Part shown: positions 1 through 37,548 of the stretch, in pieces
Layout: the number at the start of each line of letters is the position of its first letter
How positions within the stretch are numbered: position 1 is the first letter of the stretch
Origin: Accumulibacter sp.
GTDB taxonomy: Bacteria; Pseudomonadota; Gammaproteobacteria; Burkholderiales; Rhodocyclaceae
DNA length: 37,548 nt
Direction: 5' to 3'
NCBI GenBank assembly: GCA_016789495.1
Contig: JAEUOJ010000183.1
Span: forward strand, 1 to 37,548
Made by a program: the position numbers and the translations under genes
Notes under the pieces: model-generated
What the model saw: only the letters and a program-made list of their open reading frames with translations
What the model was told of the DNA's origin: nothing
Databases searched by the model: none

Positions 1-125
1 TGCTCTTCCCTCCGAAGTGTTTTCTGGGCGTGTGTATGAACGCTCGCGTTATACAGCCGCTCATAAAACACTTCGCTATTTACCAGATTTTCGACGCTTC
101 ATACAGCCCACTGCTTCGTGCTAAC
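1..125 (-). other. second integron cassette, 5' part (cut by window edge)
   Basis: On the minus strand this DNA follows the attC crossover (GTTAGCA at 125 down to 119), so by position it is the start of a second cassette. One minus-strand frame is open from about position 99 to the window edge (readable as ...NSEVFYERLYNASV...), but it has no clear ATG. A competing ATG frame stops after eight codons. The product is unknown and no start can be fixed. Confidence 0.4.
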
Positions 126-259
126 AGCCAACTCGGCCGTCAGCGCAGCCGACTTTCGCGGGCAACATTTGACGTGAGGGGCCGCCGTAGCGGCGAAGCC
201 GCGAAGGGAACCCACAAGCGCAGCTTGTGGGCGGTCCCTCTCGACGGAACTGTTAGAGC
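119..259 (-). other. attC recombination site of cassette 1
   Basis: Read on the minus strand, the site opens with an R'' core GCGCTCTAAC (core ending at 252) and ends with an R' core GTTAGCA (125-119), about 140 bp apart. R'' is the exact 10-base complement of the first bases of the cassette (GTTAGAGCGC, 818-809), which is the pairing expected in the excised circular cassette. Short CCGTC/GACGG complements lie just inside. The central part holds a perfect hairpin (CCCACAAGC/GCTTGTGGG) and a second GC-rich inverted repeat, as in large VCR-like attC sites. The length is at the upper end of the usual range. Confidence 0.8.
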
Positions 260-350
260 GCGAGTGGAAAAACGGCCATGTTGTCATGGGTTTAGATGTG
301 TGCGTCATCAATGGAGTTATACCCTGGCTCGGGATCGTGTGAGGTTGGAC

Positions 351-806
351 TTACAAGAAATTCATAAAATCTCTTAGCTGATAGACGCTATGTTTATTCT
401 CGCTAACAACCTTTAGCCGAACAAACCAGCCAATTTTTGTATATTTTCCATTCTCATGGATGAATAGTTTGTATATATCTGTAAGATATGACTTTAACCT
501 TTTCTTGAGTGGCTTGATTTCGTCATTACTCACGTACAACATGATTTTTCGGAGGGTGTACTCTGACATATCATGGCGTTCCCTCCATGTTTTCTTATAC
601 TCCACCAAGAACCTTCTTCCTTCGAGATGAAGAACAGTTTTTTCGAACCACTCGGAATTATGGTTATATATTTGATCGATTAGAATTGCGTGGCCGTCGC
701 TGTGCTTAAATAATCGGTAGTGGAATTTATGGTGCTCATCCTTTTCTTCTGGTAGAGCCAGCCTCGACAGTTCCGCCTGATCGGAATTGATTTTGATAAA
801 TGACAT
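351..806 (-). CDS. orphan protein encoded by integron gene cassette
   Basis: The product has 151 residues, rich in Lys, His, Tyr and Phe, with no signal peptide or membrane segment. I recognise no family. The ATG lies only three bases after the cassette start motif GTTAGAGCGC, and the stop is about 90 bases before the attC, so the ORF almost fills its cassette. It is visibly AT-rich compared with the flanking genes, which is typical of captured cassettes. It is read away from the integrase, as expected for the first cassette next to attI. Expression would rely on a promoter in the attI/intI region, because there is almost no 5' leader of its own. A toxin, an antitoxin or a phage-defence protein are possible guesses, none supported by a visible motif. 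Confidence 0.75.
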   Translation of the reverse strand: MSFIKINSDQAELSRLALPEEKDEHHKFHYRLFKHSDGHAILIDQIYNHNSEWFEKTVLHLEGRRFLVEYKKTWRERHDMSEYTLRKIMLYVSNDEIKPLKKRLKSYLTDIYKLFIHENGKYTKIGWFVRLKVVSENKHSVYQLRDFMNFL

Positions 807-810
807 AGGC

Positions 811-905
811 GCTCTAACGTTTAGTGAACACCGATTTCGGTGTATATCTCGCCGACGGCAGGCGTCCCGCCAGGTGTATTTTCAGTCCGCGCTCGGTGTA
901 TACTC
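811..905. other. attI-like site and intI/cassette divergent leader
   Basis: On the minus strand GTTAGAGC (818-811), preceded by CTAAAC, marks the attI x cassette junction, as in class 1 attI sites. Between it and the body of the integrase gene there are three direct copies of GGTGTAT (839-845, 873-879 and 895-901). Two of them sit in the longer shared context CGGTGTATA followed by CTC and CGACG. Such direct repeats resemble the accessory integrase-binding repeats of attI, but this role is inferred. I see no obvious LexA box. Confidence 0.5.
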
Positions 906-1979
906 CGACGCCATTGGCGCATCGTACTGATCTTCAATGATTCACTGACCCTGAACACCCCCATCGACCCGACAAACACACCGCCGGCGCTCCCCTCCGC
1001 TCCTGGAAAAAGCCCCTCCGAACCGAGGCTGCTCGACCAGGTGCGCGTGCAGATTCGACTGCGCCATTACAGCAAACGGACTGAATCACAATATGTGCAG
1101 TGGGTCAAGCGGTTTGTGCTGTTCCATGGGAAACGCCACCCGCGCGAGATGGGAGCGCCGGAGCTCGAAGCGTTTCTGAGCCATCTGGCGGTCGAAAGAC
1201 ATGTGGCGTCGGCCACCCGGAACCAGACCCTGTCGGCGCTGCTCTTTCTTTACCGTCAGGTATTCGGCATCGAGTTGCCCTGGCTCGACGAGAGGGTGCG
1301 AGCCAAACGCCCACAACGCTTGCCGGTCGTCCTCACTCGCGGCGAAGTCCAGCGCGTGCTGGAGCGAATGGATGGGGTCTACGGCCTGCTCGCGCGTCTG
1401 CTATACGGTACCGGAATGCGCTTGATGGAAGTGATTCGCCTGCGGGTGAAGGACGTCGATTTTGCTCAGGGTGAAATCCTCATCCGTGACGGCAAGGGCG
1501 CCAAGGATCGGGTGACGATGCTGCCCGAGGGAGTAAGCGCTGATCTGCGCGAACACCTGCAACGGCGGAAACTCGTCTTCGAGGATGATCTGCGGGCCGG
1601 CAAGGCGAGCGTCTATCTACCGGACGCGCTGGAACGAAAGTACCCGGCGGCAAGCACTTCCTGGCCCTGGCAGTATGTTTTCGTTGCGGGAAGTTACTCG
1701 GTCGATCCGCGCAGCGGCTTGGAGAGGCGCCATCACCTGGACGAAAAGCTGCTGCAGCGCGCGATGAAGAAAGCGGTCGTCGCGTCCGGCATCGACAAGC
1801 CGGCCACCCCGCACACGCTGCGCCATTCCTTTGCCACCCATTTGCTCGATAGCGGCTACGACATCCGCACGGTGCAGGAACTGCTCGGCCATGCCGACGT
1901 GAACACGACGATGATCTACACGCATGTGCTCCAGCGCGGTGGGCGGGGCGTGCGCAGCCCGCTCGATTCGCTGCGCTGA
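840..1979 (+). CDS. intI: integron integrase (IntI, tyrosine recombinase)
   Basis: Site-specific tyrosine recombinase that inserts and excises gene cassettes at attI and attC. The SAM-like core-binding domain runs from about residue 63 to 150 and the catalytic domain to the end. The active-site set is complete: R194 (GTGMRLME), K219, H325-x-x-R328 (HTLRH), H351 (LLGHADV) and nucleophile Y360 (MIYTHV). The IntI-specific insertion is present around residues 262-300 (ALERKYPAA...WPWQYVF...HHL), which separates it from XerC/D. The GTG start at 840 gives about 60 residues before the usual family start, and there is no better in-frame ATG, GTG or TTG before residue 68, so the true start is uncertain and may be non-canonical. 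Orientation away from the cassettes is the standard integron arrangement. The enzyme looks intact. Confidence 0.93.
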
Positions 1980-2228
1980 CGCGGCTTTCCGGCCGGATGC
2001 GGCGCGCGTTGAATGTGCTTGCCGCTCGCCTGGAACGTCGGCGCGTGAACCCGCGCCAGGCGCGTGGCATCGGCGGCCAGACCGGTTCCGGGCCAACCGG
2101 CGCGGAGTGGAATCGCGTGGCGCACGCAGCCGAGCGAAATCCGGAGCCTCCATCGGCAGCGCGTGGATTCCGCCGGTTGGCCGGCGAGATCGCTACCGCG
2201 GGTACGTCGGAACGGGCCGCGGCCGCGC
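1980..2228. other. no recognisable gene between intI and relic region
   Basis: High-GC sequence with long overlapping frames on both strands, none showing a recognisable motif. Probably decayed DNA or spacer. Confidence 0.4.
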
Positions 2229-2524
2229 TCATTGGTGGTCTCCGCCGGGCGTGTCGGCGGGCTGCTCCAGCGCCAGACGAAGATCGATCGTCCCGTGTTC
2301 GGCGTCACTGGTCAGCGTGCAGCCGAGGCGACGGGCGAGGCGCTGCATGCGCAGCTTGCCGTCGAGCGTTTCGCCGCGCAACTCGGCGATGCCGCGGCTG
2401 CGGCAGTAGCTGACCAGTCGTTCGAACAACAGCCGGCCGAGCCCTGGCCCTGGAGCGCGGAAACGACGACGATGGCGGAATCGCCGCTGGAATCGGCAAC
2501 AGCGCGCACCAGCTTTGCGAACCG
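2229..2524 (-). pseudogene. GNAT acetyltransferase remnant (C-terminal part, frameshifted)
   Basis: Minus-strand reading gives RFAKLVRAVAD...SGDSAIVVV, then QGQG, and after a shift of frame LGRLLFERLVSYCRSRGI...GETLDGKLRMQRLARRLGC. Joined, this matches the end of a GNAT domain: acetyl-CoA-binding Q/RxxGxG/A motif QGQGLG, then the helix and strand with NxxMxxLARRLGF-like text. It is like the domain at the end of protein acetyltransferases of the acyl-CoA synthetase family. One base is missing around 2445 in the QGQG-L segment, and the N-terminal half is absent because an AraC remnant on the other strand takes its place. A sequencing error could explain the frameshift, but not the missing half. 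Confidence 0.6.
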
Positions 2525-2545
2525 CACAACGCCGGCCTGGGCACG

Positions 2546-2746
2546 GGTTTTTCCCGTTATCCGCGCGAATGGCGGGTCGGCTCGGCGCGCGCGAGGCTGG
2601 TCGCCGAGCCTTCCGCCTCGGTGCTGTCGGTCGGCATCAACGTCGGCTTGGCCGCGCAGTCGAATTTCCACGAGGCCTGCCGCGAAATCGAGGGCATCAC
2701 GCCGGGTCAGTTCCGCAAGCTCGATGCGCATAAAAGGGACGCCTGA
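2546..2746 (+). pseudogene. AraC-family regulator remnant (C-terminal HTH)
   Basis: A frame with no start codon of its own reads GFSRYPREWRVGSARARLVAEPSAS, then VLSVGINVGLAAQSNFHEACREIEGITPGQFRKLD, ending at TGA 2744-2746. This is the second helix-turn-helix of an AraC/XylS regulator (pattern ..VAxxxGFxSQSNFxRxFRxxxGxTPxxfR). The first HTH and the sensor domain are missing upstream, where the sequence instead belongs to the opposing GNAT remnant. It is therefore a truncated relic. The downstream palindromes may be leftover or still used operators. Confidence 0.6.
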
Positions 2747-2762
2747 TCGGCACGATTCTCAG

Positions 2763-2790
2763 CGGAATGATCATTCCGGAATCGATTTCC
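2763..2790. promoter_or_regulatory. palindromic operator-like pair
   Basis: CGGAATGATCATTCCG (2763-2778) is a perfect 16-bp palindrome. It is followed directly by GGAATCGATTTCC (2778-2790), a near-palindrome sharing the GGAA...TTCC ends. They lie about 80 bases before the ATG at 2871, so they fit an operator for a dimeric repressor of the membrane protein/SDR operon. The regulator is unknown; the perfect symmetry is TetR-like in style. Confidence 0.4.
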
Positions 2791-2870
2791 GCTCCTGTTC
2801 GATCAAAACGGAGGCGCTGACCCGGTTTCCCCGCTGCAATGGCGCTCATCCCCAGCCCACGGAGACCGCC

Positions 2871-3215
2871 ATGACCGATCCACTCCCCCTGCTCTTCGCC
2901 TGCCTGCTCAGCACGCTGAGCAGCCTCACCATCCTGCGCGTCCTCAGCCGACCGCTCGCCGGCCTGCTCGAACGCCTGTGCCCGGACAAGGAATCCGCCG
3001 CCTTCTGGCGAAGCTACGCGCAACTCATGCTCGCCCTGGCACCGCTGTTGTGCGTACTGCTCCTCGACCTGTTCGTTCATGGCGGCGACCTGGTAACCAG
3101 GTTGCGCTACGGGCTGATCGCCAGTCTGGGCGGTCTGCTCGTCGGCCTGTGGATCGTCGGCAGACGCCTCGGCCAGTTCATCGCCACGGCCGAAATCCGG
3201 CGGAGTGCGCCATGA
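2871..3215 (+). CDS. small integral membrane protein, first gene of SDR operon
   Basis: A 114-residue protein with three hydrophobic stretches: about residues 3-22, 48-66 and 80-98. The last is followed by a basic tail ending in ATAEIRRSAP. No catalytic motif is visible and I do not recognise a named family. ATG 2871 is preceded by GGAGA at a suitable distance (cacGGAGAccgccATG). Longer upstream readings in this frame pass through the decayed AraC region and are not credible. Its stop overlaps the start of the SDR gene (ATGA), so the two are translationally coupled. A membrane anchor or partner for the SDR/DUF2269/DUF4166 set is possible but not shown. Confidence 0.75.
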   Translation: MTDPLPLLFACLLSTLSSLTILRVLSRPLAGLLERLCPDKESAAFWRSYAQLMLALAPLLCVLLLDLFVHGGDLVTRLRYGLIASLGGLLVGLWIVGRRLGQFIATAEIRRSAP

Positions 3216-4084
3216 ACATCCTGCTTACCGGAGCCACCGGCTTCATCGGCGGCAATGTTGCGACCGCGCTGACGCAGTCCGGCCACCGTGTCGTCCCCGC
3301 CTCGCGACGCACCGGCCTCGACTTCCTGCGCATGACCGCCGTGGCCGACTGGTTACCGCATCTGCACGGCATCAAGGCCGTGATCAATTGCGTCGGCATC
3401 ATCGGCGAAACCCGACAGCAGCGCTTCGCGGCACTGCACCGCGATGCGCCGATCGCGCTCTTCCAGGCCTGCGCCAAGGCCAATGTCCGGCGCGTCATCC
3501 AGATTTCCGCGCTGGGCGCGGACGATAGCGCCTTTTCCGCCTATCACCTGAGCAAGCGTGCCGCCGACCAGGCATTGCGCGCGCTCGATCTGGATTGGTG
3601 CGTGCTGCGCCCCTCGCTGACCTACGGCCGGGGCGGCACGAGCAACGACTTGTTTCTGCGCCTCGCCCGACTGCCTGTTTTGCCCCTCATCGGCGACGGC
3701 CAACAGACCGTGCAGCCCGTTCATATCGCCGACGTCGTGGTCACCGTGCTGCGCGGCCTGCAGACAAAGGTTGTACGGCAAAGCCTCGACATCGTCGGCA
3801 ACGAGTCGTTGAGCTTTGCCGACTGGCTGAGCCGCATGCGCGCCGCGCAAGGGCTGCCCCCCGCCCGTCGTCTGCACGTCCCGCCCCGCCTGGCGCAGGC
3901 CGCCTTTCAGATGCTGCGGCACGTTCATCCGCTCTTCCAGCCGGACAACCTGCGCATGCTGCTCGCCGGCTACCACGCCGATTCGGCGGCCATCACCGCT
4001 TTTCTCGGTCGCCCGCCGCTGCCTTTCTCCCCCTCACTCTTCTTCGCCGACGCCCGGGAGGCTTGCTCATGGACTACCTGCTGA
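3212..4084 (+). CDS. NAD(P)-dependent SDR/epimerase-like protein
   Basis: A 290-residue extended/atypical short-chain dehydrogenase. The Rossmann motif TGATGFIG is at residues 6-13 (NILLTGATGFIGG), and the YxxxK catalytic pair is seen in YHLSKRAA. A typical LRPSLTYGRGG substrate-side loop follows. It resembles NDUFA9/YbjT-like atypical epimerases that bind NAD(P) and act on sugar nucleotides, quinone-related or other small substrates. The substrate cannot be read from the sequence. ATG 3212 overlaps the upstream stop, and its own 3' end overlaps the next gene by 16 bases. SDR, DUF2269 and DUF4166 proteins are often neighbours or fused in proteobacteria, so a shared pathway is likely. Confidence 0.9.
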   Translation: MNILLTGATGFIGGNVATALTQSGHRVVPASRRTGLDFLRMTAVADWLPHLHGIKAVINCVGIIGETRQQRFAALHRDAPIALFQACAKANVRRVIQISALGADDSAFSAYHLSKRAADQALRALDLDWCVLRPSLTYGRGGTSNDLFLRLARLPVLPLIGDGQQTVQPVHIADVVVTVLRGLQTKVVRQSLDIVGNESLSFADWLSRMRAAQGLPPARRLHVPPRLAQAAFQMLRHVHPLFQPDNLRMLLAGYHADSAAITAFLGRPPLPFSPSLFFADAREACSWTTC

Positions 4085-4548
4085 TCAAGACCCTGCACAT
4101 CCTCAGCATGGTGCTATTGTTCGGCACCGGCCTGGGCAGTGCCTTTTATAAATGGATGGCCGACCGCAACGGCCAGATTGGCCACATCGCCGCGACCAAC
4201 CGCCACGTCGTGCTCGCCGACTGGTGGTTCACGACGCCCACCGTCATCTTCCAACCGCTCAGCGGCCTGTGGATGATCCATCGACTCGGCTTGCCGCTGA
4301 ATACGCCCTGGGTCGCGGTCAGCCTCGGCCTTTACCTGCTCGCCGGCGCCTGCTGGCTGCCCGTGGTCTACTTGCAGATCCGCATGCGCGACCTCGCCAG
4401 CCAGGCCTTGGCCTGCCAGGGCGAACTGCCGCCCGTCTATTGGCGCCTGGCTCGCGCCTGGTTCTGGCTGGGCGTGCCGGCGTTCTGCGCCATGCTGCTG
4501 GTTGTCACACTGATGGTTTTCAAGCACATTCCCGGAGCACTCCAATGA
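4069..4548 (+). CDS. DUF2269 family integral membrane protein
   Basis: A 159-residue protein with about four membrane helices: near residues 5-25, 45-65, 80-105 and 128-152. It has the family opening DYLLIKTLHILSMVLLFGTGLGSAFY. A conserved H in LKTLHILS and the W/H pair in HVVLADWWF are visible. The function of the family is unknown. The start lies inside the end of the SDR gene, preceded by GGGAGG (4055-4060), a good ribosome-binding site with the ATG at 4069. Its stop overlaps the DUF4166 start (ATGA). The tight four-gene packing implies co-translation and a common role at the cytoplasmic membrane. Confidence 0.88.
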   Translation: MDYLLIKTLHILSMVLLFGTGLGSAFYKWMADRNGQIGHIAATNRHVVLADWWFTTPTVIFQPLSGLWMIHRLGLPLNTPWVAVSLGLYLLAGACWLPVVYLQIRMRDLASQALACQGELPPVYWRLARAWFWLGVPAFCAMLLVVTLMVFKHIPGALQ

Positions 4549-5126
4549 ACAGCCCGATGCAGACCGCCCTCGGCGACGATTTCGCAAAACTGCCGCCCGC
4601 GCTGCGTGCCCACTATCTGCCCGGCGCGACACGCGACAGCGGTTGGCTGGATATCATCTTTCCCACCTGGATGCGTCCCTGGTTGCGCCTGCTGCACCGC
4701 TTCGGCGCGCTGGTGCCGCGTGCCGGCCAAGGCGTCGCCACCGTCGTCGACAAGCGCGTGATCGGCGAGCACCAATACTGGCAGCGCCGCATCCGCTTCG
4801 CCGATGGCGAAACGGTATGCTTCGACAGTATTTGGGAGTCAGCCGAAAGCGGCACCGTGATCGAATACGTCAATCCGATCCTTGGCCTGCAAATGCGACC
4901 GAATGTGGTTGGCGATCGCCTGCACTATCAGGGAGTCCGCTTTGTCGCCCGGGTGTGGCGTTGGCGCTTGCCCATCCCGGAATGGCTGGTCCTCGGCCAT
5001 ACCACCATCGTTGAGCAGGCACTGGATGACAGGCGTTTCGCCATGGATTTCCGGCTGACCCACCCGCTGTTCGGCGAGGTTTTTCGTTACCGCGGCGAAT
5101 TCGAAGCGCGGCCCCGGCCGGATTGA
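4545..5126 (+). CDS. DUF4166 domain-containing protein
   Basis: A 193-residue soluble protein with the features of DUF4166: an early LPPALRAHY segment, a central Q-Y-W-x-R-R-x-RF stretch with G-x-x-V-x-F-DS, and a late FRLTHPLFGEVFRYRGEF motif. In other genomes this domain is found fused to, or next to, SDR proteins like the one two genes upstream. The biochemical role is unknown; a ligand-binding or steering role for the SDR is a guess. It is the last gene of the operon; about 590 bases without a gene follow. Start ATG 4545 overlaps the DUF2269 stop. Confidence 0.85.
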   Translation: MNSPMQTALGDDFAKLPPALRAHYLPGATRDSGWLDIIFPTWMRPWLRLLHRFGALVPRAGQGVATVVDKRVIGEHQYWQRRIRFADGETVCFDSIWESAESGTVIEYVNPILGLQMRPNVVGDRLHYQGVRFVARVWRWRLPIPEWLVLGHTTIVEQALDDRRFAMDFRLTHPLFGEVFRYRGEFEARPRPD

Positions 5127-5712
5127 TCTCCTGCGTTACGCTTGACCGCGAAAATCGGAGGTCATGAAGTCGGCGGCTCTCGGGCTGGAAGTCGCGGGTC
5201 GTGGCTGGATCGGCGCCGCAACCGGTAAAGCCGGTACAGGAACGACCCCCGCCGGCCAGGGAGCGGCCAGATGGTCCGACCCTCCGCCAGCGCCATGCGT
5301 CGCACGGCCATCGACTTGGTTCGGTGACTGAATCTATCCAGAGGAAGCGATGACGCTTTGCCCACGTTCATGGAACGAAGATGCCATTTCCAGACTGCTT
5401 GAGCAAACCCATGGCCGACAGGAAATCATCCGGGTCAAGAACAGCCAGCCTGACGCGGCAGCTTGCCACCGACGATAGTGGCGGGGTAGCGGCGACCCAG
5501 CCGCCGGCAGGAATAGCGTAGATCACTGTTTTTTTAGGCGTTACAGACAGGATGAACGGCCCGCCCGGGAAGGTCGCTGAAGCGGCAGCGGCTGTTGTCG
5601 ACCGTGATCCCGGTTTTCGCCCAGCCGCCAGCGGCCCATTAGGCGCCAATCGGCGCCGTGGGACGCAGGGCGAACATCGCGATCGGCTGGCGCAATCTTC
5701 GGCACGCCCATT
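5127..5712. other. long intergenic stretch, no supported gene
   Basis: Frames of up to 93 codons exist on the minus strand but show no recognisable motif, no good ribosome-binding site and no conserved-looking composition. The one structure I can see is a GGCGCC-AATC-GGCGCC hairpin at 5642-5657, about 55 bases past the end of the leftward hvf operon. It may act as a weak transcription end or 3' stabiliser, although no T-run follows it. Confidence 0.4.
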
Positions 5713-6255
5713 TCAGGCGGGCAGATGCCGAGCGCTGCGCTGGTCGTGACCGGGATGATGTTCGTCGGTCGTGGCCAGGCATGAGCGCAGCCAGGCGTCA
5801 AGACTCAATTTTCCCGGGCCGAGCAGCATCAGCGGCGCCAGCATGCCGAGGAAAATCACCGGCAGTTTGAAGTTGCCCTGGCCGCGGTCGGTCAGTACGT
5901 AGCCTTGGGCGAGTTCGCTCAAGGTCGACCACGACTCGGGCCAGTGAACGCTGGCAATGGCGACGATGGTCAGAACGGACAGGGAGGCGGCGAAGAAGCG
6001 CGTACCCAGGCCAATCACCAGTGCGACGGCGCCGAGCAGTTCGAACCAGGTGGCGATCTGCCAACTCATGTCGACGGGCACGATGTTGAACGGAAAAGGG
6101 AAGCGGTCGGCAACCTCGGCGAACCAGTTCACCCCGTGGAATTTTTCCAGCCCGGACTCGAAGAAGTCCCAGCCGAGCAGCAGGCGCAGGCTCAAAAGGC
6201 CCAGCCAGAGTCCGGCGGCGTCGAACCAGCCGAGTCCATTGTTGATCACTTTCAT
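5713..6255 (-). CDS. hvfX: DoxX-like membrane protein of bufferin operon (HvfX type)
   Basis: A 180-residue protein of the DoxX superfamily with four hydrophobic segments: about residues 13-30, 65-85, 88-105 and 130-150. It has the family text RLLLGWDFFESGLEKFHG and a WQIATWFELLGAVALVIGLGTR helix pair. The C-terminal tail is polar and has several His residues (TDEHHPGHDQRSARH). DoxX-like proteins accompany many MNIO/bufferin operons (HvfX in Haemophilus naming), where a role in maturation or metal handling at the membrane is proposed. Its start overlaps the end of hvfC (ATGA), so it is the last gene of the leftward operon. Naming rests on context plus the fold. Confidence 0.85.
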   Translation of the reverse strand: MKVINNGLGWFDAAGLWLGLLSLRLLLGWDFFESGLEKFHGVNWFAEVADRFPFPFNIVPVDMSWQIATWFELLGAVALVIGLGTRFFAASLSVLTIVAIASVHWPESWSTLSELAQGYVLTDRGQGNFKLPVIFLGMLAPLMLLGPGKLSLDAWLRSCLATTDEHHPGHDQRSARHLPA

Positions 6256-6986
6256 GTTTGTACTCCCAGGATGGCGCCTTGCCGGCGCAGGTCGTCGAGG
6301 ATGGCGCCGCCATGATGGCGTACCGCCACGGCTGACTCTGGCGGCAATTCGCCGGCCAGACGTTCGATCGCGTCGGCGCCGCGGTATTCATGCGTCGCGA
6401 GGAGTTCGACCAGCCGCGCCGTCAGGCCATTGACCTCGGCGAAACGCACGTGGTCGGTCGCATCACGGAAGACCAGCAGCCGGGTCGGTTTCGGCCGGCG
6501 CGGCCGATGGTCGAGGCCGATGCGCTGCACCGGCCAGTCGTAAGCGAGATTCATCAGCGTCGGATTGACCAGTGGCCCGCCGCGCATCAGGTCGCCGCCC
6601 GGGTCGTGCGGCGGAAAAGTCCGGCCACAGGTGTCTACCGCCAGTTCCACCCATTCATAGTGGGCGAACTGGCGGAACCAGGCCGGCAGCGGCTGTCTGC
6701 ATCCGCCGAGGTAACTCAGGAACTCCTGCGGAATCTCGCGGAAGATCGGCGTCGCGCTGCGCCAGTCGCGGAAGAAGGCGCGATTGAGCCGTCGCCAGCG
6801 CGCCTCGCCGAGTAGTTGGCGACAGACCGGAACGCAGGCGTCGAGAAAGCCGGTGATGTTGTTGAACAGCAACTCCTCGTACACCGCCATGCGGCGAGCG
6901 GGCACGCCGGCCGGGCGCGCGGCGCGCGGGTCGCGACAGCGGCGGCCAAAGGCCCGCTGGAACTCTTGGAAAGTGGGCGCGTTCAT
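6252..6986 (-). CDS. hvfC: HvfC/BufC-type RiPP maturation partner (DUF2063)
   Basis: A 244-residue protein. The DUF2063 N-terminal domain is readable: FQEFQRAFGRRCRDP, then RRMAVYEELLFNNITGFLDACVPVCRQLLG, RAFFRDW..TPIFREIPQEFLSYL and FAHYEWVELAVD. The C-terminal half, with NPTLMNLAYDWPVQRI, resembles a small wHTH-like recognition domain. In characterised systems this protein forms a complex with the MNIO enzyme and helps bind the precursor leader. It overlaps both neighbours by four bases (hvfB stop at 6983, hvfX start at 6255), so the three maturation genes are translationally coupled. It shows no sign of decay. Confidence 0.9.
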   Translation of the reverse strand: MNAPTFQEFQRAFGRRCRDPRAARPAGVPARRMAVYEELLFNNITGFLDACVPVCRQLLGEARWRRLNRAFFRDWRSATPIFREIPQEFLSYLGGCRQPLPAWFRQFAHYEWVELAVDTCGRTFPPHDPGGDLMRGGPLVNPTLMNLAYDWPVQRIGLDHRPRRPKPTRLLVFRDATDHVRFAEVNGLTARLVELLATHEYRGADAIERLAGELPPESAVAVRHHGGAILDDLRRQGAILGVQT

Positions 6987-7825
6987 GCGGCCCGCCGCTG
7001 TTTGCGAAATGGCGACTGGATCCGTTCGATGACCTCGACTTCCGTCACCAGCGCCGCCAGATCGGGGATGTTGAAGTCGCGTTCCAGACAGGTCGGCACC
7101 GGGCCGCAGCGGTCGTAGGCCGCTTCGAGCAGCGCCCAGACTGGATCGATCACCTCGGCGCCGTGAGTGTCGATCAATAGGCCGTCGGGCTCGGTGTAAT
7201 GACCGGCGACATGGATGTAGCAGGTGCGTTCCAGCGGCAGCGCGTGCATGAATTCCAGCGCATCGAAGCCGAAATTGCGGCTGTTGACGTAGATGTTGTT
7301 CACGTCCAGATGCAGCAGGCAGTCGGCCTCCGCGATCACCGCGTTGATGAAGCCCGCCTCGCTCAACTCGGCGCCGGGCGGCGCGACATAATAGGAGGCG
7401 TTCTCCAGACCGATGCGCATGCCGAGGATGTCCTGCGCACGGCGGATGCGTTCGGCCGTCCAGCGCACCGCCTCCTCGGTGCAGGGGATCGGCAGCAGAT
7501 CGTAAAGATGGCCGTCATCCGAGCACCACGAGAGGTGTTCGGTGTACAGCGTCATGCCGTGTTCGGCCATAAAGGTCTTGATGTTCTGCAGCAGATTTTC
7601 GTCAAGCGACGAAGGGCCACCCAGCGATAGCGACAGCCCGTGACAGACAAAGGGATAGCGCTCGGTATAACGGCGCAATTGCTTGGCCGAGCGGCCACCG
7701 AGGCCGGCCCAGTTTTCCGGTGCTAGTTCGAAGAAGTCGATGGCATCGGGTACGCCCTCGTCGAGGGCGGAGATCAGTTCGCGCCGAAAGCCGAGACCGG
7801 CGCCTAATGGAAATCCTGGGATCAT
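6983..7825 (-). CDS. hvfB: MNIO family (DUF692) maturase, HvfB/BufB type
   Basis: A 280-residue multinuclear non-heme iron-dependent oxidative enzyme with a TIM-barrel fold. Family segments occur in order: FELAPENW (32-39), CHGLSLSLGG (61-70), YTEHLSW (94-100), GLENASYY (139-146), LDVNNIYVNS (173-182), HVAGH (205-209), DTHG (219-222) and ERDFNIP (248-254). The His, Asp, Glu and Asn residues in these provide the iron ligands. Members of the bufferin branch convert Cys residues of Cys-Gly motifs in a secreted precursor to oxazolone/thioamide or thiooxazole groups that bind copper. The precursor gene lies just upstream behind a hairpin, and hvfC overlaps downstream. The ATG at 7825 has GGAG at a good distance (cttccGGAGtgaacgcATG). 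Confidence 0.93.
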   Translation of the reverse strand: MIPGFPLGAGLGFRRELISALDEGVPDAIDFFELAPENWAGLGGRSAKQLRRYTERYPFVCHGLSLSLGGPSSLDENLLQNIKTFMAEHGMTLYTEHLSWCSDDGHLYDLLPIPCTEEAVRWTAERIRRAQDILGMRIGLENASYYVAPPGAELSEAGFINAVIAEADCLLHLDVNNIYVNSRNFGFDALEFMHALPLERTCYIHVAGHYTEPDGLLIDTHGAEVIDPVWALLEAAYDRCGPVPTCLERDFNIPDLAALVTEVEVIERIQSPFRKQRRAA

Positions 7826-7843
7826 GCGTTCACTCCGGAAGAA

Positions 7844-7868
7844 CCGGGGCGCGCCAATCGCGCCCCGG
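7844..7868 (-). terminator. hairpin between hvfA and hvfB (partial terminator or 3' stabiliser)
   Basis: A perfect 10-bp stem, CCGGGGCGCG / CGCGCCCCGG with a 5-base loop, sits in the 54-base gap between the precursor stop and the maturase start. There is no run of T after it on the minus strand. It therefore more likely protects the precursor mRNA 3' end, or only partly stops RNA polymerase. Either would give more precursor than enzyme. Confidence 0.6.
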
Positions 7869-7879
7869 ATGGGTGGTGA

Positions 7880-8293
7880 CTACTTCTTGTTGGCGCCGCA
7901 ACTGCCATCCTTCATCTTCTTGTCGGCGCCGCAACTGCCATCCTTCATCTTCTTGTCGGCGCCGCAACTGCCATCCTTCATCTTCTTGTCGGCGCCGCAA
8001 CTGCCATCCTTCGCCTTCTTGTCGGCGCCGCAACTGCCATCCCTCGCCTTCTTGTTGGCACCGCAACTGCCATCCTTCGCCTTCTTGTTGGCGCCGCAAC
8101 TGCCATCCTTCATCTTCTTGTCGGCGCCGCACTTGGCTTCGCCGCACTTGCCTTCCTTCTGTTTCATATCCGCCTGCGCCAACTGGTATCCGGCATCGAG
8201 GGCAGCAAGCGTGAAAGGGTTGTTGACGGCCAAGGCGGCGTTGGCAACGAGGGTGGAGCCGATGGCGAGGGCGATACGGGTTTTACGGTTCAT
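7880..8293 (-). CDS. hvfA: bufferin-type RiPP metallophore precursor (HvfA) with Cys repeat array
   Basis: A 137-residue precursor. Residues 1-22 form a Sec signal peptide (MNRKTRIALAIG...NAALA, cleavage likely after ALA). A linker, NNPFTLAALDAGYQLAQAD, matches HvfA-family leaders. The family core motif KEGKCGEAKCGADKK follows, and then seven tandem 11-residue repeats of consensus (M/A)KDGSCGA(D/N)KK run to the C-terminus. Nine Cys are present in the mature part, all as Cys-Gly. ATG 8293 is chosen because AGGAG lies seven bases before it; ATGs further upstream are badly spaced. MNIO enzymes act on EGKCG motifs, so the DGSCG repeats are probably extra modification sites, although that change of sequence is unusual. 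The mature peptide is very hydrophilic and Lys-rich. It is the first gene of the operon, behind a GTAACC/CGAA promoter. Confidence 0.9.
   Translation of the reverse strand: MNRKTRIALAIGSTLVANAALAVNNPFTLAALDAGYQLAQADMKQKEGKCGEAKCGADKKMKDGSCGANKKAKDGSCGANKKARDGSCGADKKAKDGSCGADKKMKDGSCGADKKMKDGSCGADKKMKDGSCGANKK
7883..8113 (-). repeat. seven tandem 33-bp repeats within hvfA
   Basis: Seven in-frame 33-bp units encode (M/A)(K/R)DGSCGA(D/N)KK. They are nearly identical at DNA level: the differences are the first codon (ATG or GCG), one AAG/AGG change and GAC/AAC. Such closeness suggests recent expansion by slippage or unequal crossing over, so copy number may vary between strains. Confidence 0.95.
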
Positions 8294-8347
8294 GGTCATT
8301 CTCCTGGTTTGGTTGAGCATCGATCACACGACCGATGTACCAGCTAG

Positions 8348-8373
8348 TTCGCGACAAACTGGCGCTTGGTTAC
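8348..8373 (-). promoter_or_regulatory. SigF-type ECF promoter of the hvf operon
   Basis: Minus-strand GTAACC (8373-8368), then exactly 16 bases, then CGAA (8351-8348). This is the -35/-10 pattern I recall as reported for Caulobacter SigF (GTAACC-N16-CGAA). A start site about 7 bases further on gives a leader of roughly 45-50 bases to the hvfA ATG at 8293. Confidence 0.75.
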
Positions 8374-8409
8374 AAGCCGGTGCAAACTAGGAAAAATTTC
8401 TGCGACGGT

Positions 8410-8435
8410 GTAACCGGATGCGACCAAGGAACGAA
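8410..8435 (+). promoter_or_regulatory. SigF-type ECF promoter of the sigma/anti-sigma operon
   Basis: Plus-strand GTAACC (8410-8415), 16 bases, CGAA (8432-8435): the same elements and spacing as the opposing promoter. The expected transcription start (about 8441-8444) falls on the GTG/ATG of the sigma gene, which would make a leaderless or nearly leaderless mRNA. It implies autoregulation. Confidence 0.75.
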
Positions 8436-8443
8436 TACAGGTG

Positions 8444-8998
8444 ATGAATGAGAAAAGCGCGACCGAAACGCGCTTACGAGCTCTGTTGTTGTCGGGCATG
8501 GCGGGTGATGGAGCGGCGTATCACGTCTTTCTCAAGGAACTGAGCGCTCACTTTCGGGCTTTTTTCCGGCGGCGCCTGATCCGGCTGCCGGACGATGTGG
8601 AGGATCTTGTGCAGGAAACCCTGTTGGCGGTGCATAACCAGCGCCATACCTTTGAACCGGACCAACCGCTGACGCCCTGGGTGCACGCCATCGCGCGCTA
8701 CAAGCTGGTCGATCTCTGGCGTCGGCGCGCCGATCGTGAGGCGCTGCACGAACCGCTCGACGACCAAATGGAGGTGTTCGCCGCGTCAGACGCCGAAGCG
8801 TCCGATGCGCGCCGCGACGTGATGAATCTGCTGGAACGTCTGCCCGAGCGGCAGCGACTGCCGATCCGTTACATGAAGCTGGAAGGCCTGTCGGTGGTCG
8901 AGACGGCGCGCGCGACAGGCATGAGCGAATCGGCGGTCAAGGTCGGCGTGCACCGCGGCTTGAAGTCGCTGGCGGCAATGATTGGAGGAAACTCGTGA
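8444..8998 (+). CDS. sigF: ECF RNA polymerase sigma factor (SigF-like)
   Basis: A 184-residue sigma-70 family protein of the ECF class. Region 2 is at about residues 25-95 ([30 protein letters not shown], then [18 protein letters not shown]). Region 4 is at about 128-180 ([47 protein letters not shown]), with its helix-turn-helix. The partner gene downstream is an NrsF-type anti-sigma factor, and the genes overlap by four bases, so the two are made together. GTG 8441 is an alternative start; ATG 8444 is preferred. No ribosome-binding site precedes either, which fits a leaderless transcript. Targets are inferred to be its own promoter and the divergent hvf promoter. In Caulobacter the SigF/NrsF pair answers heavy metals and controls bufferin genes. 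Confidence 0.92.
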
Positions 8999-9639
8999 AG
9001 ACCGACGATTTCGTCAACCTGCTGGCGAACGGCATAGAACCCGTGAAGTCAGGCGCGACGGCACGACGTCATGCGCTGGCGCTCGGCTGGGGCGGCCTGG
9101 GCGCAATGCTACTGATGGCAACCCTGCTCGGTGTCCGCGCCGATCTCGCCGCAGCCATGCGGCTGCCCATGTTCTGGGTGAAGCTGCTCTTTCCGATCTG
9201 CATCGCCTTGGCGGCGCTTTTCGCGGCGATGCGCCTGGCGCGGCCAGGCGTGGCCCTCGGTCGCGCGCCGCTGGCATTACTAGTTGCACCGGTCATCGGA
9301 ATATGGGCGATGGCGGCTTATGCCCTGGTCAGCGTCTCGCCCGAACAGCGTTTGACGCTGCTGCTGGGTCGCACCTGGACGGTGTGTCCGCTATTGATCG
9401 TTATGCTATCGCTGCCGACATTCGCCGGCGCGTTCTGGGCGATGAAGGGACTGGCGCCGACCAGGCCGGCATTGGCCGGCGCCGCGGCCGGCCTGCTCGC
9501 CGGCGCCGTGGCGACGGCGGTATATGCGCTGCACTGCCCCGAGATGACGTCGCCCTTCCTGGCGACCTGGTATCTGCTGGGCATGGCACTCCCGACCGCC
9601 GCCGGGGCGCTGCTCGGCACGCGCCTGCTGCGCTGGTAG
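8995..9639 (+). CDS. nrsF: NrsF-type anti-sigma factor (DUF1109)
   Basis: A 214-residue integral membrane protein with about six hydrophobic segments after a short cytoplasmic N-terminus ([17 protein letters not shown]), the usual DUF1109/NrsF layout. Members sequester their partner ECF sigma factor at the membrane and release it on metal stress. Cysteines lie at 69, 131 and 181. C131 (TVCPLL) and C181 (LHCPEM) match the position and context of the conserved pair described for the Caulobacter protein, and would be the metal-sensing residues. The GTG start at 8995 overlaps the sigma stop, and GGAGG lies six bases before it. No gene follows for about 1 kb apart from a decayed IS. Confidence 0.9.
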
Positions 9640-9842
9640 CCAGCCGGCCAGACGCCAAATCCGGTTGTCTGACAATCCAGGCCTGAAATTGGGCCGAACC
9701 GCACTGGTAGTCGAGGAGGCCTTTTGTTTTAAGTCTGACAGTTAGAAGGGGCTGGCCGAATTTGAACCGTGCGATAAGTGGCAGCTCAGGACATCATGCT
9801 GGGCCGTAGAGGGCTAGGCGATCAGCGTTTTCGATCAAACAG

Positions 9843-10386
9843 ATGCAGCCGAAATCAGGATGCCGGAGCCGTCGCAGGCCCAAGGCGGCGGCTCCGGCAC
9901 GGGTTGCGTTGGCAGAGTTGAGGAAAGATCGCACGCTGGCACCGCTTTGCATGGCCTTTGAATTGCATCCGAACCCGATCGGCGAATGGACGCGGCAACT
10001 ATTGGCACAGGCTGCTGAAGTGTTTGGCGGCATGCCGACCGAACCGCCTGTTGAGCTGGCCCCGTTGCATGGCAAGATCGGTCAATGGGCCCTGGCGAAA
10101 GATTTACTAGACCCCGCGCTCAACACAGAGGGATGGCCGAGCGCAAGGCCATGATTGTCCGGAATCATACCCCCGTCTCGCATCGATACCCGCTGCTTGG
10201 GCTGGCGTGTTCGAGCGTGTATACACGCCACGAGGTCTCGCCGGAGGACCGGGCCCTGGGGCGTCGGATAGACGAGTTGCACGTCGATGCCGATGCACGC
10301 CTGTTGCACGATCTGGCGATCGAACGGCCCAAGCCGTGGGCGCGCGGACATCACCGGCCTGCCAATGCGCCGGGGCTTCCTTGACG
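9843..10386 (+). mobile_element. IS3-family element remnant (orfA and orfB fragments)
   Basis: An orfA-like piece at about 9880-10122 reads ARVALAELRKDRTLAPLCMAFELHPNPIGEWTRQLL and later ELAPLHGKIGQWALAKDLL, the IS3 HTH and leucine-zipper text. An orfB-like piece from 10133 in the -1 frame reads MAERKAMIVRNHTPVSHRYPLLGLACSSVYT, then RRIDELHVDADARLLHDL. Another frame then gives VGRADITGLPMRRGF, like the VGRRHVTTLMRRMGI segment. The DDE domain is missing and there are at least two frame shifts, so it is dead. I could not find terminal inverted repeats. The flanks 9640-9842 and 10387-10684 hold no recognisable gene. Confidence 0.7.
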
Positions 10387-10684
10387 ATTGATCCCCAACG
10401 CGGCTCGGGAAATTGTACAGTTTGTATACGATGGCCTTGGCTGGGTCCGTTGGCCGTCGAAAAGTGATTCACTGAAACTTCTCCGACAATCTTCCGATTC
10501 AGGGAACCTGTCAGAGCTGAGCGATCGCCGCGAGCCGGAAGGGAGAGCGAGGACAGTTTTCACGGTTGCGGGGCATGAACCCATGCCACGAGAGATCGGG
10601 AAAAGTGGACCGCTGCTTCCGCCAGCGCCGTGGATCAGTGTCGTCTCGGACAGATTCCCATGGATCGTCCCGCAAGGAAAACGG

Positions 10685-11131
10685 ATGTTCAAGCCTGAAT
10701 GGTGGCAATGGGTGGTCTTCGGACTGCTGCTGATGACCGCGGAAATGCTCCTTCCCGCGTTGTTGTTGATCTGGATTGGCCTGGCGGCGGCCGTTGTGGG
10801 TCTCGTTCTGCTGGCCTGGCCCGAACTGGCGCTTGCCAGTCAAATTTTCATTTGGGCCGGTTTATCGGTGGCGTTGCTGGTGTTCTGGTTCCGTTTTCTC
10901 AAACCGCGAACGGTGTCCACCGTCGGGAGTTCGGCGGCAAGCGTCGTCGGCGAGGTCGGGGTGCTGGTTAACGAACTGACTCCACACAACCGTGGGCAGG
11001 TCCGCTTCCAGAAACCGTTGCTTGGTGCCGATTGCTGGGAATGCTATGCTGATTCAATGATCGAAGCCGGCGAAAGAGTGCGTGTCGTCGCCATCGAAGG
11101 AAATTACGTCAAAGTGGAGAAAGTCCGATGA
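10685..11131 (+). CDS. NfeD family membrane protein
   Basis: A 148-residue short NfeD protein. Three membrane helices occupy about residues 5-75 (WWQWVVFGLLLMTAEML, LLIWIGLAAAVVGLVLL, QIFIWAGLSVALLVFWF). A C-terminal OB-like domain follows (GEVGVLVNEL...GQVRFQKPLLGADCWECYAD, GERVRVVAIEGNYVKVEK). NfeD proteins are partners of SPFH/stomatin proteins in membrane microdomains. The next gene is exactly such a protein and overlaps by four bases. The start is set at the ATG after AAGGAAAACGG; longer upstream readings have no NfeD character and run back toward the IS relic. Confidence 0.92.
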   Translation: MFKPEWWQWVVFGLLLMTAEMLLPALLLIWIGLAAAVVGLVLLAWPELALASQIFIWAGLSVALLVFWFRFLKPRTVSTVGSSAASVVGEVGVLVNELTPHNRGQVRFQKPLLGADCWECYADSMIEAGERVRVVAIEGNYVKVEKVR

Positions 11132-11994
11132 TCGGCATGACCATTCTTTCCGTCGCCCTGCTGATATTCGTCATCGTCACCATCGCTTATGGGGTGCGTA
11201 TCGTTCCGCAGGGCGAAGAATGGATCGTTCAGCGGCTCGGCAAATACCGCACCACCCTGCTCCCTGGTCTGCGGTTCATCATTCCGTATATCGATACCGT
11301 CGCCTACAAGGTGACCACCAAGGACATCATCCTCGACGTGCATGAGCAGGAGGTGATCACTCGCGACAACGCGGTGATCGTGGTCAATGCGGTTGCTTTC
11401 ATCAAGGTCACCGACCCGGTGAAGGCGGTGTATGGTGTCCAGGATTATTCCGAAGCGATCCGCAACATGATCATGACCACCCTGCGCTCGATCGTCGGCG
11501 AAATGGAACTCGATCAGGCCTTGTCGTCACGAGACATGATCAAGGCCCGCCTGAAGGCCGGCGTCGCCGAAGAGGCGCTCGATTGGGGATTGACCGTCAA
11601 ATCGGTGGAAATCCAGGATATCAAACCGTCGGCATCAATGCAGCGAGCGATGGAAATGCAGGCCTCCGCCGAGCGAGAACGCAAAGCGATGGTCACGCGC
11701 GCCGAAGGGGAGAAACAGGCGATGATCCTGACCGCCGAGGCGCGGTTGGAGTCGGCGAAGCGGGATGGCGCCGCTCAGATCACGCTGGCCGAGGCCTCTT
11801 CGCAGGCGATCCGCAAGGTGACCGGCGCTTTTGGCGACAACGAGCTGCCGATGCTCTATCTGCTCGGTGAAAAATATATCGCCAGCCTCACCAAACTGGC
11901 CGAGTCCAGCAACGCCAAAGTGGTGCTGTTGCCGGCCGACCTGCAGAACTCGTTACGCGGACTATTCCAGCGGATGAACAAACCAGGAGAATGA
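11128..11994 (+). CDS. SPFH/band 7 protein, QmcA/stomatin-like
   Basis: A 288-residue protein. One N-terminal membrane helix (residues 1-22, ILSVALLIFVIVTIAYGV) is followed by the band 7 domain (IVPQGEEWIVQRLGKYRTTLLPGL, then KDIILDVHEQEVITRDNAVIVVNAVAFIKVTDP). A long Ala/Glu-rich coiled region follows (AMEMQASAERERKAMVTRAEGEKQAMI). Slipin/stomatin proteins form oligomeric rings or cages in the cytoplasmic membrane and modulate proteases such as FtsH or HtpX. It is coupled to nfeD by an ATGA overlap. The length matches QmcA. A terminator-like hairpin follows. Confidence 0.93.
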   Translation: MIGMTILSVALLIFVIVTIAYGVRIVPQGEEWIVQRLGKYRTTLLPGLRFIIPYIDTVAYKVTTKDIILDVHEQEVITRDNAVIVVNAVAFIKVTDPVKAVYGVQDYSEAIRNMIMTTLRSIVGEMELDQALSSRDMIKARLKAGVAEEALDWGLTVKSVEIQDIKPSASMQRAMEMQASAERERKAMVTRAEGEKQAMILTAEARLESAKRDGAAQITLAEASSQAIRKVTGAFGDNELPMLYLLGEKYIASLTKLAESSNAKVVLLPADLQNSLRGLFQRMNKPGE

Positions 11995-12034
11995 TCCTCA
12001 CGCCTCGACCCACGACAACGTTCCGGCTACACCC

Positions 12035-12054
12035 GCCGGTGGCCGCCGGCTTTT
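12035..12054 (+). terminator. terminator after nfeD-qmcA operon
   Basis: GCCGG-TGGCCG-CCGGC hairpin followed by TTTT (12051-12054), 40 bases after the QmcA-like stop and before the convergent deacetylase gene. Confidence 0.55.
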
Positions 12055-12068
12055 CCCGGTCCAGCGCC

Positions 12069-12905
12069 TCAGCGACCGGTCGGTCGAGCGAGCGAAGACA
12101 GTCGAAAGAGACTCAGCCCTCGTGCCGCCAACCAGTGGTCAAACCGCGGGTCTGCGAGGACGAGATATTCACGGACCCGCTGCTCTCCCAGCGGATCGTT
12201 GCTGGTCACCGACTTCGCCGGGTGGCACATCAGCAGATCGCCGTCCTGCGCACCGTCTAACCAGCCGCTGAGCAACGCCGCGTATTGCCGCTCGCTGGCG
12301 GAAAAATCATAGACGCCGAGCAGCCTGTCGTTCATCGGCCAGCCTTGTGCGCTGGCCCGGCGGCGCAACGCACGCCCACCCAAGGCGGCAATGATCGTCG
12401 CCTTGAGATGGTGGCTGAGCGATGCCTTTGTTCCACGTCTGACCCGCGTCGAACGTAGCCAGAGCGCTGCTTTGCGATAACGCCGATTGATCACCTCAAG
12501 CAAGGCGTTGCGGATCATCGGCAATTGATGAACATGTTGATGACCGTCGATGAATTGTGGAGGACCGGCAAAGACCTCTTCGAATCGATCGCATTGTCGA
12601 TCAATGGTCTCGATCAAAATCTGCCGATTGAGCCGGCCGAGGTAGCCGCTGACAATCAGCCGGGGCAAAGGCAAGAAAAATGTTGCAGCGCCAAATGGCT
12701 CCGTAAAATTGAGGTGCAGCCCGATATCGACCGGCAGGGACTGCAACCGCTCGGCGTGACTCTTCAGGCAAGGCGCTTCGACTAGGCAGCTCACCGCGCT
12801 CAGACGACCGCCGGCCGCCAGATCGAGGATGCCTTGATCGACTCCGGCACTGATCCCGAAATCATCGGCACATATGACGATTCTTTTCAATTCCTTCCCC
12901 AGCAC
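12069..12905 (-). CDS. YdjC/ChbG-like carbohydrate deacetylase
   Basis: About 278 residues of the YdjC family, metal-dependent deacetylases acting on N-acetyl sugars or lipid-linked sugars. Visible metal and catalytic motifs are ICADDFG near the N-terminus, GLHLNFTEPF and IDGHQHVHQLP, with a late HPA-type segment (LLMCHPAK). The start is uncertain. GTG 12905 has AGG at usable spacing. TTG 12890 would give the classic opening MKRIVICADDFG. TTG 12941 would overlap the divergent GtrA gene. With the neighbouring GT2, ArnT-like and GtrA genes it fits a pathway that builds or trims an undecaprenyl-linked sugar for transfer to the cell surface; this is inference from context. Confidence 0.88.
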   Translation of the reverse strand: MLGKELKRIVICADDFGISAGVDQGILDLAAGGRLSAVSCLVEAPCLKSHAERLQSLPVDIGLHLNFTEPFGAATFFLPLPRLIVSGYLGRLNRQILIETIDRQCDRFEEVFAGPPQFIDGHQHVHQLPMIRNALLEVINRRYRKAALWLRSTRVRRGTKASLSHHLKATIIAALGGRALRRRASAQGWPMNDRLLGVYDFSASERQYAALLSGWLDGAQDGDLLMCHPAKSVTSNDPLGEQRVREYLVLADPRFDHWLAARGLSLFRLSSLARPTGR

Positions 12906-12932
12906 GGCACACGCCCTGCGCAACTCTCGCGC

Positions 12933-13331
12933 ATGAGTCAAACGCTACGACAGATCGTTCTGTTCATCGCCGTCGGTTGTGCCGCGGCACTCACCCATTG
13001 GCTGACCGCGATAAGCGGCGTCGCGGTCTGGCAGATGCCACCGTTGCTGGCCAATGTCGTCGGTTGGCTGGTCGCTTTCGTGGTGTCGTTCGCCGGCCAC
13101 TACCGGCTGACCTTTCGAAATCAGGCAAACTCCCTATCGCTTGCTTGTCGTCGGTTTTTCATCGTATCGAGCATCGGTTTTGCGATCAACGAGTTGTCGT
13201 ACGCCTACCTGCTACAGACGACAACGATTGCTTACGATACGCTGCTGGCGATCATCCTGCTGACGATCGCTGTGTTGACCTTTCTTCTCAGCCGTTGGTG
13301 GGCTTTTCGGAACAGGGCGCCAGCGCGTTGA
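12933..13331 (+). CDS. GtrA family membrane protein (lipid-linked sugar flippase type)
   Basis: A 132-residue protein with four membrane segments: about residues 8-28, 36-55, 75-95 and 103-122. It has the GtrA pattern (FIAVGCAAALTHWL..., VGWLVAFVVSFAGHYRLTFR..., FLLSRWWAFRN). GtrA proteins are thought to move polyprenyl-phosphate-linked sugars across the inner membrane. ATG 12933 is at the start of the MSQTLRQIVLF segment. It is divergent from the deacetylase, and the gap is only 27 bases or less depending on that start. Its 3' end overlaps the convergent ArnT-like gene by 44 bases. It has no clear Shine-Dalgarno site. Confidence 0.85.
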   Translation: MSQTLRQIVLFIAVGCAAALTHWLTAISGVAVWQMPPLLANVVGWLVAFVVSFAGHYRLTFRNQANSLSLACRRFFIVSSIGFAINELSYAYLLQTTTIAYDTLLAIILLTIAVLTFLLSRWWAFRNRAPAR

Positions 13332-14886
13332 GGTCGGCCGGCGTCAGCCGCCACAAGCTGTATTTGCCGACCGTATGAACCATCGCTTGCCGGGGCAACC
13401 AGGGGGCCGCCGACCGGTTTTCGGTCCGCCCCCAGACCCATACGGCGCCAGTAGCGCCACGGCACAGCCGGACCGGCACCTGTTCGGGAAGCAGCAAGTG
13501 ATCGGCACGCGTTTCGAGATCGAATTTCCCGGCATCCGCCAACTCCTTACGCCAGTTGTCGTGTTGATCGATCTGCGGATCGTTCCAGTCGCCCAACACC
13601 CAAGGCGGGTGGCGCAGATGGAGATAGAACGGCAAATCGTAGGGATAACCGTCGATCAACAACAACTGATCCGACTCCTGCAATACGTTGGCAGTCACTT
13701 GCGCCAACGATCGGGTCGACGCGCGATCCGAGAGCGCCACGAAGGCGATCAACGCCACACAACACGGCATGGCCAGGGCCAAAGTCAGCGAATAGCCACG
13801 TCGGGCGGCCGGCGGGTTGTTTTGCAGCCAGGAAAAAAAGCTCTCGCCGATCAGAAAAGCGAAAGGCGGCATCGCCGGAAGAATGTAACCGATCAGTTTC
13901 GAACTCGGCAGCGAAAAGAAGAGGATGATCAATGCCAACCAGATGACCATCAAACTGCGCACGCCCTCACCATTTTGCTCGGCCGGGGCGCCTCTTCTGA
14001 TCAGCGGCGGCAGACAGCGCAAAATCCACGGTGACCACGGCAAGGCGCAGACCAGGATCACCGGCAGGTAAAACCAGCCAGGAAACTGATTATTGAAACC
14101 GGTTTCGGCAAAGCGGCGGAAATGCTGATAAACGAAAAAATAATCAAAAAAACCTGGATAGCGTTGCTGCATCGAAAAAAACCACGGCGCGGCGATAGCC
14201 AGAAATACGGCTGTTCCGGGCAGCGACAACAGGAGCCGGATAGCGCGCCATTGCCTGCGCCAGGCCAGCCACAGGATGATCACCCCACCTGGAAGGACCA
14301 GTCCGATCAATCCCTTGGCCAGCACGCCGAAGGCGGCCAAGGCATAGGTTCTGAGCAACGCCGCCCGATATGGACGCCGATCCTGCAAACGAAAAACCGT
14401 ATCGGCCGCGGAAAGAATGCATGCCGAAATCAGGCCGGCAACCAACATGTCGAGATTGGCGAACTGAGCGCCGGCGAAGTAAATCGGCTGCGTCACCAGA
14501 CAACCGACCACCAACGCGGCGACCAAGGGATTTCGGTAACGTCGGACGAAGAAGTACATCCCCACCGCCGCCAGGATGCCCCCACTGATCGGCGCCATCC
14601 GCGCGGCCCATTCGTGCGCCCCGAAAATCTCGAGGCTGAGAGCGGTCAGCCAGTAGAAAAGCGGCGGTTTATGGAAAAACGGCATCCCGTCCAACCGGGG
14701 AACCCACCAATCCCCCGAAGTGATCATTTCCCAGGCAATACCGACGTAGCGGCCTTCGTCAGGCAGCATCAACGGTCGCCAGCCGATGGTGGCCACTAAC
14801 CAAACGCTGACCCAGAACAGCAGGGCCCCGCCGCCGCCGACCAACAGCCGATGAGCGATTCGCGCCGGCAGCGAGCTCGCGTTCAA
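13288..14886 (-). CDS. ArnT/PMT-like glycosyltransferase (GT39/GT83 type)
   Basis: A 532-residue polytopic membrane protein. The N-terminal region carries the family's periplasmic-loop acidic motif (LMLPDEGRYVGIAWEM) and the DWWVPRLDGMPFFHKPPLFYWL text typical of ArnT. Around ten further hydrophobic segments follow, and then a soluble C-terminal periplasmic domain from about residue 400. Such enzymes transfer a sugar from undecaprenyl phosphate to lipid A or another surface acceptor. The GT2 gene upstream would make the donor, and the two genes overlap by four bases. Whether the sugar is aminoarabinose is not shown; no other arn genes are in the window. Confidence 0.9.
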   Translation of the reverse strand: MNASSLPARIAHRLLVGGGGALLFWVSVWLVATIGWRPLMLPDEGRYVGIAWEMITSGDWWVPRLDGMPFFHKPPLFYWLTALSLEIFGAHEWAARMAPISGGILAAVGMYFFVRRYRNPLVAALVVGCLVTQPIYFAGAQFANLDMLVAGLISACILSAADTVFRLQDRRPYRAALLRTYALAAFGVLAKGLIGLVLPGGVIILWLAWRRQWRAIRLLLSLPGTAVFLAIAAPWFFSMQQRYPGFFDYFFVYQHFRRFAETGFNNQFPGWFYLPVILVCALPWSPWILRCLPPLIRRGAPAEQNGEGVRSLMVIWLALIILFFSLPSSKLIGYILPAMPPFAFLIGESFFSWLQNNPPAARRGYSLTLALAMPCCVALIAFVALSDRASTRSLAQVTANVLQESDQLLLIDGYPYDLPFYLHLRHPPWVLGDWNDPQIDQHDNWRKELADAGKFDLETRADHLLLPEQVPVRLCRGATGAVWVWGRTENRSAAPWLPRQAMVHTVGKYSLWRLTPADLNALAPCSEKPTNG

Positions 14887-15905
14887 GCCTGCCTACCCGG
14901 CAAGGGTTGCCCCAAACGGGTTTTGACCACGTATAGCGGGCGCGCCTTCACCTCATCAAAAATACGCGCCAGATAAGCGCCGATGATCCCCAGAGCGATC
15001 AAGTTCAAACCGGAAAAAAAGAACATCGCGGTAACGATCGTCGTCCACCCCGAAATATGATGGCCGTTCAACAGGTAATCGAGAACCAGAAAACTGCCAT
15101 AGCCGAAGGAAATCAGCGCCAACAAAATCCCCAGTACACTGAAAGCGCGCAAGGGCCAGGTCGAGAAGGCGGTGATCCCGTCAAGCCCGAAACGCAGTAA
15201 TTTGAGGAGATTGAAATTGGTTTTGCCGTAAATCCGGTCGGCCGGTTGATAGACCATGGGTTCGGCACTGAATCCCACCCAGGCGTACAGCCCTTTCATG
15301 AACCGGGTCCGCTCAGGCAGGCGGATCAGCGCATCGACAACCCGGCGATCCATCAGCCGGAAATCCCCCGCATTTCGGGGAATGGCCACCCGGCTGTCTT
15401 GTCCGACGATACGGTAGAAAATCGATGCGCCAATGCGGATCAGCCATGGCTCCTGACGACGATTCATCTTCACCGCGTAGACGGTATCGATTCCGGCACG
15501 CCACCGATCGATCATTTTCGGGATCAACTCGAGCGGATGCTGCAGGTCGGCGTCCAGACAGACGACAATTTGTCCGTTCGACGCTTCGAGACCGGCACTG
15601 AGCGCGGCTTCCTTGCCGAAGTTTCGCGACAACTGCAAATAGCAAACACCCGGCTGATCGCTCATTTGCGCCATCATTTCCGGCGTCTGGTCGGTGCTGC
15701 CGTCATCGACGACGATAATCTCCCAAGCGCCGCCGATCTGCCCAAGCAATGCGCTCAGGCGGGGCAGAAGCAGGCCGAGATTACGCTGTTCGTTGAGCGC
15801 GGGAATGACACAACTGATGCTCGGCCGTTGATCGCGGCTTCCCCGTAGAGCGACCAACGGACGGTCACTGATAACTCGCGCAATCTCGTTATCAGGGAGC
15901 AACAA
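14883..15905 (-). CDS. polyprenyl-phosphate glycosyltransferase (GT2, GtrB/ArnC-like)
   Basis: A 340-residue protein. The GT-A domain starts at about residue 28 (SISCVIPALNEQRNLGLLL), with EIIVVDDGSTDQT, LSRNFGKEAALSAGLEAS and CLDADLQHP giving the DxD metal site. QxxRW-like text is replaced by RTRFMKGLYAWVGF, as in GtrB. Two C-terminal membrane helices (about 235-260 and 275-300) anchor it. It moves a sugar from a nucleotide donor to undecaprenyl phosphate on the cytoplasmic face. It is the first gene of the leftward pair with the ArnT-like transferase. No strong promoter could be pointed out upstream. Confidence 0.92.
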   Translation of the reverse strand: MLLPDNEIARVISDRPLVALRGSRDQRPSISCVIPALNEQRNLGLLLPRLSALLGQIGGAWEIIVVDDGSTDQTPEMMAQMSDQPGVCYLQLSRNFGKEAALSAGLEASNGQIVVCLDADLQHPLELIPKMIDRWRAGIDTVYAVKMNRRQEPWLIRIGASIFYRIVGQDSRVAIPRNAGDFRLMDRRVVDALIRLPERTRFMKGLYAWVGFSAEPMVYQPADRIYGKTNFNLLKLLRFGLDGITAFSTWPLRAFSVLGILLALISFGYGSFLVLDYLLNGHHISGWTTIVTAMFFFSGLNLIALGIIGAYLARIFDEVKARPLYVVKTRLGQPLPGRQA

Positions 15906-16539
15906 ACATCAACCCCCAGGCAAGGAATGAGCGAAAAACAGATCCCGCATTGTCAGGGGCTTCCGGATACGGTTGGAACAAAACTCTGCTGGCGAATCAA
16001 TCGGTAAAACCACGACCTTGGCTCAATGGCGAGTGACTTTCGGCTAGCGAAGCAGGATCCGCAGCCCATCGGGCTATTGTTACAGCGGCCTGGTGGAGAA
16101 CATTCAAGATCACAGCCAAGGCGGCCTGCTGCATAAACATTGATCAGCGAACGCTTATTTTAGCGAAAACCTGCCTGCCACACCAGTGACTCCTGGTCTT
16201 CTCGGCCTTATGTAGTACAGGTTGCCTGACACCCCGTTGCTTGGTCCCGGCTTCATCGGCAAACCACCATGCCGTGGCACTGTCCGTCATTGGAGACGTA
16301 TAGCGCACATTCCCTGACGGTCGAGCCTGCAGCGTCTCGTCGGTGGCTCGCTGACAGTGACCGCTTTGTCCCTGTAAACAACGCCGATCAAGACCACCTA
16401 AGCATCGGTCGCGTCCAATTCCGCGGTTACCGCCGGAGGCAGGCGGGCGAAGGTCGCCTTCACCCGGAAAATGTGTCGCCGGCTCAAATTCTGCGGCGCG
16501 ATCGACAGTCAGCTCGCCACATCTGCAACAGGACAGCGC
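15906..16539. other. gene-poor stretch upstream of GT2, no supported gene
   Basis: Broken frames on both strands. A minus-strand frame of 204 codons (16144-16758) runs antisense through the dioxygenase remnant and has no recognisable domain. The promoter of the leftward GT2 gene should lie in the right-hand flank of that gene, but I see no convincing elements. Confidence 0.35.
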
Positions 16540-17032
16540 ATGCCGACGCTGTACATTCTGAAAGGCGCTAGAACGCTCGACGAGCTGTGCGGCTATTACC
16601 ACGGCACTTGTATCCCCTTGCAGGTGGTGTATCCCAATGCGCAGATTCCCGGCTTGCAAATGACCCTTGCGCGACCTCGATCCGGCGAAGCACCTGGCAT
16701 GGGGTCGGACGCTGGCACCGCTGCGTGATTCAAGCGTGCTGATCATCGGTGGCGGCATGAGTTTTCACAAAATGCACGGTTACGGCGATCTCGCAAACGT
16801 TTGACGACTGACTGAGCGAGACGAGCGCCCTCCCCGAGGCACAGCGTACGCTGCGCCGCGCCAACTGGGCGACAGCCAGCCGAAATCAGGCCGTCTGTCT
16901 TGCCCGCTTCGCGCCGATGAACACCTGCTGCCGTTGCACCTGGTAACTGGCGCCAGCCATGTCGGCACCAGTCAACGAGCGTTTGCTGACACCGTGATGG
17001 ACGCCTTGATTTCTGCTTTTCGATTTGACTGA
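16540..17032 (+). pseudogene. LigB/DODA-type extradiol dioxygenase remnant
   Basis: Fragments in order match class III extradiol dioxygenases of the YgiD/DODA group. MPTLYI is a start-like piece, followed after a large gap by YYHGTCIPLQVVYPNAQIPGLQMTL (like DHGxWVPLxxMYPxADIPVVQLSL). In another frame comes DLDPAKHLAWGRTLAPLRDSSVLIIGGGMSFHKM, then after a stop RADEHLLPLHLVTGAS, and at the end DTVMDALISAFRFD-stop. At least one frame shift, an in-frame stop near 16802 and loss of about 100 residues of the N-terminal half mark it as dead. The active-site HG and EEHLLP-like motifs are still readable. Confidence 0.65.
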
Positions 17033-17430
17033 TCCCTGACTCCGTGCTCAAAATCTCCCCGGCGCATCAGACATGAATTTCAGCCTGAAGACCCATTGCC
17101 GGGACCGTCTTGCAGAGAACAACGCACATACACCATTGATGACATAACCTGTTCGAAGCATTGGTCAGAAAAAGTAGAGAAACCAGGAGATGCACCCCCG
17201 AGCCTGGCAGTGCGTGAAGGGGACCATTGCCTCTCGTGTCAGGTTATCATCAGCCTGCTTGTGTTCTTATAAGCACCAGGACATGGGCTGCGACAGGCAT
17301 GCGAATCATCGAGCCGATGGACCGGATGATTCGTCATTGCCGACGTTTGGAAGAGGAAAGGCATCAGGACGATCATTGTTCTGAGGCTTGGTCAAACATT
17401 GCGTCGCCGACCACATAGAAAGGGACGATC
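17033..17430. other. intergenic, no supported gene
   Basis: A 39-codon frame starting at ATG 17299 (MRIIEPMDRMIRHCRRLEEE...) ends just before the secreted-protein gene, but nothing else supports it. No clear promoter elements. Confidence 0.3.
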
Positions 17431-17871
17431 ATGAATCATCGCTGGTTTATTCTTTTTTCGTCGGTTTTTGCGATTCCGCATGCGGTAGCCCAGGAAACAG
17501 TCGGACTCAAACTTTCCGACTTGAACGCGCAAGGGGCCATTCAACTCACCAAGGAGCAATTGCAAACGCTTTTGCCTGGGGCGAAAGTAGTCAGCTTGAC
17601 GCCAACTGGCAGCACGCGTCGGTGGGGAAACGATGCGGATGGGACGTTCATTGCCTCTAGCGATGCACGGGGTTCTTTTGGGAGAAAGGCTTCCACGGCG
17701 CCAGGCACCTGGTTCCTTGGCGACAACGCAAGCTATTGCGTGCAGATCGAGTGGAAGAGTCATACTGAGCAATGGTGCCGCTATATTTTCAAGGCAGGAG
17801 ACAAGTATTTCGGAGTTCGATCGGTTTCTGATCTGTCCTCGCAAGCCCACGAGCTGTTATTTGAGCGCTGA
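17431..17871 (+). CDS. small secreted protein of unknown function
   Basis: A 146-residue product. Residues 1-20 form a Sec signal peptide (MNHRWFILFSSVFAIPHAVAQ, cleavage after AVA or AVAQ). The mature part starts with a segment LKLSDLNAQGAIQLTKEQLQTLLPGAKV, then a DADGTFIASSDARG stretch and a C-terminal strand-rich part with two Cys (SYCVQIEW..EQWCRYIF) that could form a disulfide. The pattern (LT-x-EL-x-LLPG, then W-x-x-x-DGT and C-x-x-W..W-C-x-x-x-F) recalls DUF995-like periplasmic proteins, but I am not sure. AAGGGA lies at good spacing before the ATG. It stands alone between decayed stretches. Confidence 0.65.
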   Translation: MNHRWFILFSSVFAIPHAVAQETVGLKLSDLNAQGAIQLTKEQLQTLLPGAKVVSLTPTGSTRRWGNDADGTFIASSDARGSFGRKASTAPGTWFLGDNASYCVQIEWKSHTEQWCRYIFKAGDKYFGVRSVSDLSSQAHELLFER

Positions 17872-18228
17872 GCTTGCCAAGGCAAGGCGCAAGGAGCCAG
17901 AGCGCGAGTATTTGATGCTTTCCTCGTTAATCCCGTCTTCATCCTGAAAGTTGGTCGGGAAGAATTTCGCCACCCCGCGCTGCCGCGGCTCTTCAGCTGC
18001 CTTCCAAGGGTAGCAAACGCAGCCGCTCCGGTTTCCAGTCTCCTCGCATGACCTGCGCGACTCAATGAGTCGATTTCAGGGCCAGGTCGATGAACATCCG
18101 GCTCGTCGTAGCCCATTCGATCAATCGGCCAGGCTTCGGGTTTTCGATCGACATCTGCTAGAATCCCATCATCAATCAAGCCGAATCCAGTATTCATCAT
18201 CAAGCCTTATTCTATTTCCGGGGGTGAC
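17872..18228. other. intergenic, no supported gene
   Basis: A minus-strand frame of 140 codons (17781-18203) overlaps the end of the secreted-protein gene and has low-complexity, shadow-like text. A TAGAAT box at 18159-18164, with a weak TTCGGG 18 bases upstream, could serve the CBS gene, but the -35 is poor. Confidence 0.3.
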
Positions 18229-18690
18229 ATGGAGGTCAAAGAGGTTTTACAGATCAAAGATCCACGGCTGTTCGCCGTACAGCCCAACTCGCCCCTGTCA
18301 AAGGCGGTGATCATGATGACCGAGCACGACATCGGCTCGGTCATCGTCATGGAAGATGGCAAATTGGCCGGGATGCTGACTTTCCGCGAAGTGTTTGTCC
18401 TGCTGGCCAAGCGACAGACTGAAGGCCGGGTCGGCCCGACTCCACCGATCGCCGAAATCCTGGTCAGCGAAGCGATGGATGCCAATCCGCCAACCAGCGA
18501 CCCGGATATGGACGTCGACGAGTTACGGCGGATGATGGTGGACACCCATACCCGCTATGTGCCGGTGATGGAGGGAGAGACCGTCGTCGGACTTGTTTCC
18601 TTCCACGACGTCGCCAAAGCGGTGCTCGAAGAGCGCAACATGGAGAATAAGTTGCTGAAAGCCTACATCAAGGACTGGCCGTCGCCTTGA
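18229..18690 (+). CDS. CBS domain-pair protein
   Basis: A 153-residue protein that is essentially one Bateman module. The first CBS runs from about residue 14 to 63 (VQPNSPLSKAVIMMTEHDIGSVIVMEDGKLAGMLTFREV) and the second from about 83 to 138 (VSEAMDANPPTSDPDMDVDELRRMMVDTHTRYVPVMEGETVVGLVSFHDVAKAV). CBS pairs bind adenine nucleotides (AMP, ATP, SAM) and regulate partners. A stand-alone copy gives no hint of the partner. Start ATG 18229 follows GGGGGTGAC. It is convergent with gcvP, and a hairpin lies just after its stop. Confidence 0.92.
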   Translation: MEVKEVLQIKDPRLFAVQPNSPLSKAVIMMTEHDIGSVIVMEDGKLAGMLTFREVFVLLAKRQTEGRVGPTPPIAEILVSEAMDANPPTSDPDMDVDELRRMMVDTHTRYVPVMEGETVVGLVSFHDVAKAVLEERNMENKLLKAYIKDWPSP

Positions 18691-18707
18691 ACGCCCGCTT
18701 CTCCGCC

Positions 18708-18732
18708 AAAGGCCGCACGGCACGCGGCCTTT
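18708..18732 (+). terminator. terminator-like hairpin after CBS gene
   Basis: AAAGGCCGC - ACGGCAC - GCGGCCTTT, a perfect 9-bp stem 18 bases after the CBS stop. Its 3' arm ends in TTT only, so it is a modest terminator. The A/T symmetry would let it work in both directions. Confidence 0.55.
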
Positions 18733-18995
18733 GAATCAACGACAAAATTTGCTGTAGATTCTCTTCGGTCCGTTCAATGACCAAGGGCTTTGCAGCCGGC
18801 GAAGGCAGTCACCTGGTTGCCCTCGCCGATAGGAACGGAAAACGTTCACGACAGAAACGCTACGCTACTCCCCGCCTCGTCACCTAAACCACACCGACCC
18901 TTCGCCCCCGCAACCGTGGAGAGTACCCCTCATAGGGCTCCACCACAGGGCTCGTCTCATCGCCGCAAAATCCGCTGCAAACACTGCGTCACAAC

Positions 18996-19022
18996 CCTGG
19001 GATCAATCCCGCTGATCCCAGG
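18996..19022 (-). terminator. hairpin downstream of gcvP
   Basis: CCTGGGATCA - 7-base loop - TGATCCCAGG, a perfect 10-bp stem 20 bases past the gcvP stop. No T-run follows on the minus strand. It is probably the 3' end structure of the gcv operon. The rest of 18733-19041 shows no gene. Confidence 0.55.
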
Positions 19023-19041
19023 ACCACGATTCGTCACGGGT

Positions 19042-21930
19042 TCACTCGAAATCGGGATGCAACGGACAGGCACAGAACAGATTGCGGTCGCCGTAAACAT
19101 CGTCCACCCGATTGACGCTTGGCCAGAACTTGTTTTCCGCGACGTAGGACAAAGGAAATACCGCCTCCTGACGACTGTAGGGCCGGGTCCATTGCGGGTC
19201 GACCAGATCCCTCTGCGTATGCGGGGCGTTTTTGAGCGGATTGTCGTCGGCCGGCCAGTCGCCGTTTTCGATACGGGCGATTTCGCCGCGGATGCTGATC
19301 ATCGCGGCGACAAAACGGTCCAGTTCGCTTTTCGACTCCGATTCGGTCGGCTCGACCATCATCGTTCCGGCAACCGGAAAGCTGACGGTCGGCGCGTGGA
19401 AGCCGTAATCCATCAGACGCTTGGCGATGTCGATCTCGGTCACGCCGGTGACGGCCTTGAGCGGGCGGATGTCGAGGATGCATTCGTGCGCCACACGGCC
19501 GTACCTGCCGGTATATAGCACCGGGTAATGCTCCTTCAATCGTTCGGCGACATAGTTGGCGTTGAGGATGGCGATCGACGTGGCACGCGCCAGCCCCGTG
19601 CCGCCCATCATCGCGATATACATCCAGGAAATCGGCAGAATCGACGCGGATCCCCAGGGCGACGCGGCGACCGCGCCCTGCCCGAGGTGCGGGCCGTCGA
19701 CCGGCTGGACACGGTGGTTGGCCATGAACGGCGCCAGATGCGCCTTCAAGCCGATCGGCCCCATTCCCGGACCGCCACCGCCGTGCGGAATGCAGAAGGT
19801 CTTGTGCAGGTTCATGTGACTGACGTCGGCGCCGATCCGCGCCGGCGAGGTCAGTCCGACTTGCGCATTGAGGTTGGCGCCGTCCATGTACACCTGCCCG
19901 CCGCGGGCATGGACGATCTCGCAGACCTCTTTGACCGCTTCTTCGAAGACGCCGTGCGTCGAGGGGTAGGTCAGCATCAGGCAGGAGAGTTGCCCGGCAT
20001 GGCGGTCGGCCTTGGCGGTCAGGTCGGCAAGATCGATGTTGCCCGCATCGTCGCAATCGACTACCACCACTTGCATGCCGCACATCTGCGCGGTCGCCGG
20101 ATTGGTGCCGTGCGCCGAGCGGGGAATCAGACACACCGTCCGTTGCGTATCGCCACGACTGGCGTGGTAGCGGGCGATGGCGACCAGTCCAGCGTATTCG
20201 CCTTGCGCTCCGGAATTGGGCTGCAGGCAAATGGCGTCGAAACCGGTGATCGTTTTTAGCCAGTTTTCCAGTTGATGGATCATTTCGAGATAACCCGCCA
20301 CCTGATCCAGGGGAACGAACGGATGGATGTCGGCGAACTCCGGCCAACTGACCGGAATCATTTCGCTGGTCGCGTTGAGCTTCATGGTGCACGAACCGAG
20401 CGAAATCATCGAATGGTCGAGCGCCAGATCCCGGTTCTGCAATTTCTTCAGATAACGCAGCATCTGGTGTTCGGTGTGGTGGCTGTTGAACACCGGATGA
20501 GCAAGGATGGCATCCTGGCGCAGCAAGGCTTCCGGCAGAGTCGGATCAGCGTGCTGCAGTTGCGTGTCCAGCGGTTGCAAATCGACCGTGACCCCGGTAA
20601 TCAGTTTCAGCAGCTGGGTGATGTCGTGGCGAGTGGTCCTCTCGTTGACCGCGATCGCCAGGATGCCGGGTGCGACCTGGCGAAGATTGTAGCCGGCTTC
20701 GCGGGCGGTCTTGAAGACTGGTAGGGCGTGACTGCCGAGGTCGACACGCAAGGTATCGAAAAAATGCTCGGTTTTGACCACGATACCGGCGCGGCGCAGT
20801 CCTTCGGCAAGCAGGGCGGCGAGCCGGTGGATGCGCCGGGCAATCGACCGCAAGCCGTCCGGCCCGTGATAGACCGCGTACATGCCGGCGATGTTGGCGA
20901 GCAACACCTGCGAGGTACAGATGTTCGAATTGGCCTTTTCGCGGCGGATGTGCTGTTCGCGGGTCTGCAAGGCCATGCGCAGCGCTCTTTTGCCACGCGC
21001 GTCTACGGATACACCGATGATCCGTCCGGCGACGGCGCGTTTGTGGGCATCGCGGGTGGCGAAATAGGCGGCGTGCGGACCGCCGAAACCGAGTGGAATG
21101 CCGAAACGCTGCGCCGAACCAAGGGCAATGTCGGCGCCCATTTCGCCGGGCGAACGCAGGAGCACCAGGGCCATCAAATCGGCGGCAACGGCTACGATGC
21201 CGCCTCGTGCTTGGACCGCGGCGATGGCCGTGCTCAGATCGCTCACTTCGCCGTGGTCGTTCGGATACTGGAACAGGGCACCGAACAACTCGTACTGCGC
21301 CGCTTGTTGCGGGCTGCCAAAGACCAGTTCAAAGCCGAAAAATCCGGCGCGGGTGTTCAGCACGTCGATCGTTTGCGGAAAGCACGCTTCATCGACGAAA
21401 AAAATGTTCGAGCGCGACTTGCTGACCCGACGGGTCATGCTCATCGCCTCGGCGGCGGCGGTGGCTTCGTCGAGCAATGACGCATTGGCCAGCTCGAGTC
21501 CGGTCAGATCGATGACCATCTGCTGGTAATTGAGCAACGCTTCCAGGCGGCCCTGGGCGATTTCGGCCTGATAGGGGGTATAAGCGGTGTACCAGCCTGG
21601 ATTTTCCAGCACGTTGCGCTGGATGACGGCGGGCATCAGGGTGTCGGCGTAACCCATGCCGATCATCGTATGCAGCACCTGATTGCGCCTGGCGATCGAC
21701 CGCAACTCGGCCAAGGCGTCGTTTTCGGGACGTGGTCCGGGCAGAGCCAGCGGCGAGTCCAACCGGATTGTCGTCGGGATGGTCTGCTCGACCAGTTGTT
21801 CGAGGCTGCTGGTGCCGATGCGGGCCAGCATGGCGGCGATTTCGTCCGGGTTCGGGCCGATGTGCCGAGCGATGAAATCGTCGCGCCGTTCCAGCGCGGC
21901 AAGAGACAAATCGGAAGAGGCGGCATCCAT
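19042..21930 (-). CDS. gcvP: glycine dehydrogenase (decarboxylating), P protein
   Basis: A 962-residue PLP enzyme of the glycine cleavage system. It decarboxylates glycine and passes the aminomethyl group to the lipoyl arm of GcvH. It is the fused long form: an N-terminal half ([17 protein letters not shown]..., [42 protein letters not shown]) and a C-terminal half with the PLP-lysine K710 in [16 protein letters not shown], followed by the Gly-rich loop. Length is normal for the family. ATG 21930 is chosen because the family text begins there and AGGAA precedes it; the frame upstream to 22008 is not conserved. Third gene after gcvT and gcvH, with a gap of 37 bases from gcvH. Regulated by the glycine riboswitch upstream of gcvT. 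Confidence 0.97.
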
Positions 21931-21967
21931 GGTGCGATTTTCCTGGGGAAACGGTCGGAGCGGACGC

Positions 21968-22351
21968 CTACGCGGCGTCGACGATTTTCTGGTACCCGGC
22001 GGCGTCAAGCAAACTGCTCAGATCAACCCCGCCGGCGACTTGAATGCGGAACAGCCACGCTTCATAAGGCTGCTGATTGACCAGTTCAGGTGAATCGACC
22101 ACCTCCTGATTGATGGCAGTGACCGTTCCGTCGACCGGCGCGTAAACGTCAGCGGCGGCTTTCACCGATTCGACAACCGCCGCTTCCTGACCGGCGGTGT
22201 ATTCGTTGCCAATCGATGGCAACTCGATGAACACCAGATCACCAAGCAATTCCTGGGCATGATCGGTGATGCCGACGGTTACCGTGCCGTCTTTTTCGTC
22301 ACGAATCCATTCGTGACTTTTGGTGTACTGCAAGTCGCTGGGAATGCTCAT
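21968..22351 (-). CDS. gcvH: glycine cleavage system H protein
   Basis: A 127-residue lipoyl carrier. K64 in [16 protein letters not shown] is the lipoylation site. The opening text, [40 protein letters not shown], is canonical. It shuttles the methylamine intermediate between the P, T and L proteins. AGAGGAG lies nine bases before ATG 22351. It sits 41 bases after gcvT and 37 bases before gcvP in one operon. The L protein gene is not in the window. Confidence 0.97.
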
Positions 22352-22392
22352 CTTCGGCTTACTCCTCTGGAAAAATCGACAACGAAGAAAAA

Positions 22393-23481
22393 TCAAACGA
22401 GAGCTTTGCCGTGACGAACGAAACACGGCTTGACCACGCGGGCCGGCAAAGGTTTGTCGCGAATGGTGACCTGCACGATATCGCCAATTGCGCTGGCCAG
22501 CGGCAGGCGCGCCAGGGCGATCGACTGTTGCAGGGTCGGTGAGAAGGTGCCGCTGGTAATCTCGCCGACCCCGGTGTTGGTCGATACCTGTTGGTGTGCC
22601 CGCAGCACGCCGCGTTCGAGTAGGATCAGACCGAGAAACTGCTGTCGTTGTGGTTGATTCAGCAGAGCGCTTTTGCCGACGAAATCCCGGGGCGACTTCA
22701 GGTCGACCGTCCACGCCAGACCGGCGTCGAAGGGCGATACCGATTCGTCCATGTCCTGACCGTAGAGATTCATGCCGGCTTCCAGGCGCAGCGTGTCGCG
22801 AGCTCCCAGACCGCAGGGTCGTACGCCGGCGCCCACCAGTGCCCGCCACAGATCGACGGCGCGCCCGGCCGGCAGGGTGATTTCATAGCCGTCTTCGCCG
22901 GTATAACCGGTGGTGGCAATGAAAAGCTCGCCGATCTCGGCTGCGAAAAAAGGTTTCAGCGCGGCGCAGGCGTTGCGACAATCGGGCAAGGCCTGCCAGA
23001 CGCGTTCCCGCGCCGTCGGTCCCTGAACGGCAATCATCGCCAGCGGAGCGTTGCCCTCGCGACGCGGCGTGAGTTCCGCCGTCATCCGCCAGTCCAACAG
23101 ACAGGTCGCCATCCATTGCAGATCCTTGCTGGCGGTACCGGCATTGACCACCAGCCGATACCTCTCCTCGTCCAGGAAATAGACGATCAGGTCGTCGATC
23201 ACCCCGCCACTGTCATTGAGCATGACGCTGTAAAAGGCTTTACCGCGTGTCTTCAACTTGTCGATGTCATTGGCCAGCAGCCGGCGCAGGAACGCTTTGG
23301 CATCGGCTCCGCGCAGATCGATGGTGCACATGTGCGACACGTCGAACAAGCCGGCGTCGCGCCGAACCGCGTGGTGTTCCTCGATCTGTGATCCGTAATG
23401 CAGCGGCATATCCCAACCGCCAAAGTCGACCATTTTCGCCCCGCTTTGCCGGTGTGTTTCATTGAGGATGGTTTTTTGCAT
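22393..23481 (-). CDS. gcvT: aminomethyltransferase, T protein
   Basis: A 362-residue folate-dependent enzyme that releases ammonia and forms methylene-tetrahydrofolate from the GcvH-bound intermediate. Typical text: [56 protein letters not shown] and [21 protein letters not shown], with the folate-contact D/E residues in place. Length is normal. First gene of gcvT-gcvH-gcvP. Its leader of about 260 bases contains a tandem glycine riboswitch and an intrinsic terminator. GAGG lies upstream of the ATG (GAGGtcgtcgaaagATG). Confidence 0.97.
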
Positions 23482-23529
23482 CTTTCGACGACCTCGGAGC
23501 GCCGTTATGAAATGAGGGTGACAGAACGG

Positions 23530-23558
23530 AAAAAGGCGAAACTCTGCCGAGTTCCGCC
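23530..23558 (-). terminator. intrinsic terminator in gcvT leader (riboswitch expression platform)
   Basis: In the RNA, GGCGGAACTC - GGCA - GAGTTTCGCC is a 10-bp stem with one G-U pair, followed directly by five U. It lies between the second aptamer and the gcvT start codon. A GAACTC copy at the 5' edge of aptamer II (23663-23658) could compete for the 3' arm. Confidence 0.8.
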
Positions 23559-23560
23559 CC

Positions 23561-23748
23561 CCTGTCCTTCTACCTGAGAGATTTACCGGTCGGCGGTTAG
23601 CGGACCGTTTGCCCCATCGGTGGGCGCCACGCAGCCATTCACGTGCGCCGCTCTCCAGAGTTCATTGCACGAACGGTCCTTTTGCCTGAGCGTTTCCGGG
23701 TGGTTTGCGCCTTCGGCGGTGGTGGAACCACACTCTCCCATCCGCCAT
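23561..23748 (-). promoter_or_regulatory. tandem glycine riboswitch
   Basis: Two glycine aptamers in series on the minus strand. Aptamer I (about 23748-23674) has GCGGATGGGAGAG, then CCGAAGGCGCAAACC and CTCAGGCAAAAGGACC. Aptamer II (about 23668-23561) has CTCTGGAGAGCGG, ACCGATGGGGCAAACGG and CTCTCAGGTAGAAGGACAG. GGAGAG, CGAxGG.GCAAAC and CTCAGG.A.AAGGAC are the hallmarks. Downstream lie an intrinsic terminator and gcvT, so glycine should switch the operon on by antitermination. Confidence 0.93.
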
Positions 23749-23751
23749 TGC

Positions 23752-23781
23752 ACTATAACGCCTTGAAACCGCCAATAGCAA
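23752..23781 (-). promoter_or_regulatory. sigma-70 promoter of the gcv operon
   Basis: Minus-strand TTGCTA (23781-23776), 18-base spacer, TATAGT (23757-23752). The expected start is near 23745, just at the 5' end of glycine aptamer I, which supports the call. Confidence 0.65.
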
Positions 23782-24146
23782 GGCGAAGGTTCGGGCATTG
23801 ACAGATGAACAACCTACGCCTGCCCCATTGCGGCTTCCGAGCAGTCGAGCCGAAGGATGGCGAAGTCTTGCCGCACGTCTGGCAAAGCGAGTTGCGCGGC
23901 AAGCAATCTCGAAAAAGTCTCGACGATGTCTGGAATGAAAAGAGCGATTTGACTCATGACCCCAATCGGACGGGTCAGACACTCGGGATCAAAAGAGCGA
24001 TCCCGTTCGACTCCATCAAGCCGGTCCTCGGCTGAGCATCCCATACTTTACAATGAGGCCATCACCGGCCGGAGCAGCGCCTGCCCAGGCATTCAGCGCT
24101 TGCTCACCACTACTGGCCAGCCCAAATCCAGGATGATAATGACCGA
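23782..24146. other. gene-free stretch between gcv promoter and heptosyltransferase gene
   Basis: Frames of 76 codons exist on both strands (23805-24035 plus, 23814-24044 minus). Neither shows a recognisable motif, and they mirror each other. A TACAAT box at 24049-24054 may be the -10 for the next gene, but no good -35 is present. Confidence 0.35.
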
Positions 24147-25250
24147 ATGACCGCCATGGGCCACTGCACAGTTCTGCGCGATGCCGTGCCACTTGACGGC
24201 GTTCGGCGCGCGCTGATCATCAAATTGCGGCATCACGGCGACGTGCTGCTCAGTTCGCCGGTTTTTACGGTACTCAAGGCGAATGTGCCGCAGGCCGAAA
24301 TCGACGCCCTGGTCTATGCCGATACGGCCGAGATGCTGACCTTGCATCCGGCCATCGCGCAGGTGCATACCATCGACCGCAAGTGGAAGCAACTCGGGAC
24401 GATCGGCCAGATCAAGGTTGAGTTGGCGCTATACAACGCGCTGAAGGCGCGGGGTTACGATCTGATTATTCACCTCACCGAGCATTGGCGCGGCGCTTGG
24501 TTGTGCCGGCTGCTCAAGCCGCGCTGGTCGGTCGGCCCGGCGGTGCGCGGGCGGAGCAAGCGCTGGAAACAGAGCTTCTCGCACGTCCAGACCATGCACA
24601 ACCCCCTGCGTCACATGGTGGAGACCAACCTTGATGCCCTGCGCCGGCTTGGTATCCAGCCGGAACCGGGCGAGCGGCGCCTGACGCTGGTGCCGGGAGC
24701 GGCGGCCGAGGCGGCGGTGGCGGCGCATCTGGCCGGTTTTGGCCTGCGCGGCAAGGCGTTCGTCCATGTGCATCCGGCCTCGCGCTGGTTCTTCAAGTGC
24801 TGGCCGGTCGGGCGCATGGCCTCGCTGATCGAGCGTCTGCAGGCGGCGGGTCACACGGTGGTGCTGACGGCGGCGCCAAGCAACGACGAAAAGCAGATGC
24901 TGGAAGCCATCCAGGAGCGGCTGGCCAAGCCGGCATTCAGCCTGTCCGGCCAGTTGTCGCTGAAGGAACTGGCGGCGCTGACGCGCTCCGCCAAGCTGTT
25001 CATCGGCGTTGATTCAGCGCCGATGCATATCGCGGCGGCGTTGGGCACGCCAACCGTGGCGCTGTTCGGTCCTTCAGGCGACAAGCAGTGGGGGCCCTGG
25101 ACCGCGAGGGCGCGCGTCGTGGTCAGCCAGACCCATCCGTGCCGACCTTGTGGCCAAGACGGTTGTGGCGGCGGCAAGATCAGCGACTGTCTGACTTCGC
25201 TGTCCGTCGACGACGTCTGGGCCGCGGTGCTTGACCTGCTCGAACGCTGA
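24147..25250 (+). CDS. waaQ: GT9 LPS heptosyltransferase (WaaQ/RfaQ type)
   Basis: A 367-residue ADP-heptose transferase for the LPS inner core, acting on the cytoplasmic face of the inner membrane. GT9 marks: ALIIKLRHHGDVLLSSPVFTVLKANVPQAEIDALVY near the N-terminus, VHVHPASRWFFKCWP in the middle, and SGQLSLKELAALTRSAKLFIGVDSAPMHIAAALGTPTVALFGPSGDKQWGPW as the donor-binding motif. A late Cys-rich segment (HPCRPCGQDGCGGGKISDC) is common in this subfamily. ATG 24147 or the ATG nine bases later could be used. The next gene begins eight bases after the stop. The choice of HepIII (WaaQ) over HepI/II rests on overall text and is less certain than GT9. Confidence 0.9.
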   Translation: MTAMGHCTVLRDAVPLDGVRRALIIKLRHHGDVLLSSPVFTVLKANVPQAEIDALVYADTAEMLTLHPAIAQVHTIDRKWKQLGTIGQIKVELALYNALKARGYDLIIHLTEHWRGAWLCRLLKPRWSVGPAVRGRSKRWKQSFSHVQTMHNPLRHMVETNLDALRRLGIQPEPGERRLTLVPGAAAEAAVAAHLAGFGLRGKAFVHVHPASRWFFKCWPVGRMASLIERLQAAGHTVVLTAAPSNDEKQMLEAIQERLAKPAFSLSGQLSLKELAALTRSAKLFIGVDSAPMHIAAALGTPTVALFGPSGDKQWGPWTARARVVVSQTHPCRPCGQDGCGGGKISDCLTSLSVDDVWAAVLDLLER

Positions 25251-25257
25251 CGATCCG

Positions 25258-26412
25258 GTGAAAATCGCCATCGTCAGACAACGTTACAACCCGTTCGGCG
25301 GCGCGGAACGTTTCGTCGAACGGGCGTTGCGCGCGCTACGCGACGAGGGCGCCGAGGTGACGTTGATCACTCGCGACTGGTCCGGCGCCCCCGCCGAGGG
25401 CTTCCGGCAAGTCACTTGCAATCCGGCGTATTCCCGATTGCTTGGCGGCCGGACCGCCCGCGACCGCAGTTTTGCGGCCTGTGCCGCGCGCGAAATGGCC
25501 CGCGGTGGTTTCGATATCACTCAATCCCACGAACGAATCCCCGGCTGCATGATTTTCCGCGCCGGCGATGGGGTGCATGCCGCGTGGCTCGACCATCGAT
25601 CGCGGATCATTTCGCTCGCGCAGCGCTTGGCGCAACAAGTGTCGCCCTACCACCGTCACGTCCTGGCCACCGAACAAGCGATGCTGGCGCATCCGGCGTT
25701 GAGAACGGTGATCTGCAATTCAGAGCTGGTGGCCGAGGAAATGGTCCGTTATTACCGCCTGCCGCGCAGCAAGCTGACGGTGATCTACAACGGCGTGGAC
25801 ACCACGGTGTTCAACCCTCGCCTGGCGGCCGAACATCGCGCGGCGACCCGCGACGAGCTCGGTCTCAGCGACGACATTCCCCTGCTCCTTTTTGTCGGCA
25901 GCGGTTTCGAACGCAAGGGCGTCCCGCAATTGCTGCGGGCCACGGCTGAAATGCGCCGAAAACAAACCCGACTGATCGTCGTCGGCGCCGACCGCAAACG
26001 ACAAGCTTTGCGCAAACTGGCGACGGAACTCGATATCGACCACCGCGTGCATTTCACGGGTCCGGTTCAGGATGTCCGTCGCTGGTACGGCGCGGCCGAC
26101 GGCTTCGTCCTGCCGACCTTTTATGATCCGTGTCCGAATGCCGCGCTCGAAGCGCTGGCCTGCGGCTTGCCGATCGTCACCTCGATCAATTGCGGGGCTC
26201 GCGAGTGGGTGCGCCCGGACGAAAACGGTTGGGTCGTCGATCCCGCCGATATCGGGCAGCTGAGCGCGCGTCTCGACGACTTGGCCGGGCTGGCCGGCGA
26301 CCCTGGCCCGCGTGCGGCAGCACGCGCCGTTGCCGAACCGCTGACCCTGGCGGCAATGGCCGAACGTCTGCTGAGCCTTTACCGATCGCTACTCCATAAA
26401 CAGACGGGGTGA
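25258..26412 (+). CDS. GT4 LPS glycosyltransferase (WaaG-like)
   Basis: A 384-residue GT-B transferase. The N-terminal domain opens KIAIVRQRYNPFGGAERFVERAL. The C-terminal domain carries LLFVGSGFERKGVPQLLRAT and PTFYDPCPNAALEALACGLPIVTS with the E-x7-E donor motif. It is close in style to WaaG/RfaG, which adds the first outer-core hexose to heptose. GTG 25258 gives the family start (MKIAIV...), eight bases after the waaQ stop; ATG 25231 inside waaQ is a weaker alternative. It follows the heptosyltransferase, so a core-assembly role fits. About 200 bases with a promoter-like box follow. Confidence 0.88.
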   Translation: MKIAIVRQRYNPFGGAERFVERALRALRDEGAEVTLITRDWSGAPAEGFRQVTCNPAYSRLLGGRTARDRSFAACAAREMARGGFDITQSHERIPGCMIFRAGDGVHAAWLDHRSRIISLAQRLAQQVSPYHRHVLATEQAMLAHPALRTVICNSELVAEEMVRYYRLPRSKLTVIYNGVDTTVFNPRLAAEHRAATRDELGLSDDIPLLLFVGSGFERKGVPQLLRATAEMRRKQTRLIVVGADRKRQALRKLATELDIDHRVHFTGPVQDVRRWYGAADGFVLPTFYDPCPNAALEALACGLPIVTSINCGAREWVRPDENGWVVDPADIGQLSARLDDLAGLAGDPGPRAAARAVAEPLTLAAMAERLLSLYRSLLHKQTG

Positions 26413-26586
26413 GGGCCAATCACAGCCCGTGCGCCTGGCTGACCATGCAGCGCCCACGACATGACCTGGATAGGCTAGCACTTCAGCCCTCGAGCGCTAT
26501 CCGGGCATGGCGAAATAAAATCCATTTCAATTTAATTGCTTAACCCCAAAAAGATTGTCGGCGCGAAATGTGGGGCGGTGCTGGAT

Positions 26587-26592
26587 TATAAT
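26587..26592 (+). promoter_or_regulatory. probable -10 box upstream of msbA
   Basis: A perfect TATAAT 20 bases before the msbA ATG, in an AT-rich pocket of the 200-base gap after the GT4 gene. No good -35 lies at 16-18 bases upstream. An inverted repeat TTCGCGAA sits between the box and the start codon. Confidence 0.4.
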
Positions 26593-26612
26593 TCCTCGTT
26601 TCGCGAACGATA

Positions 26613-28373
26613 ATGTCCGCCGCCTCCCCTCCAAACAGCCGAAAACTCTATTTTCGTCTGTTGTCCTATGTCAGACCGTACTGGCGCGTGTTGGCGGCCG
26701 GTTTGTTCGCGACCTCGTTGGCAGCGGCGACTGAACCACTGTTTCCAGCCCTGCTCAAGCCATTGCTGGATCGCGGTTTTGCTACGGACTCCGCTTACTC
26801 GCCGCTGATGGTCGCCGGTATGATCGTCGGCATCTTTCTGATTCGCGGCATCCTGGGATTCTTGGCGTCGTACGCCATGTCGTGGGTACAGAATCGGGTC
26901 ATCACCGATTTCCGACAGGCGCTGTTCAACAAACTCCTGCAACTGCCGACCCGCTATTTTGACCAACACTCCTCTTCGACCTTGATTTCAAAGGTGACTT
27001 TCGATGTCGCCAATATCGCTTCCGCGTCCACCTCGGTCGGCACCGTCCTGATCCGCGACTCGCTTACCCTGGTTGGCTTGCTGGCCTGGCTGTTTTACCT
27101 GAACTGGATGCTGACAGTCATCACCTTGCTGGTTGCTCCGGCAATCAGCGTATTCACCCGGATTTTCGCCAAGCGTTTGCGCCAGATGAGCCGGGCGGCT
27201 CAGCATGGAATGGCCGAAATGACCGAAACGCTACAAGAAGGTATCGGCTGTCAAAAGATCATCAAGGTTTTCGGCGGCGAACAACAGGAAGAGGATCGCT
27301 TCACCCGGGTCAACCATGCGCTGCGCGGCTTCGCGATGCGGCAAGGGGTTGCCGCAGCGGCGACCACGCCAGTGATCCATCTGATTTCTTCGATTGCCGT
27401 TGGCATCGTAGTCTATATCGCCATGCGCCAATCGCAGGCTGGCGATACCACCGTCGGCAGCTTCGTGTCCTTCATCACCGCGATGTTGATGTTGCTGGCA
27501 CCGATCAAGCACCTGGCCAACATCAATGCGCCGCTGCAGACCGGCCTGGCCGCCGCGGAAAGCATTTTTCGAGCCCTGGACGAACCGCCGGAAGTCGATC
27601 ATGGCACGATCATCCTGCCACCGGTTTCAGGCCATTTGCAGATCGAGAATGTCCGGCTGCGTTACCCAGGCAGCGATCACGATGCCCTGGACGGTCTGAC
27701 GCTGGACATCGCTCCGGGCCAAACGGTGGCGCTGGTCGGCACCTCCGGTGGGGGAAAGACGACACTGGCCAATTTGATCCCACGTTTCTACAATCCGACG
27801 TCTGGTCGCATTCTGCTCGACGGACACGACCTTCAGGACGTCACCCTGGCCAGTCTACGCGCCCAGATCGCCCTCGTTTCCCAAGATATCGTCCTGTTCA
27901 ACGACACGGTAACCGCCAACATCGCCTACGGCGCTGCACGCACCGCCTCTCGCCAAGAAATCGAAAGCGCCGCCGCCGGCGCGCACGCTCTGGAATTCAT
28001 CCAAGCCCTGCCCGAGGGTTTCGACACCCAGATTGGCGAAAACGGTTCGCGGCTTTCCGGCGGTCAGCGACAACGGCTTGCGATTGCCCGCGCGATCCTC
28101 AAGAATGCGCCGATTTTGATTCTCGACGAAGCCACCTCGGCGCTTGACAATGAATCCGAGCGGCAAGTTCAAGCGGCGCTCGACACGCTGATGCGGAACC
28201 GGACCACGCTGGTCATCGCCCACCGCCTGTCAACCATCGAACGGGCCGACCGCATCATCGTGCTGCAGCAAGGGAAAATCGTCGAGTCCGGCACGCATCG
28301 CGAACTGATGGACCGCGAAGGGATTTATGCGCAATTGCACAGACTTCAATTTTCGGAACGATCGCCCGCATGA
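26613..28373 (+). CDS. msbA: lipid A export ABC transporter, permease/ATPase
   Basis: A 586-residue half-transporter; the homodimer flips lipid A-core across the inner membrane. Six membrane helices lie in about residues 20-300. The nucleotide-binding domain has Walker A GTSGGGKTT (376-384), Q-loop SQDIVLF, signature LSGGQRQR (481-488) and Walker B ILILDEATSALD (501-512), with the H-loop in VIAHRLST. Length is standard. The start lacks a clear Shine-Dalgarno site. It lies in the middle of LPS glycosyltransferases and overlaps the next gene by four bases, so it is co-expressed with core/O-chain assembly here. Confidence 0.95.
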   Translation: MSAASPPNSRKLYFRLLSYVRPYWRVLAAGLFATSLAAATEPLFPALLKPLLDRGFATDSAYSPLMVAGMIVGIFLIRGILGFLASYAMSWVQNRVITDFRQALFNKLLQLPTRYFDQHSSSTLISKVTFDVANIASASTSVGTVLIRDSLTLVGLLAWLFYLNWMLTVITLLVAPAISVFTRIFAKRLRQMSRAAQHGMAEMTETLQEGIGCQKIIKVFGGEQQEEDRFTRVNHALRGFAMRQGVAAAATTPVIHLISSIAVGIVVYIAMRQSQAGDTTVGSFVSFITAMLMLLAPIKHLANINAPLQTGLAAAESIFRALDEPPEVDHGTIILPPVSGHLQIENVRLRYPGSDHDALDGLTLDIAPGQTVALVGTSGGGKTTLANLIPRFYNPTSGRILLDGHDLQDVTLASLRAQIALVSQDIVLFNDTVTANIAYGAARTASRQEIESAAAGAHALEFIQALPEGFDTQIGENGSRLSGGQRQRLAIARAILKNAPILILDEATSALDNESERQVQAALDTLMRNRTTLVIAHRLSTIERADRIIVLQQGKIVESGTHRELMDREGIYAQLHRLQFSERSPA

Positions 28374-29497
28374 ACGCGCGGAACCGCCAACCACTTCGCA
28401 TCGTACACACCGAAGCCTCCTGCGGTTGGGGTGGACAGGAGATCCGCATTCTCGAAGAAGCGCGTGGCTTGATCGCCCGCGGTCACGACGTCAGCCTGCT
28501 TTGCCCACCTGAGGCGCGTATTTTCAGCGAAGCCTCGCGTTTCGGCGTGCCGGCCGACGCCTTGGCCATCGGCCGCAAACGTCCAGCCGGTGTGTTGGCA
28601 CTACGCCGCTGGGTCGAACAACAGCGGCCCGACGTGATCAACACCCACAGTTCGACTGATAGCTGGCTGGCCGGACTGGCTTGCGCCACCTTGACTCATC
28701 CGCCGGCGATCGTTCGTACCCGCCACATTTCGGCGCCGATCGCCGTCAATGCCGCTTCGCGCTGGCTTTACGGCCAATCGGCACGGCATGTCGTCACCAC
28801 CGGTGAAGCTTTGCGCCAAACCTTGATCGACAAACTCAAACTTCCGCCGGCATGCGTCACCTCGATTCCGACCGGTATCGATACAGAGCGTTTTACCCCG
28901 GGCGACAAGCCGGCAGCCCGTCGGGCGCTCGGGCTCGCCGCGGCGGGCCATTACCTGGGCATCGTTGCCACCCTGCGCAGTTGGAAGGGTCATCTGTACT
29001 TGCTCGACGCCTTTGCCGCGCTCGACTTGCCGGATTGGCGACTACTGATGGTCGGCGAAGGACCAATGCGTGACAACATCGCCGCCAAGATCGATGAGTT
29101 GCGCCTTGGCGACCGTGTTCTGCTGACCGGCCAGCGCAACGACCCGGAACACTGGCTGCGCGCGCTCGACGTGTTCTGCCTGCCCTCCTACGCCAACGAA
29201 GGGGTACCGCAAGCGGTGATCCAGGCGATGTTGAGCGGGCTGCCAATCGTCACCACGCCGGTCGGCGCCATTCTCGAAGCGGTGACCGACGGCGAAACGG
29301 CGTTGATCGTCAAACCGCGGGATGTCGCCACGCTAGAACAGGCGTTACGCCGGCTGATTGCCGATCCTGCTTTGTCGAATCGCCTTGGCGAGGCCGCCCG
29401 TGCCCGCGCAGTCGAACGCTTCTCGCGTGAGCGGATGCTCGACGGCATGGAAACGATTTTCCATTCGGCTGTTCGAGGGAGCCGCGATGAATCCTAA
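28370..29497 (+). CDS. GT4 glycosyltransferase
   Basis: A 375-residue GT-B enzyme. The N-terminal half has LRIVHTEASCGWGGQEIRILEEARGL and RPDVINTHSSTDSWLAGLA. The C-terminal half has YLGIVATLRSWKGHLYLLDAF, DRVLLTGQRNDPEHWLRALDVFCLPSYANEGVPQAVIQAMLSGLPIVTT and the E-x7-E site. It uses a nucleotide sugar to extend LPS core or a surface glycan; donor and acceptor unknown. The start overlaps the msbA stop (ATGA), and the 3' end overlaps the methyltransferase gene by 11 bases. Confidence 0.9.
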   Translation: MNARNRQPLRIVHTEASCGWGGQEIRILEEARGLIARGHDVSLLCPPEARIFSEASRFGVPADALAIGRKRPAGVLALRRWVEQQRPDVINTHSSTDSWLAGLACATLTHPPAIVRTRHISAPIAVNAASRWLYGQSARHVVTTGEALRQTLIDKLKLPPACVTSIPTGIDTERFTPGDKPAARRALGLAAAGHYLGIVATLRSWKGHLYLLDAFAALDLPDWRLLMVGEGPMRDNIAAKIDELRLGDRVLLTGQRNDPEHWLRALDVFCLPSYANEGVPQAVIQAMLSGLPIVTTPVGAILEAVTDGETALIVKPRDVATLEQALRRLIADPALSNRLGEAARARAVERFSRERMLDGMETIFHSAVRGSRDES

Positions 29498-30230
29498 TTC
29501 CCCCACACCCCCCAATCCCTTGGTCAAGCATTGGCGACGCGCAAAACGTAGCCTCGGACGACGTTGGCGCGAATGGCGCCTGCCTCGCGGATACATCCGT
29601 CTGGGCACGCGCTATGGCGGCTGGTGGATCGACGTCAACCTGATTGGCGCGAACGCCCTGTTGATCGATGCCGGTCTTGGCGAGGACATTAGTTTCCCAA
29701 CCGCTTTCCTGGCGCGATTTGCCGGCAGCCAGGTCATTGGCATCGAGCCGAACCCGCGCAGTCTGGCCTACTATCAAGCTCATCCGCAAATTGGCATGGA
29801 AATCCGTGAACAAGCGTTCTGGACCCACGCCGGCGAAACGCTGACCTTCCATCTGCCTCGCCCGCAAGACACGCTGCCCAAGGGCGCCGACGGTGTTTCG
29901 GGAAGCTTGGTCGGCACCCACGAATATGTCGTCGGCGGTGAAACGCTCACCGTGCTCACCACCGATCTGGCGACGCTGCTGTCGCAGGCCGGGCGCAGTG
30001 AATGCGACGTATTGAAGCTCGACATCGAAGGCGCTGAGTATGCCGTGCTGCACCAGCTCTGTGCCAGCGGCGACATCCGGCGCGCCCGACAGGTGCTGAT
30101 CGAGTTTCATCATCGCGTCACGCATCACCGTCTCGAAGAAACGCAAGCGGCCACCGAGACCCTGTGCCGGTGCGGCTTTCGCCTGGTCCATACCGAAGGC
30201 CGCAACTACATCTTCCGCCGCAAGGACTGA
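29487..30230 (+). CDS. FkbM family SAM-dependent methyltransferase
   Basis: A 247-residue protein. The SAM-binding region includes LLIDAGLGEDISFPTAFLARF and VIGIEPNPRSLAYYQAHP. The FkbM motif LKLDIEGAEYAVLHQL and the RQVLIEFHHRVTHH segment follow. These enzymes usually O-methylate sugars or polyketides; in this cluster a sugar of the LPS or capsule is the likely target. Chosen start ATG 29487 lies inside the previous gene's end; the longer upstream reading has no family text. A basic N-terminus (KHWRRAKRSLGRRWREWRL) could touch membrane phospholipid. Confidence 0.88.
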   Translation: MNPNSPTPPNPLVKHWRRAKRSLGRRWREWRLPRGYIRLGTRYGGWWIDVNLIGANALLIDAGLGEDISFPTAFLARFAGSQVIGIEPNPRSLAYYQAHPQIGMEIREQAFWTHAGETLTFHLPRPQDTLPKGADGVSGSLVGTHEYVVGGETLTVLTTDLATLLSQAGRSECDVLKLDIEGAEYAVLHQLCASGDIRRARQVLIEFHHRVTHHRLEETQAATETLCRCGFRLVHTEGRNYIFRRKD

Positions 30231-30236
30231 CCTTCC

Positions 30237-31247
30237 GTGAGCTCCTGCTTTCTGGTCATCAATGTTTCGCGCATCGGCGACACGCTGCTCGCCACACCGG
30301 CAATCCGCGCCATCGCCACGGCGCGGCCGGGTTGCGTCATTGACGTTCTCAGCCACCCGAACCGCGCCAGCATCTTGCGACATCTGCCCTTTGTCCGACA
30401 CCTCGGGGAAATCGATAAGACCAGCGCGCCGTTCCGGGGCTGGCTGGGCGGCAAGGTTTATGATGTCGCGTTCGTCTATGGTTTTGACGAACCTCTTGTC
30501 GCTTACGCCCTGCGGGTCGCCAGACAAGTCGTTGCCTTTCGTCAGGCGAACGGCAAACTCAACGCCAGACTGCATCGTATCGTCGAACCGCCCGCCTTTC
30601 AAAGCGAGCATTCGGTACTGCAATTGCTGCGTTTGCCGGCCGCATTGGACATTCCTGCCGCCGGATTGCGCTTGGCCTACACCGTCACTCCGGCGGAAAC
30701 CGCCTGGGCACGGCAGACACTGGCGAGCACCTCCCCACCGACCCGCACGCCGTTGATCGGCTTGCAGGTGGCCAGCTTTCCCACCAAAGCCTATCGCGAC
30801 TGGCCGGTGGAGTCTTTCATGGCGCTTTGCGATCGCATCCGTCTGCGTTGGCCGGAAGCGCACTTCCTGATTTTTGGCGGCAGTGAGGAACGCCGGCGAA
30901 CGGAAGCGCTCAAGTCGCATCTCGACGCGGCGGCCACGCTGCACGCCGGCCGACTGAGTCTGCGCGAAACAGTCGCATTGATGAACGAGACCGATCTCTA
31001 CGTTGGCGTCGACACCGGCCCGACGCACTTGATGAGCACGCTCGATATCCCGCTCGTCGGCCTTTATCACGGCTTTTCCCCCAGCCGGCTCATTGGTCCG
31101 CTCGAACATCCCTGCGCCTACCTGATCGATCATCCACTCGCCGATCAGAACTGTTCGACCGAGGCCTCGATGGCCGATATCGCTGTCGATCGTGTCTGGC
31201 GGACCGTCGAACGGGCGCTCGCCGAGCATCCTCCCAGACTGCGGTGA
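30237..31247 (+). CDS. GT9 heptosyltransferase-like protein
   Basis: A 336-residue GT-B enzyme of family 9. It opens FLVINVSRIGDTLLATPAIRAIATARPGCVIDVL, has LIGLQVASFPTKAYRDWPVESF at the domain border and ETDLYVGVDTGPTHLMSTLDIPLVGLYHGFSPSRLIGPL as the donor site. It transfers heptose or a related sugar in LPS assembly. GTG start 30237 with AAGGA ten bases upstream. It overlaps the next gene by four bases. It is a second GT9 beside the waaQ-like gene, from which it differs clearly. Confidence 0.88.
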   Translation: MSSCFLVINVSRIGDTLLATPAIRAIATARPGCVIDVLSHPNRASILRHLPFVRHLGEIDKTSAPFRGWLGGKVYDVAFVYGFDEPLVAYALRVARQVVAFRQANGKLNARLHRIVEPPAFQSEHSVLQLLRLPAALDIPAAGLRLAYTVTPAETAWARQTLASTSPPTRTPLIGLQVASFPTKAYRDWPVESFMALCDRIRLRWPEAHFLIFGGSEERRRTEALKSHLDAAATLHAGRLSLRETVALMNETDLYVGVDTGPTHLMSTLDIPLVGLYHGFSPSRLIGPLEHPCAYLIDHPLADQNCSTEASMADIAVDRVWRTVERALAEHPPRLR

Positions 31248-32329
31248 AATTCGCGCTGGTGATCACCAATCTGCGCGGCGGCGGCGCCGAAAAGGCGATG
31301 CTCAAGTTCGCCGCCTTGCTCGCCAAGCGCGGCCACGAAACGCATCTGGTGTTACTCGAGCACTGTGTCGAATACAGCTTACCGGTTGATGTCCGGCTGA
31401 GTGTGTTGACCCGTCCGGGGCAAGAGGCCAGCAAGGGTCTGGTCGGCAAATACCGGCTGGCCTGGCGACTGAAGCGCTTGATGACTACGCTGGCCGGAAC
31501 GCAACCATTCGATTTGATCCTCAGTACCCTGCCCTTTACCGATGAGGTCTGCAAACTGGCCCGCCTGCCGTGTCTGTGGCAAAGGATCGCCAATACGCTG
31601 TCGGCGGAAATTGATCGTCTTGCGCAGCGCGATCCGGAAAAGGCCGCGCGACGGCGAGCGAAATACCGCCAGCTCTACGATCGTGGTCGCTTGATTGCCG
31701 TATCCGATGGCGTGGCCAACGATCTTGAAGAACTGAAAATCAATGCGTTGCGCATCGAGCGCCTGTATAACCCGTTCGATGTCGAACTCATCCGCAGCGC
31801 GGCCAGGGAACCGGCGCCGCTACCAACCGCACCGTATGTCGTTCATGTCGGGCGTTTTTCGCCGCAGAAGCGGCACGAGCTGCTGCTTGCCGCCTGCCGC
31901 CAATTGCCGCAAACGCACCAGCTCGTCCTGTTGTGCCACGATCAGCCGGCGTTACGCGCCATGATCGCTCACTACGGTTTGACTGATCGCGTCGTGGTTG
32001 CCGGTTTTCAGCCCAATCCCTACCCATGGATCGCCGCCGCCGACCTGCTGGTCCTCTGTTCCGACCATGAGGGCATGCCCAGCGTGCTGGTCGAAGCACT
32101 GCTACTCGGCACGCCGGTGGTCAGCACCGATTGTCCGTCGGGACCAGGCGAAATTCTGCAGCATGGCCGATTCGGCCGTCTGGTGCCATGCAACGATGCG
32201 CCGGCATTGGCAAGCGCCTTGAGCGAAACCCTCGCCAGTCCAGGTGTGACGGTTCCTTTCGATCCCACGCCGTTCCTGCCCGGCACGGCCGCTGAACGAC
32301 TTGAGCAATTGGCGCGGGAGACCGACTGA
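31244..32329 (+). CDS. GT4 glycosyltransferase
   Basis: A 361-residue GT-B enzyme. It opens KFALVITNLRGGGAEKAMLKFAALLAKRGHE. The C-terminal domain has APYVVHVGRFSPQKRHELLLAACRQLP, DRVVVAGFQPNPYPWIAAADLLVLCSDHEGMPSVLVEALLLGTPVVSTDCPSGPGEIL, matching the GT4 donor motif. This style is common among O-antigen N-acetylgalactosamine or galactose transferases, but the sugar is not predictable. GTG start overlaps the previous stop; the next gene starts two bases after its stop. Confidence 0.9.
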   Translation: MKFALVITNLRGGGAEKAMLKFAALLAKRGHETHLVLLEHCVEYSLPVDVRLSVLTRPGQEASKGLVGKYRLAWRLKRLMTTLAGTQPFDLILSTLPFTDEVCKLARLPCLWQRIANTLSAEIDRLAQRDPEKAARRRAKYRQLYDRGRLIAVSDGVANDLEELKINALRIERLYNPFDVELIRSAAREPAPLPTAPYVVHVGRFSPQKRHELLLAACRQLPQTHQLVLLCHDQPALRAMIAHYGLTDRVVVAGFQPNPYPWIAAADLLVLCSDHEGMPSVLVEALLLGTPVVSTDCPSGPGEILQHGRFGRLVPCNDAPALASALSETLASPGVTVPFDPTPFLPGTAAERLEQLARETD

Positions 32330-32330
32330 G

Positions 32331-34172
32331 ATGTGCGGCATCCTCGGCCTGATTGATACCCCCTGGCGCGACCATGCTCACGCCGCGCTGGCCGCCTTGG
32401 CCAAACGCGGCCCGGATGAGCAGTCGTTGAAAGACTGTGGCCAGGCCACTTTCGGTCACACACGGCTATCGGTCATCGATCTCGCCACCGGCGCACAACC
32501 GATGCAGACGCCCGACGGCCGCCATACCCTGGTGTTCAACGGCGAAATTTATAATTTCCGCGAACTACGTCGCGAACTCGAAGCAAAAGGCTTCCTTTTC
32601 GTCACCCGTTCCGACAGTGAAGTCCTGCTGCACGGCTACGTGGCATGGGGACGTGAGCTGCTGCCCCGTCTCGACGGCATGTTTGCCTTCGCCATCTGGG
32701 ATCGCGACACCCGTCGGCTATTCGCCGCGCGCGACCGACTCGGCATCAAGCCATTTTTTTATTCGACCTGCCGCGGCCTGGCCTTCGCTTCGACGCTGGC
32801 GCCGTTCTTCCAACTGGTCGATTTTCCCCGGCGCCTGGATTACCTGGCGCTGCGCGACTATCTGGCTTTCCAAACTTGCCTGGCACCGCAAACGATGCTT
32901 GCCGACGTCCGCCAGTTGCCGCCCGGCCATTGGCTCAGCTACGACGCCGACCGTCGACAGCTCGACAGCGGTGGCTGGTGGACGATCCCGGCTCCGGCGC
33001 ACCACTGTCCGCCGCCCGAAGAACTCACGACATCGATCGACATCGCATTGCGCGAGAGCGTACGACGGCAACTCGTCGCCGACGTGCCGCTGGGCGCCTT
33101 TCTCTCGGGTGGCATCGATTCGAGCCTGGTCGTTCGTTACATGGCCGAAGCCGGCGCCTCGCCATTGAAAACCTTTTCGATGCGTTTTGCCGAGGAAGAA
33201 TACGACGAAACCGAGGCGGCGCTGGCTGTCGCCCGGGCTTTCGGCACCGAGCACACCGTGCTCGACGCGCCGTCGATCGATGGCGACATCTTCGTGCGCG
33301 CCATTGCCGACCTCGATCAGCCCTTGGCCGATCCGGCCTACGTGATGACCTGGCAATTGTCGCGACAGACACGTCAGCGCGTCACCGTCGCACTTTCCGG
33401 CGATGGCGGCGACGAGTTGTTCGCCGGTTACCTGCGTTTTGCCGACGAGGAGGCACGCTTTCCGCAACGCTTTGGACAATCGCTCCTGCGCCGACTGATC
33501 GATGCCGGCATGGCACCCGGTGCGCTGACCCGTCGGGCATTGTGGGGACAGGAATTGTTGCTCTACCGGCACGTTGAACTCGGACCCTGGCCGCGTTCGC
33601 GAAAAAGCATGGCGGCCTATCTGACCCCCGCGGCACTACACGCCGCGCAACCCGCGAATACCCTTGAACGCTGGCGGCAACTGGCGACCCGCTTCGGCAC
33701 CGGAATGGACACCGCCAGTCTGCTGCGCGCCGACTTATGGTCTTACCTGTCGGAAAATTGTCTGCACAAGACCGATCGCGCCAGCATGGCGCACAGCCTC
33801 GAAATCCGGGTGCCGCTGCTCGGTCAGCCGGTACTCGATGCCGTACAGCATTTGCCCGTCGCGGCGCACTATGATGCCGGCGGCGGCAAGGCCATCCTGC
33901 GCCGTATTGCCCGCCGCAGCTTGCCGAAGGCGGTATGGAACCGCGAAAAACACGGCTTCTCGGTTCCGCTGCAGACCTATTTCAATGAGGCATGGCAGGG
34001 ACCCTGCTCGACCGTCATCGCTGATTGCGCACGCATCGCGCCGTTTCTCGATGCCGCCGCCGTCTCCCGGTTGTGGCGACAGGCCAAGGAAGGGAAGGCT
34101 TCACGGCGCTTGGCCTACACCATGGTGATCCTGCTGCTGTGGCTGGACGGCAAGTCATTCACTGACCACTGA
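32331..34172 (+). CDS. asnB: asparagine synthetase-like glutamine amidotransferase
   Basis: A 613-residue AsnB-type enzyme. The N-terminal glutaminase domain has catalytic Cys2 (MCGILGLID), RGPDEQ, LVFNGEIYNF and the SDSEVLLHGY loop. The synthetase domain has the PP-loop LSGGIDSSLV, SGDGGDELFAGY, and HKTDRASMAHSLEIRVPLL. Both halves keep their key residues. Inside an LPS/polysaccharide cluster, AsnB homologues may amidate uronic acids or make asparagine linked to glycan synthesis; housekeeping asparagine synthesis is also possible. It is packed two bases after the GT4 stop. Confidence 0.92.
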   Translation: MCGILGLIDTPWRDHAHAALAALAKRGPDEQSLKDCGQATFGHTRLSVIDLATGAQPMQTPDGRHTLVFNGEIYNFRELRRELEAKGFLFVTRSDSEVLLHGYVAWGRELLPRLDGMFAFAIWDRDTRRLFAARDRLGIKPFFYSTCRGLAFASTLAPFFQLVDFPRRLDYLALRDYLAFQTCLAPQTMLADVRQLPPGHWLSYDADRRQLDSGGWWTIPAPAHHCPPPEELTTSIDIALRESVRRQLVADVPLGAFLSGGIDSSLVVRYMAEAGASPLKTFSMRFAEEEYDETEAALAVARAFGTEHTVLDAPSIDGDIFVRAIADLDQPLADPAYVMTWQLSRQTRQRVTVALSGDGGDELFAGYLRFADEEARFPQRFGQSLLRRLIDAGMAPGALTRRALWGQELLLYRHVELGPWPRSRKSMAAYLTPAALHAAQPANTLERWRQLATRFGTGMDTASLLRADLWSYLSENCLHKTDRASMAHSLEIRVPLLGQPVLDAVQHLPVAAHYDAGGGKAILRRIARRSLPKAVWNREKHGFSVPLQTYFNEAWQGPCSTVIADCARIAPFLDAAAVSRLWRQAKEGKASRRLAYTMVILLLWLDGKSFTDH

Positions 34173-34580
<408 letters not shown>

Positions 34581-34646
34581 GCGAACATTCTGGCCCGCCC
34601 TGCCATCGTCCGCGGCTCAGCCTTACAATACGGGGGGAAAATCACC

Positions 34647-35222
34647 ATGCGTTACTGGCAACAAATCGCTTTCTCTTTACGAGCCCGTCTCAGTGGCGGC
34701 AGCCGCGTGTCGTCAAACGCCTACCTCAAAGGCGTGAATAACATTCGTATCGGCAGCAAGTGCAAAATCCATGCGGACGCATCGATCGACGCCAGTCGTA
34801 GTACGGGCGTCATCCTCGGTGATCAGGTCACACTAAATCGCTTTGCCTATATCCAAGGTGGTGACAATGGCGTCCGTCTCGGCAACCATGTGGAAATCAA
34901 TAATTTCTCGATTGTCAACGGCACCGGTGGTGTCGATATCGGCGACGATACGCTGATCGGTCCCGGAGTGCGCATCATCTCCTATCAGCACCGCTTCGCC
35001 GCGGAAACGACGGTTCGCTCTCAGGCCACCGAGAAAAAACCGATCCGTATTGGTCGAGATTGCTGGATCGGCGCCAATGCGATTGTCCTGGCCGGGATCA
35101 GTATCGGTGACGGGGCCATCGTCGGCGCCGGAGCCGTCGTCACACGCGATGTACCGGACAATGCCGTCGTTACCGGAATTCCGGCCACGATCAAGAAATT
35201 TCGCCAAGGTTTGACTTCATGA
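34647..35222 (+). CDS. hexapeptide-repeat acyltransferase (WcaF/LacA type)
   Basis: A 191-residue left-handed beta-helix protein with repeated [LIV]-G-x-x-x-x turns: VNNIRIGSKCKIHADASIDA, GVILGDQVTLNR, GVRLGNHVEINN, GVDIGDDTLIGPGVRIIS. The catalytic His lies in YQHRF, and the C-terminal IGRDCWIGANAIVLAGISIGDGAIVGAGAVVTRDVPDNAVVTGIPA is classical. It O-acetylates a sugar using acetyl-CoA. Its stop overlaps the next FkbM gene (ATGA). G-rich GGGGGGAAAA precedes the start and probably serves as ribosome site. Confidence 0.92.
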   Translation: MRYWQQIAFSLRARLSGGSRVSSNAYLKGVNNIRIGSKCKIHADASIDASRSTGVILGDQVTLNRFAYIQGGDNGVRLGNHVEINNFSIVNGTGGVDIGDDTLIGPGVRIISYQHRFAAETTVRSQATEKKPIRIGRDCWIGANAIVLAGISIGDGAIVGAGAVVTRDVPDNAVVTGIPATIKKFRQGLTS

Positions 35223-35941
35223 GACTACGCAAAGGCGGGAAAACCGAAAAACGCTTGAACAAGTTGCTGTGGCACTGGCGACGTCCGTTATGGGCGGAAA
35301 ATCATGGGATCTGGCTGCCTTGTTGTCAGCCAGGCATTTCCTCAGGAATCGCCCGCCAGATTTTTTTCGGGGAATATGAAAGCAAGGAAATCGACATCGT
35401 CTCTCAAAAAATCGAAGACGACGACATTGTCGTTGAAGTCGGCTCTGGCCTGGGCTTTCTATCCGCCTATTGCGCGAAACGGATCGGGAGTCAACGGGTC
35501 CATTCTTTTGAAGCCAATCCGGCACTCATGCCATTGATCACTGCGACCTATCAAAAAAATTCGGTTTCGCCGGCGATTAACAATGTTTTGCTGGCCCGGG
35601 GAGAAGGGAAATGTGATTTTTATGTCGAGGAGGATTTCTGGGCGTCGTCAACTTCGCCACGTAGCGTGGGCGCCATGGCGATCCAAGTCGTACAACATGA
35701 TCTGAACGAAACATTTTCCCGATTATCCCCCACATTTCTGATCGTCGATATTGAAGGCGGCGAGGGCGATTTTTTTGCTTATGCGGAATTGTCCGGTGTC
35801 AGAAAAATATGCCTCGAAACTCATCCGGATGTCCTGGGCAATGATGGCATCAGCAAAATATTTTCTCGTTTGTTCTATCTAGGGTTTTTTCTCGATTTTT
35901 CCTGTATTCGAAAAAATGTCTTCTTTTTTTATCGTTCTTGA
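35219..35941 (+). CDS. FkbM family SAM-dependent methyltransferase
   Basis: A 240-residue protein. SAM motif I is VVEVGSGLGFLSAYCAKR, followed by VHSFEANPALMPLITATYQKN. The FkbM motif is FLIVDIEGGEGDFFAYAEL, and the end has RKICLETHPDVLG. It is the second FkbM in the cluster and differs clearly from the first (29487-30230), so it probably methylates another sugar position. The region is more AT-rich than the earlier part of the cluster. It is coupled to the acyltransferase by overlap. Confidence 0.85.
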   Translation: MRLRKGGKTEKRLNKLLWHWRRPLWAENHGIWLPCCQPGISSGIARQIFFGEYESKEIDIVSQKIEDDDIVVEVGSGLGFLSAYCAKRIGSQRVHSFEANPALMPLITATYQKNSVSPAINNVLLARGEGKCDFYVEEDFWASSTSPRSVGAMAIQVVQHDLNETFSRLSPTFLIVDIEGGEGDFFAYAELSGVRKICLETHPDVLGNDGISKIFSRLFYLGFFLDFSCIRKNVFFFYRS

Positions 35942-35953
35942 AGCTCATCGATC

Positions 35954-36931
35954 ATGGTCGCCATTCGTGATCATCTGATCATCAATCATCGCGGCTTCGT
36001 CAAACCTGTCAGAAACGCTCTGATAGACATGGGATTATCCATCGTCGACGAAGTCTGGCTGCCTTCGGATGATTTGCTGCGAAAATCGATCGCCTGTCAT
36101 GTCTGGTTTTATGACTGCCTCCGTTATCCATGGAAAATATTACGGCTGAAACAGCGTTTGCAGCGCCATGGTGTTCCGCTATTTGCCTGGAATCGCGATG
36201 CGCCACATTATCTGAATCGCAAAGCGTGGCGATTGGATTTGCTTGACCATTTCAAACTGCTCGATATTTACGCCTCTCATACCTTGGTTGACCGCCGGCG
36301 CTTTGCCCCGATTGTGCTCTATCTTCCCAATGCGGCCGACCTAGACATCTATCACCCGGCAGGAAATGTTGAAACGGTTTTTAACCGGTTACGTCATCCC
36401 GATAACTACCAATACGATGTTTCATTTTTTGGCAGCATGACCGGAGCGCGCTACAAGGAGGATGAGGATCGAGAACGTTTCTTTTCTGCATTGAGCCAGC
36501 GACTGTCCGCTATTGGCATCCGTTTTCTTTTTTGCGAAGCAGAAAGAATGAGTGCTGCGGAGCAGATTCGGCTGATTCAGAATTCCCGGATCAACCTGAA
36601 TTATGGCGCTCGTTGTGAGTACGGCTCTCCTCTTGCCTCCGGTCTTCCCGAACGATGTTATGGCATTCCGGCATGCGGCGGTTTTTTGTTATGCGACCGC
36701 CGCACCCATGCGCGCGACGATTTCACGCCAGGAGAAAACTGGGCGGAATTCGATGGAGTCGACGATTGTGTCGAGAAAATTACCTATTGGCTGGCCCATT
36801 TCGATCTGGCGCGCGATTTGGCCGAACGCTGTCATCACCATGTGATGACACATCACACCTATGCCCACCGGGCAAGGACGCTTCACCAGACGCTGCTGGA
36901 TTGGCACCAGAGCCGGAGAGTGTCGGCGTGA
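35954..36931 (+). CDS. CgeB-like glycosyltransferase family protein
   Basis: A 325-residue protein resembling the spore-maturation/CgeB group of GT-B transferases: PLFAWNRDAPHYLNRKAWRLDLLDHF in the first half, VLYLPNAADLDIYHP at the border, YDVSFFGSMTGARY, INLNYGARCEYGSPLASGLPERCYGIPACGGFLLCDRRTHARDDFTPGENWAEFD in the second. The E-R-x-x-x-P-ACGG-F-L-L text is diagnostic. Function is sugar transfer in a surface polymer; sugar unknown. AT-richer than its upstream neighbours. Its stop overlaps the GTG of the next gene. Confidence 0.8.
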   Translation: MVAIRDHLIINHRGFVKPVRNALIDMGLSIVDEVWLPSDDLLRKSIACHVWFYDCLRYPWKILRLKQRLQRHGVPLFAWNRDAPHYLNRKAWRLDLLDHFKLLDIYASHTLVDRRRFAPIVLYLPNAADLDIYHPAGNVETVFNRLRHPDNYQYDVSFFGSMTGARYKEDEDRERFFSALSQRLSAIGIRFLFCEAERMSAAEQIRLIQNSRINLNYGARCEYGSPLASGLPERCYGIPACGGFLLCDRRTHARDDFTPGENWAEFDGVDDCVEKITYWLAHFDLARDLAERCHHHVMTHHTYAHRARTLHQTLLDWHQSRRVSA

Positions 36932-37548
36932 CCGCCCCCTTGCTTTCCGTGATTCTGCCGGTCTATAACGTCGCGCCTTATCTCCCCGCTTGCCTCGACA
37001 GCCTTGCCGCACAAACATCTCCGATCGATGAATTGATCGCCGTAGATGACGGATCGACCGACGCCTGCCCTGAAATTCTTCAGGCCTATCGCGACAAGCT
37101 TCCCAGCATGCGCATCATTCGACAGGAAAACGGGGGACTATCCGCAGCCAGGAATACCGGACTCCGTGCAGCGACAGGGATCTGGCTGGCCTTCGTTGAT
37201 TCAGATGATTTTGTCGACCCCCGAATGTATGCCCGAATGTTGGCCACGGGGCAGGAAAACGACCTGGATCTGGTCATGTGCAATGCCATGTACCATTTTG
37301 AAGGCCGTGAGCGCGACCGGCCGATCTATCCCCAGCTGCGCCGATCCGGAATGGTCACCGGCAAGGATTGGCTGCAGACCCGGCTGACGCATGATCGGAT
37401 TCTGCATATGGTATGGATGCATCTGTACCGTCGGGATTTCCTGGAAAAAAATGGCTTCACCTTCGTCCCCCGACTGATTCACGAAGATGTGATCTGGACC
37501 ACCCGGGTTCTGCTTGCCGCGACACGTCTGGCCTATCTTGACGATCCC
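36928..37548 (+). CDS. GT2 glycosyltransferase, 3' end beyond window
   Basis: The first 207 residues are present and open to the edge. GTG 36928 overlaps the previous stop by four bases. GT-A text: LSVILPVYNVAPYLPACLDSLAAQT, IAVDDGSTDACPEIL, IIRQENGGLSAARNTGLRAATG and LAFVDSDDFVDPRMY with the DxD site. Then HMVWMHLYRRDFLEKNGFTFVPRLIHEDVIWTTRVLLAA, typical of the long EpsJ/WaaV-like group. It adds a sugar to the surface polymer. Length and acceptor cannot be judged because the gene is cut. Confidence 0.92.
   Translation, partial: MTAPLLSVILPVYNVAPYLPACLDSLAAQTSPIDELIAVDDGSTDACPEILQAYRDKLPSMRIIRQENGGLSAARNTGLRAATGIWLAFVDSDDFVDPRMYARMLATGQENDLDLVMCNAMYHFEGRERDRPIYPQLRRSGMVTGKDWLQTRLTHDRILHMVWMHLYRRDFLEKNGFTFVPRLIHEDVIWTTRVLLAATRLAYLDDP

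Follow-up and report, generated by a model that had tools for sequence, protein, structure and literature searches.

The DNA analysed here, referred to as the window, is a 37,548-nucleotide stretch from Accumulibacter sp. It contains a four-gene operon, hvfA-hvfB-hvfC-hvfX, in which hvfA encodes a precursor polypeptide, and a sigF-nrsF gene pair that lies upstream of hvfA in divergent orientation and was absent from the sequence-only reading that this analysis followed up. The features, in positions of the window, are the following:

5713..6255, minus strand: hvfX, DoxX-family membrane protein (NF050144, 139 bits against a cut-off of 80; PF07681)
6252..6986, minus strand: hvfC, DUF2063 partner of the PME1 type (NF050145, 251 bits against 142; PF09836 and PF22106)
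6983..7825, minus strand: hvfB, MNIO maturase, DUF692 (NF003818, 403.7 bits against 360; PF05114, 334 bits)
7844..7868, minus strand: perfect 10-bp hairpin in the hvfA-hvfB gap (folding of the stretch 7820-7885)
7880..8293, minus strand: hvfA, precursor of 137 aa with 9 Cys (NF050137; AGGAG located 7 bases 5' of the ATG at 8293)
7883..8113, minus strand: seven tandem 11-residue DGSCG units with 7 Cys (Tandem Repeats Finder and unit comparison)
8126..8155, minus strand: canonical core EGKCGEAKCG with 2 Cys (translation, NF050137)
8168..8227, minus strand: conserved leader-like stretch NPFxLxxLxxGYQLAQAD (alignment of precursors)
8228..8293, minus strand: putative Sec signal peptide, residues 1-22 (by inspection: basic N-terminus, hydrophobic stretch, ALA ahead of V23)
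8348..8373, minus strand: predicted SigF promoter facing hvfA, GTAACC-N16-CGAA (perfect match to the Caulobacter SigF motif)
8410..8435, plus strand: predicted SigF promoter facing sigF, GTAACC-N16-CGAA (perfect match to the same motif)
8441..8998, plus strand: sigF-type ECF sigma factor gene (NF009188, 293 bits against 250; Sigma70_r2 and r4)
8995..9639, plus strand: nrsF, anti-sigma factor gene (PF06532, 235 bits against 26.8; NF042994, 163 bits, below the equivalog cut-off of 300)

The hvfA product scores 44.7 bits against the HvfA-family model NF050137 (KCGExKCG_twice; cut-off 19.5). In its leader-like stretch, P, F, L, G and Y are invariant among 38 aligned precursors, and we infer a recognition role for this region. 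Two of the nine Cys-Gly sites are KCG (one EGKCG and one EAKCG), and the other seven are DGSCG. The array occupies residues 61-137 and consists of MKDGSCGANKK, AKDGSCGANKK, ARDGSCGADKK, AKDGSCGADKK, two copies of MKDGSCGADKK, and MKDGSCGANKK; its Cys residues are spaced 11 residues apart, compared with 5 in the tested substrates of FonBC. Tandem Repeats Finder detects a 33-bp period with 7.5 copies, 94% matches and a score of 421 at 7883-8131, which is far more than chance. Compared pairwise, the array units show 0-4 differences in 33 bases, unit 1 being identical to unit 7 and unit 5 to unit 6; the preceding EAKCG-bearing unit differs from them at 9-12 of 33 bases. The near identity of the units in DNA points to a probably recent local expansion and, because variation is synonymous at one position (GGC/GGT, in unit 2), the array looks young.

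The sequence-only reading had described a precursor of this composition next to a full MNIO maturase operon. Both parts hold up: the 137-aa ORF has a signal peptide-like start, the EGKCGEAKCG core, seven 11-residue units and nine Cys, with the correction that the third unit begins with AR instead of the (M/A)K given for all units; hvfB, hvfC and hvfX each score above the NCBIfam cut-off, and the genes overlap by 4 bp at both the hvfB/hvfC and the hvfC/hvfX junctions. By sequence, the closest solved structure to HvfB is 3BWW, and HvfC is related to 3DEE.

AlphaFold2 modeling of the hvfA product with 38 sequences yielded no fold (mean pLDDT 44.7, with residues 44-136 below 50); the model and the corresponding alignment row were built from 7880-8290, that is, without Met1. 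A beta-helix is thus neither shown nor excluded, and we make no claim of such a fold. On the opposite strand of the array, long open frames are present at 7683-8390 (plus) and 7720-8214 (plus), most likely as a by-product of the 33-bp repeat.

The stretch 7820-7885, which includes the hairpin between hvfA and hvfB, has a predicted folding energy of -28.2 kcal/mol (z -2.44; 3 of 200 shuffles equally stable). The hairpin is perhaps a processing or attenuation element that sets precursor expression above that of the maturase. In L017, the nearest named locus (Rhodocyclaceae MAG fen_999), the gap between precursor and maturase likewise contains a hairpin at this position, with another sequence. 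As a general feature of such operons, a hairpin following the precursor is weak, with z below -2 in 16 of 59 precursor-maturase gaps (60 shuffles each).

HvfB carries the residues of the Lys-Cys group of MNIOs, R14, R15, D250 and F251, which would correspond to R15, R16, D249 and F250 of FonB; these positions were located through the FRRE and ERDF motifs and 83 aligned relatives, with FonB outside the alignment. Among the 83 relatives (L039 and L098 being one record), these residues are nearly invariant: R14 is R in 80 and K in 3, R15 is R in 83, D250 is D in 83, and F251 is F in 82 and Y in 1. An HvfB-type MNIO adjacent to a DUF2063 partner, as in the Lys-Cys group, is also present (NF003818 and NF050145 above cut-off). 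Judged by these models and residues, hvfA is a precursor of the HvfA / Buf_EGKCG / captophorin family. Identity with bufferin 1 or bufferin 2 was considered and rejected: the hvfA product has no Pfam or BufA2 match at E 0.001, and the BufB model gives 252 bits, below its cut-off of 310. A bufferin-2 type system is encoded on another contig of the same genome (G000:C71, L009:7616-9695, minus strand) and comprises a BufA2 precursor, a BufB-type MNIO and a DUF2063 partner. The MNIO of that system has S at the position of R15 and D at the position of F251; for Cys-Lys MNIOs, the available text of the FonBC study reports loss of the second Arg and a Phe-to-Asp replacement (PMC12668002).

The 147-bp gap between hvfA and sigF (8294-8440) contains two perfect SigF-type sites, one facing each gene, and both are also found in L017. 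In the window, GTAACC-N16-CGAA has 2 matches against 0.04 expected, and two matches were obtained in 0 of 100 shuffles. Genome-wide, the pattern is not enriched (6 matches, four of them outside this spot, against 7 for the reversed control), so that only its clustering at this spot is informative, and prediction of a genome-wide SigF regulon from the pattern was discarded as unusable. A homologue of the sigma gene (34-83% identical) lies divergently beside the precursor gene in at least 13 of 80 HvfB loci, a lower bound because several loci are on short contigs. GTAAC-N17-CGAA occurs nearby in all 13 of these loci, which hold 15 of the 23 matches found in 879,513 bases. A tblastn search with NrsF of the window found it in 1 of the 80 loci (L017); in the three loci examined with Pfam (L017, L019 and L041), an NrsF gene follows the sigma gene in each case. 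The window thus combines an ECF sigma factor, NrsF and the promoters of a SigF-NrsF regulon, with NrsF falling short of the strict NCBIfam cut-off, and SigF control of the hvfA operon is predicted. In Caulobacter, SigF is reported to control two DUF2282-DUF692-DUF2063 operons, one of which includes DoxX, through the motif GTAACC-N16-CGAA (PMC3511200). The available text of Antoine et al. places sigma and NrsF genes in Buf1 and not in Buf2 clusters, and characterises EGKCG clusters chiefly through the core genes (PMC12452194). Downstream of nrsF, at 9843-10384, there are short ORFs that, by eye, resemble decayed transposase pieces; two of these were tested and had no Pfam match.

Among 28 genomes of the genus, some of them incomplete, 3 encode an HvfB above the family cut-off, that of the window being one. 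In the HvfB tree (58 of 85 aligned rows), the window groups as sister to L017 (support 99/94) rather than with either of the remaining Accumulibacter copies; the outgroup branch is very long, so that the root carries no meaning. This placement, together with the shared sigF-nrsF layout, suggests that the hvf module was acquired or retained independently of the other copies of the genus. The presence of HvfB in so few genomes and the pairing of the window with L017 give no support to vertical descent within Accumulibacter.

To place the array among its relatives, two sets of precursors were compared. The first consists of the best 120 of 1552 and the best 120 of 256 proteins, 211 distinct ones in total, from searches in which candidate length was 0.55-1.75 times that of the query and the query favours Ser. 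Among the matches listed, 90 of the 211 homologues contain at least one DGSCG, and the longest DGSCG run elsewhere is five (P0173), followed by four in three proteins, compared with seven here; as these figures rest on the best-scoring part of each search, longer arrays may exist. The second set was obtained through HvfB: 80 loci yielded 73 precursors, after exclusion of 7 loci with no ORF bearing at least three motifs. In these HvfB-linked precursors, DGSCG is present in 12 of 73, SCG in 21 and a non-Lys site in 31, with DGSCG runs no longer than two; the Cys count is most often six (31/73) and ranges from 3 to 12. At the 436 sites of this set, position 3 is K in 366, S in 41, N in 12, A in 8, M in 3, G in 2, Q in 2, T in 1 and R in 1, and the residue after Cys is Gly at 434; because a minimum of three matches to [DEQ][GAS]xC[GA] was required in selecting the ORFs, such counts are fair for position 3 and biased for positions 1, 2 and 5. 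Among the matches listed, the 1654 sites of the two partly overlapping sets include no Glu or Pro and a single Phe at position 3, and no Arg or Pro at position 1; 30 sites of the 211-protein set, again among the matches listed, have neither Gly nor Ala after Cys.

Tandem EGSCG units were observed in P0180, P0189 (Lysobacter) and P0195, so that arrays of the Ser type may have had several origins. In P0164 and P0180, the Cys-Gly arrays are joined to domains with Pfam accessions that we take to be those of EF-hand; P0195 resembles these two proteins by eye, without a Pfam entry. The string DGSCG appears in none of the MNIO papers listed by a literature search, and a count over the main texts of two MNIO surveys gave 0; supplementary tables may nonetheless list such motifs.

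The array had been proposed to be an amplified substrate with up to nine modified sites, a view that is supported. The further proposals that the E-to-D and K-to-S changes signify a different modification, metal or register, and that the system is an undescribed variant, are not supported: DGSCG is common in relatives, the specificity residues of HvfB are unchanged, FonBC accepts DGKCG and position-3 variants, and all four genes of the operon score above the cut-offs of their family models. The search that had been suggested, for precursors with DGSCG arrays beside DUF692 genes, did recover the motif next to HvfB, but in runs of two at most, and although many relatives share DGSCG, the seven-copy array itself is the longest among the matches listed. 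By these comparisons, DGSCG is not new and the long tandem array of seven is the unusual part; hvfA belongs to a known family, of which it is an unusually long member, and does not represent a new system.

We consider it likely that hvfA encodes an HvfA-family (captophorin) precursor in which all nine Cys-Gly sites, the DGSCG units included, are converted to 5-thiooxazoles by HvfB-HvfC for copper binding in the periplasm, under predicted SigF-NrsF control. By analogy with Caulobacter, heavy-metal or redox stress would free SigF from NrsF, and SigF would then drive transcription of both hvfA-hvfB-hvfC-hvfX and sigF-nrsF, each from the matching site that faces it. As family chemistry suggests, HvfB, with the leader presented by HvfC, would oxidise every Cys with the loss of 4 H; Sec would then export the modified polypeptide, which would buffer Cu(I). 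Recent duplication of the unit would probably have brought the number of sites to nine per molecule, compared with the six commonest in relatives, presumably with a gain in capacity. Cu(I) binding has been reported for relatives of the hvfA product (PMC12668002), and copper is, by analogy, the likely metal here; the available text of a Microbulbifer study is hesitant on a protective role (PMC12538549).

The benefit of the array is open to a different reading, which we regard as possible although doubtful: the 33-bp unit was duplicated recently by slippage, selection has yet to test the product, and capacity was not gained. The 0-4 differences per 33 bases with two identical pairs of units and the widely varying copy number among relatives (from 3 to 12 Cys across the 73 loci) are consistent with such neutrality, whereas the intact frame, Cys-Gly and KK linkers in 7 of 7 units and the tandem SCG arrays of other relatives (P0180, P0189 and P0195) argue against it. 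This alternative concerns benefit only and is compatible with the chemistry of the thiooxazole reading.

A rival reading of the chemistry is modification of EGKCG and EAKCG alone, with the DGSCG tail contributing seven free thiols, metallothionein-like or redox, to a two-site captophorin. Data on FonBC in the available text of one study (PMC12668002) bear on this possibility. A single-repeat substrate is reported to be left unmodified, turnover requiring two repeats, and AKCGA, GKCGT and NVCGG to be modified only once; in double variants, only Ala was accepted in place of the Gly after Cys, though LVHCY was modified once. The array has neither Lys at position 3 nor the 5-residue spacing, and, since FonBC left a single repeat unmodified and the Cys of the array are 11 rather than 5 residues apart, the isolated sites could be poor substrates. 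However, the modified sites reported for characterised precursors number seven in FonA, six in HvfA and apparently six in MmrA, position-3 variants occur among KCG sites in many relatives, and the enzyme residues of HvfB are unchanged, so that we hold the two-site reading to be improbable.

Substrate tolerance also bears on whether DGSCG marks new chemistry, which it probably does not. FonBC is reported to tolerate A, R and T at position 3, with F and E causing severe impairment, and to modify DGKCG fully, Arg at position 1 failing (PMC12668002). In HvfB, no position switches cleanly with non-Lys-rich substrates when 16 rows in which half or more of the sites are non-Lys are compared with 44 rows with none; the largest shift, at residue 224 (most often E, in 10 of 16 non-Lys-rich rows, versus D, in 22 of 44), is uncorrected for ancestry. 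A different modification, metal or register directed by DGSCG is very hard to credit and was not retained as the leading reading. Two of the five positions of the motif are changed, it is repeated exactly, and it is absent from the MNIO papers listed by literature search and from the main texts of two MNIO surveys, but DGSCG and other non-Lys sites are common, share precursors with KCG sites, accompany MNIOs whose specificity residues are unchanged and show no clean enzyme switch, and FonBC fully modifies DGKCG and tolerates A, T and R at position 3.

It is now established that captophorin MNIOs produce thiooxazoles that bind copper, and the hvfA precursor offers a natural substrate for a specificity test, with two Lys-type and seven near-identical Ser-type sites in one chain next to an enzyme with unchanged specificity residues. 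The SigF-NrsF switch, described for bufferin operons, here adjoins an EGKCG-type precursor. Should every site be modified, varying the number of copies would offer a simple means of tuning copper capacity. A more elaborate proposal, to which we assign little likelihood, is that of a Ser-type captophorin: Lys would have been removed from the ring-forming position in the 11-residue DGSCG units, a single MNIO would produce two Lys-type and seven Ser-type thiooxazole sites, and the latter would differ in copper affinity, resulting in a high-capacity copper polymer with its length tuned by unit duplication under SigF control.

Comparison with known systems, as described in the available texts, places the locus as follows. 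The HvfA/oxazolin system of Haemophilus influenzae (hvfABCX) has the same four-gene operon and family models, and a precursor with a signal peptide and repeated Cys-Gly motifs, but H. influenzae HvfA contains three AEGKCGEGKCG motifs with six Cys, whereas the precursor described here has one such pair followed by seven single DGSCG units, and its operon is accompanied by divergent sigF-nrsF (PMC13419390). Fontiphorin (FonA; captophorin class) likewise has a repeated five-residue Cys motif, an MNIO with the RR and DF residues and a DUF2063 partner; it has seven sites and is described by EGKCG repeats, compared with nine sites, seven of them with Ser before Cys, in hvfA. In Buf_EGKCG/oxazolin type 1 (Antoine et al. 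2025), the number of repeats varies as well, with proteins of 31 to 506 aa and up to 58 Cys; there, however, the repeats are 17 residues long with two EGKCG each, rather than 11 residues with one DGSCG, and a mid-size member is modeled as a beta-helix, whereas AlphaFold gave no fold for hvfA (PMC12452194). The Caulobacter SigF regulon (CC3252-CC3257 and CC2905-CC2907) similarly ties SigF-NrsF to MNIO-DUF2063(-DoxX) operons via GTAACC-N16-CGAA, but its precursors are of the DUF2282 (bufferin 1) type, not the EGKCG type (PMC3511200). The nearest named locus is L017, with 81% identity in HvfB, 83% in SigF and 77% in NrsF, the same divergent layout and both promoter sites; its precursor differs in having six Cys, preceded by K, K, K, S, N and S, and two DGSCG.
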